This document shows positions 1 through 64,000 of a stretch of 64,000 bases of DNA, piece after piece. A program made the position numbers and the translations under genes. Origin of the DNA: Chitinophagaceae bacterium (GTDB lineage Bacteria > Bacteroidota > Bacteroidia > Chitinophagales > Chitinophagaceae); NCBI GenBank assembly GCA_947371755.1, contig CANBQT010000010.1, positions 1-64,000 on the forward strand, read 5' to 3'. The notes beneath the pieces are model-generated. The model was not told where the DNA came from. It saw only the letters and a program-made list of their open reading frames with translations, and made no database searches. The first letter of the stretch is position 1, and each line of letters begins with the position of its first letter.

Positions 1-1146
1 CAAGAACTATTTTATCTGGCAGTAATGGGAGAGCAAGAGATGTATACCTCCAGTTTCGTAAGTGGCATCTATCCTCGAATATTTCAAAAAATGTCTCATC
101 CTAATGCAGATAGTTTATTGCTATCGGTAAATGATGATTATTTTAAAAAGTTCATAAAAATCGCAGCTACTTATAATACACTCGATGACCTATTAAAAAA
201 AATGGATTCTGTTTCCTCAGTTAAAAGAATGAAACATTTTGTTGATGGGTTAGAGCATAGCAATAATTTGGAAGAAGTAGTGGATGTGGTAGATTCTTAT
301 GCCAGTATTTATCAACCTTCCTTACGTACCCTAATTTTGGAGGAAGTGCAAAAGGAGTTAAATAGAAATACAGTAAAAAATAACAATCGGGGAATTAAAA
401 TTTATCAGTTGATGCAAGATTTATTTTTGTCAATTGATACAGCAAATCATATCGATCTGTCGGCAAAATTTGGCATTGCGCCTGTATATACCATGCCGTT
501 GAAAAGATTGCAGGATAGTTTAGGAAGGGTAGTAATGCAATTGTTTTTTTATGGTGATAAAGATGGTGCTAATATTTTCGCTGCTTTTGTAGAAGGATTT
601 CAGAATGGGAAGTGGAGAATTCAATACAAACCAGAATGGGTTGAGATCTCTGCACGAAAGGGAGTGCCAATCACCATTTTTGCAAATCGTCCTCTCGATG
701 CAGAAAAAGATCTGGACGATAAAGCGCAAATAAGTCTAAGTAATTATTTAAAATCGCAAGAGCTTCAACCTTCCATTGTAATCCATCGGGGCCATAGTTA
801 TTACCTTAGTTCTACCATTGAAAAATTAGCATCTTCTGCTCAATTAGTAATCTTGGGCGGATGTGGGGGATACCAAAATTTAAATGAGATTTTGGAAATT
901 TGTCCGGATGCGCATATCATTTCAACCAAACAAATGGGAACGGGTGTTATCAATAAAGGGCTCATTAATGAGATCAGTGAAAAATTACGATTGTCTCAAG
1001 ACCTAGACTGGCCAGTATTATGGAACGATTTGGCAAAACAAATCACCCTTCCAAAATTGAAAGAGGCATTTGAGGATTATATCCCTCCACATAAGAATTT
1101 AGGAGCCATTTTTATCATGGCTTTCAATAAAATGAATCGGAACTAA
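1..1146 (+). CDS. Unrecognised protein, 5' end outside window; possible clan CD (caspase-fold) peptidase-like C-terminal domain
   Basis: The frame is open from base 1, and eight sense codons precede the first in-frame ATG at 25, so the gene probably starts upstream. Numbering from ATG 25, the C-terminal half alternates predicted strands and helices. A hydrophobic strand leads to H254-R-G-H257, and a second leads to G-G-C280-G-G. This resembles the hydrophobic block / His-Gly / hydrophobic block / Cys layout of clan CD cysteine peptidases (caspase, gingipain, CHAT families). The His-Cys gap of 23-26 residues is shorter than usual for that clan, so the assignment is tentative. The N-terminal part is helical and unrecognised; no signal peptide is visible in the part present. 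The stop lies 5 bp from the convergent stop of the next gene. Confidence 0.55.
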   Translation, partial: QELFYLAVMGEQEMYTSSFVSGIYPRIFQKMSHPNADSLLLSVNDDYFKKFIKIAATYNTLDDLLKKMDSVSSVKRMKHFVDGLEHSNNLEEVVDVVDSYASIYQPSLRTLILEEVQKELNRNTVKNNNRGIKIYQLMQDLFLSIDTANHIDLSAKFGIAPVYTMPLKRLQDSLGRVVMQLFFYGDKDGANIFAAFVEGFQNGKWRIQYKPEWVEISARKGVPITIFANRPLDAEKDLDDKAQISLSNYLKSQELQPSIVIHRGHSYYLSSTIEKLASSAQLVILGGCGGYQNLNEILEICPDAHIISTKQMGTGVINKGLINEISEKLRLSQDLDWPVLWNDLAKQITLPKLKEAFEDYIPPHKNLGAIFIMAFNKMNRN

Positions 1147-1151
1147 TTGAT

Positions 1152-1418
1152 CTATTCGTCTTCCCAGTCTTCGTCAGCCTGATCTTCATCGAATAATAAT
1201 TCATAAGCCAATGCTTCTTCATCAGACAATTCTTCCAGGATCTCGAAAATGTTGTCATCCTTTTTTCTCCAATAAGTAACTTCCTCTTCTGCGTCATGCA
1301 GGATCAAAAACAAAGCAGCACTGGTTTCTAACATTGGCTGAACCAACACTAGTTCTTCCCCTTCATTTTCTGTGATGAGGTAGTATCTTCCGATGATTAA
1401 TTCTGAGTAGGTTGACAT
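1152..1418 (-). CDS. Small acidic conserved hypothetical protein (DUF1292-like)
   Basis: An 88-residue protein starting MSTYSELIIG; an upstream in-frame start at 1460 would add 14 unconvincing residues, so the ATG at 1418 is preferred. The first half is strand-rich (YYLITENEGEELVLVQP) and the tail is strongly acidic, ending EDQADEDWEDE. The size, the acidic tail and the 'nnEGEELVL' segment recall DUF1292/YrzB-type small proteins, but this is only a resemblance. It is cytoplasmic by composition. It is convergent with the gene to its left (5 bp between stops) and lies downstream of the metallo-hydrolase on the same strand. Function unknown. Confidence 0.6.
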   Translation of the reverse strand: MSTYSELIIGRYYLITENEGEELVLVQPMLETSAALFLILHDAEEEVTYWRKKDDNIFEILEELSDEEALAYELLFDEDQADEDWEDE

Positions 1419-1488
1419 ATAATCGATTTTGCACAAGTTCGTTCTTAATTGGCAGGCCAAGAAAACTATCTGATGAATGAATCATTAA

Positions 1489-2127
1489 TTATTGAAGAAA
1501 TGGGTTGTATTCCTTTTCATGGCCGATTTTTGTAGGTCGGCCATGTCCTGCATATACGATGGTTTCGTCGGGCAGGGTAAATAGTTGTTCCCGGATACTA
1601 TGCAATAATCCTTCTGAATCGCCCATCGGCAGGTCAGTTCTGCCAATGCTCTGAAAGAAAAGCACATCCCCGCCTATGACAAATCCCTGTTTTGGGCAAT
1701 AAAAACAGATACTCCCAGGAGAATGACCCGGTGCCAGGCGTATTTGAAGCTCATCTTTCCCAAGAAACACAGCATCGCCATGTTGTAAAAAATGCAAGGG
1801 ACCACTATAATTGGTAAACGGCATGCCCCACTTATCACCTGAAATGGGTGCCATAGTAAGCATCTGTTCTTCATTGGGATGTATAAAGAGTTCTAAGCCA
1901 TAAGTTTTATGCACCCAGTCGTTCCCGAAAACATGATCCAAATGACAGTGGGTATTGAGCAACTGAACTGGCTCAAGTTGCGTATCTTTTATAAACTTTT
2001 TTAACGTTTCTTGTTCCGCGTGGGAGTAACAACCAGGATCAATTATAATAGCTTTGTGGTCGTCGTTATACAGTACATAAGTGTTTTCCTGAATAGCGCT
2101 GAATGTAAAAACTTTAACATGTATCAT
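1489..2127 (-). CDS. MBL-fold metallo-hydrolase, glyoxalase II-like
   Basis: A 212-residue protein with the metallo-beta-lactamase motif T-H60-C-H62-L-D64-H65, which binds two metal ions. Later ligands are visible at APGHSPGS (His), GGDVLF (Asp) and YAGHGRPT (His). This is the compact YcbL/GloB-like layout without the C-terminal helical domain of classical glyoxalase II. Family knowledge suggests thioester hydrolysis (for example S-lactoylglutathione-like substrates), but the true substrate cannot be read from sequence. No signal peptide, so cytoplasmic. It is divergent from the outer-membrane gene at 2190, with 62 bp between the starts. Confidence 0.88.
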   Translation of the reverse strand: MIHVKVFTFSAIQENTYVLYNDDHKAIIIDPGCYSHAEQETLKKFIKDTQLEPVQLLNTHCHLDHVFGNDWVHKTYGLELFIHPNEEQMLTMAPISGDKWGMPFTNYSGPLHFLQHGDAVFLGKDELQIRLAPGHSPGSICFYCPKQGFVIGGDVLFFQSIGRTDLPMGDSEGLLHSIREQLFTLPDETIVYAGHGRPTKIGHEKEYNPFLQ

Positions 2128-2189
2128 AATTGTATTTTTATGTTGCTTTTAAAGCTAAATGACTAATTTTAAAATACTAAAGTTCGGAT

Positions 2190-5100
2190 ATGCATTTCAA
2201 TAGAATGAATAAGTGGTTTCTTTTAATAGGTTTTCTTTTACCCCTATTTTCCTTAGCACAGGTGAACTCTGTACTTTTTGGAAAAAACAGGATCCAGCAT
2301 AAAAAGTTCGCTTGGAAGTTTTATCAATCTCCCAATTTTAACACCTACACTTCTCAAGGGGGTGTTGAATTAGGAAAGTTTGTTGCCCAGGCTGCTGAGG
2401 AAGAATTGCCAACTATCGAAAATTTTACTGAATACTCCTTACAACGACGTGCAAATATCGTGGTATATAATAACTATAACGACTATAAAAGCAGCAATAT
2501 TGGATTGGGGATGGATTGGCAGAATTCAGGAGGATTAACCAAACTGGTAAATAATAAAATTGTTGTTTATTACGATGGGAACCACGAACACCTGAAAAGA
2601 AGTATCCGCGAGGGCATAGCGAAGGTGCTTACTGATAATTTACTTTTTGGGGATGATATTGGAGAGTTTGCAAGCAATCAGGCATTATTGGACTTGCCTA
2701 AATGGTTGGTAGATGGATATGTAGCGTACACAGCTGAACCATGGAGTGTAGAAAAAGATGATGCATTAAAGAGTGCCATGTTGGGGGGCAGTTATAATTC
2801 GTTTTATCAATTTGCATTTGATAAACCCGTACTTGCTGGAAATGCCTTTTGGTATTATTTCGGAGAAAAATATCGAAAGGAAAATATTACATACATGCTT
2901 TACTTATCTCGCGTGTATAAAAACATCAATAGTGCAGCATTACGTATTTGTAAAATTAAATTTAAAGACGTACTGAGTGAGTTCATGCAGTACGAACAGG
3001 ATAAATATATCAAGGATATCAGGGGTAGAAGAAATGCACCTAAAGGGCAATTAAATATTACAGAAGATATATCTAAGAACGATTATTTTAAATTTCAGGC
3101 TAACCCAACACCGAAGAGTAATACCTATGCGGTTGTTGAATTTAAACAAGGAATTTATAGTGTTAAGTATTATGAGAACTTTTATAATGCTAAAACCCTT
3201 TTTTCACAAGGTGTTCGTACCTATCAGGGTGATGTCAATCCTAATTATCCAATCATGGCATGGGATGGGAAGGGCAGTCGTTTATTAGTGATTTACTGGC
3301 AAGATGGAAAAGTTAAAATGTTTGTGTACGATGCCATCGCGCATTATAAAAAATATAAACAAACTATTGAAGGACTTGATCAGGTTTTAGATGCATCTTT
3401 TATGTTAGATGCCAATACAATTGTTTTAAGTGGGGTGAAGAACGGACATTCAGACATCTTTACCTATAAAATTGAAGAGAACAAATTATTACAAGTAACC
3501 AATGACGTATACGATGATTTGGATCCAAGCTTTGTAGCTTTTCCTAATCGGACTGGTATTATTTTTTCTTCCAATCGTCCCAACCCTAATGCCGCTAGTG
3601 CAGATACTGTTTTACCAGGTCGTCATCCATTTAATATTTATTTGATTGATGGGATGGGTGGTTCTAGTCAGTTTTCTCAATTGACAAATCAAACATTTGG
3701 TAATGCGCGTTCACCCATGCAGTATAACGGCACTCACTTTACTTTTGTTTCTGATCAAAATGGAATCAAAAACAGATGGGCTGGATTTTTTGCAACTGCA
3801 AGAAATGGGGTTGATACTTTATATTATATAGGGGATCAGGTTTTGCACAACCCCTCTAATAGTGAATTTGATAGTACACTAGTGGCCTGGCGCAAAAATG
3901 AACCCGATAGTGTGAGTTACTTCCAGGTTTACAGAGACTCTACTTATACTTTTCCTATTACCAATTATCAGAGTTCTCTATTAGAAACTAGAATAGCAGG
4001 GAATAATGGTCAGGTTAGTGAAGTGAGGCAGGAGGGAGACTTTAAATTTCTTTATAAGCTTAAGGTCGATTCCATCGCACTTAAGAGAAGAAATGTAAAT
4101 CCTAAGCCTACCGATTATATGAAAAAAATGGTGGATGCCAAAAGAGCTGCAGAGGGCAAAGCTATTTTCTATAATAATCAGCAGGTTGTTGCACCAGCAA
4201 AAAAAGCAGATAGCGATATTTTTCAATCAGAGTTTGCTGATGAGAAGCAAGATACTTTGGCTACACAAAATTTGATCAAAAACGCAGCGCGGGCTTCTAC
4301 ACTGAGCAAAGCAAAACTCTTTGATTATCGGATGAAGTTCAGTAGCGATTATGTGTTGGCGGGATTCACAAATAATGTGCTCATCAATAGATATCAGCCT
4401 TATGCAGGTGGAGCTGGACCAATTCAATTGAATAATGGTAATGATTTGAATTTGACCTTTCGGGTGGGTACCAGTGACCTGTTCGAAGACATTAAATTTG
4501 TAGGTGGGTTTAGATTTGGAACAAACCTGAAAGACAAAGATGTGTTCATGAGTTTCCAAAATTATCGCAAACGTTTGGATTGGGGAATCACCTATTATAG
4601 AAGTAATGTAACAAATTTCTATGCCAGTAATTTCAACAACGAACTGTTCACCAATCTATTCCAGGCAAATTTTTCTTATCCTTTAAATGAGGTAAAAAGT
4701 TTACGTGCAACAATTGCTCTGAGAACTGATCGTGGTGTTTTGAAATCTTATGATAATTATTCCGGGTATCCTGATCCTGCAGCTTTGGGAGTAAAGGACA
4801 CGGTATCGAAATATGCTCTTACAAGATTTGAGTATGTGCACGATAATAGCATTAACCCTACACAGAATATCTGGAATGGACTGCGCTATAAAATTTATAT
4901 GGATGTAAATATGCCGGTGTATAATGCTGGCGCAGGCGAAGGTAAATTCACTTTTAATTTTGGTGTGGATGCTCGCAGATATATTAAGATCTATCGCAAT
5001 TTTATTTGGGCTGGAAGAGCAGCTGCAGATTTTTCCTGGGGAAATCAAAAGATAATTTATTATCTGGGTGGAGTAGACGGATGGATTGGACCTAAGTTCA

Positions 5101-5567
5101 ATAATAATCCACCAGCAGCAGATCAAACTTACGCTTTCCAATCGCTCGCAGTGAATATGCGAGGTTATAGCCAGAATATTGCCAATGGTAATAATGCCTT
5201 TGTGTTGAATAGTGAATTCAGGTTACCCGTATTTGCTACACTGATCAATAGACCTATCAATAACGCCTTCCTTCGTAACTTCCAATTGATTCAATTCATT
5301 GATCTTGGTTCGGCCTGGAATGGTAGATACAATGGTATAAAAAGACCGGGTCAGTATATTCAGCAATTGGATGCTACTGGATATCCAACGAGCAATGTGG
5401 CTGTTAGGATTGATGCTGGTGGTCTTGGGCCTTTTGCAGGGGGATACGGTTTTGGTATACGCAGTACATTACTCGGATACTTTATGAAACTAGATGCTGC
5501 ATGGCCAATGAAGGGAGTATTTGTGGGCAAACCAGTATGGTATTTCGCCCTTGGATTTGATTTCTAA
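2190..5567 (+). CDS. Large outer-membrane protein: TolB-like beta-propeller plus C-terminal beta-barrel
   Basis: A 1125-residue protein. A signal peptide (MNKWFLLIGFLLPLFSLAQ) begins at the in-frame ATG at 2205, which may be the true start rather than 2190. After it comes an N-terminal domain with a DLPKWLVDGYVAY segment reminiscent of peptidase-MA-like domains but without a HExxH. The middle (about residues 310-560) has TolB/PD40-like repeats such as 'DLDPSFVAFPNRTGIIFSSNRP'-type units. The last 380 residues are strand-rich, and the protein ends in Phe (GFDF), as expected for a barrel inserted by the BAM machinery. Such proteins are often labelled 'translocation protein TolB' in Bacteroidota. 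It is followed 57 bp later by another outer-membrane protein on the same strand. The function is not known; a surface role is inferred. Confidence 0.75.
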   Translation: MHFNRMNKWFLLIGFLLPLFSLAQVNSVLFGKNRIQHKKFAWKFYQSPNFNTYTSQGGVELGKFVAQAAEEELPTIENFTEYSLQRRANIVVYNNYNDYKSSNIGLGMDWQNSGGLTKLVNNKIVVYYDGNHEHLKRSIREGIAKVLTDNLLFGDDIGEFASNQALLDLPKWLVDGYVAYTAEPWSVEKDDALKSAMLGGSYNSFYQFAFDKPVLAGNAFWYYFGEKYRKENITYMLYLSRVYKNINSAALRICKIKFKDVLSEFMQYEQDKYIKDIRGRRNAPKGQLNITEDISKNDYFKFQANPTPKSNTYAVVEFKQGIYSVKYYENFYNAKTLFSQGVRTYQGDVNPNYPIMAWDGKGSRLLVIYWQDGKVKMFVYDAIAHYKKYKQTIEGLDQVLDASFMLDANTIVLSGVKNGHSDIFTYKIEENKLLQVTNDVYDDLDPSFVAFPNRTGIIFSSNRPNPNAASADTVLPGRHPFNIYLIDGMGGSSQFSQLTNQTFGNARSPMQYNGTHFTFVSDQNGIKNRWAGFFATARNGVDTLYYIGDQVLHNPSNSEFDSTLVAWRKNEPDSVSYFQVYRDSTYTFPITNYQSSLLETRIAGNNGQVSEVRQEGDFKFLYKLKVDSIALKRRNVNPKPTDYMKKMVDAKRAAEGKAIFYNNQQVVAPAKKADSDIFQSEFADEKQDTLATQNLIKNAARASTLSKAKLFDYRMKFSSDYVLAGFTNNVLINRYQPYAGGAGPIQLNNGNDLNLTFRVGTSDLFEDIKFVGGFRFGTNLKDKDVFMSFQNYRKRLDWGITYYRSNVTNFYASNFNNELFTNLFQANFSYPLNEVKSLRATIALRTDRGVLKSYDNYSGYPDPAALGVKDTVSKYALTRFEYVHDNSINPTQNIWNGLRYKIYMDVNMPVYNAGAGEGKFTFNFGVDARRYIKIYRNFIWAGRAAADFSWGNQKIIYYLGGVDGWIGPKFNNNPPAADQTYAFQSLAVNMRGYSQNIANGNNAFVLNSEFRLPVFATLINRPINNAFLRNFQLIQFIDLGSAWNGRYNGIKRPGQYIQQLDATGYPTSNVAVRIDAGGLGPFAGGYGFGIRSTLLGYFMKLDAAWPMKGVFVGKPVWYFALGFDF

Positions 5568-5611
5568 AGAGTATTAACGTTATTATAAGTCCTAAAACCT
5601 GATACATCTGT

Positions 5612-5619
5612 TACCTTTG
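5612..5619 (+). promoter_or_regulatory. Bacteroidota -7 box TACCTTTG upstream of the DUF5686 gene
   Basis: Perfect TAnnTTTG match. It ends 5 bases before the ATG at 5625, so the transcript would start at or next to the start codon. I see no convincing TTG at the expected -33 distance. Confidence 0.5.
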
Positions 5620-5624
5620 GGCCA

Positions 5625-8120
5625 ATGGTCTCGAATATAAAATCCGTTTTATTACTCTGCACATTGATCCTGTGTTCGATAATTTTACCGGCACAAAATA
5701 AAAGGTTGTCGGGTGTTGTAAAAGATAAACAAAGCGATGAACCGATCCCTTTTGCATCTGTTGTTTTCAAATTATCTAAAAAAGGTGTACTAACCGATTC
5801 GGCGGGAAGATTTTCTGTTGATTTTGATGGAGTGAAAAATACAGACTCTATTACTGTGCAAAGTGTAGGTTATAAAACCTTGATTTTACCAGTTAATTCA
5901 TTTAAAGATTCTAACTCAGTTGCTACTTTTAAAATTGAAGTATTGCCTCCCTCGGGTGAGGCTGTGGTAAAAAGTAAATATAATAGGGCATTATGGTTTT
6001 GGAAAAAAATCATGGCTAATAAGGATAAGAATAATCGCACACGTTGGGATAATTATTCATATGAGATCTATAATAAAATTGAAATGGATCTTAATAATGT
6101 GAAGAAGGAAAAACTGCAGAAAAATTTAATTACTAAGCCACTCAGTTTTGTGTTGAGTTATATTGATACTTCGGAAGAACATGTAGCTTATCTGCCAGTT
6201 TATTTATCTGAGACTTTATCAGATTATTATTATCAAAAAGATCCTCAGCGAATCCATGAAGTAATCAAGGCTACCCGAACCAATGGTGTTGAAAACGAAA
6301 GTTTGATTAAGGAATTAGGAGGCATGTATCAGAATGTAAATGTGTATAGCAATTTCATTCCGGTTTTTAATAAGGACTTTATTAGTCCTTTTAATTCCAA
6401 TGGCGATAATTATTATAAATTCAAATTGGCCGATACCGCTTATTTAAGAGGAAAGCGCTTGGTACATTTTCGCTTTTCTGCCAAAAGAAAAGGAGAGAAT
6501 ACCTTCGAAGGCGATTGTTGGGTAAATGATACAAGTTTTGCTTTACAAAAAGTTACCCTTCGCCCATCACCAGATGCCAATATTAATTTTATTGAAGGAT
6601 TATCCATTATCCAGGAATATCGCTTGATTAATGATTCTATTTGGTTTTTATATAAAGACCGGTTTGTGGCTGATATTGCTCCCCTTGGGAATGGAAAGTT
6701 AGGGATCAAGGGAAGAAAGACCGCTACTTATGAGCATGTAAAATTAAATGACAGCACCACTGTAAATGATATTGCTAAAACCCAAAAGATTCAGCAAGTA
6801 GATCTTGTTCCAAACACACAGGATCTTCCAGATTCTTTCTGGCAAAAAAACCGACACGAACAGCTCGATAAAAATGAAAAAGCAGTGTATGCAGTGCTGG
6901 ATACATTGAACAAAAACAAGACCTATTTATTTTATAAGAATACAGCAGAAGCCTTTATGAAGGGTACTTTTGATGTAGGGAATTTACGATTTGGTCCCTG
7001 GTATTATTGGGTGAGTGGCAACTATTGGGAAGGAGCAAGATTTAGATTTGATGTCTCTACCAATAGAGGCTTCCATAAAAAATTATTTCTTACAGGTTAT
7101 GCTGCCTATGGCACCAAAGATGGTTTGTTTAAAGGTGGGGGTGAAGTAAAATATTTATTTAATAAAGACTATTGGACATTCTTAAGTTTTAGATATAAAA
7201 ACGATCTGGATAATGGTCAGGTGAATTATGACCAATTAGGAACAGATAATCTTTTTGCTACCCTTTTCAGAAGGCCAGGAATCCCTTTTAAGTTTCAACA
7301 ATTAGAAAAGAAAGAATTAGAATTTTATAAAGAATCACCCAAAGGATTTGGTGTTGGTTTAACCCTCGTAAGTAAAAAATATGATGCATTATTAAATTTA
7401 CCAGGGAAAGAATTTTATACGCAAAAGGGAGCTGATCCATTTAATACTTTCGAGTCAGTTTTGCATTTTAGGTGGGCGCATTTAGAACGTAATCTGATCA
7501 CCAATTTCCATCGCCTAAGTTTGGGAAGTTTATATCCGATATTGGATTTAAAATATACCAAGGGATGGACAAATGTGTTGAACAGTAATTACGATTATCA
7601 TAAAATCGATTTCTCTATATCTCATTTATTCAAAGTGTCGCCTTACGGTGAAGTGCACTATAATTTCTTTGCTGGTAAAGTTATTGGAACCTTACCCTAT
7701 CAAATGCTGGATATTTTGCCAGGTAATGAAGTATACTATTATAGTCAGTTTAGTTTTAACCTCATGCAACGTTTCGAGTACCTGGCCGATCAGTATGCTG
7801 GTTTTAATGTAGAACACAATTTTGGTCCCGGAATCTTTAAATATATACCCATCACCAGGAAAATGAAGTTTCGTCAATTCTGGAGTGCTAAAGGAATTGT
7901 AGGAAGTTTAACTGATGCCAATAAGCAAATGAATTTTGTTGGTAATTACCCTTATCGCTCACTTGATAACAAACCATATATAGAGTTAGGTACCGGAGTT
8001 GACAATATTTTTAAATTCTTCCGAGTAGATTTTGTCTGGCGTGTTGCCTCACCAGCCCCAATTAATGGAGATTTGAGAGATAAGTTTGGAATGTTTGCCA
8101 GTTTCCGCTTCCAGTTCTAG
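5625..8120 (+). CDS. DUF5686 family outer-membrane protein with carboxypeptidase-like regulatory domain
   Basis: An 831-residue protein. It begins with a signal peptide (to about residue 24, ...LPAQ), then a carboxypeptidase-regulatory-like beta-sandwich (about 28-100; RLSGVVKDKQSDEPIPFASV) of the kind found at the N-terminus of SusC/TonB-dependent proteins. DUF5686 follows (NRTRWDNYSYEIYNKIEMD), then a long strand-rich C-terminus ending FRFQF, a typical barrel terminus. No TonB plug domain is evident. A TACCTTTG promoter box ends five bases before the ATG, so it may be transcribed separately from the preceding gene, probably as a leaderless mRNA. Its stop is one base from the convergent pyrD stop. 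Confidence 0.85.
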   Translation: MVSNIKSVLLLCTLILCSIILPAQNKRLSGVVKDKQSDEPIPFASVVFKLSKKGVLTDSAGRFSVDFDGVKNTDSITVQSVGYKTLILPVNSFKDSNSVATFKIEVLPPSGEAVVKSKYNRALWFWKKIMANKDKNNRTRWDNYSYEIYNKIEMDLNNVKKEKLQKNLITKPLSFVLSYIDTSEEHVAYLPVYLSETLSDYYYQKDPQRIHEVIKATRTNGVENESLIKELGGMYQNVNVYSNFIPVFNKDFISPFNSNGDNYYKFKLADTAYLRGKRLVHFRFSAKRKGENTFEGDCWVNDTSFALQKVTLRPSPDANINFIEGLSIIQEYRLINDSIWFLYKDRFVADIAPLGNGKLGIKGRKTATYEHVKLNDSTTVNDIAKTQKIQQVDLVPNTQDLPDSFWQKNRHEQLDKNEKAVYAVLDTLNKNKTYLFYKNTAEAFMKGTFDVGNLRFGPWYYWVSGNYWEGARFRFDVSTNRGFHKKLFLTGYAAYGTKDGLFKGGGEVKYLFNKDYWTFLSFRYKNDLDNGQVNYDQLGTDNLFATLFRRPGIPFKFQQLEKKELEFYKESPKGFGVGLTLVSKKYDALLNLPGKEFYTQKGADPFNTFESVLHFRWAHLERNLITNFHRLSLGSLYPILDLKYTKGWTNVLNSNYDYHKIDFSISHLFKVSPYGEVHYNFFAGKVIGTLPYQMLDILPGNEVYYYSQFSFNLMQRFEYLADQYAGFNVEHNFGPGIFKYIPITRKMKFRQFWSAKGIVGSLTDANKQMNFVGNYPYRSLDNKPYIELGTGVDNIFKFFRVDFVWRVASPAPINGDLRDKFGMFASFRFQF

Positions 8121-8121
8121 T

Positions 8122-9177
8122 TTATTGAGCTGCTAGATAAGTACAAATATTTTTAACAATAGCAGGTCCTTCATAAATAAAACCTGTCCACACCTGAATT
8201 AAAGCAGCACCGGCATTTAATTTTTCCTGTGCATCTGCACCTGTAAAAATTCCACCACTTGCAATAATGGGAATTTGTCCGTTGGTATTTCTATGAAGAT
8301 AACTTACCACTTCGGTAGATTTAGCAGTAATGGGTTTGCCGCTTAAACCTCCAGCCCCAATGGCTAATACATCATTGGAAGAGGTTATAAGGTTTGAGCG
8401 ACTGATTGTTGTATTTGTTGCAACCAAACCACTCAATTTTGTTTCAAATGATAATGATACAATATCGGCTAACTGTTCTTCTGTTAAATCAGGTGCTATT
8501 TTTAAAAGCAATGGTTTGGGTTTCGCCATTCCTTGATTGATATGTTGAAGATTGGCAAGAATTTTTGTCAATGAATCTTTCTCTTGTAATTCGCGAAGAC
8601 CGGGTGTATTTGGCGAACTTACGTTTACTACGAAATAATCTACCGTATCAAATAATTCCCGAAAACAGATTTCATAATCCTTCCAGGCATCTTCGTTTGG
8701 AGTAATTTTATTTTTACCAATATTTCCACCCACAATCATCTTTCCACCAATCTTATCGTTCTTGGTATTATTCCAATCAATTAAGCGCTGTTTTGCTTGC
8801 AATACACCTAGATTATTAAACCCCATCCGATTGATTAAACCTTTATCCTTAGGTAAACGAAATAGTCGCGGTTGTTCATTGCCATCTTGAGCTTTTGGGG
8901 TTACGGTTCCAATTTCTACAAATCCAAAACCCAGGCAAGCCAGTTCCTTTAAATAGCTTGCATTTTTATCGAATCCCGCCCCTAATCCGACTGGATTGGT
9001 AAAACGTAAACCAAATACTTCTTTCTCTAGGCTGGTATCGGAAACAGCAAATTGTTTTTGAAGTAGTTGACAACCAATAGAAGTGGAACAAATCCCGTGC
9101 AAGGAATTCATTGAAAAATGGTGCATTTCTTCCGGCGGAAAATTAAAAAGTAGATTGCGCAGAATAGGATAGATCAT
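8122..9177 (-). CDS. pyrD: Dihydroorotate dehydrogenase (quinone), class 2
   Basis: A 351-residue protein that oxidises dihydroorotate to orotate in pyrimidine synthesis and passes electrons to membrane quinone. The N-terminal amphipathic segment (MIYPILRNLLFNFPPEEMHHFSM) is the membrane-association extension of class 2 enzymes. FMN-binding elements include TNPVGLGAGFDKNA. NVSSPNTPGLRELQ contains the catalytic-base Ser typical of class 2 (class 1 has Cys). ASGGIFTGADA is the C-terminal phosphate-binding loop. Length is normal. It stands alone; a TATCTTTG box lies four bases before the ATG. Convergent with DUF5686. Confidence 0.96.
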   Translation of the reverse strand: MIYPILRNLLFNFPPEEMHHFSMNSLHGICSTSIGCQLLQKQFAVSDTSLEKEVFGLRFTNPVGLGAGFDKNASYLKELACLGFGFVEIGTVTPKAQDGNEQPRLFRLPKDKGLINRMGFNNLGVLQAKQRLIDWNNTKNDKIGGKMIVGGNIGKNKITPNEDAWKDYEICFRELFDTVDYFVVNVSSPNTPGLRELQEKDSLTKILANLQHINQGMAKPKPLLLKIAPDLTEEQLADIVSLSFETKLSGLVATNTTISRSNLITSSNDVLAIGAGGLSGKPITAKSTEVVSYLHRNTNGQIPIIASGGIFTGADAQEKLNAGAALIQVWTGFIYEGPAIVKNICTYLAAQ

Positions 9178-9181
9178 GCTG

Positions 9182-9189
9182 CAAAGATA
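9182..9189 (-). promoter_or_regulatory. -7 box TATCTTTG before pyrD
   Basis: Reads TATCTTTG on the minus strand, four bases before the pyrD ATG at 9177. Transcription would begin at about the start codon (leaderless). Confidence 0.5.
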
Positions 9190-9247
9190 AAGCAGGGCAG
9201 CGGGTAAAAAATAATAGTTGCATAAACAACTTTTATTTAATTTTCCC

Positions 9248-9255
9248 TACATTTG
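9248..9255 (+). promoter_or_regulatory. -7 box TACATTTG upstream of the thiolase
   Basis: Matches TAnnTTTG and ends 21 bases before the ATG at 9277. It overlaps an in-frame TTG at 9253 and so argues for 9277 as the true start. A TTG at 9218 is somewhat too far away for the usual -33 spacing. Confidence 0.45.
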
Positions 9256-9276
9256 AAGAGATTAAAAGAAAATGTC

Positions 9277-10452
9277 ATGCAGGAAGCATATATCGTTGCC
9301 GGATACCGAACCGCAGTAACAAAAAGTAAGCGAGGTGGATTTCGATTTTTCCGCCCGGATGATCTGGCTGTGGAAGTGATTAAAGGATTAGTTGCTGGTA
9401 TCCCTCAATTGGATACGAGTAGGGTAGATGATGTAATCGTGGGAAATGCAGTGCCCGAAGCAGAGCAGGGGTTGCAATTTGGCAGGATCATTTCTGCAAG
9501 AGCCTTGGGAATTGGGGTTGCTGGATTTACCATTAACAGATATTGTGCCAGTGGATTAGAAGCTATCGCATTAGCTACTGCAAAAATTCGCACAGGGATG
9601 GCCGACTGTGTTATTGCAGGTGGAACAGAAAGCATGAGTTTGGTACCTACTGCAGGATGGAAAACCGTTCCATCATATACCATCGCTAAAACTGATCCCG
9701 ACTATTATTTAAGTATGGGTTTAACTGCCGAAGCTGTAGCAAATGAATTTAAAATAAGTCGGGAAGACCAGGATTTATTTGCTGTTGGTTCACATGCAAA
9801 AGCCGCTAAAGCAATCAAAGAAGGATATTTTAAATCTGGAATCATTCCTATCTCAGTAGAAGAAACTTATGTAAACGAGAAAGGGAAAAAAGCAGTTCGT
9901 TCATATGTAGTAGATACCGATGATGGGGTGCGCGAAGGAACAGCTGCAGATGTTTTAGCAAAGTTGAAACCTGCATTTGCCCTGGGTGGTTCTGTTACCG
10001 CTGGTAACTCCTCTCAAACAAGTGATGGTGCATCATTTGTTCTGGTAATGAGTGAAAAAATGATGTTGGAATTAGGATTGCAGCCAATTGGAAGATTAGT
10101 GAATTGTGCCTCAGCAGGAGTAGAACCTAGACTGATGGGTATTGGCCCTGTGGCTGCCGTGCCAAAAGTTTTGAAGCAAGCAAATATGAGTTTGAATGAT
10201 ATCGACCTGATTGAATTAAATGAAGCATTTGCCTCTCAATCACTTGCAGTAATTCGTGAATTAGGATTGAATCAGGATATTGTAAATATTAATGGAGGCG
10301 CAATCGCTTTGGGTCATCCTCTGGGTTGTACAGGATCAAAACTTACGGTTCAGATCCTGAATGATATGAAGCGTTTGAATAAAAAATACGGATTGGTTAC
10401 CGCTTGTGTAGGAGGCGGACAAGGTATTGCTGGAATTATCGAAAACTTATAA
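9277..10452 (+). CDS. Acetyl-CoA C-acyltransferase (thiolase)
   Basis: A 391-residue protein starting MQEAYIVAGYRTAV. A TTG eight codons upstream overlaps the promoter box and is rejected. It catalyses thiolytic cleavage of 3-ketoacyl-CoA or the reverse Claisen condensation. The catalytic set is complete: nucleophile Cys90 in NRYCASGLEA, NEAFASQ, His347 in GGAIALGHPLGCTG, and Cys377 in TACVGGGQG. Length is normal for the degradative thiolase family. Sequence alone does not separate AtoB-like from FadA-like specificity. Other beta-oxidation genes are not adjacent; an enoyl-CoA hydratase lies far away at 51 kb. A canonical terminator follows. Confidence 0.93.
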   Translation: MQEAYIVAGYRTAVTKSKRGGFRFFRPDDLAVEVIKGLVAGIPQLDTSRVDDVIVGNAVPEAEQGLQFGRIISARALGIGVAGFTINRYCASGLEAIALATAKIRTGMADCVIAGGTESMSLVPTAGWKTVPSYTIAKTDPDYYLSMGLTAEAVANEFKISREDQDLFAVGSHAKAAKAIKEGYFKSGIIPISVEETYVNEKGKKAVRSYVVDTDDGVREGTAADVLAKLKPAFALGGSVTAGNSSQTSDGASFVLVMSEKMMLELGLQPIGRLVNCASAGVEPRLMGIGPVAAVPKVLKQANMSLNDIDLIELNEAFASQSLAVIRELGLNQDIVNINGGAIALGHPLGCTGSKLTVQILNDMKRLNKKYGLVTACVGGGQGIAGIIENL

Positions 10453-10469
10453 GTTATAACTTTCACAGA

Positions 10470-10504
10470 AAGCCCCTTTAATCTATATTGCAGGGGCTTT
10501 TTTT
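10470..10504 (+). terminator. Rho-independent terminator after the thiolase
   Basis: Stem AAGCCCCT / AGGGGCTT with a 14-base loop followed by a T run, 17 bases after the thiolase stop. Confidence 0.85.
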
Positions 10505-10565
10505 GTGATATATATCATTGTTTTAAAATAGAATATTAAGTAACTTTAATTTATAATTTTTAGTA

Positions 10566-11396
10566 ATGAAAACCATTTTAGTTCCCACCGATTTTTCGAA
10601 TACTGCCCGCAATGCTGCGAAATATGCATTAGCGCTAGCCAATCAAATTAATGCGTCAAGAATTGTATTATACAATGCATTTCAGGCGCCTATCAGTGTA
10701 GACCCTATGGTACCCACTGTTCAGTTATTAGATATGGATCTTATGAAAAAAAGTAGCGAAGAAGGATTAGCACAATTCAAAGAAGAATTGAAATCTGCTC
10801 CTTTTGGAAATATCGAAATGGATACTTTTAGTGAGTACAACGTACTTACAGGTGGCATCAATGATTTGTCAAAAGCGGTAGCTGCAGATTTTATTGTGAT
10901 GGGGATCACAGGAGGTGGTGCCGTAACTGAAACCCTAATCGGGAGTAATGCGGTGAGTGTATCTCTCCATTCTACCATTCCCGTAATCATTGTTCCGCCA
11001 GAAGCTACATTCAAAAAGATTGATCATGTTTTATTAGCCTGCGACTTTAAACAAGTGCTAGAAACTACCCCCGTTAAATTACTGAAATCATTATTAGAAA
11101 ATACAAGTGCTGCATTACATATTTTGCACGTGAACAGTAGTTCTGAAAAAGCAATTGATGTTTCATTCGAGAGTATGGTATTGGATAGCTTATTAAAAAC
11201 AAATAATCCGCAATACCATTTCGTAGAAAATGAATCCTTTACTGATGGCATCAATCAGTTTGCAGATAGTAATAATATAGACCTGATTATTACAATTCCT
11301 AAAAAGCATGGATTCTTCGATAGCATCTTCAAGAAAAGTCACACCAAGCGATTAGCTTTTCATAGTCATCTTCCTTTGATGGTGATGCACGATTAA
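10566..11396 (+). CDS. Universal stress protein, tandem UspA domains
   Basis: A 276-residue cytoplasmic protein of two UspA folds. The first (about 1-145) starts KTILVPTDFSNTARNAAKYAL and has the nucleotide-binding pattern GITGGGAVTETLIGSNAVSV followed by STIPVIIVP, so it probably binds ATP. The second (about 155-276) keeps the fold (HVLLACDF, LHILHVNSS, DLIITIPKK, HSHLPLMVMHD) but lacks the glycine loop, so it is probably a non-binding partner domain. The precise stress role is unknown. It stands alone after the thiolase terminator. Its stop runs directly into a heptad repeat and terminator shared with nadE. Confidence 0.88.
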   Translation: MKTILVPTDFSNTARNAAKYALALANQINASRIVLYNAFQAPISVDPMVPTVQLLDMDLMKKSSEEGLAQFKEELKSAPFGNIEMDTFSEYNVLTGGINDLSKAVAADFIVMGITGGGAVTETLIGSNAVSVSLHSTIPVIIVPPEATFKKIDHVLLACDFKQVLETTPVKLLKSLLENTSAALHILHVNSSSEKAIDVSFESMVLDSLLKTNNPQYHFVENESFTDGINQFADSNNIDLIITIPKKHGFFDSIFKKSHTKRLAFHSHLPLMVMHD

Positions 11397-11503
11397 AAAA
11401 GTAAAAATTAAAAAGTAAAAATTAAAAAGTAAAGGCGCATTCAAGTGATTGATTGCGCCTTTACTTTATTCCTTTCCTTTTTACTTTTTAATTTTTACTT
11501 TTA
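11396..11503. repeat. Convergent-junction module: heptad repeats flanking a bidirectional hairpin
   Basis: From the universal stress protein stop the plus strand runs in strict 7-base steps: AAAAAGT, AAAAATT, AAAAAGT, AAAAATT, AAAAAGT. A 14-bp stem follows (11426-11439 with 11454-11467; core GGCGCA/TGCGCC). Then comes the mirror image (11477-11503: TTTTTACTTTTTAATTTT and so on), which on the minus strand is the same heptad array trailing the nadE stop. The hairpin with A and T tracts on either side should terminate transcription in both directions. Confidence 0.8.
11426..11467. terminator. Bidirectional terminator between the universal stress gene and nadE
   Basis: Perfect 14-bp stem, 14-base loop containing TTCAAGTGATTGA, with A-rich left and T-rich right flanks. 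It can serve both convergent genes. Confidence 0.8.
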
Positions 11504-13183
11504 AGTTAAGTATTTCCCTACAATAGGTACTCTTCTACCTACTCCAAATGCTTTGGGTGAAATGCGGATAATTGGACAGAACTGGTTGCGTTTGTATTCG
11601 TTATTGTTTACCATTTTTAATGTGCGATCAACTAATGATTCGTCATAACCTAATGCCTTGATCTCTGCAGGACCTTGGCGCTTTTCAATGTATTGATATA
11701 ATATTTGATCAAGTACCAAATAGTCTGGTAAGCTATCACTATCTTTTTGGTTGGGGCGCAATTCCGCACTTGGTGCTTTTTCAATAATATTTAGGGGAAT
11801 AATTTCATTGTCTTTATTAATATAACGAGCTAATGCATACACTTGCAATTTGTAACAATCACCTAGTACTCCCAGGCCTCCAGCCATATCTCCATAGAGT
11901 GTGCCATAGCCAGTAGCGAGTTCGCTTTTATTGGAAGTGTTGAGTAAAATATATCCCAATTTATTAGAGATAGCCATTAGTAAATTTCCCCTGCTCCTGC
12001 TTTGAATATTTTCTTCTGCCAGTGAAAATGGCAGACCATTAAAAATGGGGTCTAAAGTTTTTAAGAACGTTTCATATACCTCATTGATCCGCACTATATC
12101 AAACGGGTTGCCTAAATTTTTACTCAATGCTACAGCATCATTTACAGAATGTTCGGTAGAATAAGGAGAGGGCATTAAGATAGCACGAACATTTTCTTTG
12201 CCCAAAGCATCACATGCCAGCGCTAACACAACTGCAGAATCAATACCTCCTGAAGAACCTAGTATGGCTTTTGTGAATCCCATCTTAGAAAAATAATCTC
12301 TGATGCCTAAGATTAAAGCATCATAAACCTGGGCAATATTTAATTCAGGTTCTAATGAAGCGGGATTTAATTCTTTATCTGGTACACGACTGGCAGGTTC
12401 CACTATACTTGTATCTATTGTGCCATCATCAAGTAACTCAACAGATGCTAAGGCTTCTTCAAACAAAGGTAAAGCCTTACACAAATTAGCATCCTTATCA
12501 AAGATCAATGAAGCACCATCAAAGACAATTTCTGTTTGACTACCTACCGCATTGCAATAAAACATTGGGATCTTATATTTCAACACGTTCGCTTTTATCA
12601 CAGATTTTCTGTCTTCGTCATGTGTATAATCGAAAGGTGATGCGCTAAGGTTCAGCATCAGATCTGGCTGCTGTTCCATTAAATGATCCATCGGGCAAAT
12701 ACGGTACAATGGATTATCTCCTAAATTCCAAATGTCTTCACAAATAGTAATCGCTAATTTTTTTCCTTTAAAGTGCACTACATTCCATTCGAAAGCAGGC
12801 TCAAAATATCGGTACTCATCAAACACATCATAAGTTGGTAAAAGTGTTTTGTGTATCTCTGCCTTTATTTCTTTTTCATATAAAAAATAGGCGGCATTAA
12901 ATAAGCCTTTCCCTTTCTGGTATAAATTTTTTGCTGGTGAACCAATGATCACTCCAATGCTGTCTGCGTGTAATTTGATCTGTTCGATTGATGCCTCGCA
13001 CTTACTGATAAAATCATTGAACTCCACAAAATCTCTGGCAGGATAGCCGCATACACTCATTTCGCTGAAAAGGATCAGATCGCCCCCTGCTTCTTTTGCA
13101 GTTTCAATTGCCTGAATAATCTTTTGTGTATTGTATTCAAAATTGCCAATATGGTAATTTTGTTGTGCTAAGAAAATCTTCAT
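11501..13183 (-). CDS. nadE: Glutamine-dependent NAD+ synthase
   Basis: A 560-residue two-domain enzyme making NAD+ from nicotinate adenine dinucleotide with ammonia drawn from glutamine. The N-terminal nitrilase-type glutaminase (about 1-250) has the Glu-Lys-Cys triad: LFSEMSVCGYP (Glu), HKTLLPTYDVFDEYRYF (Lys) and ITICEDIWN (Cys). The C-terminal synthetase (about 275-560) has the PP-loop LGSSGGIDSAVVLAL. Length suits the bacterial glutaminase-fused form. It is divergent from gldB; nadE and gldB are also neighbours in other Bacteroidota, which supports the gldB call. The heptad array begins at its stop. Confidence 0.96.
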   Translation of the reverse strand: MKIFLAQQNYHIGNFEYNTQKIIQAIETAKEAGGDLILFSEMSVCGYPARDFVEFNDFISKCEASIEQIKLHADSIGVIIGSPAKNLYQKGKGLFNAAYFLYEKEIKAEIHKTLLPTYDVFDEYRYFEPAFEWNVVHFKGKKLAITICEDIWNLGDNPLYRICPMDHLMEQQPDLMLNLSASPFDYTHDEDRKSVIKANVLKYKIPMFYCNAVGSQTEIVFDGASLIFDKDANLCKALPLFEEALASVELLDDGTIDTSIVEPASRVPDKELNPASLEPELNIAQVYDALILGIRDYFSKMGFTKAILGSSGGIDSAVVLALACDALGKENVRAILMPSPYSTEHSVNDAVALSKNLGNPFDIVRINEVYETFLKTLDPIFNGLPFSLAEENIQSRSRGNLLMAISNKLGYILLNTSNKSELATGYGTLYGDMAGGLGVLGDCYKLQVYALARYINKDNEIIPLNIIEKAPSAELRPNQKDSDSLPDYLVLDQILYQYIEKRQGPAEIKALGYDESLVDRTLKMVNNNEYKRNQFCPIIRISPKAFGVGRRVPIVGKYLT

Positions 13184-13274
13184 ACGCGAATTTCAGGATT
13201 AATTGCGAATCATTACACCCTAAATTTTAAGAAAACCTAAGGAAAGGCAGCATGCACACTGTTGGGAAATGCAT

Positions 13275-13281
13275 TAATTTG
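13275..13281 (+). promoter_or_regulatory. -7-like box TAATTTG before gldB
   Basis: A one-base-shorter version of TAnnTTTG (TA-A-TTTG), five bases before the gldB ATG at 13287. Suggests a leaderless transcript; weaker than the other boxes. Confidence 0.35.
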
Positions 13282-13286
13282 CCCCC

Positions 13287-14288
13287 ATGAAGAATTTCCT
13301 GCTGATTTGTTTATTGTTATCGCTCTTTTCATGTAAGCAATCGCCTAAACAACCCGACCTCTCACATGTTAAATTGGATATTCAGGTATTGCATTTTGAA
13401 AAAGCTTTTTTTGGGATGGATACCAATCATCTCAACAAAGGTTTAAACGCATTGAATGATTCTTTTCCCGGTTTTTCAAAAGATTATCTTTTTAATATTC
13501 TTGGAACAACGGTGGATAGTGCATTGAAGGATAGTAAAACTTTTTTCAGCAGTTATAAAACAATGTATGATTCTTCTCAAATCATTTTCTCGGATTTTTT
13601 ACCTATCGAACAAGAAGTTGTTCAAGGATTAAAAGCCGTTAAACTATATTATCCAAAGTATCCAGTACCTACCAAGCTGGTTACTTTTATTGGTCCGATC
13701 AATAGTTATGCAAACATCATTACCACTGATGCTATTGCCATTGGTTTGCAGATGTATATGGGTAAAAATTATTCTCTTTATCAAACCGAAATGGGTTTAG
13801 AATTATATCCAGCCTACATCTCACGAAGATTTGATAAAGCTTATATTCCTGTGAATTGTATTAAGACAATCATTGATGATATGTATCCTAATAAATCCTT
13901 GGGTAAGCCATTGGTAGAACAAATGATTGAAGCAGGTAAGCGTCAATATTTGTTGGATCTTTTTTTGCCCAATACAGCTGATAGCATCAAAACGGGCTAT
14001 ACGCAGGCACAGTTAGATGGTTGTATGAAAAGTGAAGCAGATATCTGGAGCTTTTTTGTGCAAAATAATTTCTTGTATGAATCAAATCCTGATCAAACAA
14101 AAGACTATATGAATGATGGTCCAAATACGCCAGCTTTGGGAGATGCTTCACCAGGAATGATTGGGCAGTTTGTGGGTACCAGAATAGTTCAGAAATGGTT
14201 GGATAAAAAAGGAACTATCACACCAGAGATTCTGATGCAAACGCCTGCCAGACAAATTTTTGAGGAATCTCATTACAAGCCCAAATAA
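13287..14288 (+). CDS. gldB: Gliding motility-associated lipoprotein GldB
   Basis: A 333-residue lipoprotein: hydrophobic leader MKNFLLICLLLSLFSC with the lipobox Cys at residue 16. The body carries GldB-like features: LDIQVLHFEKAFF near the start, LNALNDSFPGF, FIGPINSY, and the C-terminal ASPGMIGQFVGTRIVQKWL. GldB is required for gliding in Flavobacterium, where gld proteins and T9SS are linked. Here it could act in T9SS function even without gliding. gldC, its usual partner, is not beside it; apaG follows in convergent orientation, three bases away. The next gene to the left, nadE, is a conserved neighbour. Confidence 0.82.
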   Translation: MKNFLLICLLLSLFSCKQSPKQPDLSHVKLDIQVLHFEKAFFGMDTNHLNKGLNALNDSFPGFSKDYLFNILGTTVDSALKDSKTFFSSYKTMYDSSQIIFSDFLPIEQEVVQGLKAVKLYYPKYPVPTKLVTFIGPINSYANIITTDAIAIGLQMYMGKNYSLYQTEMGLELYPAYISRRFDKAYIPVNCIKTIIDDMYPNKSLGKPLVEQMIEAGKRQYLLDLFLPNTADSIKTGYTQAQLDGCMKSEADIWSFFVQNNFLYESNPDQTKDYMNDGPNTPALGDASPGMIGQFVGTRIVQKWLDKKGTITPEILMQTPARQIFEESHYKPK

Positions 14289-14291
14289 AGA

Positions 14292-14678
14292 TTAATTATT
14301 CTTGAAAGGAACAATCATGTCGAAGGAAGGAATCTTCACATAGAATCTTTCCTTATTATTTTGATTCTCCATTAAATAAGTGCCGTGCATTTTTCCCATT
14401 TCGGTTTTTAAATTGCAGCCACTTACATATTGGTAGTTCTCGTTGGGTTGTAAAACGGGTTGAATACCGATTACTCCCTCGCCTTCTACTTCTTTGTGTT
14501 CCCCATTGCTATCAAAAATAAACCAATGCCTACGCAGCAGTTTGATACTAAAATTGTTGTGGTTCTCAATAGTTACCCTATATGCAAACATAAACTCCTG
14601 ATTCAGTGGTTTGCTGTAATCTGACTGGTAAAATATTTCAACGCTGACTTCTACGCCTTCAGAAATTTTGGATACCAT
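14292..14678 (-). CDS. apaG: ApaG-family protein
   Basis: A 128-residue cytoplasmic protein matching the fibronectin-III-like ApaG fold from end to end. Visible features are FAYRVTIENHNNFSIKLLRRHWFIFDSNG, then EVEGEGVIGIQPVLQPNENYQYVSGC and MHGTYLM. Historically linked to Co/Mg efflux and diadenosine tetraphosphate phenotypes in enterobacteria; the biochemical role remains unclear. It lies alone between gldB (convergent) and icd (divergent). Confidence 0.93.
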   Translation of the reverse strand: MVSKISEGVEVSVEIFYQSDYSKPLNQEFMFAYRVTIENHNNFSIKLLRRHWFIFDSNGEHKEVEGEGVIGIQPVLQPNENYQYVSGCNLKTEMGKMHGTYLMENQNNKERFYVKIPSFDMIVPFKNN

Positions 14679-14811
14679 GGATTGATTGCTTTGAGTAAAT
14701 GTAAGAAAAGGGAACTAGGATTTAAAACAGAAAAAACAAAAAAGAGTTCTTTTCTATGAAAATTCATGAGAATTAATCTGAGTTTAACGAAAATGTGAAG
14801 CACACAAGTGT

Positions 14812-14819
14812 TAATTTTG
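14812..14819 (+). promoter_or_regulatory. -7 box TAATTTTG upstream of icd
   Basis: Matches TAnnTTTG, 17 bases before the ATG at 14837. It lies inside the longer reading frame that starts with GTG at 14795, so it supports the shorter protein. Confidence 0.5.
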
Positions 14820-14836
14820 CACTTCAAATCAATCAT

Positions 14837-16291
14837 ATGACAAAAATTGCTGTAGCAAAGGGTGATGGTATAGGGCCGGAAATCATGGATGCTGTATTAG
14901 GTATTTTTAATGCAGCCAAGGTTGAATTGGAGTATGAAGTAGTGGATATGGGAAAATGGGTGTTCGACAAAGGTTACAGCAATGGGATGACTCCTGAAGC
15001 GCAGGAAGTAATAGAATCACTGGGTATTTTATTCAAAGGCCCGATGGAAACTCCTAAGGGTAAGGGTGTAAAAAGTGTAAACGTAACTGCACGTAAAACA
15101 TGGAATACTTATGCTAATAAACGCACATTCCAAACTTTACACGGTGTAGATACTGTTTTTAGTAAAGCAGGCATTCCGATTGATATCACAATTGTACGCG
15201 AAAATATTGAAGATACTTATGGTGGCATTGAACATATGCTTACGCACGATGTGGCATTGGGCCGCCGATTTATTACCCGCCCAGGAAGTATGCAAGTGAT
15301 TAAGTATGCATTTGAAATGGCTAAAAAGAAAGGCGCTAGTCGCATCACTTGCGGCCACAAGGCAAACATTATGAAGATCACTGATGGGTTGTTTTTGGAA
15401 GTATTCTATGAAGTAGCCAAAGAATATCCTGATTTGAAAGCGGATGACGTAATTGTAGATGATTTATGTATGAAATTGGTATCACGTCCAGATCTTTTTG
15501 ATGTGGTAGTGTTGACCAATCTTCAAGGAGATATAGTGAGTGATCTTTGTGCAGGATTGGTTGGTGGATTGGGTTTTGCGCCCTCAGCAAATGTGGGAGA
15601 TCATATTTCGATTTTTGAAGCTGTTCATGGAACGGCTCCTGATATTGCCGGTAAAAACATTGCAAACCCTACTTCTTTGTTATTAAGTGGAATTGGTATG
15701 TTGCAACACCTGGGCATGACAGAAACCTCTGCCATGATTGAAAATGCATTATTATATACTTTGGAGAGCGGGGTACATACGGGAGATTTTGGAGATAAAT
15801 CAATTCTTTCATTGAACACCACTGAGTTTTCAAATGCAATCATCAATAATTTCGGAAAAGAACCAAAACATAATCCAAGGCCTTTTATTGCAAATCATTA
15901 TATCACACCAACACATTTCAAATTGGAAAAAAATCCAATGATTGAAAGTTTGGAAATGCAACAGGAAGAAATTGTGGGGGTTGATATTATTGTTGAATCA
16001 AATGTTCAGCCCAACGAAGTAGCTGCACTTGCATTGAAGCATACCATGGACCTTTTTAAATTAGTAACCATCAGTAACAGAGGTACACAAGTTTGGCCCA
16101 AGGGATCTGTGTTTACTAACCTGGTAAATTCGTATTTCTGCCGCTTCGAAAGTATTGGGGATGTGCCTGTTACACAAACAGATATTTTGGAGTTGTATAA
16201 ACGTATGACAAAAGACTTTAAAGTGAGTTCTATTGAACTGTTGAATATGTGGGGTGGAAAAAAAGCGTACACATTGGCACAGGGACAATAG
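14837..16291 (+). CDS. icd: Isocitrate dehydrogenase (NADP-type, with C-terminal extension)
   Basis: A 484-residue enzyme starting MTKIAVAKGDGIGPEIM; an upstream GTG is rejected because the promoter box lies within that extension. It oxidatively decarboxylates isocitrate to 2-oxoglutarate in the TCA cycle. Recognisable elements are VRENIEDTYGGIEHM (substrate-binding Arg, Tyr), the catalytic Lys in THGHK-like ITCGHKANIM, metal-binding Asp in VDDLCMKL and NLQGDIVSDL, and the cofactor loop VHGTAPDIAGKNIANP. About 140 residues follow the core, as in Thermus-type IDH. It is 51 bp before the pyruvate dehydrogenase E2 gene, with which it may be co-transcribed. Confidence 0.93.
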   Translation: MTKIAVAKGDGIGPEIMDAVLGIFNAAKVELEYEVVDMGKWVFDKGYSNGMTPEAQEVIESLGILFKGPMETPKGKGVKSVNVTARKTWNTYANKRTFQTLHGVDTVFSKAGIPIDITIVRENIEDTYGGIEHMLTHDVALGRRFITRPGSMQVIKYAFEMAKKKGASRITCGHKANIMKITDGLFLEVFYEVAKEYPDLKADDVIVDDLCMKLVSRPDLFDVVVLTNLQGDIVSDLCAGLVGGLGFAPSANVGDHISIFEAVHGTAPDIAGKNIANPTSLLLSGIGMLQHLGMTETSAMIENALLYTLESGVHTGDFGDKSILSLNTTEFSNAIINNFGKEPKHNPRPFIANHYITPTHFKLEKNPMIESLEMQQEEIVGVDIIVESNVQPNEVAALALKHTMDLFKLVTISNRGTQVWPKGSVFTNLVNSYFCRFESIGDVPVTQTDILELYKRMTKDFKVSSIELLNMWGGKKAYTLAQGQ

Positions 16292-16342
16292 ATTAACAAT
16301 TTTACCTTAATTTCACGGCTCATTTAAAAGAGCAATCGAACT

Positions 16343-18010
16343 ATGGCTGAAGCGATATTAATGCCCCGTCTAAGTGATACAATGACAGAGGGCGTCATTG
16401 CTGCCTGGCACAAACAGGTGGGCGATTCTGTAAAAAAAGGCGATTTATTAGCTGAAATTGAAACAGACAAAGCTACTATGGAGCTGGAAAGCTACCAGGA
16501 AGGTGTTTTGTTGCATATAGGTACTGCTGCCGGTGGTAAACTACAAGTGAACGATTTGTTGGCGATTTTAGGAAAAGCCGGTGAAGATGTGAGTGCATTA
16601 ATTGCACAACACAGTGGCGGATCTGCTCCAGTAGCAGCGAAAACTGAAGAAGCTCCTGCCTCAATTGCAAGTGCTTCCCCTGTAAGTTCTGCAACTCCTG
16701 CTACGGCATCTTTGGATATCAGTTCATTGGAAGAAGTAGTTTTAATGCCAAGGTTAAGTGATACTATGACTGAAGGCGTAATCGCAGGATGGCAGAAGCA
16801 AGTAGGTGATTCTGTAAAAAAAGGGGATGTGTTGGCCGATATCGAAACAGATAAAGCTACCATGGAACTGGAAAGTTATAAAGATGGTGTATTGTTGTAC
16901 CAAGGTGCCAAAGCAGGTGAGAAGATCTTAGTGAACGACTTACTTTGTATTATTGGAAAGCCGGGTCAAAATATTACTGATATAGTTGCCGCCTCTAAAA
17001 ATATCGGAACAGCTGCACCAATAGTAGCTCCAGCTGCGCCAGCACAAACTGCTTCAAACCCTGCACCAGTTGCAGCAGCACCAGTTGCTGAAGTGGTTGT
17101 AAACGAAGGAAGAATTTTTGCTTCTCCACTAGCTAAAAAAATAGCAAGTGAAAAAGGAATCGATTTGCGTTTTGTAAAAGGTACTGGCGATAATGGTCGC
17201 ATTACTAAGTCAGATATAGATAGTTATACTCCAGCAGCTTCTACAAGCGTTGCTCCTGCAGCAACATCAGCAGCTGCTGCTCCTGCAAAAGCAGCAACTA
17301 CTCCTGTGGTTTCTGTACCTGCCGGTGAAGTTAGTTTCGTAGATTCTCCGGTTTCTCAAATGCGCAAAGTCATTGCACGCAGATTGAGCGAAAGCTTATT
17401 CACTGCGCCGCATTTTTATCTTACTATGAGTATTGATATGGATGCTGCTGTAGCAGCCCGTACCAAGATCAATGAAGTTGCAAAATCCAAGATCAGTTTT
17501 AATGATATGGTGTTGAAAGCAACAGCTTTATCATTGAAACAACATCCTAAAGTAAATAGCAGTTGGTTAGGCGATACTATCCGAACTAATTATCATGTAA
17601 ATATTGGCGTAGCAGTAGCGGTAGAAGAAGGTTTATTAGTTCCTGTAGTTCGTTTTGCTGATGGTAAATCTTTAAGTCAAATTGGAGCTGAAGTAAAAGA
17701 CTTTGCACAAAAAGCAAAGGACAAAAAATTGCAACCATCCGATTGGGAAGGCAGCACTTTTACCATCTCTAACTTAGGCATGTTTGGTATCGAAGAATTT
17801 ACAGCTATCATCAATCCTCCAGATGCTTGTATTTTAGCAGTAGGTGGAATCTCTCAGGTTCCTGTTGTTAAAAACGGACAAGTGGTTCCAGGAAATGTAA
17901 TGAAAGTAACATTAAGCTGCGACCATAGGGTGGTAGATGGGGCTACTGGAGCAGCATTCCTGCAAACGCTGAAAGGCCTGTTAGAAGAGCCTCTTCGCAT
18001 GCTTGTTTAA
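16343..18010 (+). CDS. aceF: Pyruvate dehydrogenase complex E2, dihydrolipoamide acetyltransferase
   Basis: A 555-residue E2 subunit. Two lipoyl domains carry the lipoylated lysines Lys43 and Lys170, both in the identical motif IETDKATMELES. Ala/Pro-rich linkers join them to a peripheral subunit-binding domain (about 258-295; IFASPLAKKIASEKGID) and the catalytic acetyltransferase core ending with SCDHRVVDGATGAAFLQ, where His and Asp are catalytic. It transfers acetyl groups to CoA and forms the core of the complex. E1 and E3 genes are not in the window. It follows icd. Its stop leads straight into an A-rich heptad tract and a strong terminator. Confidence 0.94.
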   Translation: MAEAILMPRLSDTMTEGVIAAWHKQVGDSVKKGDLLAEIETDKATMELESYQEGVLLHIGTAAGGKLQVNDLLAILGKAGEDVSALIAQHSGGSAPVAAKTEEAPASIASASPVSSATPATASLDISSLEEVVLMPRLSDTMTEGVIAGWQKQVGDSVKKGDVLADIETDKATMELESYKDGVLLYQGAKAGEKILVNDLLCIIGKPGQNITDIVAASKNIGTAAPIVAPAAPAQTASNPAPVAAAPVAEVVVNEGRIFASPLAKKIASEKGIDLRFVKGTGDNGRITKSDIDSYTPAASTSVAPAATSAAAAPAKAATTPVVSVPAGEVSFVDSPVSQMRKVIARRLSESLFTAPHFYLTMSIDMDAAVAARTKINEVAKSKISFNDMVLKATALSLKQHPKVNSSWLGDTIRTNYHVNIGVAVAVEEGLLVPVVRFADGKSLSQIGAEVKDFAQKAKDKKLQPSDWEGSTFTISNLGMFGIEEFTAIINPPDACILAVGGISQVPVVKNGQVVPGNVMKVTLSCDHRVVDGATGAAFLQTLKGLLEEPLRMLV

Positions 18011-18034
18011 AATGAAAAATTAAAAATTAAAAAT

Positions 18035-18077
18035 AAAAAAGAAGAGCGCATTCAATTTGGATGCGCTCTTCTTTTTT
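18035..18077. terminator. Bidirectional terminator between E2 and the metalloprotease
   Basis: 17-bp perfect stem with core AAGAGCGCAT/ATGCGCTCTT, 9-base loop, A run on the left and T run on the right. Its loop side shares GCGCATTCAA with the hairpin at 11426. Confidence 0.85.
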
Positions 18078-18096
18078 ATGTATTCCGTTTTAAAAA

Positions 18097-18128
18097 TTTC
18101 CCCTCTCAAGCATGCTTGGGAGGGGAAA
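18097..18128. repeat. REP-like palindrome (CCCCTC...GAGGGG)
   Basis: A 32-base near-perfect palindrome with outer arms TTTCCCCTC/GAGGGGAAA and centre AAGCATGCTT; one mismatched pair. Same outer arms as the two palindromes at 33978 and 34118. Confidence 0.65.
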
Positions 18129-18175
18129 CCTATTTTTCATTCTTACTCTTCTTTTTACTTTTTACTTTTTAAATT

Positions 18176-20584
18176 TTAATTTTCCTCACATCCAATCGGT
18201 GCGCCTGGTGCGATGTTTTTTGCGGGTGGAACGATGATGTCTTTAGGTTTATTAATTCTTTCAATAGCATAAGAATAATGTGCCTTTAAGTTTGGATTCG
18301 ACTTTGCTTTTTCAGTAGCAAATTGTTTCAAGGATTGTAAACGATCGAAACAAATTGATTTCACCTGAAAATTTGCATTGTCATTCATACTAAGAGAAAT
18401 AAGCCAGCTTAAAACCAATTGTTGTGATTGCAAGGAAACCTCTTGTTTCAAACCTTTATCAGTGGCGGATTTCCATGTTTTTTGAATAATGGCATCCAAT
18501 ACATCATCCCAACCTGGGGTACCTGCTTCTGCTTTCAATTGAACTAAACGATTGGCTCTTTCTGTATTGAATAAAAACGCTAATTCATAATTGGTTAAAG
18601 CTTCTGCCGCTGCTAAAGGGTCGAAACTCATACCGGTTCTTTTTTCAAATAATTCTCCAATACCATAATACATGGGTGGGCGAGGAGGAATCAACTGAAT
18701 GATTTTTTCAGAGAGGGTAAGTGTTTCAGGACTTAAACAATCTAGTGCCGCATTTAATGCTTTTGTCTGCACTTCTTTGGATAAGATGGTTGGTTTTACT
18801 TGTGCATCAGCCTTTACGCTGTAACTATAATTCATGCCACCTATTAATTTGCAAGTGGCCTCTAATTGATAACGATGATAATTGTAAACAGGTACCAATA
18901 CGTCTTCCAATTTTGCTAAAGGAGTGTTAGGAGCAATTGCATCAGCAGAAAAATGATCAAGGGCAACTTTACGAACTGCTAACACTTGTTTTAATGCGTC
19001 TGCTGCATCAGAACCGTTATCCCATAAGTGTGCATATGGGTGCAATCCGCTTGCAGCGCGTGCATCAGCATCTGCAATGAATAATAAACCCATTTTAGTA
19101 TTATCCTCTAATAATTGATGTAATGCATCAGCTTCATTTGTACCCGGAGCAAAATCAGTATATCCATATTGAATAGCACGTTTGTCCCAAGCTCCAATTT
19201 CATTAGTATATACATCAGAAAAATCTATTTGTCCCTTACTATTCAATACTACATTAGGATGCGGATAATCCATTACAGATGCACGATTATTTACACTGGA
19301 TGCATAATTGTGTTGAAGACCTAAAGTGTGTCCCACTTCGTGTGCAGCTAATTGACGGATACGCTGTAATGCTGCAAGTTTCATGGTTTCAGGAACAGGT
19401 TTACCTGTTTCATACGGTGATAAAAGACCAGTGAAAATTAAATAGTCTTGCCTTATACGAAGAGAACCAAGCGTTACTTGTCCTTTTATAATTTCTCCAG
19501 TTCTTGGATCTGTAATGGAAGCACCATAACTCCATCCACGTGTAGACCGATGAACCCAGTTAATAAGGTTATAACGGATATCCATTGGATCTGCTGAGTC
19601 GGGTAGGACCTTTACAACAAATGCATCTTTAAAACCTGCTGCTTCGTAGGCCTGGTTCCACCATTTCGCACCATCAATTAAGGCAGAGCGGATAGGTTCT
19701 GGTGTTCCGTTGTCAACATAATAAATGATCGGCTTGACTGGCTCGCTGATGGCAGCAGTGGGATCTTTTTTCTGTAAGCGATGACGGGAAATATACATTT
19801 GCTCGATGGGATCGGTGAAAGGTGTACTATAGTCAAAATAGGAAATTCCAAAATACCCGCTTCGGATATCGTATTTTCTTGGATGGTATTGGTTGTCGGG
19901 TAATTGAACAAAGGAATGGTGCATCCTCAAACTGATAGCTTCTGATGAGGGCGTTACACTATTTACAAACTTTCCGGCATCACTACCCCCCACAAAACTG
20001 ATGGTAGCTTCAAATTCGCTGTTTAAAGGGAAGTTCTTAGTACCTGCTAGATAAATGGCTGATCTTGCTTCATTAAATGCATAGGTGCCTTGTTTCATGG
20101 CTCGGATGCGGTCTGCAACGCCTTGAGCATCGCGAAGAAAAAAATTGGTTGCGTCTACCAATACTTTACCGTTTTCTTCTTCTTCCACCACAAAATTTCC
20201 AATGATCGATTGTGCAAAAGATTGGCGAACCGCTCTTTGTTCATTGGTATTTTCAGTAACGGCGCGGTATTCGTAGTTGGGCTGAACCATCAATACTTTC
20301 TTACCTACTCTGTTAAAATAGACAATTCTAGAGTTGCCAATTAGGCCTCTGTCAAGACCAATGTCATTTGAACCAAGACCAGCAGGCAATGAATTCACGT
20401 ATAAAAATTCGGAATCGAATTTGTCAATCTGCAACCAGATTTTTCCTGAAGTAGCATCCCACCAAAAATTAAAATATCCTTCAAACTTTTGCATGTTTTT
20501 TGTTTTCTCAATAATTTTTGAATTGGATTGAGCAAAAGAAAATATGCTTAAAAGGCAGGCAAGAAAAAAAGTAATAAAACGCAT
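18176..20584 (-). CDS. Secreted zinc-dependent metalloprotease (DUF5117/DUF4953 type)
   Basis: An 802-residue protein with a signal peptide (MRFITFFLACLLSIFSFAQ). The metzincin-type motif H415-E416-x-x-H419-x-x-G-x-x-H425 (HEVGHTLGLQH) binds zinc. Upstream is the DUF5117-like region (VNSLPAGLGSNDIGLDRG, YRAVTENTNEQRAVRQSFA). After the active site comes a DUF4953-like region (YASSVNNRASVMDYPHP, which supplies the Met-turn 'SVMDYP'). This family is common in Bacteroidota and expected in the periplasm or outside the cell; the substrate is unknown. No T9SS tail is seen (the end is GCEEN). It follows the histone-like gene on the same strand. Confidence 0.88.
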   Translation of the reverse strand: MRFITFFLACLLSIFSFAQSNSKIIEKTKNMQKFEGYFNFWWDATSGKIWLQIDKFDSEFLYVNSLPAGLGSNDIGLDRGLIGNSRIVYFNRVGKKVLMVQPNYEYRAVTENTNEQRAVRQSFAQSIIGNFVVEEEENGKVLVDATNFFLRDAQGVADRIRAMKQGTYAFNEARSAIYLAGTKNFPLNSEFEATISFVGGSDAGKFVNSVTPSSEAISLRMHHSFVQLPDNQYHPRKYDIRSGYFGISYFDYSTPFTDPIEQMYISRHRLQKKDPTAAISEPVKPIIYYVDNGTPEPIRSALIDGAKWWNQAYEAAGFKDAFVVKVLPDSADPMDIRYNLINWVHRSTRGWSYGASITDPRTGEIIKGQVTLGSLRIRQDYLIFTGLLSPYETGKPVPETMKLAALQRIRQLAAHEVGHTLGLQHNYASSVNNRASVMDYPHPNVVLNSKGQIDFSDVYTNEIGAWDKRAIQYGYTDFAPGTNEADALHQLLEDNTKMGLLFIADADARAASGLHPYAHLWDNGSDAADALKQVLAVRKVALDHFSADAIAPNTPLAKLEDVLVPVYNYHRYQLEATCKLIGGMNYSYSVKADAQVKPTILSKEVQTKALNAALDCLSPETLTLSEKIIQLIPPRPPMYYGIGELFEKRTGMSFDPLAAAEALTNYELAFLFNTERANRLVQLKAEAGTPGWDDVLDAIIQKTWKSATDKGLKQEVSLQSQQLVLSWLISLSMNDNANFQVKSICFDRLQSLKQFATEKAKSNPNLKAHYSYAIERINKPKDIIVPPAKNIAPGAPIGCEEN

Positions 20585-20628
20585 AAAATTTATTTTATAA
20601 AAGGATCTAATAGTTTCAACAAATAAAA

Positions 20629-20663
20629 ACTCCTGCTTTATTCTTAAAGAACAAGGCAGGAGT
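20629..20663 (-). terminator. Terminator after the histone H1-like gene
   Basis: Stem ACTCCTGC/GCAGGAGT with a 19-base loop. On the minus strand it is followed by TTTTTATTTG. It separates the histone-like gene from the metalloprotease. Confidence 0.7.
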
Positions 20664-20688
20664 AAGATATATTTATTTATGAGCTAGC

Positions 20689-21201
20689 TTATTCTGCTGC
20701 AGGAGTAGCAGGTGCTTCTGTAAATGGAATTTCTACAGGAGCTGCAGGCGCAACTACAGGTGCAGCAACGGGTGCAGCAACTTTCTTAGTGGTTTTTTTC
20801 TTTTTTGGTGCTACTTTTTTTGCTGCTGGTTTAGCAACAACTTTTTTAGCAGGAGCTGCTTTTTTTGCTGCTGGTTTTTTAGCAACAACTTTTTTAGCAG
20901 GAGCTGCTTTCTTAGCTGCTGGTTTTTTAGCAACAACCTTTTTAGCTGCTTTTTTTGGAGCTGCTTTCTTAGCTACTTTTTTAGCAACTGCTTTTTTAAC
21001 TGCTTTCTTTGCTACTGCTTTTTTAGCTGCTTTTTTTGGAGCTGCTTTTTTAACTGCTTTTTTTGGAGCTACTTTTTTAGCTGCTTTTTTTACAACTTTT
21101 TTTGCTGCTTTTGGAGCTGCTTTCTTTGCTGCTTTTTTTGGAGCGGCTTTCTTTGCAGGAGCTGCTTTTTTAGCTACCTTTTTTTTACTTGCTTTTGCCA
21201 T
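20689..21201 (-). CDS. Histone H1-like Lys/Ala-rich DNA-binding protein
   Basis: A 170-residue low-complexity protein made of Lys-Lys-Ala-Ala-Pro modules (AAKKAAPKKAAKK), as in bacterial H1-like nucleoid proteins (HctB/AlgP-type tails). About the last 30 residues are different: Ala/Pro/Val-rich with acidic residues (IPFTEAPATPAAE). Composition predicts non-specific binding to DNA (or RNA) through charge and no folded core. Near the C-terminus, residues VVAKKPAAKKAAPAKK repeat with a 48-bp DNA period, so copy number may vary between strains. It has its own terminator and is divergent from the CoA-binding gene. Confidence 0.8.
   Translation of the reverse strand: MAKASKKKVAKKAAPAKKAAPKKAAKKAAPKAAKKVVKKAAKKVAPKKAVKKAAPKKAAKKAVAKKAVKKAVAKKVAKKAAPKKAAKKVVAKKPAAKKAAPAKKVVAKKPAAKKAAPAKKVVAKPAAKKVAPKKKKTTKKVAAPVAAPVVAPAAPVEIPFTEAPATPAAE
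20831..20940 (-). repeat. 48-bp tandem repeat inside the histone H1-like gene
   Basis: Repeat units begin at 20831, 20879 and 20927 (each starting TTAGCAACAAC on the plus strand). The first two differ at only a few bases; the third is partial. They encode a 16-residue unit VVAKKPAAKKAAPAKK. Confidence 0.8.
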
Positions 21202-21343
21202 GATGGTATCGGTTTGAGTGATGGATTAATAATTTATAGTGGAAGTTAGAAAATATATTTTTATAAACAATACGATTTTATTTTCTGCTAGTATTTTTTT
21301 TGCACATGATTATCACTTTCCTTTGAATAATAAACAGAATAAT

Positions 21344-21712
21344 ATGTCGGAATTAAAAAAAACCTTGGTGATTGGTGCTTCAGAAAATCCAGAAAGGTAT
21401 AGTTACCTAGCCGTTCAAAAACTTAAAAAACAGGGCCATTCAGTAATTGCTTTTGGAAGAAATTCAGGAAAGATAGAAGAAACAAACATTATTACGCAGT
21501 TTCCTACTGAGCAGAATGTAGATACAGTAACATTATACATTAACCCTGATCTTCAAAAACAGTATATCAATGATATCCTATTACTGCATCCCAAACGGCT
21601 CATTTTTAATCCTGGAACAGAAAATACAGAACTTTTTCAAATAGCTAAAGCCAATGGTATAGAGCCTTTGGAAGCCTGTACCTTGGTAATGTTGAGTACT
21701 GGCCAATACTAA
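21344..21712 (+). CDS. CoA-binding (YccU-like) Rossmann protein
   Basis: A 122-residue protein starting MSELKKTLVIGASENPERYSYLAVQKLKKQGH; the 35 preceding in-frame residues look like untranslated leader, so 21344 is preferred. The N-terminal VIGASENPERYS nucleotide-binding loop and the later FNPGTEN and EACTLVML segments match the small CoA_binding_2 family. The cytoplasmic role is unknown; related domains sit in succinyl-CoA ligases. It overlaps the convergent reductase gene by stop codons sharing CTAA. Confidence 0.82.
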   Translation: MSELKKTLVIGASENPERYSYLAVQKLKKQGHSVIAFGRNSGKIEETNIITQFPTEQNVDTVTLYINPDLQKQYINDILLLHPKRLIFNPGTENTELFQIAKANGIEPLEACTLVMLSTGQY

Positions 21713-22437
21713 CCGTATAACTCCAGGTGAATAGCTTTTTTATCATAACCCATTGCTAGAATTCTTTGCTTTGCCTCATCTACCATGCTCTTCCAACCGC
21801 ATAAATAAAAATGAGCAGGGGTCTTTCCATTATTGCATAAAGCTTCATAAACAGGATGTACATAACCTTTATAAGTTCCGGCTGGTACTTCTGCTTCTCT
21901 TGAATAGCAAGGATGGAAAAATATATTATTTGAGTTTGCTTCTAATTCTTTTAATTCCTTGATGTATAAACCATCTTCAAAATGTCTGCATCCAAAAACC
22001 AAATGCACGTTCTTATGAGCAATACCTTTATGATGAATATGTGTAAGCATTGATCTAAATGGTGCAATTCCAGTACCCGTGCAAATCAGGAATAAATCCT
22101 CGTCTAAAGGATCCGGCATCGTGAATTTTCCTTGTGGTCCTCTAAGTAAAATTTCAGTACCTACAGAAACCTTATTAAATAAATAGGTTGTACCCAAACC
22201 ACCTTCCAGCAAAACAATCACCAATTCAAAAACATTGGTACCATTTGGTGCTGATGCGATGGAATAACTGCGCCAGCGTTTATTTTTTTGCTCGTGAATA
22301 GGTAAGTCTAATGTCACAAATTGCCCAGGGGAGAATTCAAAATCAGTGATTTCAGGGATCTCAATCCAGAATCTTCTGGTAGAGGGGGTTTCGTTTTCAA
22401 TTCTGATAACTTTTCCGTTGCGCCATGGTTCTAACAT
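21709..22437 (-). CDS. Ferredoxin-NADP reductase-like FAD/NAD(P) oxidoreductase
   Basis: A 242-residue flavoprotein reductase. An N-terminal FAD-binding barrel carries WRSYSIASAP (the RxYS motif contacting FAD) and LEGGLGTTYLF. The NAD(P) domain has CTGTGIAPFRSML and HLVFGCRHFEDGLY, and YLCGWKSMVDEAKQRI near the C-terminus. There is no iron-sulphur domain, so it likely works with separate ferredoxin or flavodoxin. It ends MGYDKKAIHLELYG, without the aromatic C-terminal stacking residue of some FNRs apart from the penultimate Tyr. Convergent 4-base overlap with the CoA-binding gene. Confidence 0.85.
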   Translation of the reverse strand: MLEPWRNGKVIRIENETPSTRRFWIEIPEITDFEFSPGQFVTLDLPIHEQKNKRWRSYSIASAPNGTNVFELVIVLLEGGLGTTYLFNKVSVGTEILLRGPQGKFTMPDPLDEDLFLICTGTGIAPFRSMLTHIHHKGIAHKNVHLVFGCRHFEDGLYIKELKELEANSNNIFFHPCYSREAEVPAGTYKGYVHPVYEALCNNGKTPAHFYLCGWKSMVDEAKQRILAMGYDKKAIHLELYG

Positions 22438-22512
22438 ACAAACATAGTTTTAGGCCATAAAGGTAATTCAGAACCATTATAACTGAATAAAAAAAAGAGA
22501 GTTTTATGTCCT

Positions 22513-23037
22513 TTATTGCATCCTTGCAGCATCTAAAACGGTAATGTGTTTACTTGTTTTTGTAAATACATTTCCTGATGGGTCGTTTAAGCGAATCACC
22601 AATTCGTTGGTTTTAACCTGATCAGCTATATCTTTCTTTGGTTTAATACCCGTTCTGTCTTTTCCAATAATCTTTATTTGCCAAACCATTTCATCAGTAT
22701 ATTTCACCAAAGTATCTTTTTTCTTGCCTTCTTGTAATACAACGGGTAGGGCAGATACCTTATCAATGCTGGCTAAATACAATTGTTGGTTGATCCAGAT
22801 CCTTTCAATTTTAAAATAAGGTACTTTACTTGCAATCAGATATATATAATATTCTGGAGCATGTTTCTTCTCCTTAGAGGGTTTTTCTTTTCCACCTAAT
22901 TCAATGGTGCTGGTTGGCGCAACTCCAGAGATAGTGCCTCTTTGAAAGGATTTTAATTTCAAGGATGGCTTTGCTTTTTGGGCAAACACAGCAGTGGACA
23001 GAATTGTTAAACTCAGAATGAATACTATTTGTTTCAT
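22513..23037 (-). CDS. Secreted hypothetical protein, partner of the T9SS propeller gene
   Basis: A 174-residue protein with a clear signal peptide (MKQIVFILSLTILSTAVFAQ). An upstream in-frame ATG at 23091 would bury it, so 23037 is chosen. The mature part is strand-rich and basic, with no motif I recognise (PEYYIYLIASKVPYFKIERIWIN; VWQIKIIGKD). The start lies only 7 bases after the stop of the Asp-box T9SS protein, so the two are probably co-transcribed and functionally linked. The role is unknown; it is probably periplasmic or on the cell envelope. Confidence 0.7.
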   Translation of the reverse strand: MKQIVFILSLTILSTAVFAQKAKPSLKLKSFQRGTISGVAPTSTIELGGKEKPSKEKKHAPEYYIYLIASKVPYFKIERIWINQQLYLASIDKVSALPVVLQEGKKKDTLVKYTDEMVWQIKIIGKDRTGIKPKKDIADQVKTNELVIRLNDPSGNVFTKTSKHITVLDAARMQ

Positions 23038-23044
23038 GCTGTTT

Positions 23045-26017
23045 TTACTGTTTGATGATTTTTTGATTTGCTTGGTATTTCTTATTGTCACTCGTTATCT
23101 GTACAAAATAATTGCCGGCTGGTAAACGATTTAATGGAATTTGACCATTACCATAACCAGCTTTAGACTGATATACTGATTGCCCAAGCATATTGTATAC
23201 CTGCACATTAATTGATTTGATGCCAGTAATATTTCCAGCTTGATACTGATAAGTACCGGTACTTACAGTTGGAAATACCTTCATGAAATCTTTATCATTG
23301 ATAATGGCATTTGGAATAGCTGTTGGAAGATTGGGGGTGAAATTCGGAGAACCGATCACTGTATAAAACATACCATTGCCGTGTGTGCCAATTAATAATG
23401 TATTGTCTTCCGGACGATAATCTAATGATGAGACTACCGCATAGTTTAAAACAGATGCACCTTCGCGAGACCATATAATACTTCCCGCAGGTGAAGCACC
23501 CAATGTTTTACCAATATTTTGTGTTGAATATAAACCAACTGAGGTGCCTATATAATATTCCGTATAAGGATTACCACTTGCATCTTTTCTGGTTACAATC
23601 GCACAAGATCTATAAGAAGGGAGACTTAAATCCCCTTCCACATTTGACCAACTTGGGGTGGTTGCCTTGGCATTGTAGGTCCAAAAAGCAGAGGTTACTC
23701 CATAATTAGAAACAACTACCATAATCTCATTATCATCATTTGGATTTACTGCTATGTCTGATACATTTCCTGCTAATCCATTTGGTGTAATGTCTTTTGG
23801 AATGGCCAATGCATTGGCATTTGCGTAATCATCTAATCGGTACAATTTGCCAGTATTTGTTCCAAAATACATGCTATGCGTAGTTTGATAACTTCCCCAT
23901 GAAAAATCCATGGCACGAATAGATATTGAATTGTCACCTGGTACAGCATTTAACGTATTCTCCACACCTAATAAACGTGTCCATCTACTACTGTCTACCG
24001 TACTCGCTGAATTGGTTTTAAACAAACGATTATAGTTGGCATAAAACAATACTTCAGAATTAGCATTGCTTAATTTAAAATTGGTTATAAAATCACCATA
24101 TCCAGAGCCACTATTGGGAATCATATCAGCAATCTTAGGTTTGATGATTGCCCCAGGGTAACTGGCATTATTTAATAACTCATCACGAACGATGATACCA
24201 GACTGAACGCCAAAATAAGATAGCTGCTGGCCTGCATTAATTTTTGCGATATCTACAGCAACACCATCTCCTCCTAAAAGATTTATATAGTCATTGATAC
24301 CCGGACGATCACTTGGTCGAGGACCAAAATTTAGACTGGCATCTCGGTACCATGTTCCATTATCCTGTGCGCCTCCTTCAAAATTATTTTTACCAGTTTC
24401 CGGATCTATTGCAACTGAATAATATTGTAATGTTTGATAGTTGGGTATTTGAGACCAAACAACTGTAGGCGATGTAATATCATTTGTAACTTGTAATCCT
24501 CCATCATTGCAAACAATTGCTCTCTTTGAATTGGAAGGATCAAACACAAGGAAATGCATATCAGGGTGGCTATTCGGATAAATACTGGTTGTAAAATCGG
24601 TACTATATCCACCAATCCACGAAGTAGTATTGGCATTGCTAAAACCATTGGTAGAGCGGTATAAATTTGTACCTCCCATAAACACCACATTTGCGTCATC
24701 TGGTTTTACCACCAAAAGCATATTATACCCACCTTGCACAGCTATCGGATCAGAACCTGTTTTACTGCCTCCCGGTATATCAGGCACGCTACTGGATAGG
24801 TTTGTCCATACAGGAGCACCACTTGTGAAATCAGCTTTAAATAAATCAGCTTCAGGTAACAAAGTTGGACTAGCCTGACTTTGTCCATTCTCATACATCA
24901 CGTAAAGGATATTATTATTGGAAGGAGCAAGCGTTAATACAATTCTGCCCCAGTTATCATTCACATCAGCACTGGTATTTGTTTTCCAACCTGCTGGTGA
25001 ATTATCAGCACCTCCGGCAATTAATGACCAAGAACCTGCATCACCTGTTGTTGATTGATAGACACCCTTGTCTGAATTCTTATTATGGAAAGCACAATAA
25101 ATTTTACTTCCATCTTTTGTGATAGCAACATCAGTATTGCCGGTAACATTATTACCTAATGAAGTACTTTGTTTAACAGTTGTCCAGGTGGTACCACCAT
25201 CCTTCGATTTTTTGATGGTACTTACACAGGCTACATAAACATCACCATTTACCGGGTTAACTGCAATCCTGCTTATTAAATCAAAAACATTATCAAATCC
25301 TTCTAACGTTCCTAATTGAGTACTTGTTAATGCAAACCAAGTGGCTCCATTATCGGTGGATTTATACACACCACTACCCAAATAAAAAGCCCCTGAACCA
25401 GAACCACCGCTGGCAGAGTTTCCCAAAGATTCACCTGTGCCTGCATACCAGGTATCAGGTGTTTTTGGATCCTGTGCAAGGCAGGTTAAATTGTGTACCT
25501 GTTTATCCGGAGCTACCAATGTCCAGTTTTGCCCTCCATCTGTAGAACGCATCAAACCACCACTCACAGATCCTGATAAGATCACTTTATTGGTGGTGCC
25601 ATTATATCTTTGATCAAATGCAAAAGCTCGGGTTCTTCCTGCCAAATTATTCGGGCCAGCTAATTGATATACATTGGTGGTTGGTCCGTTTACACCAAAT
25701 CCAGTTTGTACAATACCATTTGCCCCAGCTAATCTGCCCTGATTTCCTGCAATGGGCATACGCTTGGCCTGCTCCAATTCCAATTGAAATATGTTGTAAG
25801 GAATTTTCCCTGTTTTAGGATCTTTGAGCATGTCGTTTTCATATTTCACACGCTCCGCATTGATCTCGGATCTTTTAGCTGGATTTTCCTCATCCTCATC
25901 AAATTCTTCCAGACCAAATTTATTCTTATGTTCACTTCGTTCTTTATTCCAATGCCAAGCTGCAAATGACAAACCCAGAATTACTAAAGAAAGGATGATC
26001 CCTTTTTTCATGTTCAA
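23045..26017 (-). CDS. Large secreted Asp-box/VPS10-like beta-propeller protein with T9SS sorting tail
   Basis: A 990-residue protein. An N-terminal membrane-targeting stretch (KKGIILSLVILGLSFAAW) precedes an acidic linker. Repeated Asp boxes (RSTDGGQNW, KSTDNGATW, KSKDGGTTW) mark a sortilin/BNR-like propeller, probably two blades sets. The C-terminal 80 residues form a type A T9SS sorting domain: MKVFPTVSTGTYQY, VQVYNMLGQSVYQS, LPAGNYFVQITSDNKKYQ. It should be exported by Sec, then carried across the outer membrane by T9SS. No catalytic residues of a sialidase are evident, so binding or an unknown enzyme activity is possible. It follows the subtilisin gene on the same strand. Confidence 0.82.
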   Translation of the reverse strand: MNMKKGIILSLVILGLSFAAWHWNKERSEHKNKFGLEEFDEDEENPAKRSEINAERVKYENDMLKDPKTGKIPYNIFQLELEQAKRMPIAGNQGRLAGANGIVQTGFGVNGPTTNVYQLAGPNNLAGRTRAFAFDQRYNGTTNKVILSGSVSGGLMRSTDGGQNWTLVAPDKQVHNLTCLAQDPKTPDTWYAGTGESLGNSASGGSGSGAFYLGSGVYKSTDNGATWFALTSTQLGTLEGFDNVFDLISRIAVNPVNGDVYVACVSTIKKSKDGGTTWTTVKQSTSLGNNVTGNTDVAITKDGSKIYCAFHNKNSDKGVYQSTTGDAGSWSLIAGGADNSPAGWKTNTSADVNDNWGRIVLTLAPSNNNILYVMYENGQSQASPTLLPEADLFKADFTSGAPVWTNLSSSVPDIPGGSKTGSDPIAVQGGYNMLLVVKPDDANVVFMGGTNLYRSTNGFSNANTTSWIGGYSTDFTTSIYPNSHPDMHFLVFDPSNSKRAIVCNDGGLQVTNDITSPTVVWSQIPNYQTLQYYSVAIDPETGKNNFEGGAQDNGTWYRDASLNFGPRPSDRPGINDYINLLGGDGVAVDIAKINAGQQLSYFGVQSGIIVRDELLNNASYPGAIIKPKIADMIPNSGSGYGDFITNFKLSNANSEVLFYANYNRLFKTNSASTVDSSRWTRLLGVENTLNAVPGDNSISIRAMDFSWGSYQTTHSMYFGTNTGKLYRLDDYANANALAIPKDITPNGLAGNVSDIAVNPNDDNEIMVVVSNYGVTSAFWTYNAKATTPSWSNVEGDLSLPSYRSCAIVTRKDASGNPYTEYYIGTSVGLYSTQNIGKTLGASPAGSIIWSREGASVLNYAVVSSLDYRPEDNTLLIGTHGNGMFYTVIGSPNFTPNLPTAIPNAIINDKDFMKVFPTVSTGTYQYQAGNITGIKSINVQVYNMLGQSVYQSKAGYGNGQIPLNRLPAGNYFVQITSDNKKYQANQKIIKQ

Positions 26018-26103
26018 AATTGATTATTTAACTAAGATAGAGTATCTCTCATAAACGGCAAATGCAACCTAGAGGGTTGCCTATGAAATTAAGAAGCAGC
26101 GCT

Positions 26104-29100
26104 TTATTTTTCAATTAAAATTTTCTTTAGATATGTTTTGCCGTTATGGTTGATCTTGAGGATATACATATCAGATCCAAAACCACTCATATCTATTGTT
26201 TTATTGTATTTGCCAATAAAACCAGGGTAATTTTCTTCATGAATTTTTTGACCAAGCGTATTAAAAATTTCTAATGTCAAGTTTTTCTTAACATTCATCC
26301 CAAAACTAATATTAACAAGTCCTTTAGATGGATTGGGTGAAGTTGTTAGTTTTATTTCGCCTACAAGTATATCATTTAATGCTGTAACGGCTACGTTTAT
26401 CACATTTGAACTTTTCGCACAACCGTTTGAATCTATTACAACTGTTTTGTAAGTTCCAGACTTTGTGGGTTTGAAATGACTGGCAGTTGCTCCACTAATC
26501 GCTACGGTGTCGTTTAAAAACCATTGATTACCTGTTACAGCATTGCTGGTTAAAGAATCTGCAACTTGTGAAATTACAGGTGCGGCACCTGAATTCAATA
26601 CAACTGGAGTTCGATCGCTCACACAATCATTAGTATTAATCTTCATATCATACAGCCAGTAATAAAAATTCTGATAATTATTGGGAAGAGCAGTTGTGGC
26701 AGCACTATTACCTGTTATTGAAATCACATTGTTTAAACTGATAGGATATGGATTGGGGGTAACTGAATTATTTCTAAAAATAGAAGCACCACCCTGACAA
26801 TCGATAATGATGATGTGATTGCCAATAGTAGGTACAGGCAAACTTAAAGTATAAATAGCACCAGTATCAGCAGCATTATTGATTGTAGAGGTTGATCCGT
26901 CTGCGTTTGCAGGGGTTGGATTGGGTGTAGTTGGATACACAGAAATTGATGAACTTGAAATCGGAGTATAGCTATAACTGCTATGGCTCGCATCAGACCA
27001 TGAACCAAAATCGGCTAAGGTAAAAGTGATGGTTCCTGGATATGCAATAAATAGTCTGGCTGTTTCAATAGTAAGAGGTACCGTGTTATTGATATTAATA
27101 AACTGTCCGCTAAAACTATTATAACCACCACTTGAGTAAACCATTTTATTTTTCAGACCCAGACTTCCTCGAAACTCTTTACCTACATAAAAAGTGTTAT
27201 TGGCTGGAATATTGGAGGTTGTAACATTATATCCCGTAGCAATTGGAGTGCCTCCTGTAGCAGAGGTATACCAAAAATAGTTGGATGCAGAAACAGGATT
27301 AATAACTTTTAAAACTGCATTATTACCACAAATTGTTCCAGATCCTGCTGGTCCTGCATGTAAAGGAGCTGTGGTAATAGTAGTAGAATTACTATTGTTA
27401 GAAGCATTTTGATCAGATACCAAATTCACTGTACTTGTGATAGTATAAGTTGTATTTGGTTGTGTGGCGTAGGGTCTTGGGAAAGTATAATCCACCAATC
27501 CCAAAGCTGGTATTGTTAATGGATAATTTGTATTAATATTTAAGATGTTTGTGCTGCCATTACTTACTTGTAAACTGATAGGTACATTGGTTTGATCAAT
27601 GGTTCCATTGTTTTTAATGGAGATGGATACGTACTGACTATCCACGCTACATCCTCCTGAAGTTGGTATAAGAAGTTGATTTAAACTAAGATCGTTTGAA
27701 GGATTCACCACATGCAATCTGAAATCTGCAGTTTCACCATTCGCATAAGTGCCACATCCTTTTACGGTTGAAGAATCACTTGTTTCCTGCACAATGATCC
27801 GCATCAAATATAAATTCCCAATGGGTAAACTAGCATTTGTAATGATGGTTCCTGTTAATACACTGGTTGGGGAATTGATAACTGCACTGCTCGTAACCTG
27901 CTCATTGGTTTCAAACTGTCCGTTATTATTATAATCGATAAATACTTTTACTACACGTGGGTTTGAGCTGGCATCACAAGTTCCGGTTTTAATATAAAAA
28001 GGAATGGTTTGTGATGATTCTATATCAATACTTGCATTGGTATAATCTGTATATGAAGTACAGGTGGTATGATTACTGTAATGTAATGTTTTGAATGCAA
28101 CACTATCTATTCTTGCGCCTGCAGTATTAGTTGCATAAGATGCACAAGTAGGAGTACCACCAACACCGCTAACTAATAATGTATATGGTTGTTGTCCTCT
28201 TTGCAATGTTCCTTTGTGAGAAATTATAATGGTATAGGTTTGACCTGGAACTGCACTATCAATATATACTTTCTCGATATTGTCTAACACATTATCGCCT
28301 TTCACAGCTGGGTTATCCGGAATGTTTGGATCTAAAACCCAGGGCTTATATACTTTGGGTCCTTTCAAAATTTTAACATCAAGATCATTCACCAGTTTTC
28401 TAGAAGGGTTGTTCAAAACATTTGTAACATCCACATTCCCTTTTGGATCAGTCCAGCTAATAGTTGCTACTAATGGGCCATTTCCTGAAGCGATAACTGT
28501 ATAACTAGCAGTGCCTCCATTGATCAAATTATTTTCATATAATAAATGTGTACTGGTACTTGCATTATTACTTGGAACTGCTGCGGTTAATACTGAAGCA
28601 GCCCTCTCCACATTTAAAAGGCCCCATCCATATTGATAATCGGGTCCATCTGCTGGACCCGCTTCATCAGCTGTATGAATGGCTAATCCTTTAATGGTAG
28701 CAGAACGAAGAAATTGTCCGGGTTTTAATTTATTATAATATTCCTGTAACAATAATAAAGATCCTGTTACATTGGGGGTAGACATGGAAGTTCCGGAACT
28801 AAGCGCATAACTTGTATTACTCATGGCAATGGAAGAAAGTACATCTACGCCATCTGCTACGATATCTGGTTTAATTCTACCATCATCAGTAGGTCCGAAA
28901 TTACTGAAGTAGGCAACCCTGGCATCATCTCTTCTTGAATAGCCACTTGGAATTCCTTCAATGGCTCCAACAGTCAATATATTTTTCGCATTGCCATCCC
29001 AGGGAATGGTATTGTAAGAATTATTATCGCTAATACCAAAAGGTCGATTACCGGCATTCACCATTTGATTTAAACTATCAAAACGATAATACACATCTCC

Positions 29101-29913
29101 AACAGCAGGGCCATTTTCGCCACGATTATTTCCAGCTGCTTTTACTATTAAATAATTGGGGGCATTGTAGGCAATGGAATCTAAAAGTTGTGCATCTGTG
29201 CTATAGTAACCAAACTTATAATCTTCCTGTTCTTTAGGTCTGCCATAAAATTCCCAGCGATTCATTCCCGCATTAAAACTCCATCCTGAAATAATACCAT
29301 AAGAGTGGTTAGATAATAAAAGATTGGACGCTTCGCCCATCATTTCAGAAATATCGTTGTTATAATCGTATGCTACAATTCCTTGCATTCCAAACGCCAT
29401 TCCTTTAGCAATGGGATTTACTCCAGAGGCAATCATAGTGCCAGCCACGTGGGTAGCATGATCTTCTATAATGGATGGTTGATCTTTTTGAGTGATCCTG
29501 CCAACCAGCTCTACGTGTGTGCCTAAAATTTTGCCTTCATCCCAAACGCCTAATTTATTTTTCAAAGCAGCTGAAGAACCAGTAAGTCCCAAACCAGTAT
29601 TGCCACCAGGCCATAATTGATTGGCTCTTGTGGTAGCTGCTGCAATGGTATTATTTTGACTGATATAATATTTGGGAAACCCTAGCAGATCTACACCCAC
29701 TAATTGTCCAACTCTGCCCTCTTTATTTTTGATTGAAATCTGCCATCCTTTTTCTTTGGCTAATGACATGGCTTTAGCGTAATTGGAATTTTCAGCCAAT
29801 CGCAATCCATGTCCTGCTCTTTCTAGCAATTCACTGTTTGTAGTTAATTGGGTAATGCCTTTGATTGAAAAAAGCCCCAAAAAAACTATTAACATTTTCA
29901 ATCTGTACATCAT
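26104..29913 (-). CDS. Secreted subtilisin-like serine protease (S8) with GEVED, CARDB-like and T9SS domains
   Basis: A 1269-residue protein with a signal peptide (to about residue 22). The S8 triad is visible: Asp125 in VWDEG, His155 in HATHVAGTM, Ser376 in SSGTSMSTP, with the oxyanion Asn in KAAGNN. A beta-sandwich follows, then a GEVED domain (FIDYNNNGQFETNEQV), a CARDB-like domain (NDLSLNQLLIPTSGG), an Ig-like 'NQWFLNDT' repeat, and a C-terminal type A T9SS sorting domain (SPNPSKGLVNISF ... LKKILIEK). No inhibitor-type propeptide is obvious. Probably surface or extracellular protein degradation. It is 86 bp upstream of the Asp-box gene and may share its operon. Confidence 0.92.
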   Translation of the reverse strand: MMYRLKMLIVFLGLFSIKGITQLTTNSELLERAGHGLRLAENSNYAKAMSLAKEKGWQISIKNKEGRVGQLVGVDLLGFPKYYISQNNTIAAATTRANQLWPGGNTGLGLTGSSAALKNKLGVWDEGKILGTHVELVGRITQKDQPSIIEDHATHVAGTMIASGVNPIAKGMAFGMQGIVAYDYNNDISEMMGEASNLLLSNHSYGIISGWSFNAGMNRWEFYGRPKEQEDYKFGYYSTDAQLLDSIAYNAPNYLIVKAAGNNRGENGPAVGDVYYRFDSLNQMVNAGNRPFGISDNNSYNTIPWDGNAKNILTVGAIEGIPSGYSRRDDARVAYFSNFGPTDDGRIKPDIVADGVDVLSSIAMSNTSYALSSGTSMSTPNVTGSLLLLQEYYNKLKPGQFLRSATIKGLAIHTADEAGPADGPDYQYGWGLLNVERAASVLTAAVPSNNASTSTHLLYENNLINGGTASYTVIASGNGPLVATISWTDPKGNVDVTNVLNNPSRKLVNDLDVKILKGPKVYKPWVLDPNIPDNPAVKGDNVLDNIEKVYIDSAVPGQTYTIIISHKGTLQRGQQPYTLLVSGVGGTPTCASYATNTAGARIDSVAFKTLHYSNHTTCTSYTDYTNASIDIESSQTIPFYIKTGTCDASSNPRVVKVFIDYNNNGQFETNEQVTSSAVINSPTSVLTGTIITNASLPIGNLYLMRIIVQETSDSSTVKGCGTYANGETADFRLHVVNPSNDLSLNQLLIPTSGGCSVDSQYVSISIKNNGTIDQTNVPISLQVSNGSTNILNINTNYPLTIPALGLVDYTFPRPYATQPNTTYTITSTVNLVSDQNASNNSNSTTITTAPLHAGPAGSGTICGNNAVLKVINPVSASNYFWYTSATGGTPIATGYNVTTSNIPANNTFYVGKEFRGSLGLKNKMVYSSGGYNSFSGQFININNTVPLTIETARLFIAYPGTITFTLADFGSWSDASHSSYSYTPISSSSISVYPTTPNPTPANADGSTSTINNAADTGAIYTLSLPVPTIGNHIIIIDCQGGASIFRNNSVTPNPYPISLNNVISITGNSAATTALPNNYQNFYYWLYDMKINTNDCVSDRTPVVLNSGAAPVISQVADSLTSNAVTGNQWFLNDTVAISGATASHFKPTKSGTYKTVVIDSNGCAKSSNVINVAVTALNDILVGEIKLTTSPNPSKGLVNISFGMNVKKNLTLEIFNTLGQKIHEENYPGFIGKYNKTIDMSGFGSDMYILKINHNGKTYLKKILIEK

Positions 29914-29994
29914 GCCAGTATATTATATATTTAGGGGGGAAGCCTTTTCTTTAACAACACTAAATTAGCACCCCCTCAACCTGTAAAATGTAGT

Positions 29995-30456
29995 ATGAAA
30001 CCTCTATTTCCCCTCATCATATTGACTACAACACTCACCGCCTGTTTTTCCACAAAAAAGCTGAGTATTACATCAGCTAGCCAGGGAATTAAGGGTTATG
30101 TAATTGAAAACCAAGGAAATCGTATGCCAATGAAAGGAATTGAGCAGAAAATTTCCAAAGGTTTTGCCTGTACCGTTCTAGTTTATGAACCCACATCAAT
30201 AAACGAAACAACCCCACATAATATTTCAAACCTGTACGAAATAATTCATACCAAACAGGTTGCATCTGTTGAAACGGATTCAAGCGGTCATTTTTCTGTG
30301 GATCTGCCGGTAGGGGAGTATTCCCTTTTTATCAGGTTGGGAAATAAATATTATTCCAATTTATTTAACCAAATCAACCAAATAGGCTTGTTTGAGGTAT
30401 TACCTAACAAATATACGGAAGCTAAATTGATAATGAATAGGTCGGCGGCCTATTGA
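29995..30456 (+). CDS. Hypothetical lipoprotein, carboxypeptidase-regulatory-like
   Basis: A 153-residue protein with lipobox LTAC at residues 14-17 after MKPLFPLIILTTT. The mature part holds a short beta-sandwich with VETDSSGHFSVDLPVGEYSLFIRLG, a pattern typical of carboxypeptidase-regulatory-like or CarboxypepD folds. Probably an envelope lipoprotein of unknown role. It is divergent from the subtilisin gene (81 bp) and 53 bp before mfd, which has its own promoter box. Confidence 0.7.
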   Translation: MKPLFPLIILTTTLTACFSTKKLSITSASQGIKGYVIENQGNRMPMKGIEQKISKGFACTVLVYEPTSINETTPHNISNLYEIIHTKQVASVETDSSGHFSVDLPVGEYSLFIRLGNKYYSNLFNQINQIGLFEVLPNKYTEAKLIMNRSAAY

Positions 30457-30463
30457 TTCACCC

Positions 30464-30471
30464 TATATTTG
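30464..30471 (+). promoter_or_regulatory. -7 box TATATTTG upstream of mfd
   Basis: Matches TAnnTTTG, 38 bases before the mfd ATG. It suggests mfd is transcribed independently of the lipoprotein gene. Confidence 0.5.
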
Positions 30472-30509
30472 CAAACCTTTCGAGCTAGCAGGTGTTAAAC
30501 CTGTGAGGG

Positions 30510-33500
30510 ATGTTTGATGTTATGAATATTGGTGAATTGTTAGAAAAGTATCAAAAATCACCCCGCCTTTTTCAATTGGCGGACAGGTTATCTATTGCTC
30601 AGCGCATCCAGGAGAACGATATTCAAAAGATTTTTCTTAAAAATTTACAGGGAAGTAGTGCTGAATTCATTGTTTGCAGCGTTTTTATGAATGAAGCCTG
30701 CGCTCAACTAAATCATTTGGTGGTTTTGAATGATGCAGAAGAAGCGGCCTACTTTCAAAATACATTAGAGAATCTTACTAATGCGCTGGATCTCTTTTAT
30801 TTCCCATCTTCTTTTAAAAACAGGAAAAATTTTAGACTGCTGAATAGTTCGCATGTGATGCTTCGAACAGAAGCACTCACCAAACTTTCAGGGGGCGGTA
30901 ATAAAAAGATCATTGTTACTTATCCGGAAGCACTTTTCGAAAAAGTGGTATTGCCTAAAACGCTAACCGGAAATATCATTCATATAAAAGTGAACGAGAC
31001 CATTCAGTTAAACAATCTGATGGAATTGTTCGTGATGTATGGTTTTCAAAGAACAGACTTTGTGTATGAACCCGGGCAATTTGCCCTGCGTGGCGGAATC
31101 CTGGATATATATTCTTATGGAAATGAAAAACCATATAGAGTAGAATTATTTGGGAATGAAGTAGACAGTATTCGAATCTTCGATCCTGAAACACAATTGA
31201 GCGAAAGAAAATTATTACAGGTAAATATCATACCCAATGTAGAAACGCAGTTTGAAACCGGGGAGAAGGTTTCGCTACTTGAATTTCTTCCGGAAAATAC
31301 AGTGGTTTGGTTGAAAGACTGGGACGTGATCAAAGGTAAGATTGAGCAACAGGAAGAAGAATTAGATGGATTCATGGGCTTGGTGGAAGATGGATATCGA
31401 ATGAATAATTCTGATGAGGAAGATGATACCAGAATAGTGAAAACGGTAACAAAAGAAGACTTTGTTTCTGCCAACACCATCAATGAATTATTAATATCCA
31501 GAGATATTGTTGAGTTTGGCTACAGGCCACACTTAGCAAATTTTGAAATAGAATTTGATACCCGAACACAACCTTCTTTCAACAGGCAATTTGATTTGTT
31601 GATCAAAGATCTGAAAGCACATGAGGCTGCGAAATACGAGATCTTCATATTTGCTGAACAGGCTCGCCAATTGGAAAGATTAAGTAGCATTTTTACCGAC
31701 TTACAAACAGAGATTCAATTTGTTCCAGTTGCTACAAGTATACACGAAGGTTTTATAGATGAAGATCTGAAAGTTGTTTGCTATACTGATCATCAAATAT
31801 TTCAACGATATCATAAATACAAGGTAAAACAAGCATACAATAAAAATAAGGCTCTAACTCTGAAAACCTTGCGAGACCTGCAACCTGGCGATTATGTAAC
31901 ACATATGGATCATGGCGTGGGAACTTATAGTGGGTTGCAGAAAATAGAGATCAACGGGAAAATTCAGGAAGCAGTTAGAATCATTTATAAGGATAGTGAT
32001 ATTCTGTATGTGAACATCAATTCACTACACAAAATTTCGAAATATACTGGTAAGGAAGGTACGGTTCCAAAGATCAATAAATTAGGTAGTGATGTTTGGA
32101 ATAAACTCAAAGAAAAAACAAAGACCAAGGTTAAGGAAATAGCATTCGACTTAATCAAGTTATATGCACAAAGAAAAGCCCAGCAAGGCTTTGCACATAC
32201 GCCAGATACTTACATGCAAACCGAATTGGAAGCATCCTTTATTTATGAAGATACTCCCGACCAGAGTAAGGCAACTGCGGATGTGAAGAAGGATATGGAA
32301 AGTCCATCCCCGATGGATCGATTGGTTTGTGGTGATGTTGGTTTTGGAAAAACAGAAGTTGCTATCAGAGCTGCCTTTAAAAGTTGTGTGGATGGAAAGC
32401 AGGCTGCAGTTTTGGTGCCAACTACCATTCTTGCTTTTCAACACTATAAAACATTTAAGGATCGTCTGAAAGATTTTCCTGTTACGGTTGACTTTATCAA
32501 TCGCTTCAAATCTGCCAAAGAAAAGAAGGATACACTGCAACGTTTAGAGGAGGGAAAAATTGATATCATTATTGGTACACATGGCTTATTAGGAAAAGAA
32601 GTAAAATTCAAAAACCTGGGTATCATGGTGATTGATGAAGAACAGAAATTCGGGGTGGGGCATAAGGAAAAATTGAAAACATTAAAGACCAATGTTGATT
32701 GCTTAACACTTACTGCAACACCGATTCCCAGGACCTTACAATTTAGTTTGATGGGTGCTCGTGATCTGAGTATCATGAATACACCACCACCTAATAGACA
32801 ACCTATTCAAACAGAAGTTCAGGTATTTAATGAAGATATCATTCGTGATTCTATCTATTATGAAACCGAAAGAGGCGGTCAGGTTTTCTTTATACATAAT
32901 CGTGTACACGGACTTGCAGAAATGTGTGCCTTGATCCAGGGTTTATGCCCCGACCTGAGTATTGGTTTTGCTCATGGTCAATTAGAAGGTCATGAATTAG
33001 AAGAAAGAATATTAGACTTTATCGATCGCAAATACGATGTATTGGTTTGTACCAATATTGTAGAGAGTGGCGTAGATATTCCCAACGTGAATACCATCAT
33101 CATTAATAATGCACATCATTTTGGGTTAAGTGATTTGCACCAGTTGCGCGGTAGGGTAGGCAGAAGTAATAAAAAAGCATTCTGCTATTTATTAGGTCCG
33201 CCCATGAGTAGTTTACCAACCGACAGTAGAAAGCGTTTACAAACATTGGAGCAGTTCAGCGACTTGGGAAGTGGGTTTCAAATTGCGATGCGCGATCTGG
33301 ATATACGGGGTGCAGGTAATATGTTAGGAGGCGAGCAAAGTGGATTCATGGCCGAGATTGGTTTTGAAATGTATCAGAAGATCTTAGAGGAAGCCATTCG
33401 TGAATTGAAGCGTACCGAGTTCAAAGAATTATTTAAAGAAGAAATCAGTAAGCAGGATGATTTTGTGATCGATTGTACCATTGATACGGATCTCGAAATA

Positions 33501-33935
33501 TTGATCCCGGATAGTTATGTAGAAAGCATCACAGAACGTTTGAGTTTATATACGAGATTGGATAGTTGTGAAAATGAATCAGAATTGCAATTGTTTCATG
33601 AAGAAATGATTGACAGGTTCGGTCCCATAGTTCCACAAGTAGATGATCTTTTTACAACAGTACGTTGTAGGTGGTTGGCAGTTGGGATTGGGTTTGAAAA
33701 AATGACCTTGAAAGAGAATACACTAAGATGTTATTTTATCAATCGTCCAGACTCTCCTTATTTTGAATCTGATTTATTTAAGAACGTGTTAGACTACCTC
33801 CAAAAAGGAACCAATAAAGCCCGTTTAAAGCAAGCAGGTAAAATGTTCTTACTGGTGGTGGATGATGTGAAAGACATGCAACAGATGCATCTGTTCTTGG
33901 AGAGAATGCATGAGAAAGTAAAAAGTCAAAAGTAA
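30510..33935 (+). CDS. mfd: Transcription-repair coupling factor
   Basis: A 1141-residue ATP-dependent translocase that removes RNA polymerase stalled at lesions and recruits UvrA. Domains in order: UvrB-like N-terminus (about 1-330), RNA polymerase-interacting CarD-like domain near residue 460 (PGDYVTHMDHGVGTYSGLQ), helicase motif I at about 607 (GDVGFGKTEVA), DEEQ box at about 708, QLRGRVGRSNKKAF in motif VI, and the C-terminal TRCF domain. The last six codons (KVKSQK) and the TAA stop fall inside an A-rich heptad array, so the exact C-terminus is set by the repeat. Possible alternative start at the internal ATG five codons in. Confidence 0.95.
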   Translation: MFDVMNIGELLEKYQKSPRLFQLADRLSIAQRIQENDIQKIFLKNLQGSSAEFIVCSVFMNEACAQLNHLVVLNDAEEAAYFQNTLENLTNALDLFYFPSSFKNRKNFRLLNSSHVMLRTEALTKLSGGGNKKIIVTYPEALFEKVVLPKTLTGNIIHIKVNETIQLNNLMELFVMYGFQRTDFVYEPGQFALRGGILDIYSYGNEKPYRVELFGNEVDSIRIFDPETQLSERKLLQVNIIPNVETQFETGEKVSLLEFLPENTVVWLKDWDVIKGKIEQQEEELDGFMGLVEDGYRMNNSDEEDDTRIVKTVTKEDFVSANTINELLISRDIVEFGYRPHLANFEIEFDTRTQPSFNRQFDLLIKDLKAHEAAKYEIFIFAEQARQLERLSSIFTDLQTEIQFVPVATSIHEGFIDEDLKVVCYTDHQIFQRYHKYKVKQAYNKNKALTLKTLRDLQPGDYVTHMDHGVGTYSGLQKIEINGKIQEAVRIIYKDSDILYVNINSLHKISKYTGKEGTVPKINKLGSDVWNKLKEKTKTKVKEIAFDLIKLYAQRKAQQGFAHTPDTYMQTELEASFIYEDTPDQSKATADVKKDMESPSPMDRLVCGDVGFGKTEVAIRAAFKSCVDGKQAAVLVPTTILAFQHYKTFKDRLKDFPVTVDFINRFKSAKEKKDTLQRLEEGKIDIIIGTHGLLGKEVKFKNLGIMVIDEEQKFGVGHKEKLKTLKTNVDCLTLTATPIPRTLQFSLMGARDLSIMNTPPPNRQPIQTEVQVFNEDIIRDSIYYETERGGQVFFIHNRVHGLAEMCALIQGLCPDLSIGFAHGQLEGHELEERILDFIDRKYDVLVCTNIVESGVDIPNVNTIIINNAHHFGLSDLHQLRGRVGRSNKKAFCYLLGPPMSSLPTDSRKRLQTLEQFSDLGSGFQIAMRDLDIRGAGNMLGGEQSGFMAEIGFEMYQKILEEAIRELKRTEFKELFKEEISKQDDFVIDCTIDTDLEILIPDSYVESITERLSLYTRLDSCENESELQLFHEEMIDRFGPIVPQVDDLFTTVRCRWLAVGIGFEKMTLKENTLRCYFINRPDSPYFESDLFKNVLDYLQKGTNKARLKQAGKMFLLVVDDVKDMQQMHLFLERMHEKVKSQK

Positions 33936-33977
33936 AAAGTGAGAAGTGGGAGCTTGTAAGTTAATATAAAAAAAGTA

Positions 33978-34007
33978 CCCCTCATGTGCGCTTGCGCATA
34001 GGAGGGG
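33978..34007. repeat. REP-like palindrome, copy a
   Basis: Arms CCCCTC/GAGGGG and TGCGC/GCGCA around TT; 30 bases. Confidence 0.65.
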
Positions 34008-34117
34008 CAGCCGATGCCGCGCATGCGGTATACGGCGGGGAGGTTGTCTTTTGGAGAATGATACAAATTTGTTTTAAGAGAGTAACCACCCCAGTCATCG
34101 CTCAGTCGCTCGACTTT

Positions 34118-34147
34118 CCCCTCCAATGCGCAAGCGCACAGGAGGGG
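34118..34147. repeat. REP-like palindrome, copy b (inverted relative to copy a)
   Basis: Arms CCCCTCC/GGAGGGG with TGCGC/GCGCA; nearly the reverse complement of 33978-34007, differing at a few bases. Confidence 0.65.
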
Positions 34148-34160
34148 TGTATTGAAAAAT

Positions 34161-34188
34161 AAAAGCCTGGTATCACTACCAGGCTTTT
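34161..34188. terminator. Bidirectional terminator beside the 68-residue gene
   Basis: Perfect 12-bp stem AAAAGCCTGGTA/TACCAGGCTTTT with loop TCAC; T or A runs on both sides. Confidence 0.85.
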
Positions 34189-34218
34189 TACTTTTTACTC
34201 TTTAATTTTTTCTATTAA

Positions 34219-34425
34219 CTAGAATCCTTTTTTAGCAACACCATCAGCAATTGCTTGTAGAGCTTTTGCTTCGCTCATAATTGCAGCCATTTTATTTCCT
34301 TTTCCATCATGTCCACCGGCCATGTATCCACCTTTTGCAGTTTTAGTAATAACTGCATCTTGCATTGGCACATTCTTTTCTTTTGTTTTAAGGCAATATG
34401 CTTTGATCATTTTTGAAGCGTCCAT
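34219..34425 (-). CDS. Small conserved-looking hypothetical protein (68 aa)
   Basis: MDASKMIKAYCLKTKEKNVP opens a 68-residue soluble protein rich in Lys, Gly and Ala, with central KGGYMAGGHDGKGNKMAA and C-terminal EAKALQAIADGVAKKGF. No signal peptide or membrane segment. The frame has good codon use, its own upstream region (188 bp to gyrB, with gyrB's terminator between) and a strong terminator, so it is likely a real gene. The layout (two helices around a Gly-rich turn, one Cys) matches no family I can name. Confidence 0.65.
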   Translation of the reverse strand: MDASKMIKAYCLKTKEKNVPMQDAVITKTAKGGYMAGGHDGKGNKMAAIMSEAKALQAIADGVAKKGF

Positions 34426-34544
34426 TTTCGTAGAATTTAATTGTTAGAGAATAATCTTATATGTAATTAAGCACAAGCTAAACATTTTTTTAAGATTTAG
34501 CGGTATAGAAGCCTTAGAACTAATCCACATTACCAGACCTGAAA

Positions 34545-34579
34545 AAAAAGCGATCAAAACCTGGTTTTGATCGCTTTTT
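34545..34579. terminator. Terminator downstream of gyrB
   Basis: Perfect 16-bp stem AAAAAGCGATCAAAAC/GTTTTGATCGCTTTTT with a 3-base loop; on the minus strand a T run follows, 35 bases after the gyrB stop. Confidence 0.9.
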
Positions 34580-34613
34580 CTATCTAAATCCAGCACTTTT
34601 AGTGCAAAGAAAA

Positions 34614-36599
<1,986 letters not shown>

Positions 36600-36637
36600 T
36601 TATCAGTCCTGTGTTTAATGATTTTATCAGTAGCTGC

Positions 36638-36645
36638 CAAAGGTA
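36638..36645 (-). promoter_or_regulatory. -7 box TACCTTTG of gyrB
   Basis: Reads TACCTTTG on the minus strand, 44 bases before the gyrB ATG. No clear -33 TTG. Confidence 0.5.
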
Positions 36646-36914
36646 GCGAAAATTAGGGGTTAATGGGGTATAAAAAAGGGCTATTTATCCACTTTTGGAC
36701 CATCAAAATCGGCATAAAATGATGAAAAGTAGTGGCGATCACTAAAATGTTAAAAATCTGCCCCAATTCGATCATCTGATAGAACCACGAACAATTGCTC
36801 CAACTTGTCTGTTTTAAGATGAGTTAGGGTTTTCCAATGAGGAATTTAACAGATCGGAGGCAATCTGTGACCCAAATTTGACAGTCAAAATATTACAATT
36901 AGATGTTTATACAT

Positions 36915-36922
36915 TAAATTTG
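36915..36922 (+). promoter_or_regulatory. -7 box TAAATTTG of the AraC-type regulator
   Basis: Six bases before ATG 36929. It lies inside a longer frame opening with TTG at 36878 and so supports the shorter, probably leaderless, gene. Confidence 0.5.
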
Positions 36923-36928
36923 CAGTCG

Positions 36929-37852
36929 ATGGTGCAAGTCTTAGACATATTAAAGTTGGCGCATAAAGGTGGAATTGAACCGAGCATGGATCTTTTATAT
37001 GAGAAAAGTTCTCAGATTCCAGGTTCTTTTCAGTATCAAATCAATCGGTATTATGCGCAAAATTCTTGGGTAGCTGAGGATACTGGTATGTTAGTGTATC
37101 ATTATAACGCCAAACGTCCGGAAGAAAATTTTCTTGAATTACGTTATTGCGTAACCGGAAACCGTTTCTGTGAAGACAGAGGCTGCAGTCAGTGTAACCA
37201 ATTACCTACTGCTCAGTGTTTGGGTAAACACCAAACTGTTGATGTTTTTAAATTTCACTTTACCTCTACTTTCTTACACCAGTTTGTACATAATGTAAAA
37301 CTAAGCAGCCAGAAAGACGAAGTGCTGGCATTTAAATTCCCCAATGCTTTTACTAAAGTATTTCAGGTATCCATTCGTAAAAGAAATGTATTAGACGATC
37401 TTTTGAACCACAGTTATTCTGGTTCGATGGAAAATATTTTTGTGAATGCCAAAATCCATGAATTGTTGGTCTATAGTTTAGAGTGCATGGACGAGGATAA
37501 AGAAATTGGGTTCACTTGTAAATTCCTTGCAGATGAAAGCGGCAGGGAAAGAATTTATCAAGCCAGAGAAATTTTGTTACAACATATCGGAGACCCTATT
37601 ACTATCAAGGAATTGAGTCGTAAAGTGGCTATGAACGAGTGCTATGTTAAAAAGGGTTTCAAAGAAATCTTCGGAACTACCATCTTCGATTTTTATCAAC
37701 AGCAAAGAATGGAACACGCTAAATATTTGTTGTATGAAAAAGGATTGAGCGTTACTGATGTGTCTGCGCTACTCGGATATTCTTCTATTTCACATTTCTC
37801 CGCTGCTTTCAAAAAGCATACTGGATTGAAGCCTTGTGAACTATTGAAATAA
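36929..37852 (+). CDS. AraC-family transcriptional regulator with a cysteine cluster
   Basis: A 307-residue regulator. The C-terminal 100 residues are an AraC/XylS double helix-turn-helix: IGDPITIKELSRKVAMNECYVKKGFKEIFG, then FDFYQQQRMEHAKYLLYEKGLSVTDVSALLGYSSISHFSAAFKKHTG. The N-terminal sensory part has five cysteines within 24 residues (Cys74, 81, 86, 89, 97; spacing C-x6-C-x4-C-x2-C-x7-C), which suggests metal or redox binding; this is an inference. The ATG at 36929 is chosen over an upstream TTG because of the promoter box. Target unknown; the amidohydrolase gene begins 41 bases downstream on the same strand. Confidence 0.85.
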   Translation: MVQVLDILKLAHKGGIEPSMDLLYEKSSQIPGSFQYQINRYYAQNSWVAEDTGMLVYHYNAKRPEENFLELRYCVTGNRFCEDRGCSQCNQLPTAQCLGKHQTVDVFKFHFTSTFLHQFVHNVKLSSQKDEVLAFKFPNAFTKVFQVSIRKRNVLDDLLNHSYSGSMENIFVNAKIHELLVYSLECMDEDKEIGFTCKFLADESGRERIYQAREILLQHIGDPITIKELSRKVAMNECYVKKGFKEIFGTTIFDFYQQQRMEHAKYLLYEKGLSVTDVSALLGYSSISHFSAAFKKHTGLKPCELLK

Positions 37853-37892
37853 TTAGTCTGATACTCCTATCTTTAGTTTTCAAAATTAACTT

Positions 37893-39515
37893 ATGAAGAA
37901 ATTCTTACTCATAGCATCGCTATTTGCATTGACATCTTGTGCAAACAATAAAGTAGATACCATCATCCATCATGCGGTTATTTACACGGTAGACTCTGCT
38001 TTTACTATGGCTGAAGCTGTTGCAATAAAAGATGGTAAAATTGTGGCTACAGGTAAGAATGATGAGATCCTTCAAAAATATACGGCAACCGAAAGCATTG
38101 ATGCCGGCGGTAAGGCAATGTATCCCGGTTTTATTGATGCTCACGCACATTTTGTGGGTTATGGCAGATCACTTTTTCAAGTTGATTTATATGGCACTAC
38201 TACCTGGGAAGAAGCAGTAGAAAGAGTGAAAACTTTCGCAGCAAAAAATCCGGATATTCCATGGATACAGGGAAGAGGTTGGGATCAGAATAAATGGCCT
38301 GGAAAAACATATCCGACCAATGCATTATTAAACCTGTTATTCCCGAATAAACCAGTTGTATTACAAAGAATCGATGGACATGCCTCCATAGCAAATCAAA
38401 AAGCCCTGGACCTTGCAGGTATTAAAGCCGGACAGACTATTGTTGGGGGGGCTATAGAAACAAAAGATGGAAAATTAACGGGAGTGTTGATAGATAATGC
38501 AGATGATAAAGTGTACCGCCAGATTCCTGATCCTACTAAAGAAACTTATCAGCAATGGTTAAGTGCAGCTGAGAAAAATTGTTTTGAACAAGGCTTAACT
38601 ACCATTACCGATTGTGGGTTGGGTTTTGATGATGTAGATCGCATTGATTCACTCCAACAAGAAGGAAAATTGTCTATGCGCATATTTGCTATGCTCAGTG
38701 ATAACGATGCGAATCTTGAAAAATATTTGAAGCGTGGTCCGTATAAAACAGATAAGTTATTTGTGAATGGTTTTAAAGTGTATGCCGATGGCGCACTTGG
38801 TAGCAGAGGCGCTTGCCTAATCCAGCCTTATCAGGATAAAGCGGGCTGGTCGGGCTTTTTATTACGAAATAAATCGCATTACGATTCATTGGCCCAGGTT
38901 TTATCAACCACTAATTTTCAAATGTGTACGCATGCAATTGGCGATAGTGCCAATAGAGAAATTCTGCATGTATATAATAAATATTTAAAAGGTAAGAACG
39001 ATCGTAGGTGGAGAATTGAGCATGCGCAAATTATTAACGAAGCCGACTTTGATTTGTTTGGTACAGCAAGCATCGTTCCTTCTGTACAACCTACTCATGC
39101 TACCAGTGATATGTATTGGGCAGCAGAAAGGTTGGGAGCAGAAAGATTAAAAGGTGGGTATGCTTACAAACAATTATTACAACAAAATGGATGGATGCCA
39201 TTAGGTACAGATTTTCCTGTAGAAGACATCTCCCCATTCAAAACATTTCTTGCTGCAGTGGAGCGGAAAGATGCCAAAGGCTTTCCTGGTGCAGGCTTTC
39301 AAATGGAAAATGCATTGAGCAGAGAAGAAACTATACGCGGTATGACCATCTGGGCCGCAAAAGCCAGCTTTTTAGAGAAAGAAGTGGGGAGTATAGAAGT
39401 GGGTAAAAAGGCCGACTTCATTTTATTAGATAAAGATTTAATGAAAGTTCCCGGCAATGAAATCTTACAAACAAAAGTGATGGCCACTTATCTGGGTGGT
39501 AAGAAAGTGCATTAG
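37893..39515 (+). CDS. Amidohydrolase, YtcJ-like lipoprotein
   Basis: A 540-residue metal-dependent hydrolase of the amidohydrolase superfamily. The leader MKKFLLIASLFALTSC has a lipobox (LTSC), so it is probably anchored in the envelope. The N-terminal metal site is DAHAHFVGYG. Further metal/active-site candidates are His in RIDGHA, CTHAIGDSA and RIEHAQI, and Asp in PLGTDFPVED. The composite beta domain (VDTIIHHAVIYTVDS ... IEVGKKADFILLDKDLM) is typical. Substrate unknown (amide, ester or N-formyl compounds in relatives). It precedes the cytochrome cluster by 57 bp, with TACCTTTA, one base from the promoter consensus, in the gap. Confidence 0.88.
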   Translation: MKKFLLIASLFALTSCANNKVDTIIHHAVIYTVDSAFTMAEAVAIKDGKIVATGKNDEILQKYTATESIDAGGKAMYPGFIDAHAHFVGYGRSLFQVDLYGTTTWEEAVERVKTFAAKNPDIPWIQGRGWDQNKWPGKTYPTNALLNLLFPNKPVVLQRIDGHASIANQKALDLAGIKAGQTIVGGAIETKDGKLTGVLIDNADDKVYRQIPDPTKETYQQWLSAAEKNCFEQGLTTITDCGLGFDDVDRIDSLQQEGKLSMRIFAMLSDNDANLEKYLKRGPYKTDKLFVNGFKVYADGALGSRGACLIQPYQDKAGWSGFLLRNKSHYDSLAQVLSTTNFQMCTHAIGDSANREILHVYNKYLKGKNDRRWRIEHAQIINEADFDLFGTASIVPSVQPTHATSDMYWAAERLGAERLKGGYAYKQLLQQNGWMPLGTDFPVEDISPFKTFLAAVERKDAKGFPGAGFQMENALSREETIRGMTIWAAKASFLEKEVGSIEVGKKADFILLDKDLMKVPGNEILQTKVMATYLGGKKVH

Positions 39516-39572
39516 GAAAGAGTAGTAGATATAAGCCGCATTCCTTACCTTTAAAAGGATAAATGAATTAGC

Positions 39573-42326
39573 ATGCTTTTGAAAAAAATACCTAAGACAT
39601 TCTGGGTGATATTTGTTTTGGGTTCATTCGTATTTCTTGCTGCCTGTATGCTAACAGGTAAGAAGGTAGATTACAATACAGAAGTTAAACCGATATTTAA
39701 TAAAAGTTGTATTGCATGCCATGGGGGAGTTAAAAGGCAGGGTGGATTTAGTTTGTTATTTCGGGCTGATGCAATGGCAAAAAATAAATCAGGCAAGCCC
39801 GCTATTATTCCTGGTAATCCTGATAGTAGCGAACTCATCATGCGACTTACGTTAAAAGATCCTGAGGAGAGGATGCCCTATAAGCATCCCGCACTTTCTC
39901 CAAAAGAAATAACTACACTAAAAACCTGGATCAAAGAAGGCGCCGTCTGGGGTGATCACTGGGCCTATGTACCAGTTGCCGAAGTTAGTATTCCATCCAA
40001 TGGCAGAGGACCTTTTGGATTATTTGGAACACCATCCTGGATCAATAACGATATAGATCAATTTATTTATCAAAAAATAAAAAAAGAAGGATTAACGCCT
40101 TCAGATGAAGCAGCTAAATCAACTCTTTTAAGAAGAGCAAGCTTAGATATTATTGGAATGCCGGCATCAGAAAAAATTAATGATTGGTTCCTGCATAATA
40201 ATGATAAAAATGCCTATGAAAAATTAGTAGATACTTTATTGTCATCTCCTCATTATGGCGAAAAATGGGCAGCCATGTGGATGGACCTTGCCCGTTACTC
40301 CGACACTAAAGGTTATGAAAGAGATGATTCAAGAAATATCTGGCGCTATCGCGATTGGTTAATTAGTGCATTCAATGAAAACAAACCTTATAATCAATTT
40401 TTAGTCGAACAAATTGCAGGTGATTTGTTACCCAATCCAACAGACGCACAATATATAGCAACTGCATTTCATCGGAATACTATGACAAATGATGAAGGTG
40501 GAACAGATAATGAAGAATTTAGAACTTCAGCAGTTTTAGACCGCGTAAATGCAACCTGGGAAGGGTTGATGGGAACCAGCTTTGCATGCGTTCAATGTCA
40601 TAGTCATCCATACGATCCGTTTCGCAATGAAGAGTATTATCAATTCATGGCATTTTTCAATAACACCAGAGATGAAGATACTTATGATGACTATCCATTG
40701 ATACGTGAGTTTCATGAAACGGATAGCACAAAATTTATCGCATTAAGAAATTGGGTAAAGCAAAATGAACCGGCAAGAGAAAAAGAAATTGTACAGTTTG
40801 TAAAAATGCAACAACCTGCCATTAATAGCATTGCCGCAGATGAATTAAAGAACGCCGCTTTAATGGATACCAAATGGCTGGTGTTTAGAAACAAAGCAGT
40901 GGCGAGATTAAAAGATATTGATCTTACAAATAAATCAGAATTGATATATCGTTATGAAGCATACCGACCAGGTGGCCAATGGCAGATACATTTAAATAAA
41001 CCAGATGGTCCATTACTTTGTAAATCTTCTGTTATTGAAACCAGAGGAAGATGGAAAGAAGCAAGAATGCATTTTACGCCCATAAAAGGCAGATACCATT
41101 TGTATTTAACTTATAGCAATACTCAATTAAAAATGCCTGAAGAAACAGGCATGCAATTCGATTGGTTTTATTTTACCAATCCTTTCCCGGGCAAACCTTA
41201 TACCGGAACAGATACTTCATACAAGTTTTTTGATGAATTATTAGAACCAAGTTTTGTAACTACTACTCCGGTAATGATGGACAATCCTAAAGAACTATTC
41301 CGTTCTACTCATATTTTTGAAAGAGGTAATTGGTTAGTGAAAGGAAAAGAAGTAACGCCAAATGTACCAGCATCATTAGGAGGTCTGCCAGCAAATGCAC
41401 CTAAGAATAGATTGGGTATGGCCATGTGGCTAACAGACAAAAAAAATCCATTAGTATCTCGCACCATTGTAAATAGAATCTGGGAACAATTTTTTGGCAT
41501 CGGTCTTGCTGAAACCCTGGAAGATATGGGCACACAGGGGATTCCACCAACACATCGTGAACTGCTGGATTATATGTCCTGGAAATTAATGTATGTATAC
41601 CATTGGGACTTGAAAAAATTGATCAAGGAAATTGCGTTAAGCGCTGTATATCGTCAAGACTCCAAACTCAATAAAGAAGCTAAAGAAAAAGATCCAACCA
41701 ATAAATGGTACGCACGCGGACCAAGAGTAAGATTGTCTGCAGAAGAGATCAGGGATCAGGCATTGATGGTGAGTGGATTGATGAGTGAAAAAATGTATGG
41801 CCCGGGTGTGATGCCTTTTCAGCCGGAAGGGATTTGGAATTCCCCCTGGAATGGTTCTTACTGGAAAACAAGTGAACAAGGAGATCAATATCGCAGATCA
41901 TTATATACTTATTGGAAACGTTCTGCGCCCTATCCTTCCATGCTAAGTTTTGACGCTACCAGCAGAGAAGTTTGTACAGCCCGAAGAATCAGAACCAATA
42001 CGCCATTACAGGCTTTAACAACATTAAATGATTCAGTATTTATTGAAGTGGCAAAACGTTTTGCTGGCCGAATACAATCATTTGGAATCAAAGATAAAAA
42101 TGCACAGATCACAAAAGGATATGAATTAGCCATGCATCATTCAATATCAGAAGACAAAAGAAAAGCCTTCGAAAAATTATATGATAAAGCATATATGCAA
42201 TTCAAAGACGATAAAAAGAAATTGGCAGCAACTACAGGTGTAGAAAATTCAACAGCAGAAAATGCAGCATTAATAATTGTGGCGGAAGCGATGCTGAATA
42301 CAGACGAATTCATAACAAAAAATTAG
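39573..42326 (+). CDS. DUF1549/DUF1553 protein with N-terminal cytochrome c-like domain (Planctomycete PSCyt type)
   Basis: A 917-residue protein. Lipobox-like FLAAC (Cys25), then a PSCyt1 cytochrome-like domain with heme motif C46-I-A-C49-H50 and 'RMPYKHPALSPKEITTLKTWIKEGA'. Next is DUF1549 (WAAMWMDLARYSDTKGYERD) with a second CxxCH (CVQCHSHPYDPF), a central carbohydrate-binding-like insert, and a C-terminal DUF1553 (NRIWEQFFGIGLAETLEDMGTQG; RRIRTNTPLQALTTLND). These proteins are numerous in Planctomycetes and scattered in other phyla. Its function is unproven; a role in polysaccharide use is often suggested. First gene of a tight four-gene run; the next starts two bases after its stop. Confidence 0.9.
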   Translation: MLLKKIPKTFWVIFVLGSFVFLAACMLTGKKVDYNTEVKPIFNKSCIACHGGVKRQGGFSLLFRADAMAKNKSGKPAIIPGNPDSSELIMRLTLKDPEERMPYKHPALSPKEITTLKTWIKEGAVWGDHWAYVPVAEVSIPSNGRGPFGLFGTPSWINNDIDQFIYQKIKKEGLTPSDEAAKSTLLRRASLDIIGMPASEKINDWFLHNNDKNAYEKLVDTLLSSPHYGEKWAAMWMDLARYSDTKGYERDDSRNIWRYRDWLISAFNENKPYNQFLVEQIAGDLLPNPTDAQYIATAFHRNTMTNDEGGTDNEEFRTSAVLDRVNATWEGLMGTSFACVQCHSHPYDPFRNEEYYQFMAFFNNTRDEDTYDDYPLIREFHETDSTKFIALRNWVKQNEPAREKEIVQFVKMQQPAINSIAADELKNAALMDTKWLVFRNKAVARLKDIDLTNKSELIYRYEAYRPGGQWQIHLNKPDGPLLCKSSVIETRGRWKEARMHFTPIKGRYHLYLTYSNTQLKMPEETGMQFDWFYFTNPFPGKPYTGTDTSYKFFDELLEPSFVTTTPVMMDNPKELFRSTHIFERGNWLVKGKEVTPNVPASLGGLPANAPKNRLGMAMWLTDKKNPLVSRTIVNRIWEQFFGIGLAETLEDMGTQGIPPTHRELLDYMSWKLMYVYHWDLKKLIKEIALSAVYRQDSKLNKEAKEKDPTNKWYARGPRVRLSAEEIRDQALMVSGLMSEKMYGPGVMPFQPEGIWNSPWNGSYWKTSEQGDQYRRSLYTYWKRSAPYPSMLSFDATSREVCTARRIRTNTPLQALTTLNDSVFIEVAKRFAGRIQSFGIKDKNAQITKGYELAMHHSISEDKRKAFEKLYDKAYMQFKDDKKKLAATTGVENSTAENAALIIVAEAMLNTDEFITKN

Positions 42327-42328
42327 CC

Positions 42329-43825
42329 ATGAGTAGAGATAATCAACGCATCATTCAAGAAGCTAATGCACAAACCATGCAACAGCTTACACGTAGACAC
42401 TTCTTTCAGGAATGTATCACGGGTATGGGAGCTATGGCGCTTGGTTCGGTTCTTGGTAGCTGTAATTGGATCGGATCAAAAGATGCAGGTTCATTGATAC
42501 ATTCCAACCCACTCATGGCTCATGCGCCTCATTTTGCAGGTAAGGCCAAATCAGTGATTTACATTCATATGGCTGGTGCTCCTTCACAATTAGAATTGTT
42601 TGACTTCAAACCTGATTTAATGAAGCTCGACGGACAGGATTGTCCACCTTCATTATTAGAAGGGAAAAAGTTTGCTTTCATCAGAGGGGTGCCTAAAATG
42701 ATGGGTCCGCAAGCGAACTTTAAACAGCATGGACAAAGTGGAGCATGGATCTCTGAACATTTGCCGCATTTATCTACGGTAGCAGATGAGCTTAGTTTTT
42801 TAAAAGCAGTTCAAACGGATCAGTTCAATCATGGGCCGGCTCAATTACTAATGCATACAGGCACCCCAAGATTGGGTAGACCTTCTATTGGTTCATGGGT
42901 AACTTATGGGTTAGGTTCGGAGAATAATAATCTTCCCGGTTTTGTGGTTTTAACTTCTGGTGGGAAAAATCCAGATGCGGGAAAAAGTATCTGGGGGAAC
43001 GGATTTTTGCCATCAGTATACCAGGGTGTGCAATGCAGAACAGAAGGCGATCCAGTATTATTTTTAAAGGACCCTGCAGGAATGGATCGTGATTTACGTA
43101 AGGCTTCTATTGACGCAATTAATGAAGCCAATAAACTTACATACGAAGAATTTCAGGATCCCGAAACAGTATCGCGAATCGCACAATATGAAATGGCTTA
43201 TCGCATGCAGATTGAGGTGCCAGAAACTATGAATATCAATAATGAACCTGCTTATATTCATGAAATGTATGGCACTAAACCTGGTGAAGCGTGCTTTGCA
43301 AACAATGTTTTATTAGCACGCAAACTGGTGGAGAAAGGAGTAAGGTTTGTGCAGTTATTTGATTGGGGATGGGATAGTCATGGCACGGAAGAAAATTTGG
43401 CAATCGACTTTGGATTTGTAAATAAATGCAGGGCAACCGATAAACCAGTAACAGCATTGTTATTGGACCTTAAGCAGAGGGGACTTTTAGATGAAACATT
43501 AGTAGTATGGGGTGGCGAATTTGGAAGAACACCGATGCAAGAAAATAGAGATGGAAAGAAAAATCCATTTAAAGGAAGAGATCATCATACAGAAGCATTT
43601 ACTATGTGGATGGCAGGTGGCGGCATTAAAAAAGGATTTAGTTATGGAGAGACTGATGAGATTGGCTATAGTGCCATCAGTGGTAAAGTAACTCCTTACG
43701 ATATTCAGGCAACTATCTTACATCAATTGGGATTTGATCACGAAAAATTAGTGTATCCATTTCAGGGCAGGTCTTTTCGTTTAACAGATGTTCATGGAAA
43801 AGTTATCAACGAAATACTTGCCTAA
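42329..43825 (+). CDS. DUF1501 protein with Tat-like leader
   Basis: A 498-residue member of the DUF1501 (sulfatase/alkaline-phosphatase-fold) family that normally pairs with DUF1549/DUF1553 proteins. The leader TRRHFFQECITGMGAMALGS resembles a twin-arginine signal. Family features: YIHMAGAPSQLELFDFKPDL, MMGPQANFKQHGQSGAWISEHLPHL, WDSHGTEENL, WGGEFGRTPMQ. Several metal-type residues (Asp/His in DWGWDSHG, GRDHH) are kept, but catalysis in this family is not established. It starts two bases after the previous stop, indicating translational coupling. Confidence 0.92.
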   Translation: MSRDNQRIIQEANAQTMQQLTRRHFFQECITGMGAMALGSVLGSCNWIGSKDAGSLIHSNPLMAHAPHFAGKAKSVIYIHMAGAPSQLELFDFKPDLMKLDGQDCPPSLLEGKKFAFIRGVPKMMGPQANFKQHGQSGAWISEHLPHLSTVADELSFLKAVQTDQFNHGPAQLLMHTGTPRLGRPSIGSWVTYGLGSENNNLPGFVVLTSGGKNPDAGKSIWGNGFLPSVYQGVQCRTEGDPVLFLKDPAGMDRDLRKASIDAINEANKLTYEEFQDPETVSRIAQYEMAYRMQIEVPETMNINNEPAYIHEMYGTKPGEACFANNVLLARKLVEKGVRFVQLFDWGWDSHGTEENLAIDFGFVNKCRATDKPVTALLLDLKQRGLLDETLVVWGGEFGRTPMQENRDGKKNPFKGRDHHTEAFTMWMAGGGIKKGFSYGETDEIGYSAISGKVTPYDIQATILHQLGFDHEKLVYPFQGRSFRLTDVHGKVINEILA

Positions 43826-43843
43826 AAAACATAAGCGGATCTT

Positions 43844-44776
43844 ATGAGTTTAAATCGAAGAAAATTTTTATATATGGCAGGAACAGCAGCAGCACTAGTG
43901 TCAAGTCCATGGGAATCAATCATGGCAAATACCCCAACCTTTAAAATCCCTCTTGATTTCAGTATTAAGATCATGGGAACCAATTGGGGCTTTGAAGGAT
44001 CTGTAGATGCATTTTGTGAAAAAGCAAAAGCTGCAGGTTATGATGGGATTGAAATGTGGTGGCCTGGAGACAAAGCCGGACAAGATGAATTATTCGCAGC
44101 TTTAAAAAAGCACCAGTTAGAAATTGGATTTTTATGTGGGGTAGGAGAATCTGATCCACAAAAACATCTGTTGGCTTTTAAACAAATGATTGATGCTTGT
44201 GCACATCAAAAAAATCAAAGTCAGTTATATATCAATTGTCATTCAGGAAAAGATTATTTCCCTGAAGAGATTAATAATGAAATTATTCAATACACTATTG
44301 ATCTGGCAAAAGAAACTGGTGTAACCATCTGCCATGAATCACATCGATCTCGAATACTATTTGCTGCACACGTAGCAAAAAAATATTTACAAAGGTTTGA
44401 TAGGCTTCGAATGACAATGGATATTTCTCACTGGTGTAATGTGCATGAATCACTATTGCACGATCAGGAAGAAACAGTGCAATTAGCGCTTACCAGAGTT
44501 GATCATATTCATGCAAGGGTGGGGCATCCAGAAGGCCCGCAGGTGAATGATCCAAGGGCTCCGGAGTGGGCAGAAGCTGTTAAAAGGCATTTTGAATGGT
44601 GGGATAAAGTGGTGGAATTAAAAATAAAATCAGGAGCAAAACATTTAACCATCTTAACAGAGTTTGGTCCACCCGATTATATGCCTACCATGCCTTATAC
44701 CAAACAGCCTTTAGCAGATCAATGGGCTATTAATGTGTACATGATGCAATTACTGAGAAAAAGATACCAAGCTTAA
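43844..44776 (+). CDS. Sugar phosphate isomerase/epimerase-like TIM-barrel protein, exported
   Basis: A 310-residue xylose-isomerase-like TIM barrel. It opens SLNRRKFLYMAGTAAALVSSP, a Tat-like signal. Barrel features: FCEKAKAAGYDGIEMWW, TICHESHRSR (candidate metal Glu/His), MTMDISHWC (Asp/His), DHIHARVGHPEGPQ, and LTEFGPP (Glu). Such exported isomerases occur beside DUF1501/DUF1553 genes. The substrate is probably a free sugar or derivative outside the cytoplasm (inference). It lies 18 bases after DUF1501 and 12 bases before the next gene. Confidence 0.87.
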   Translation: MSLNRRKFLYMAGTAAALVSSPWESIMANTPTFKIPLDFSIKIMGTNWGFEGSVDAFCEKAKAAGYDGIEMWWPGDKAGQDELFAALKKHQLEIGFLCGVGESDPQKHLLAFKQMIDACAHQKNQSQLYINCHSGKDYFPEEINNEIIQYTIDLAKETGVTICHESHRSRILFAAHVAKKYLQRFDRLRMTMDISHWCNVHESLLHDQEETVQLALTRVDHIHARVGHPEGPQVNDPRAPEWAEAVKRHFEWWDKVVELKIKSGAKHLTILTEFGPPDYMPTMPYTKQPLADQWAINVYMMQLLRKRYQA

Positions 44777-44788
44777 ATATAGAATCGA

Positions 44789-46189
44789 ATGCTTTTTATT
44801 ACAGAGGTCGTAGCACATTTTCATCCTGTACTGGTTCACCTTCCAATAGGCATATTATTGTTAGCTATTTTATTTCACTGGCTCAGTACCAAAGAAAAAT
44901 ATGCGGGCTTATCAACTGCAATACCGATAGCTTATCTAGCTGGTTCTATCACTGCATTATTATCCTGTATCACAGGATATTTATTATCAGGATCAGGAGA
45001 GTATGATGAAACAACTTTGAATTTACATCAATGGATGGGAATACTGGTAGCATTTGTTTCAGCAACTGGGTATTTGTTTTCTCGCACAAAAAATTATTCC
45101 CAATTAAAATGGGTTTCCATTGCATTATTAATTTTACTAACAGTAACAGGTCATCTGGGAGGAACACTCACACACGGTGAAGGTTATTTATGGAAAGGTT
45201 CTTCTGAATCTAAAAAAGATTCTACAGCTGGAACAAAATTAATTGCGAATGCGCAGGAAGCAATCGTATATAAAGATATTATTCAACCTATGTTACAGCA
45301 GAAATGCTATAATTGCCATGCAGCCACCAAGCAAAAAGGTGGATTGCGTTTGGATTCAGAAGAATGGATTATTAAAGGTGGGAAAAATGGCAAGGTATTA
45401 GTAGCCGGAAGTATTGATAGCAGTGAAGTTTATAAACGAATCATTCTTGACCCAATTGAAGAAAAGCATATGCCTCCCAAAGGCAAATCACAACTCACAG
45501 AACAAGAGAGGGTTTTACTACAATGGTGGATTGCATCAGGTGCTGATTTTGCAAAAAAATCTAAAGAGATTGCACAAACATCAGCAATTAAAACAGCTCT
45601 GAGTGCTTTAGAAAAAACAGAAATAGTTGCATCAAAAAGAACGGATGTTCCGGATGTAGAAATAGCAAAAGCTAGTGAAACGATATTAGAATCATTAAGA
45701 AAAAAATCAGTAACAGTATTTGAAATCTCAGCGAATAGTAATTGGTTAAGTGCCAATTTTGTAAACTGTACAAAATGGGACGCTGATATTGAAAAAAACA
45801 TGTCTTCTTTAAAAGATCAGTTGATCTGGTTGAAAATTCCCGGTGCTCAATTGCAAGAAAGTTCATGGAAAACTATAGCAGCACTTACCAATTTAAGAAG
45901 ACTAAGCGCAGAACATTCTAGTATCACAGATAAAGATTTGGAACAACTTAATTCATTAAATCAGTTGCAATATTTAAACCTGGTGGATACAAAAATAACA
46001 GCTAAAGGATTGTTGCAGTTGAAGGCTAATACGAATATTACTAACCTGTTTTTAAGTCGCACTGGAATTGGAGCTCAAGAATTCAATACTTTAAAATTAA
46101 AGTTTCCTAAAGCCGTCATTGATACTGGTGGGTATAATGTACCATTTATTGCTACAGATACGCAACAACTTCATCCGAAAGAAAAGTAA
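44789..46189 (+). CDS. DUF2231 membrane / cytochrome c-like / leucine-rich-repeat protein
   Basis: A 466-residue protein. The N-terminal DUF2231 region has four hydrophobic helices (HFHPVLVHLPIGILLLAILFH onward to about residue 125). A single PSCyt1-type cytochrome domain follows with C173-Y-N-C176-H177 and 'HMPPKGKSQLTEQERVLLQWW', then a short LRR segment (LTNLRRLSAEHSSITDKDLEQL; LQYLNLVDTKIT). The combination matches Planctomycete-style membrane cytochromes. Probably the membrane-anchored electron-transfer member of the cluster. The last codons (...PKEK) and the TAA stop are in the AAAGTAAAAG edge of a repeat element. Confidence 0.85.
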   Translation: MLFITEVVAHFHPVLVHLPIGILLLAILFHWLSTKEKYAGLSTAIPIAYLAGSITALLSCITGYLLSGSGEYDETTLNLHQWMGILVAFVSATGYLFSRTKNYSQLKWVSIALLILLTVTGHLGGTLTHGEGYLWKGSSESKKDSTAGTKLIANAQEAIVYKDIIQPMLQQKCYNCHAATKQKGGLRLDSEEWIIKGGKNGKVLVAGSIDSSEVYKRIILDPIEEKHMPPKGKSQLTEQERVLLQWWIASGADFAKKSKEIAQTSAIKTALSALEKTEIVASKRTDVPDVEIAKASETILESLRKKSVTVFEISANSNWLSANFVNCTKWDADIEKNMSSLKDQLIWLKIPGAQLQESSWKTIAALTNLRRLSAEHSSITDKDLEQLNSLNQLQYLNLVDTKITAKGLLQLKANTNITNLFLSRTGIGAQEFNTLKLKFPKAVIDTGGYNVPFIATDTQQLHPKEK

Positions 46190-46380
46190 AAGTGTTAACC
46201 CTAGGCTTCAGCCTAGGGATGAAGGGTACATAATAATTAGGGCTTTAGCCCATATGCTGTGCAGTTTCAAAAGAATGTTATTATTTTTCTTTGATGCGCC
46301 ACAGCATATGGGCTAAAGCCCAATTCGATATTTAGATCTGAATCCCCACCCTAAAGGGCGGGGTTAACACTTTTTACTTT
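46183..46380. repeat. Palindromic repeat element, copy 1 (about 198 bp)
   Basis: Bounded by AAAGTAAAAGTGTTAACCC and its inverted counterpart GGGTTAACACTTTTTACTTT. Inside: palindrome 46199-46218 (CCCTAGGCTTCAGCCTAGGG), a perfect 22-bp inverted repeat 46240-46261 / 46300-46321 whose own left part GGGCTTTAGCCC is palindromic, and palindrome 46344-46363 (CCCCACCCTAAAGGGCGGGG). It spans the junction of two convergent genes and supplies both stop codons. A second copy is at 50907. Confidence 0.85.
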
Positions 46381-47774
46381 AATTCTCCCACCATCTGCGC
46401 GGGCACTACCCATTCATCAAATTGTTCTGGCGTTACATAGCCAAGTTTCACTGCCATCTCTTTTAAAGTTGTTCCTTCTTTATGAGCTGTCTGTGCAATT
46501 TCTGCGGCTTTATAATAACCGATTTTGGTATTTAAAGAAGTAACCAGCATCAAACTATTATCCACATGCTTTTTGATGTTTGTTTCTATTGGAGCTAGTC
46601 CTACTGCACACTTATCATTGAAGCTTACACAACCATCACCGATTAATCTGGCACTGTGTAAGAAATTGTAGATCATCACAGGTTTAAATACATTCAATTC
46701 AAAATGTCCTGTTGCTCCGCCAATATTAATTGCTACATCATTTCCCATTACTTGTGCAGCAATCATTGTCAGAGCTTCGCACTGAGTTGGGTTTACTTTA
46801 CCTGGCATAATAGAAGATCCTGGTTCGTTATCAGGAATATGTAATTCGCCGATACCACTTCTTGGTCCAGATGAAAGCATACGAATATCGTTTGCAATTT
46901 TCATCAGACTTACTGCTACTGTTTTCAAAGCACCATGAGCTTCCACAATCGCATCATGTGCTGCAAGCGCTTCGAATTTGTTTTCTGCTGTAACAAATGG
47001 AAGTCCGGTTAAGTTCGCAATATGTTTTGCCACATTTACATCATAACCTTTAGGTGTATTGATGCCGGTACCAACTGCAGTTCCGCCCAATGCCAATTCG
47101 CTTAAGTGTGCTAGTGTATTGTTGATAGCTTTTAATCCATGTGTTAATTGAGAAACGTAACCGCTGATTTCCTGACCAAGTGTTAAAGGTGTTGCATCCA
47201 TGAAATGGGTACGGCCAATTTTTACAATGTGCATGAACTCTTTGCTCTTCAAAGCTAAAGTGTCTCTTAATTTAGTGATGCCAGGGATGGTGGTCTCTAA
47301 TAAGATTTTATACGCAGCAATGTGCATGGCAGTAGGGAAAGTATCGTTGGATGATTGAGATTTGTTAACATCATCATTAGGATGTAAGAATTTATCATGG
47401 TCTAATAAAGAACCCCCTTTGATAACATGTCCGCGATAAGCCACTACTTCGTTCACATTCATATTACTCTGAGTGCCAGAACCAGTTTGCCAGACAACCA
47501 ATGGGAATTGACCATTTAGTTTTCCTTCTAAAATCTCATCACAAACCTGACCAATCAAATTTGCCTTCTCTTCAGAAAGAACACCAGCATCAAAATTTGT
47601 TAATGCAGCTGCTTTTTTTAAGTAAGCAAAAGCCGCAATGATTTCTTTTGGCATTTTGTTGATGTCCTGAGCAATTTGAAAGTTTTCGATGCTACGTTGC
47701 GTCTGTGCCCCCCAATAAACTTCGGCAGGTACTTTTACCTCGCCCATGGTGTCTTTCTCGATACGGAATTCCAT
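46374..47774 (-). CDS. fumC: Fumarate hydratase, class II
   Basis: A 466-residue TCA-cycle enzyme converting fumarate to malate, oxygen-stable and without an iron-sulphur cluster. Signature [17 protein letters not shown] is intact (mobile-loop Ser). Other conserved segments: [50 protein letters not shown] and [12 protein letters not shown]. Length is normal. It stands alone with a TACCTTTG promoter box 38 bases upstream. The last residues GELK and the stop are read from the AAAGTAAAAAGT edge of the repeat element. Confidence 0.97.
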
Positions 47775-47812
47775 AACTGGTATTTATAAGTGGTGAATGT
47801 TTTTTTGCCCCG

Positions 47813-47820
47813 CAAAGGTA
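47813..47820 (-). promoter_or_regulatory. -7 box TACCTTTG of fumC
   Basis: Reads TACCTTTG on the minus strand, 38 bases before the fumC ATG. Confidence 0.5.
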
Positions 47821-47924
47821 GTGCAAGTGCGCAAAATGATAGAGGATAAAATATTTCCATTCGTCCTTTTTACTACTTTACCCATCTGTAATATTTAATA
47901 TCTTTCATTTTCTAAAACTAATCT

Positions 47925-50867
47925 ATGAAATTGATGAAATTATGGTTGGTAATACTGATGGCCGTAGGCATTCAGACATTATTGGCACAAGGTAAATACG
48001 AATGGAAGGAAGCAGTATCCGGGGGATATAGTTACAAATTCGTAACCAACGACCCCATGCAAGCTCGTTTTTATACCCTTAAAAACGGACTTACGGTGGT
48101 GCTTTCTGTTAATAAAAAAGAGCCAAGGATCTCTGTTAAGATCCCGGTTAGAGCTGGGTCAAATACCGATCCCAAGGATCATACAGGTTTGGCACACTAT
48201 TTAGAGCATTTATTATTTAAGGGTACCGATAAGTTCGGAACCCTTGATTGGGCAAAAGAAAAGCCTCTACTGGATCAAATAGATGCCTTGTATGAGCAAT
48301 ACAATCACACAACAGATTCTGCAAAGCGTAAAGAAATTTATAAGCAGATCGATAAGGTTTCTGGTGAAGCTTCAAAATTTGCAATTGCTAATGAGTACGA
48401 CAAATTAATGTCGGCCATGGGTGCTCAGGGCACAAATGCACATACCTGGGTTGAAGAAACGGTGTATGAAGAAGATATTCCTTCGAATGCCTTGAATAAA
48501 TTTCTGACGGTTCAGGCTGAACGCTTTAGAAATCCAATTTTGCGCATTTTCCATACAGAACTCGAAGCGGTGTATGAAGAAAAAAATCGGTCACTCGATA
48601 ACGATGGAAGTAAAAGTAATGAAGCCTTGTATGCAGCATTATTTCCTACACATAATTATGGTCAACAAACAACCATCGGAACCATAGAGCATTTGAAAAA
48701 TCCTTCTTTGAATGCAATTCGCGACTATTACTACAAATACTATGTTCCCAATAATATGGCGTTTGTATTAGTAGGTGACTTGGATCCTGATGTAACCATT
48801 AAAATGCTGGATGAGAAATTCAGTTACATGAAAACGAAATCCATCGATGAGTATAAACCTGCACCTGAAAAAGCATTGCAGGGTCCAATCGTGAAAGAGG
48901 TATTCGGGCCATCAGCAGAAACTATGCGTATCGGTTTCAGAACAGCTGGTGCAGATACAAAAGATGAAATGATGGCAGATTTATTGTCTTCTGTTTTATC
49001 AAATGGCAAAGCAGGATTATTGGATTTGAATTTGAATAAACAACAAAAGGTTTTAGGTGCAAGCGCAGGTGTTCGACCATTTAAAGACTATGGTATTTTT
49101 ATTTTATCTGCTTCGCCTAAACAAGGACAAACTTTAGAACAAGTAAAAGACCTTTTGATGGAGCAAATAGATATTGTAAAGAAAGGAAACTTTGATGAGT
49201 CATTAATTAAAGCCATTGTTTCAAACGAAAAATTGGCCCAGCTGCAAGGCATTGAGAATAACGACAATCGTGCAAGTATCATTACTGATGTATTTATAAA
49301 AAATAAAGGCATCGGTTGGAAAAATGCTGCTTCAGAGCAAGATAATATGGCAAGGGTGACTAAGCAAGAATTGGTTGACTTTGCAAATAAATTTTTCACT
49401 GATAATAATTATGTGGTAATCTATAAGCGCAAGGGAGTTGATAAAAGCATTGTAAAAGTAGATAAGCCAACTATCACACCTGTTGAAACAAATGCGGGAA
49501 AGCAATCTCCTTTTGTAAAGCAAGTAAATGATATGCCTTTATTAAATATGAAGCCTGTTTTCCTTGATTTCAGTAAGGATTTTCAAAAATCAAAAGTAGG
49601 CAAGGCAGAAGTTTTATATGTGCAGAATAAAGACAATAGTCTATTTCGTTTATATTATAAGTTTGATATTGGAAGCTGGAATTATAAATTGTTACCATTG
49701 GCAGTACAATATTTGCAGTTCTTGAATACGGATAAATACACAGCAGAACAAATCAGTAAAGAATTTTATAATCTTGCTTGTAGTTATAGCGTAGGGCCTG
49801 GCACAGAAGAATCCATGGTAACTATTACCGGGCTGCAAGAAAATTTTGAAAAGGCAGTGAGTCTTTTTGAATATGCCATTAAAAATTGTAAGGAAGATAA
49901 TGCTGCTTTTGAGGGATTGAAAAATCGGTTAGCAAAATCAAGATCAAATACAAAACTTAACAAGAATGCCATTATCGGGGCTTTAAGAAGTTATGGAATG
50001 TATGGAGCAAAAAATCCCACCAATTATACTTTAACAGATGAAGAAATCAAGAATTTAAAAGCATCTGATTTAGTAGCGATACTTCATGGTTTATTAGACT
50101 TTGAACATAAGATCATTTATTACGGACCACAAACTTTACCAGTATTCAATAGCACCGTTGCTAAAGTACATACCCTTCCGGTTACTTGGGCTACTGCAGC
50201 ACCTGCTGTGAAGTTTGACCGTATCAAGCAAACAAAGAATGAAGTATTGTTCGCAGACTATGATATGGTTCAAGCTGAAATTTATTGGTTGCGTTCTTTA
50301 GATAATTATGATGCGAAAAAAGAAGCAACAGTTAATCTTTTCAATGGTTATTTTGGTGCAGGAAGTATGGGTGCGATTGTTTTCCAAACCATACGTGAAT
50401 CAAAAGCATTAGCCTATTCAACCGGAGCTGTCTTGCAAACGCCAGCTAAAAAAGAAGACCCCTATTCATTCCTTGCATATGTTGGAACGCAGGCTGACAA
50501 GTTGAATGAAGCAATAGTTGGTATGAATGAATTGCTTACTGATCTTCCAAAGAACGAACAATCATTAAGTGATGCAAAAAAATCGTTGATGAAAGATCTG
50601 GAAACAGAAAGAATTACCAACGATAACATCATCTTTACTTATTTGGCGTATAAGAAAAAAGGAATTGACTATGACTTGCGTAAAGATATTTATGCAAAGG
50701 CGAATAGTTTATCATTCGAAGACCTGAAGCAATTGCATGGCAGTTCTATTTCTGGTAAGCCATTTACTTATACCATTGTAGGGTCAGACAAAAAAGTAAA
50801 AATGGATGACTTGAAAAAGTATGGTGAAGTGAAACGCGTTAGCTTGGAAGAACTGTTTGGGTACTAA
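47925..50867 (+). CDS. M16-family zinc metallopeptidase, secreted (pitrilysin-like)
   Basis: A 980-residue protein with a signal peptide (MKLMKLWLVILMAVGIQTLLA). The inverted zinc motif is H91-Y-L-E94-H95 (HYLEHLLFKG), with the third ligand Glu in EAVYEEKNRSLDN at about 218. It has the four-domain length of a single-chain M16 enzyme: a catalytic N-terminal half and a non-catalytic C-terminal half with FGAGSMGAIVFQTIRESKALAYS, which has the substrate-binding Arg and Tyr. Probably degrades peptides in the periplasm. It stands alone, with TATCTTTC (one base off consensus) upstream. Five A-rich heptads begin at its stop codon. Confidence 0.93.
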   Translation: MKLMKLWLVILMAVGIQTLLAQGKYEWKEAVSGGYSYKFVTNDPMQARFYTLKNGLTVVLSVNKKEPRISVKIPVRAGSNTDPKDHTGLAHYLEHLLFKGTDKFGTLDWAKEKPLLDQIDALYEQYNHTTDSAKRKEIYKQIDKVSGEASKFAIANEYDKLMSAMGAQGTNAHTWVEETVYEEDIPSNALNKFLTVQAERFRNPILRIFHTELEAVYEEKNRSLDNDGSKSNEALYAALFPTHNYGQQTTIGTIEHLKNPSLNAIRDYYYKYYVPNNMAFVLVGDLDPDVTIKMLDEKFSYMKTKSIDEYKPAPEKALQGPIVKEVFGPSAETMRIGFRTAGADTKDEMMADLLSSVLSNGKAGLLDLNLNKQQKVLGASAGVRPFKDYGIFILSASPKQGQTLEQVKDLLMEQIDIVKKGNFDESLIKAIVSNEKLAQLQGIENNDNRASIITDVFIKNKGIGWKNAASEQDNMARVTKQELVDFANKFFTDNNYVVIYKRKGVDKSIVKVDKPTITPVETNAGKQSPFVKQVNDMPLLNMKPVFLDFSKDFQKSKVGKAEVLYVQNKDNSLFRLYYKFDIGSWNYKLLPLAVQYLQFLNTDKYTAEQISKEFYNLACSYSVGPGTEESMVTITGLQENFEKAVSLFEYAIKNCKEDNAAFEGLKNRLAKSRSNTKLNKNAIIGALRSYGMYGAKNPTNYTLTDEEIKNLKASDLVAILHGLLDFEHKIIYYGPQTLPVFNSTVAKVHTLPVTWATAAPAVKFDRIKQTKNEVLFADYDMVQAEIYWLRSLDNYDAKKEATVNLFNGYFGAGSMGAIVFQTIRESKALAYSTGAVLQTPAKKEDPYSFLAYVGTQADKLNEAIVGMNELLTDLPKNEQSLSDAKKSLMKDLETERITNDNIIFTYLAYKKKGIDYDLRKDIYAKANSLSFEDLKQLHGSSISGKPFTYTIVGSDKKVKMDDLKKYGEVKRVSLEELFGY

Positions 50868-51084
50868 AAAAAGTAAAAAGTAAAAAGTAAAAAGTAAAAA
50901 GTAAAACTGGTTAACCCTGGGCTTCAGCCTAGGGTTGGGGCAAGTATAAAAATTTGGGCTTTAGCCCTGACGCTGTGGAACTTCTAGGAAAAAAAATATC
51001 TTTCAGTCGAAGTATCACAGCGTGAGGGCTAAAGCCCAATTCATTTTACATATTCTTCCCCACCCTAAAGGGCGGGGTTAACAG
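50864..51084. repeat. Heptad array plus palindromic repeat element, copy 2
   Basis: 50866-50906 carries five 7-base units (GTAAAAA) starting at the M16 stop. The element proper, 50907-51084, repeats the plan of the copy at 46183: palindrome 50915-50934 (CCCTGGGCTTCAGCCTAGGG), inverted repeat 50956-50977 / 51016-51037 (22 bp, one mismatch) and palindrome 51058-51077 (identical to copy 1). GGTTAACCC and GGGTTAACA lie at the ends. Loops differ from copy 1 while stems are kept. Confidence 0.85.
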
Positions 51085-51086
51085 CT

Positions 51087-51860
51087 TTATTTCCCTCTAA
51101 ATGTTGCTTTTCTTTTTTCTAGAAAGGCAGTCGTTCCCTCCACTCTGTCTTCTGTATCGAAACTGTCTGCAAATCCTTTTATTTCTGTTTCATAGCCATC
51201 TTTAGATTCGTCAAACACCGCATTGGCGGCATCAATACATTTGGCTACAGCGATGGGTGCTTTTGAGTTGATGATCGATAATATTTCAATTGCTTTAATT
51301 AATAATTGATCAGTTGCTACTACATAATTTACCAGTCCATATGACAATGCAGTAGTACCATCAATCATACCAGCACTCATTAATAATTCAAGAGCTCTTC
51401 CTTTACCAATTAATTGAACCAATCTTTGGGTGCCACCATAGCCGGGAATGATACCTAAGTTTACTTCGGGTTGTCCGAATTTTGCGTTCTCAGATGCAAT
51501 TCTAAAATGGCAACTCATGGCCAATTCACAACCCCCACCCAGTGCAAAACCATTCACACATGCAATGATGGGTTTGGGTGAGTTTTCAATTTTGAAAAAA
51601 GTATCCTGACCAGCTTTTGACAACATCATGGCATCTGCCTTACTCAATTGATTGAACTCACTGATATCGGCTCCTGCCACAAATGCTTTAGGACCAGCAC
51701 CCGTAATGATTGCTGATTTGATGGCATCGTTTGAGTACACTTCATCAAGCGCATTATTAAGATCCACAAAAACGGCAGCATTCAACGCATTCAGTTTGTC
51801 TGGACGATTGATAGTAATAGTAAATATTCCGTTTTCGAGATTTGTAAGTAAAGTTGACAT
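51087..51860 (-). CDS. Enoyl-CoA hydratase
   Basis: A 257-residue crotonase-fold enzyme adding water to trans-2-enoyl-CoA. The oxyanion loop FVAGADISEF and GFALGGGCELAMSC are present, and both catalytic glutamates are kept (GGGCELAMSC and FGQPEVNLGIIPGYGG), so it is probably a genuine hydratase rather than a variant. Length is normal. It is the last gene of a three-gene minus-strand run gltX / B12-binding / this gene, 18 bases after its neighbour. Its natural chain-length range cannot be read from the sequence. Confidence 0.93.
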   Translation of the reverse strand: MSTLLTNLENGIFTITINRPDKLNALNAAVFVDLNNALDEVYSNDAIKSAIITGAGPKAFVAGADISEFNQLSKADAMMLSKAGQDTFFKIENSPKPIIACVNGFALGGGCELAMSCHFRIASENAKFGQPEVNLGIIPGYGGTQRLVQLIGKGRALELLMSAGMIDGTTALSYGLVNYVVATDQLLIKAIEILSIINSKAPIAVAKCIDAANAVFDESKDGYETEIKGFADSFDTEDRVEGTTAFLEKRKATFRGK

Positions 51861-51878
51861 GATTTTATTTTTGAATTT

Positions 51879-52286
51879 TTAAAAATCCCTATTCTCCCCA
51901 ACCCAGGTTTTAATGTAATCTGCAATATCAGAAGTAGTAGTTCCAGGGGCAAAGAGATTCCCCACACCCATTTCCTGCAAAGTTTTCATATCATCTTCTG
52001 GAATAATTCCGCCGCCAGTAAGTAATACGTCGTTCATCTCTTTTTCCTTCATTAAATGGATGATTTTTGGAAATACGGTCATGTGTGCTCCGGAAAGAAT
52101 ACTCACACCAATTGCGTCTACGTCTTCCTGTAACGCAGCATTCACAACCATCTCAGGGGTTTGTCTTAATCCAGTATAGATCACTTCCATTCCAGCATCA
52201 CGTAATGCTGTGGCAATTACTTTCGCACCACGATCGTGGCCATCTAATCCAACTTTTGCAACAAGTACACGGATGGGTCTTTTCAT
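51879..52286 (-). CDS. Stand-alone cobalamin-binding domain (methylmalonyl-CoA mutase C-terminal type)
   Basis: A 135-residue B12-binding domain. The base-off/His-on motif D15-x-H17-x-x-G20 is present (LDGHDRG), followed by [16 protein letters not shown] and [11 protein letters not shown]. This is the small-domain size seen in two-component acyl-CoA mutases (for example isobutyryl-, ethylmalonyl- or methylmalonyl-CoA mutases), where a separate large subunit holds the active site. No large subunit is in the window. It sits 4 bases after gltX, probably co-transcribed, and 18 bases before an enoyl-CoA hydratase, which hints at acyl-CoA metabolism. Confidence 0.92.
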
Positions 52287-52290
52287 CTTG

Positions 52291-53826
52291 TTAATTTAAT
52301 TCAATTAATCCCAATACTTTTTTAATTCTTGCAATTGTTTCTTGTCTTCCAATTGTTGCTGCGATATCAAAAACACCTGGTCCAAATTTTCCACCAACTA
52401 ACATAATGCGTAAAGGCAGCATTAATTCACCGGGTTTTAGTTGATGGGCTGCAGCCATTTCTTTGAATTCTGTTTCCAGATCTGAAGCCTCCCAAACTGA
52501 ACTTAATTCAAATGCCCGAATCAATTCATTAAAAAATTGATTTTTCTTGTCATCCCATTTTGGTTGCACTGCTGCTGTATCGATTAGCTCAGGCAATTGA
52601 AAAAAGAAAGAAGCTTGTGCAACAAAATCGGGTAATAAAGTACAGCGATCTTTTACAAGTTCTATAGCTTTTGCAAGCAATGCATCATCGTTTATAGTAA
52701 TGCCTGCTTCTGCAAAACATTTTTGAATACTTAGTTCTAATTCTTTTGGATGCTTACGTTTAATCCATTCGTGGTTATACCATTTTGCTTTTTCATAATC
52801 GAATTTAGCTCCGCCTTTATGCACGCGCTCCATTGAAAATTTGGATATTAATTCATCCATCGAAAAGATTTCCTGATCAGTTCCATCATTCCAGCCAAGC
52901 ATCGCAAGAAGATTTACAAAAGCTTCAGGTAAAAATCCACGCTCTTTAAATCCAATGGTAGTTTCATTAGTTTTTGGATCTGTCCAATCACTCGCAAATA
53001 CTGGAAATCCTAAACGATCACCATCGCGCTTGCTCAATTTTCCATTGCCATCAGGTTTTAAGATCAATGGTAAGTGTGCCCATTCTGGCATATCCGATTT
53101 CCAACCTAAATAATCCCATAATAATAAATGTACAGGTGCCGATGGTAACCATTCTTCACCGCGAAAAGCATGGCTAATTTTCATCAAATAATCATCCACC
53201 ACAACCGCTAAATGATAAGTTGGCATTCCATCAGCTTTCAACAAAACTTTGTCATCTACCTGTGAAGTATTGAAACTTACTTCACCACGAATCATATCAT
53301 TAAAAGAAACCGTTTCGTTCAAAGGCATTTTAATCCTTATCACAAAAGGTGTTCCGGTGGTCAAAAGTGAAGCAACTTCATCAGCAGAAAGCGTTAATGA
53401 ATTACGCATTTTATCGCGAAGTGCGTGATTGTATTGGGGAGAGGGATTTTCTGCTGTTTTATATTCAGTGCGCATAGCTTCCAAATCGGCAGGGGTATCA
53501 AAAGCGTAATATGCATACCCATCCATTACTAATTGTTCAGCATACTGACGGTAGTTGGCTTTTCGTTCGCTTTGGCGATAAGGTGCATAGGGGCCACCAT
53601 GCAGTGGACTCTCATCTGGTTCAATGCCGCACCATTTTAAAGTGTTGAAAATATATGCTTCGGCACCTTCTACAAATCTTGTTTGGTCGGTATCTTCAAT
53701 ACGAACTATAAAATCTCCACCATTTTGTTTGGCAAATAAATAATTGAAAAGAACGGTTCTAACACCGCCTAAATGTAATCCGCCCGTGGGGGAAGGGGCA
53801 AAACGAACTCTGAATTTCTTTGTCAT
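52291..53826 (-). CDS. gltX: Glutamyl-tRNA synthetase
   Basis: A 511-residue class I synthetase charging tRNA-Glu. The HIGH-type motif is HLGG in [13 protein letters not shown], and the KMSKS-type loop is KLSKRDGD, both within normal variation for GluRS. The C-terminal anticodon-binding region ends [13 protein letters not shown]. The TATCTTTG box lies only seven bases upstream of the ATG, suggesting a leaderless mRNA. First gene of the run with the B12-binding and enoyl-CoA hydratase genes. Confidence 0.96.
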
Positions 53827-53833
53827 AAGATTG

Positions 53834-53841
53834 CAAAGATA
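53834..53841 (-). promoter_or_regulatory. -7 box TATCTTTG of gltX
   Basis: Reads TATCTTTG on the minus strand, seven bases before the gltX ATG at 53826. Confidence 0.5.
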
Positions 53842-53889
53842 AACTTTGCAATTCCGTTATGAACCGCCATTGATAAATATCTTTACAAT

Positions 53890-54543
53890 ATGTATTTTAT
53901 AAAAGCACCTTTTTGGTTAAGGCTCTTGTATCGCCCATTAATGTGGAAGGTGCCCGAAAAGGATAAAGTGATCTATTTAACTTTTGATGATGGTCCGCAC
54001 GCCAAGGCCACTCCATTTGTATTGGATCAGCTTAAAAAATATGGAGCAAAAGCCACTTTCTTTTGTATTGGGAAAAATGTGGATGCCGAAAAAGCCATTT
54101 TTGAAAGAATTCTATTGGAAGGGCACAAAGTGGGGAATCATACCCAGAATCATGTAAATGGCTGGAAAGTGTCTACCGGCCAGTATCTTTCTAATATTGA
54201 TCTGGCCACCCATTCCATCCCAAGTAGTCTTTTCAGACCACCATACGGAAGGATTCGCTTAAATGCCATTACAAGGGTTAAATCATTAATTAGTCTCAGA
54301 GCAAAGGAAAAAGGGATTCAGACAGATGCCAAAATTGTGATGTGGGATGTTTTAAGTGGAGATTTTGATGAGTATTTGAGTCCGGAAAAATGTTTACAAA
54401 ACGTATTGAAGTATACAAAAAGCGGAAGTATTGTTGTATTTCATGATAGTGCTAAGGCATGGGAGAGAATGGAATATGCCCTTCCTAAACTGTTGGATTA
54501 TTATATCCAATCAGGATATGTGTGTAAGGTGATTCCGGATTGA
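53890..54543 (+). CDS. Polysaccharide deacetylase family protein (NodB-like)
   Basis: A 217-residue carbohydrate esterase family 4 protein. Motif 1 LTFDDGP (catalytic Asp pair), motif 2 GHKVGNHTQNH (HxxxH zinc ligands), motif 3 FRPPYGR, motif 4 WDVLSGDFD and motif 5 VVFHDS are all present, so it should be an active zinc-dependent deacetylase. There is no cleavable signal; a short hydrophobic N-terminus (FWLRLLYRPLMW) may associate with the membrane. Substrate (peptidoglycan, chitin oligomers or other N-acetylated sugar) unknown. Divergent from gltX; a terminator follows. Confidence 0.92.
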   Translation: MYFIKAPFWLRLLYRPLMWKVPEKDKVIYLTFDDGPHAKATPFVLDQLKKYGAKATFFCIGKNVDAEKAIFERILLEGHKVGNHTQNHVNGWKVSTGQYLSNIDLATHSIPSSLFRPPYGRIRLNAITRVKSLISLRAKEKGIQTDAKIVMWDVLSGDFDEYLSPEKCLQNVLKYTKSGSIVVFHDSAKAWERMEYALPKLLDYYIQSGYVCKVIPD

Positions 54544-54879
54544 TTTTTATTCGACTTAAGGTATATAAAAAAGAGTGGCCAGGGTAGAAACCCCGGCCCG
54601 TTTTTAATCCGTACCCTATGAAAACACTCTTTAAAACATTGGATTTTAACAATGCTTAATATCTTGATATCTAATGCTTTGTGCAATTAAAAGGCTTTAG
54701 CTATACCTTTTAACTGCTGTAGATTCCGAAAACAATTCAAACGATTCAAACGATTTTTATCCTGTGGATACATTATGTATGTTCCACTTTTATTAAACGG
54801 CCGTCAATCTTCTTTTATTTTGCACGGCTTAAAAAAAGACAGTTATTTTTTTTTGACATAAAAGGCAGATTTTTGCAAT
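54544..54879. other. 336-bp intergenic region
   Basis: Contains the terminator at 54577-54605, then AT-rich sequence with a short direct repeat (ATTCAAACG twice at about 54734-54751), a 13-base palindrome ATACATTATGTAT at 54768-54780 and one DnaA-like 9-mer TGTGGATAC at 54763. I see no gene. Confidence 0.5.
54577..54605 (+). terminator. Terminator after the polysaccharide deacetylase
   Basis: Stem GGCCAGGGT/ACCCCGGCC with one mismatch and loop AGAA, followed by CGTTTTT. Confidence 0.75.
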
Positions 54880-55659
54880 ATGACGGTTATTGATACACAC
54901 GCACATTTATATTCCGAAGAATTTCAAGTTGATATTGATTTAGTGATAGAAAGAGCCCAAAAAGCTGGGGTTACGAAAATGTATCTACCTGCTATAGATA
55001 GTTCGGAAACTGAATCGATGTTGGCCCTGGAACAGAAATTTCCTGGAATTTGTATAGCTATGATGGGTTTGCATCCCTGTTATGTAAAAGAAAATGTAGC
55101 TTCTGAGCTGGCTCATGTAAGATCATGGTTAGATAAAAGAGAATTTGTAGCAATCGGGGAAATAGGATTAGATTTTTATTGGGATAAAACTTTCACTGAA
55201 CAGCAATATGAAGCATTTGATACTCAAATGCAATGGGCATTAAAATTGAATCGGCCAATTGTGATTCATACCAGAAATGCGATGCAAGAAACCATTAATC
55301 GTGTAAAGCCATTTGCGCAAAAGGGATTAAAAGGCATTTTTCATTGTTTTAGTGGCAGTGCAGAATCAGCTAAACAAATCATTGATTTGGGATTTTTATT
55401 AGGTATTGGCGGAGTGATTACTTATAAAAATGCAGGATTGCCAGAAGTTTTAGAATCGGTTGGCTTAGAACATTTGGTACTTGAAACGGATGCACCTTAT
55501 TTAACTCCTGTGCCTTTTAGAGGCAAACGTAACGAAAGCAGTTATCTTACTTATATCATTTCTAAGTTATCAGAGGTTAAGGCTGTTTCAGAAATGGAAG
55601 TTGCTTCTATTACAAGTGCTAATGCTGAAAAGCTTTTCAATTTAAAAGGCACCATTTAG
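54880..55659 (+). CDS. tatD: TatD-family metal-dependent hydrolase
   Basis: A 259-residue amidohydrolase-fold nuclease. Metal ligands: HAH in DTHAHLYS, Glu in GEIGLDFYWDK, His in VIHTRNA, His in FHCFSGS, Asp in LETDAPYLTPVPFRGKRNESSYL. This matches the full TatD set, so DNase or tRNA-processing activity as in relatives is plausible, with YcfH-like specificity possible. The box-like GATTTTTG four bases before the ATG is one base off the promoter consensus. Its stop overlaps the next (minus-strand) stop by four bases (TTAG). Confidence 0.93.
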   Translation: MTVIDTHAHLYSEEFQVDIDLVIERAQKAGVTKMYLPAIDSSETESMLALEQKFPGICIAMMGLHPCYVKENVASELAHVRSWLDKREFVAIGEIGLDFYWDKTFTEQQYEAFDTQMQWALKLNRPIVIHTRNAMQETINRVKPFAQKGLKGIFHCFSGSAESAKQIIDLGFLLGIGGVITYKNAGLPEVLESVGLEHLVLETDAPYLTPVPFRGKRNESSYLTYIISKLSEVKAVSEMEVASITSANAEKLFNLKGTI

Positions 55660-58600
55660 TTTTTATTGAATTTTGGATAAGTAGTATTACCCTTTGCGTA
55701 AAACCAGAGAATTCGGTTCATACTGTCATCATTTCCGCCATCAACTTCTTTAAATGCCTCTTCTTTTGAAAGTAGAGCCATTTTTTTTGCTTTACCTGAT
55801 AGTGCATGTAATTCATTATTCATTTGATCTAAGGGAATATTATTGGGAATGGCAGTATAAGTTTTGTTATTTTTTGATGTTTGGAAATAATCAGACATTA
55901 ATCTTGCACTCGCATCTATAATATTCATTGGTGGAATTGCCAAAATTTGCTCAATCGTTCGAAGCATGGAAGTTTGATTATAGTTTGTTGTAATTAATTT
56001 GCCATTACTATATGGGCTTACCACTAAACCAATTGTTCTATATGATGAAATATGATCCCAACCTCCTTGAGAATCATCTTCAGTAATAAATACTACAGTT
56101 GAATCCCAATATTTGCTATGACTAATTGCTTCAACAATTCTTCCAACTGCTAAATCATTATCAGCTACCATTGCATTTGGAGTAGGAAACCCAGGAGATG
56201 TTCCCGAACTGTGGTCATTTGGTAGAGAAAGCACCATTAGGTTGGGTAAATTATTATTAGATTCAAATTTTTTCCAATCTGCTAAAAATATATCTGCTCT
56301 TTGCTGGTCTGAAAAGTTGATATTATCACAATCGGGATAAGTTTCTGAAATAATGGGTCGAATCCTTGCAATAGTACTAGTGTTATGCCAATCTGGACTA
56401 ACTCCATTCTTGTAATCACTATATAGCGAAGACCATTTGCGTTTATTATCATAGATCGTTTCGCAAGCTTCTCCATAAATCTTAACGGATTTACCATGAT
56501 CTAAAGCCTGGTTCCAAATAAATCCATTCTTATTGTATACTAAAGCATCTTCCTGACGATGTGGGTAGCTTCTAAACCAAGAACGTACCATCTTTTCTAC
56601 ATAATCCGATACTATTCCAGCATCTGTCCATTGATGCCCTTCTGCTGAAGATTTTCCAGATGCATAATAATCGTCCATCCAACCAAATTGTTTGGCGAGT
56701 GCATGTTGGTTAGGGGTAATTTTTTCTCCAAACACACAGAGGCTGCTATCATTTCTACCTAATGGTAAATCTCCAAAGACCTGATCGTAAGTTTTATTTT
56801 CTTTTATAATATAAATAACATGTTTAAATACCGACGGCTCACCAAGGCGTTCTGGTACGGGAATTGGTGTAATATTCGTTCTTGGTGCTAATTGCAATTG
56901 TTCGATACGGTTCATTAAATTAAGTTGATAAACATACTGTGTATATTTTTCAAGCTCAATATAAGAAGGAATAGGTATGATGCTAAATGAAGCAAGTTGT
57001 TGGTGAATGCTTCTGGCATTTTTTCTTTCATCAATAACATTAGAGCCATTAGATTCTAAGTTGGTAACAATTAATAAGTCTTTGCTTATTGTTAATCCAC
57101 TAGGATAAGCTTCTGTAGGAATAAAACCTATCACAGTGGATTTTCCTTTTCCGTTGGCGGCTGCGTTTTTTCCAAGTTGCACTACTGCAATCGCATTATT
57201 TAGTCCATTTGCTATATACAATAAGTTGTTATCCTTATTCAGTTCTAAAGCGTTTGGGGTACTTCCATACAAACTATCCATTACTAAACCAACAGCAATT
57301 GTTTCTACAATTTTATTTGATTTTGTTTGAATCACTGAAATATTATCACTAGAGCCATTTGAAACATAAATATATTTTCCATCACTGGACGCTTTAATGG
57401 CATTAGGATGTAATCCTACATTGATTTCTGAAATCAGGTTACCATTATTGTCAAATACAGATACGCTTCCTGATGCAGTAGCTCCAGTTCTAGGATCAGT
57501 ATAAGCTAAACCCCAGGGAACACCAGCTCTCTCTTTAGAACTATCGATTGCTGCTTGTCCTGCCCAGTTACTAACAAATAATTTATCATTTGCCGTGGCA
57601 ATACCATAGGGGGCAATACCAGTAGCAGATGCCCAAACGATTGTTTTGTCAGACCATTTAATTTTAATTAATTCGTTATTACCATTTAATACAACATAGA
57701 GGTACCAATCATTCTTTTCTTGCATTATTAAAATATCGTTGGGTAACGCATTATTGGCCGGCGCTTTTTTATTAAGAGAAATACTTTCCACATTTTTAAA
57801 ACCTTGATCCCATTCTGCGATCATTATTGCTGAATTTGCATTATTTGCTTCTGCCGCAGACCATACCACCATTGTTTTTCCATCATATTTGAAAGATTTA
57901 ATGCCAGAGTAAGTGCTTGTAAATCCTTTGTAACGAGATTGGTCATGAAAGCTCCATCTTTCAATAATTTTTCTTTCACTAGCGTTGATAGCTACAATTC
58001 CATAACGATCTTCAACTACTACTAATCCATTGTTATCAAGTTTAGTTACATCTAAAGCATGGTTTTCTAAATTGGGTTTTCCAAAACGAATAACATTACC
58101 TGCCGACTGAATAATTCTATTAAAAGGCATTAAATGTTTTGTACTATCTTTTTGTAAAAGAAAATCTGACAAATTGCTGATATGATCTGTGTTTATAAAG
58201 TCCACTTGATATTCCATCATTTTTTCCCATGCAACAGAATAGTCTGGGATGGCCCAGAATCTTACTTTTTTCTTTAATTCATGCGCTTGATTTACTAAGC
58301 TAATTATTTGCTCTTTTTCATCTGATGTTATTTCTAGAGGGTATTTCTTTTTCACATAACCTGAAAAATCATCACTCAAAATGGCAATTTTTTCTAAAGC
58401 ATCTTTTGAGTAGTTTTCTTTTAGTCTCCCATCAAACTTGATATAATCAGGATAGTTTGCAAACTCCTTAGTGTTTGGCCTATTCCCAGAAATAACAATC
58501 GAAATATTTTTATTTTGAATAATGGCAGGGTATTTTTTCAAGACATCTAAAAGAGTTCCTAGAGTACTTATTGCCTCTGTTTTTTGATCAATTAAGAGTT

Positions 58601-58922
58601 GTAGTGTCCTATTGGGATCATTATAAGGACTTCCATTGTTTTTTTTAATACATTCTGCAATGGGGTCGAGGTACAGCTTTTCTAGACTTCGTTCTGTTGA
58701 AAGATTCTTTGCATCGTGCGCTACTAATAATTTTCCATTCGATAAGAATATATCGGCCTCTATAGATCCAAATTTTTCCTGATAGGCCAGGTAAAAGGGT
58801 TGTGTTTGCTCATAGTCGTTATGTGAATGTGCATTTTCAGTAGTATAGTATTTTGGTTGTGAAAAAGTTGTAAAAGAAAATACAAGACAGATTAGAATGA
58901 GGAGTAGTTGGATTTGACGCAT
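55656..58922 (-). CDS. Three-part fusion: GDPD/PI-PLC-like domain, YVTN beta-propeller, phospholipase C-like phosphoesterase
   Basis: A 1088-residue secreted protein starting at the ATG at 58922 (MRQIQLLLILICLVFSFTTFSQ); an upstream ATG at 58985 would bury this signal peptide. After it comes a GDPD/PI-PLC-like domain with catalytic-type HSHNDYEQ, SIEADIFL (metal Glu/Asp), LLVAHD (His) and LLIDQK (Asp). A YVTN-type beta-propeller follows (YIYVSNGSSDNISVI; LYIANGLNNAIAVV). The last 390 residues are the PF04185 phosphoesterase fold of phospholipase C and acid phosphatases (VIYIIKENKTYDQVFGD; FITEDDSQGGWDHI; VVSPYSNG). Two different phosphodiester hydrolase folds in one chain is unusual; the substrate is unknown. 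Confidence 0.82.
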   Translation of the reverse strand: MRQIQLLLILICLVFSFTTFSQPKYYTTENAHSHNDYEQTQPFYLAYQEKFGSIEADIFLSNGKLLVAHDAKNLSTERSLEKLYLDPIAECIKKNNGSPYNDPNRTLQLLIDQKTEAISTLGTLLDVLKKYPAIIQNKNISIVISGNRPNTKEFANYPDYIKFDGRLKENYSKDALEKIAILSDDFSGYVKKKYPLEITSDEKEQIISLVNQAHELKKKVRFWAIPDYSVAWEKMMEYQVDFINTDHISNLSDFLLQKDSTKHLMPFNRIIQSAGNVIRFGKPNLENHALDVTKLDNNGLVVVEDRYGIVAINASERKIIERWSFHDQSRYKGFTSTYSGIKSFKYDGKTMVVWSAAEANNANSAIMIAEWDQGFKNVESISLNKKAPANNALPNDILIMQEKNDWYLYVVLNGNNELIKIKWSDKTIVWASATGIAPYGIATANDKLFVSNWAGQAAIDSSKERAGVPWGLAYTDPRTGATASGSVSVFDNNGNLISEINVGLHPNAIKASSDGKYIYVSNGSSDNISVIQTKSNKIVETIAVGLVMDSLYGSTPNALELNKDNNLLYIANGLNNAIAVVQLGKNAAANGKGKSTVIGFIPTEAYPSGLTISKDLLIVTNLESNGSNVIDERKNARSIHQQLASFSIIPIPSYIELEKYTQYVYQLNLMNRIEQLQLAPRTNITPIPVPERLGEPSVFKHVIYIIKENKTYDQVFGDLPLGRNDSSLCVFGEKITPNQHALAKQFGWMDDYYASGKSSAEGHQWTDAGIVSDYVEKMVRSWFRSYPHRQEDALVYNKNGFIWNQALDHGKSVKIYGEACETIYDNKRKWSSLYSDYKNGVSPDWHNTSTIARIRPIISETYPDCDNINFSDQQRADIFLADWKKFESNNNLPNLMVLSLPNDHSSGTSPGFPTPNAMVADNDLAVGRIVEAISHSKYWDSTVVFITEDDSQGGWDHISSYRTIGLVVSPYSNGKLITTNYNQTSMLRTIEQILAIPPMNIIDASARLMSDYFQTSKNNKTYTAIPNNIPLDQMNNELHALSGKAKKMALLSKEEAFKEVDGGNDDSMNRILWFYAKGNTTYPKFNKN

Positions 58923-59170
58923 AAGACTAATTATTGTACTTAAAGTTCCAATAAAGTTATTGTGACAAAATTTATAAATGATCATATTATTAAAAACATT
59001 TTTTTAACCTTTAAAATAAAAGTGGTTAAATGAACAATTTTTAGTAGCCCAAATAGGGATGAAATAAGTTAATAAAAAATAAGAAGGCAACCTGTTGAAT
59101 AGATAACATTAACTTAATGATGACTTAACGTATAGAATAGTTTCAATGTTTTCTTTTGCAAAACACTTCC

Positions 59171-60301
59171 ATGAAAACGCTTCAATTTGTTTTCTTTTGT
59201 TTTGCTATAAGTTCTATTTCGTTAGCACAATCAAAAGGTCAGGCCAGTAATATTTTTATTATTACCACTGATGGTTTTAGGTGGCAGGAAATTTTTAGAG
59301 GAGCTGATTCCGGTATTCTACATAATCCTAATCAAGTAAAAGATACTGCTTTAATGTGTGCACAGTATTGGGATGATGCTGTTGCAGAAAGAAGAAAAAA
59401 GTTAATGCCATTTTTTTGGAATGTTATTGCCAAGCAAGGACAGTTATCTGGAAACAGAGAATTTAAGAATGATGTGAATGTAAAAAATCTCTATAAAATT
59501 TCGTATCCAGGTTATAATGAAATATTTACAGGTTCTGCCGATAGAACACTTATTCCAAATCTTGCCATCCGTAATAATAATATCAATATTTTAGAATGGT
59601 TAAATTATCAGGATCAATATAAAGGTAAAGTAGTTGCTTATAGCTCCTGGAACATTATGCCTTATATTTTAGCAGAAAAAGAAAATGGTTTGCCTGTAAA
59701 TAGTGGCTATGAAATGTTGAACGAATCGGAAGATTCTGTGAATGCTATTATTAATGAAGTACAAGCGAATGTGGTAAATAAAACGCATTGCCGTTTTGAT
59801 ATGTTAACCTATGGTGCTGCAAAAAGATATATCGAAGAAAAGCATCCAAAAGTGCTGTTTCTCGGATTGGGTGAAACAGATGAATTTGCACACAAAGGAG
59901 AATATGATCATTACTTACAAAAAGCCCATCAATTCGATGAAATGGTGGCAGAATTGTGGTACTATGTTCAAACAGATCCATTCTATAAAGACAATACTAC
60001 CTTCATTATTACAACAGATCATGGAAGAGGCAAGAAATCAAACAATTGGAACGAACATGGATTTTGGGTAGGGGGATCTGGTCAAACTTGGTTGGCTACT
60101 ATTGGTGCTGGCATTGCACCACTTGGGGAATTAAAGGAAAAAAACCAGATTTATACTAGTCAGATAGCTGCTACAATTTCTCAATTATTAGGAGAAAAAT
60201 TTAAATCAAACCACCCAGTAGATGATCCAATCGTGTTAAAGAAAGTTGAACAGATTTCCCCATCTGCAACTTATTCAGAAACACTTGCAGCAAAAAAATA
60301 A
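59171..60301 (+). CDS. Secreted alkaline phosphatase-superfamily phosphodiesterase
   Basis: A 376-residue protein with a signal peptide (MKTLQFVFFCFAISSISLAQ); the upstream TTG is not a credible start. Alkaline phosphatase/NPP-like metal and active-site elements are visible: IITTDGFRWQEIF (Asp), KISYPGYNEIFTG (nucleophile region), GLGETDEFAHKGEYDHY (Asp/His), ITTDHGRG (Asp-His) and NEHGFW (His). It probably hydrolyses a phosphate or sulphate ester in the periplasm. It is divergent from the phosphoesterase fusion and 13 bases before the GH1 gene, suggesting an operon. Confidence 0.85.
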   Translation: MKTLQFVFFCFAISSISLAQSKGQASNIFIITTDGFRWQEIFRGADSGILHNPNQVKDTALMCAQYWDDAVAERRKKLMPFFWNVIAKQGQLSGNREFKNDVNVKNLYKISYPGYNEIFTGSADRTLIPNLAIRNNNINILEWLNYQDQYKGKVVAYSSWNIMPYILAEKENGLPVNSGYEMLNESEDSVNAIINEVQANVVNKTHCRFDMLTYGAAKRYIEEKHPKVLFLGLGETDEFAHKGEYDHYLQKAHQFDEMVAELWYYVQTDPFYKDNTTFIITTDHGRGKKSNNWNEHGFWVGGSGQTWLATIGAGIAPLGELKEKNQIYTSQIAATISQLLGEKFKSNHPVDDPIVLKKVEQISPSATYSETLAAKK

Positions 60302-60313
60302 AAGAGGAATTCT

Positions 60314-61744
60314 GTGAATCGAAAAGAGTTTTTAAAATTAATTGGTTTGTCGGGCTCCCTTTCTCTTTTAGATCCACATAACATTTTTGCACAATTTCCA
60401 AAAAATGTTGATTTCGCGAAATCTGCATTTGGAAACGATTTCTTGTGGGGAGTTTCTACTGCCGCCTATCAAATTGAAGGGGCCACAAAAGAAGACGGAA
60501 AATCAAATTCCATTTGGGATACTTTCACTCAAAAGAAAAGTCATATTAAGGATGGCAGTTCTGGAGAGATTGCATGCGACTTCTATAGAAATTATTCAGC
60601 AGACATTGATTTAGTAAAGTACCTGAACATTCAGGCCTTTAGATTTAGTACAGCATGGTCTAGAGTATTGCCACAAGGAACTGGGAAGCCTAATCAGAAA
60701 GGCCTCGATTTTTATCATCGTGTGATTGATAAATGTTTACAAAATAATATTCAGCCCTGGCTTACACTATACCATTGGGATATTCCTCAAGTGCTGCAAG
60801 ATAAAGGTGGTTGGATGAATAGGGACGTGATTGGATGGTTTTCAGAATATACACACTTAATCTCAAAAACTTATGGAGATAAAGTAAAAGATTGGATCAT
60901 TTTAAATGAACCTACTGCTTTTACTGCAGTAGGATATGGATTGGGTATTCACGCGCCAGGTCTGAGAGGCATCAATCATTTATTACCTACGATACATCAT
61001 GCTGCTTTATGTCAGGCTGAAGGGGGAAGAATTGTAAGATCAAATGTGCCAGATGCAAACATTGGAACTACATTTTCTTGTAGTCACATCATGCCATTAA
61101 GAAGTCTAGAAAAAGACCATCTTGCAGTAGATCGTTGGGACGCTCTTTTAAATCGATTATTTATAGAGCCTTCTTTAGGTTTGGGATATCCAATTTCCAG
61201 CTTACCATTTCTTGGAAAGATTGAAAAGCATATTAAAGATGGAGATATGGAAAAGCTGGCTTTTGAATTTGATTTTATTGGCGTTCAAAACTACACAAGA
61301 GAAGTAGTTAAAAATATCTGGTACATACCCTATATGCATGGGTTAGAAATTAGTCCCGCCAAGAGGGGGGTAAAAGAAATTTCTGAAATGGGGTGGGAAG
61401 TATATCCTGAGAGTATGTATGAAACTTTAAAAAAATTTAGTGCCTATAAAGGAGTTAAGAAAATTTACATCACTGAAAATGGTTGTGCTTTACAGGACGA
61501 AGTAATTGATAATCGGATTCATGACATAAAAAGAATTAACTATTTTAAAAGCTATTTTGAGCAGATATTAAAAGCACAAAAAGAAGGAATTAATGTGGGT
61601 GGATATTTATGCTGGACTTTATTAGACAATTTTGAATGGAGAGAAGGATACAGGCCAAGATATGGATTGGTGTATGTGGATTTTAAAACCCAACAACGTA
61701 TCATTAAAGACAGCGGTTACTGGTTCAAAGATTTCTTGAAGTAG
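60314..61744 (+). CDS. Beta-glucosidase, glycoside hydrolase family 1, exported
   Basis: A 476-residue GH1 enzyme. Acid/base Glu199 is in ILNEPTAF and the nucleophile Glu388 in YITENGC; the substrate-binding QIEGA, WSRVLPQG and DNFEWREGYRPRYGL are intact. The N-terminus (MNRKEFLKLIGLSGSLSLLD) resembles a Tat/lipid-exported leader, unlike most GH1 proteins, which are cytoplasmic. It starts with GTG, preceded by AGAGGA eight bases upstream, an unusually good Shine-Dalgarno sequence for this phylum. Probably co-transcribed with the phosphodiesterase. Confidence 0.93.
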   Translation: MNRKEFLKLIGLSGSLSLLDPHNIFAQFPKNVDFAKSAFGNDFLWGVSTAAYQIEGATKEDGKSNSIWDTFTQKKSHIKDGSSGEIACDFYRNYSADIDLVKYLNIQAFRFSTAWSRVLPQGTGKPNQKGLDFYHRVIDKCLQNNIQPWLTLYHWDIPQVLQDKGGWMNRDVIGWFSEYTHLISKTYGDKVKDWIILNEPTAFTAVGYGLGIHAPGLRGINHLLPTIHHAALCQAEGGRIVRSNVPDANIGTTFSCSHIMPLRSLEKDHLAVDRWDALLNRLFIEPSLGLGYPISSLPFLGKIEKHIKDGDMEKLAFEFDFIGVQNYTREVVKNIWYIPYMHGLEISPAKRGVKEISEMGWEVYPESMYETLKKFSAYKGVKKIYITENGCALQDEVIDNRIHDIKRINYFKSYFEQILKAQKEGINVGGYLCWTLLDNFEWREGYRPRYGLVYVDFKTQQRIIKDSGYWFKDFLK

Positions 61745-61760
61745 GGATTAGTTAAAGTTG

Positions 61761-61845
61761 CAGAGAGGAAGGGATTCGAACCCTCGATACGTTGCCGTAT
61801 ACACACTTTCCAGGCGTGCTCCTTCAACCACTCGGACACCTCTCT
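61761..61845 (-). tRNA. tRNA-Ser (anticodon GGA)
   Basis: 85 bases with a long variable arm, as in serine tRNAs. Acceptor stem AGAGAGG pairs with CCTCTCT, discriminator G, T-loop TTCGAAT, anticodon GGA at 61809-61811 (minus strand). No encoded CCA. Confidence 0.95.
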
Positions 61846-61858
61846 GTTTATGGGGTGG

Positions 61859-61866
61859 CAAATATA
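61859..61866 (-). promoter_or_regulatory. -7 box TATATTTG of tRNA-Ser
   Basis: Reads TATATTTG on the minus strand, 13 bases before the tRNA 5' end, inside the gap after the PepSY gene. Confidence 0.55.
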
Positions 61867-61883
61867 GGCACTTGTTTCGAAAA

Positions 61884-62504
61884 TTATGGGATAAACATCC
61901 TGTATAGTAACCATAATAGAATGCAGCCTATTATAGCAATAATTAGCCCAAACCATTTTTTTCTTTTGATATACAAGATCAAGATCATTCCAGTTAGAGA
62001 AACCAATACTAATAAGATGGCAGATATATCAATAACCCACGACCACTTTGAACCGGTATCGCGACCCTTGTGTAAATCATTCATGATGCCTACGATACCT
62101 GCCCGTAATAAGGTTAATTCATAAGCCCCATTTCCGCGATTGATAAATGCATCTGCTGCATATCCTGGTCCTTTAAACGAAACGGTACATTGTACATCAT
62201 CGATTCTAAATTCACTGACAGCTGCTGTGATATGATGGTTCTTTCTAAGAAATTCTACAATTTCAAGTTTGGCAATTTTATTGGTGTCTTTACTCAATAC
62301 CCAATTGCTATCAAGTTTTCCTTTCTCTTGAGTTGTTTTCAATTCGCCGGCGAAATAATCTGGATGATTTAAAGTGATGCCGGTAACAGAGAAGAAAAAG
62401 ATGATGGCAAAACTGATCATGGATCCATAAATATGTAACCAGCGGGAGAGCATGGCTACATTTCTTTCGAAAGCTAATTTCGTTTTTGACTTAATAGATT
62501 TCAC
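61884..62504 (-). CDS. PepSY-domain membrane protein
   Basis: A 206-residue integral membrane protein. First helix AMLSRWLHIYGSMISFAIIFFFSVTGITLNHPDYF is the PepSY_TM pattern. A periplasmic PepSY-like domain follows (LEIVEFLRKNHHITAAVSEFRI). The last two hydrophobic segments (WSWVIDISAILLVLVSLTGMILILY; LIIAIIGCILLWLLY) form C-terminal helices. Such proteins often assist redox or metal systems. It lies 13 bases after the ApbE-DUF2271 gene, so the two likely form one unit, possibly in flavin-based electron transfer. Confidence 0.85.
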   Translation of the reverse strand: MKSIKSKTKLAFERNVAMLSRWLHIYGSMISFAIIFFFSVTGITLNHPDYFAGELKTTQEKGKLDSNWVLSKDTNKIAKLEIVEFLRKNHHITAAVSEFRIDDVQCTVSFKGPGYAADAFINRGNGAYELTLLRAGIVGIMNDLHKGRDTGSKWSWVIDISAILLVLVSLTGMILILYIKRKKWFGLIIAIIGCILLWLLYRMFIP

Positions 62505-62517
62505 TTGTAATAACTGA

Positions 62518-64000
62518 TTAGTTTTCGCTTGATTTATTTTTGTAAGCTAATATTACTGAGCCTACTTCTGAATTTCCTTTTAAAGTAAATTGCTGATCAG
62601 TATTTGTACAATTTAATTCTTGTTCTAAAAGATCGTAACCGCCATGTTCACGGGTTACTTCAATATGTACTGAATACTTTCCTGGTTTTAAAGAAATGCC
62701 TTTATCATCTTTGCCATCCCATTTCATCGTGTATTTTCCAGGAGAACGAGTAGAACTTGTGATAGATATAAATGTATTCGGGTCTGCAGAAAGAGAACTT
62801 CCATTTTTACGATACCAATCTCTTAGATCTGGTAACCATCTTCCTTTATTATACCAAAGCGCAATTGTCTTTACCGTTTTCTGATCCTTGTCTTCAATCC
62901 AGATGGCAGCAAATGGCCGTTTTGCATATCCCATTTGTGGAGCAAGCTCCAGACCAATTACTATTTCTTTGGTCCAATCTTTTTGTCCATTTATTGCAGA
63001 AGTTTTTGCCGGCATTGCGTCTTCTAAACTTTTCCAATTTTTACTCTCAAATCTTTCACCATTTCTTGTGACGATCAAGTAGTCTATATCTTTCATATTT
63101 TCTGCCATAGCGATACTCTCACTTGGTTTCATTACATTAAAGGCTGTTGCTAAGGCGCCAGCATCAGTTGCAGAATTGGTAATTACAGTTGCACTGATCA
63201 CTTCGTTTGCGGGCAATGCAGTACGAGGATCCACTATATGCGAATACCATTGGCCATTTATTAATTCACCCCTTCTATAATTACCACTGGTAGCAATGGC
63301 TTTACCCTGTATGAATAATTGATCTATTGGTGCATCATTTTCTGCATCTGCTTTTGGATTACTGATCCATACTTTTTCATGGATAGCACCTTTGATCAGC
63401 ATATCACCGCCAATGTTAACTACAATGCCATTTAATTCTGTTGCATTCAGTGCCGCATTTACTGCGGATTGTATGATATATGATTTTGCAAAGCTGTTTA
63501 ATTTTAATGGTGCGTTACTGATATGTGTGGCTGTTTGATTTTTTTCATCTAGGATCCAATGCACTTGCTTAACATCTGCAATAGCACGATTTAAAATTTC
63601 CTGAGAAGGGAATGTTGATTTAGAAGCTGCTTCTTTCCAAACTTTATTCACTATTTCTGCTGCAGGGTCAAGGGCTCCATTTGTACGAAAGCGCCAATCG
63701 TCGAATAAATGAAGTACTGTAAATAATTCTTTCGATACTGGGATGGCTTCATTGTGTGTGTTCATCCATTTACTAAATTCACTAGAAGCATCATAGCCAC
63801 TCAGAATTTTAGAAAGTCTTTCTATTTCTTGCAAAACAGTTTGCTCCGCAATGGTGGCTTGGCTCTCAGAAAAAACGGACGTCTTAATTTCTAGAGAAGT
63901 ACCCAATACATTTTCGTAATGTGCAATATGCAATTGTGCGGTCTTCTTTTCTTTGATGGGATCTTTTGCAAAAAGAAATTGACTAACAAGCAGGCTAATA
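62518..64000 (-). CDS. FAD:protein FMN transferase (ApbE) fused to DUF2271, 5' end outside window
   Basis: The frame is open to the right edge, and the upstream residues read as the end of a signal peptide (SLLVSQFLFAKDPIKEKKT), so the true start is beyond 64000. The ApbE domain shows SKILSGYDASSEFSKWMN, VNIGGDMLIKG, HIVDPRTALPANEV and the metal-binding TNSATDAGALATAF. It attaches FMN covalently to Thr or Ser of flavoproteins of the Rnf/Nqr type. The C-terminal DUF2271 domain (about the last 150 residues) has WTKEIVIGLELAPQMGY, FAAIWIEDKDQKTVKT and HIEVTREHGGYDLLEQELN. It is co-transcribed with the PepSY gene. Confidence 0.88.
   Translation of the reverse strand, partial: ISLLVSQFLFAKDPIKEKKTAQLHIAHYENVLGTSLEIKTSVFSESQATIAEQTVLQEIERLSKILSGYDASSEFSKWMNTHNEAIPVSKELFTVLHLFDDWRFRTNGALDPAAEIVNKVWKEAASKSTFPSQEILNRAIADVKQVHWILDEKNQTATHISNAPLKLNSFAKSYIIQSAVNAALNATELNGIVVNIGGDMLIKGAIHEKVWISNPKADAENDAPIDQLFIQGKAIATSGNYRRGELINGQWYSHIVDPRTALPANEVISATVITNSATDAGALATAFNVMKPSESIAMAENMKDIDYLIVTRNGERFESKNWKSLEDAMPAKTSAINGQKDWTKEIVIGLELAPQMGYAKRPFAAIWIEDKDQKTVKTIALWYNKGRWLPDLRDWYRKNGSSLSADPNTFISITSSTRSPGKYTMKWDGKDDKGISLKPGKYSVHIEVTREHGGYDLLEQELNCTNTDQQFTLKGNSEVGSVILAYKNKSSEN

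Follow-up and report, generated by a model that had tools for sequence, protein, structure and literature searches.

Transposases of the IS200/IS605 group bind single-stranded DNA at hairpins, and a guide at the hairpin foot determines where they cut, as described in the sections of Quentin 2018 (PMC6006769) drawn on here. The same sections sort these enzymes by signature, with Y---Q--HH marking subclass 1.2 and Y---NP marking class 2, to which 26 listed TIRYTs are assigned. Subclass 1.2 is presented there as being without REPs, without IS properties, and generally without terminal IS200 structures. The automatic REP search in those sections relied on a GT[AG]G foot, and a search of this type would miss the two-hairpin modules described below. 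For RAYTs, the excerpts of Nunvar 2010 used here (PMC2817692) report no changes of chromosomal location, and the portion of the RepRanger paper (PMC12306157) consulted gives REP counts for three Bacteroidota genomes with transposases unmentioned. We found no report in the open-access PubMed Central literature that ties REPs to subclass 1.2.

The window, a 64,000-nucleotide stretch of DNA from a Chitinophagaceae bacterium, had been described in the first-pass annotation as carrying two look-alike structured elements. Both are present at the places claimed, within the tighter limits given below, and in each the parts follow in the order outer palindrome, inner palindrome GGGCTTTAGCCC, loop, inner palindrome, outer palindrome. 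The copies are 77% identical (query 5-180). Each element is an inverted pair of two unlike modules, an A-end and a B-end, that face outward. Modules were scored with R1, a covariance model built from 30 halves of this genome that were selected from 55 pattern matches (31 kept at one stage). The four half-modules of the window reach 72-80 bits with this model, whose training set consists partly of copies 1 and 2 themselves, and the only other R1 match in the window, at 19 bits, overlaps copy 1. The features are as follows.

44789-46189, + strand: upstream neighbour of copy 1, 466 aa, stop codon 4 nt ahead of the element
46194-46368, no strand assigned: copy 1, full inverted element, 175 bp, GTTAAC at both limits
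46194-46265, + strand: copy 1 left module (A-end), R1 80.0 bits, outer type A; GTTAA 46194-46198, outer hairpin 46199-46218, inner palindrome 46240-46251 followed by ATATGCTGTG
46296-46368, - strand: copy 1 right module (B-end), R1 76.1 bits, outer type B; inner palindrome 46310-46321, outer hairpin 46344-46363, TTAAC 46364-46368
46374-47774, - strand: convergent neighbour of copy 1, 466 aa, product presumably fumarase-like, stop codon 5 nt past the element
47925-50867, + strand: upstream neighbour of copy 2, 980 aa, which we take to be an M16-type peptidase
50910-51082, no strand assigned: copy 2, full inverted element, 173 bp, GTTAAC at both limits
50910-50981, + strand: copy 2 left module (A-end), R1 78.2 bits, type A; outer hairpin 50915-50934, inner palindrome 50956-50967
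51012-51082, - strand: copy 2 right module (B-end), R1 72.3 bits, type B; inner palindrome 51026-51037, outer hairpin 51058-51077
51087-51860, - strand: convergent neighbour of copy 2, 257 aa, product presumably enoyl-CoA hydratase-like

Two other kinds of repeat were seen in the window. Low-complexity inverted tails, AAAGTAAAAAGT / ACTTTTTACTTT, flank many intergenic regions (11381-11507, 18007-18181, 33912-34210, 50867-50905, and 46370-46385), and the copy sites in two relatives have tails similar in style with different letters. At 33977-34148 there is a 31-nt inverted repeat with CCCCTC...GAGGGG ends, its arms 94% complementary and 110 nt apart; by eye, it shows no kinship to the two-hairpin module family.

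Searching the genome with a covariance model, a check proposed along with the original description, showed that the two copies belong to a family, with 38 module matches in the genome (R1, E <= 0.01). The type-A hairpin pattern with up to three mismatches occurs 16 times, and a reversed-pattern control gave 0. A module is ~72 nt long and consists of two tandem hairpins: GTTAA, a variable outer hairpin (8 bp, with a TTCA or TTTA loop), a 20-25 nt spacer, and the inner hairpin, whose palindrome is followed by NN-CGCTGTG in most copies. The genome holds 12 inverted pairs, counting the one that contains the transposase gene tnpA (see below); the 11 full tnpA-less elements measure 173-179 bp, and single modules also occur alone. 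One right half, C10:64143-64212, is not in the R1 alignment. All 12 full elements combine a G-type with a C-type outer hairpin (alignment column 12), for which an exact count gives 0.0015 under a criterion picked after inspection of the data. By eye and by column counts, nothing is conserved outside GTTAAC in the 11 elements that would mark a target site or a duplication. They are without the target-site duplication and simple terminal repeat that define a MITE of a DDE transposon, and they have the inverted orientation and many intergenic copies that define a REPIN. Insertion into hairpin loops is suggested for only 2 of the 11 (L001 and L007).

The palindromes had also been likened to REP/BIME elements moved by RAYT transposases, and a search for a Y1/IS200-like gene found one, on a contig other than the window's. 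It corresponds to the single Y1_Tnp match in the genome at E <= 0.01 (C58:577-921, E 2.6e-24), and it is nested between inverted modules.

C58:427-500, + strand: module on one side of tnpA
C58:508-927: tnpA gene, 139 aa
C58:1007-1079, - strand: module on the other side of tnpA
C58:129-200, 1132-1202, and 1251-1325: further module matches near tnpA

Next to this transposase unit, at C58 ~209-446 (L031), lies a tandem array of about six 36-bp GTTAACC(C)-like units, which are 5' halves of the outer hairpin with the hairpin itself absent.

In NCBIfam, TnpA scores 58 bits with transpos_IS200 (cut-off 55) and 27.2 bits with REP_Tyr_transpos (NF047646; cut-off 80). The TnpA proteins of eight relatives show the same pattern, none of them passing the REP_Tyr cut-off, so that all nine fall under it. 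The HUH motif and the Y---Q--HH signature are present in 58/58 homologues, and it is on this signature, rather than on placement in the published tree, that we assign the protein to TnpA-Y1 subclass 1.2. In a structure comparison, the AlphaFold model of the G035 protein (pLDDT 84.7) best matched the transposases of ISDra2 and IS608 (E 3.9e-10), and the Escherichia coli REP transposase ranked 30. Of 91 genomes, 71 have a single copy of the gene, and one copy is also what this genome has. Thus, the part of the comparison that stands is a Y1 gene nested in the same inverted modules, here and in most close homologues; a canonical RAYT it is not, given 27 of 80 bits with REP_Tyr, Y---Q--HH versus Y---NP, and TAAC- or TTGCC-like letters versus GT[AG]G.

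The association between gene and modules extends across relatives. Among 43 other loci carrying the closest homologues of TnpA (the partial gene of L054 stands outside the tallies), R1, trained on this genome alone, found the gene flanked by outward modules on both sides in 30 loci, on a single side in 8, and on neither in 5 (E <= 0.1, within 200 nt). The gaps between gene and module were -7 to +18 nt in 23 of the 30, on each side. The background was 3 matches in 210.7 kb of fumC/ECH loci (the ECH loci of G027, G035, and G062 being scored separately) versus 79 in 94.5 kb of tnpA loci. A model-free test compared the flank upstream of the gene with the reverse-complemented downstream flank; similarity reached z >= 4 in 35 of 44 clade loci versus 0 of 40 control genes, although the test is blind to whether copies of palindromes are direct or inverted. 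Fifteen more distant tnpA loci gave no R1 match at E <= 1, and the model-free test found some flank similarity in 9 of 14 of them (L040-L052 and L055). The flank repeats of these distant TnpA genes, whose products have the subclass 1.2 signature, carry hairpins of other kinds and are possibly further REP types.

Across 395 genomes of the class, gene and modules occur together in 53, the gene only in 38, modules only in 17, and neither in 287 (odds ratio 23.5, p 2.5e-26 by Fisher's test with relatedness ignored). Module presence is an undercount here because at most 12 candidates were scored per genome. Modules are present in 47 of 59 genomes with strong gene matches and in 6 of 32 with weaker ones, and for 12 of the 17 module-only genomes a congener has the gene. 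The near relative G027 has 14 module matches and no TnpA match at E <= 1e-6. In this genome the foot motif before the hairpin is GTTAA; other species have, by eye, TAAC- or TTGCC-like letters there. When mapped on the TnpA tree, the TTGCC-type guide requires 4 changes versus 9.2 when shuffled (0/500 as low); the guide types were assigned by eye, and shared ancestry by itself could produce such clustering. The two-hairpin repeats are a real and widespread family of the REP/transposase kind with a tightly linked transposase. The association of transposase and modules is an observation, from which mobilisation of the modules by the transposase would follow as an interpretation.

Sites differ between related species in the presence of both gene and elements. 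The transposase island that this genome has beside purB is missing from four relatives: neither tnpA nor a full module pair is found there in G035, G027, G062, or G033. A terminator-like hairpin in the G035 purB gap matches R1 at 22.4 bits, and the gene that follows is a different one in G033. G035 has one tnpA, 73% identical, elsewhere in its genome, and the counterpart of that site in this genome, C10:64143-64350 just beyond the window, contains two modules but lacks tnpA. On C14, a ~410-bp double element here stands against 17 bp in G027 and a single module-like match in G035. The reverse case lies within the window.

51861-51878: gap without an element in the window; in G035 the gap is filled by two outward module matches, C42:50651-50710 and 50748-50812

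The neighbours of copy 1 are kept, by eye, in G062 and G033, where the element is absent, and those of copy 2 in G035, G062, and G023, again with the element absent. Empty sites in relatives had been suggested as a test of the two copies, and no base-exact one was found because the relatives are too distant. In G062 and G035 the DNA at the sites of the two copies is not bare but holds different palindromes, of which those in G062 are weak R1 matches (16.6, 20.7, and 15.9 bits). The presence/absence contrasts are contrasts between species and not base-exact insertions. The 16.6-bit match, at the copy 1 site of G062 (L100 1412-1469), is a palindrome, TTAACCCCATGGCATGCCATGGGGTTAA, that could be related to the outer hairpin as a double-foot form.

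Both copies form very stable structures. Folded as DNA, each has a z value of -9.9, and copy 1 folded as RNA reaches -11.0 (0 of 200 shuffles equally stable). The outer hairpin carries compensatory changes. Within this genome's 30 halves, standard pairs fill 93.3% of pair cells, a value that falls to 46.7% or 61.5% when the partner is shifted by one column, and double-change cells number 42 versus 17.7 +- 4.3 in shuffles. In 84 matches from other species, in an alignment fitted to the R1 model, the outer helix is 97.9% paired, both sides have changed in 7 of 8 pairs, and double-change cells number 228 versus 72 +- 6.1. Further pair types showed no excess over shuffles (311/500 in this genome and 141/500 in other species). 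The covariation originally described for the middle repeat holds for both window copies and nearly so for a third copy, but it does not hold for the 12 full elements in general: their left and right arms match at 72 versus 72.7 +- 4.1 for randomly paired arms (p 0.59), and we reject middle-stem covariation as a general rule.

At the gathering score, Rfam finds no known RNA family at the elements, its sole match in the window being a tRNA elsewhere, and a known structured RNA family was rejected on that basis; below threshold there are microRNA hairpin matches. The elements could instead be RNA 3'-end structures kept by the host, as bidirectional terminators or protectors of mRNA ends, with the transposase link reflecting a distant origin only. 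Besides the stable folds, this explanation would account for the position of all 15 genome sites outside ORFs, many a few nucleotides from stop codons, and for an element shared by C24 of this genome and C32 of G027, a site filled in both species. We nevertheless regard it as unlikely. A simple scan of 46100-46450, around copy 1, found no terminator-like or promoter-like site, and an intrinsic terminator was rejected for that copy. The convergent setting noted at the outset is true of both window copies but is not a rule: of 14 scorable sites, 6 are convergent (the window copies among them), 7 co-directional, and 1 divergent, leaving 8 that are not convergent. The same modules also sit tightly around a transposase gene, and three relatives do without the element between the copy 2 genes.

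It is also conceivable that the modules are passengers in MITEs spread by DDE-type transposases, with tnpA merely lying within one. Modules do occur in such a setting in other genomes. In G122, two copies of 154 bp are 99.4% identical and carry an 18-bp terminal repeat, which is found at the limits of module-free MITEs as well; this MITE family (L254, L255, L278, and L279) has the module pair mid-element in some members only. In G110 (L195-L202), a MITE with the terminal repeat AGAGCCTGTTTAAA contains an inner-outer-inner module pair and is present in several near-identical copies. Since the MITEs that enclose these near-identical modules have terminal repeats of their own, modules can be carried by another transposase, and we rejected the G110 and G122 copies as proof of TnpA-driven movement. 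As a general account, however, the passenger explanation is improbable: the 11 elements of this genome share nothing outside GTTAAC, and why modules bracket tnpA in 30 of 43 loci and co-occur with the gene would be left unexplained. A complete subclass 1.1-like IS200 element whose short copies are internal deletions (MITEs), with no REP-like life, would fit the same ends in the same order in the short copies and the tnpA unit and the IS200 name given by NCBIfam, but it is hardly likely given a gene that is mostly single-copy, ends that are inverted two-hairpin modules, single modules that occur alone, and a likeness of the loops to tnpA that was sought by eye only and not established.

Our preferred reading is a REP-like system. 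The two copies probably belong to a Bacteroidota REP system as non-autonomous REPIN-like elements that a subclass 1.2 transposase moves in trans. Two outward-facing, unlike modules make up the 173-179 bp element, and the unit with tnpA between them would be the parent. Each end has an outer hairpin with a guide-like 5'-foot motif (GTTAA here; TAAC- or TTGCC-like elsewhere), followed by the inner hairpin GGCTTTAGCC. By analogy with IS200/IS605 transposases, the 139-aa HUH/single-tyrosine TnpA would most likely bind both hairpins of an end in single-stranded DNA, its tyrosine would most likely cleave beside TAAC, which may be guide or cut site, and the enzyme would most likely move elements in trans into intergenic gaps. 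We likewise infer the single-strand route and the identity of TnpA, rather than another enzyme, as the mover.

If this model is correct, a transposase subclass published as lacking IS ends or REPs has a candidate substrate, and its activity becomes directly testable. More tentatively, and with the odds in our view slightly against it, subclass 1.2 could be a third REP-mobilising system that has so far escaped notice and is widespread in Bacteroidia; its two-sided ends would have two hairpins and use a TAAC-/TTGCC-type guide, and its transposase unit would still change chromosomal position. A REP system outside the class 2 TnpAREP enzymes would bear on whether IS200-like ancestors gave rise to domesticated REP transposases a single time or repeatedly. 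The repeat model is usable for annotation of Bacteroidia genomes.

Overall, the system combines features of several described ones. It shares with subclass 1.2 as published the Y---Q--HH signature, a length of about 139-148 aa, low copy number, and occurrence in Bacteroidetes, but that subclass is described as having no REP, whereas here modules bracket the gene and co-occur with it. With REPIN/BIME elements and their class 2 RAYT (the REPtron), as described in Nunvar 2010 and Quentin 2018, it has in common dispersed intergenic palindromes, inverted pairs, and one flanked transposase gene in low copy number; it differs in its subclass 1.2 signature, the absence of the NP motif and of a GT[AG]G head, and two hairpins per end. 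The position of the gene also differs between this genome (G000) and G035, unlike what is reported for RAYTs. TIRtrons/TIRYTs, in the part of Di Nocera 2013 (PMC3733652) consulted, likewise have a tyrosine transposase gene within long terminal inverted repeats, some doubly palindromic and some repeated in the genome, but the signature here is that of subclass 1.2 and the repeat sequences are others. The inner-outer-inner forms of other genomes, with one shared outer hairpin and the motif on both feet, resemble the double-foot REPs of subclass 2.4 as outlined in Quentin 2018, although transposase subclass, motif, and inner hairpins are different. Finally, the HUH/Y1 fold, subterminal hairpins, and unlike left and right ends recall IS200/IS605 elements such as IS608 and ISDra2, whereas the ends here are inverted repeats of two hairpins each and the gene is mostly single-copy.
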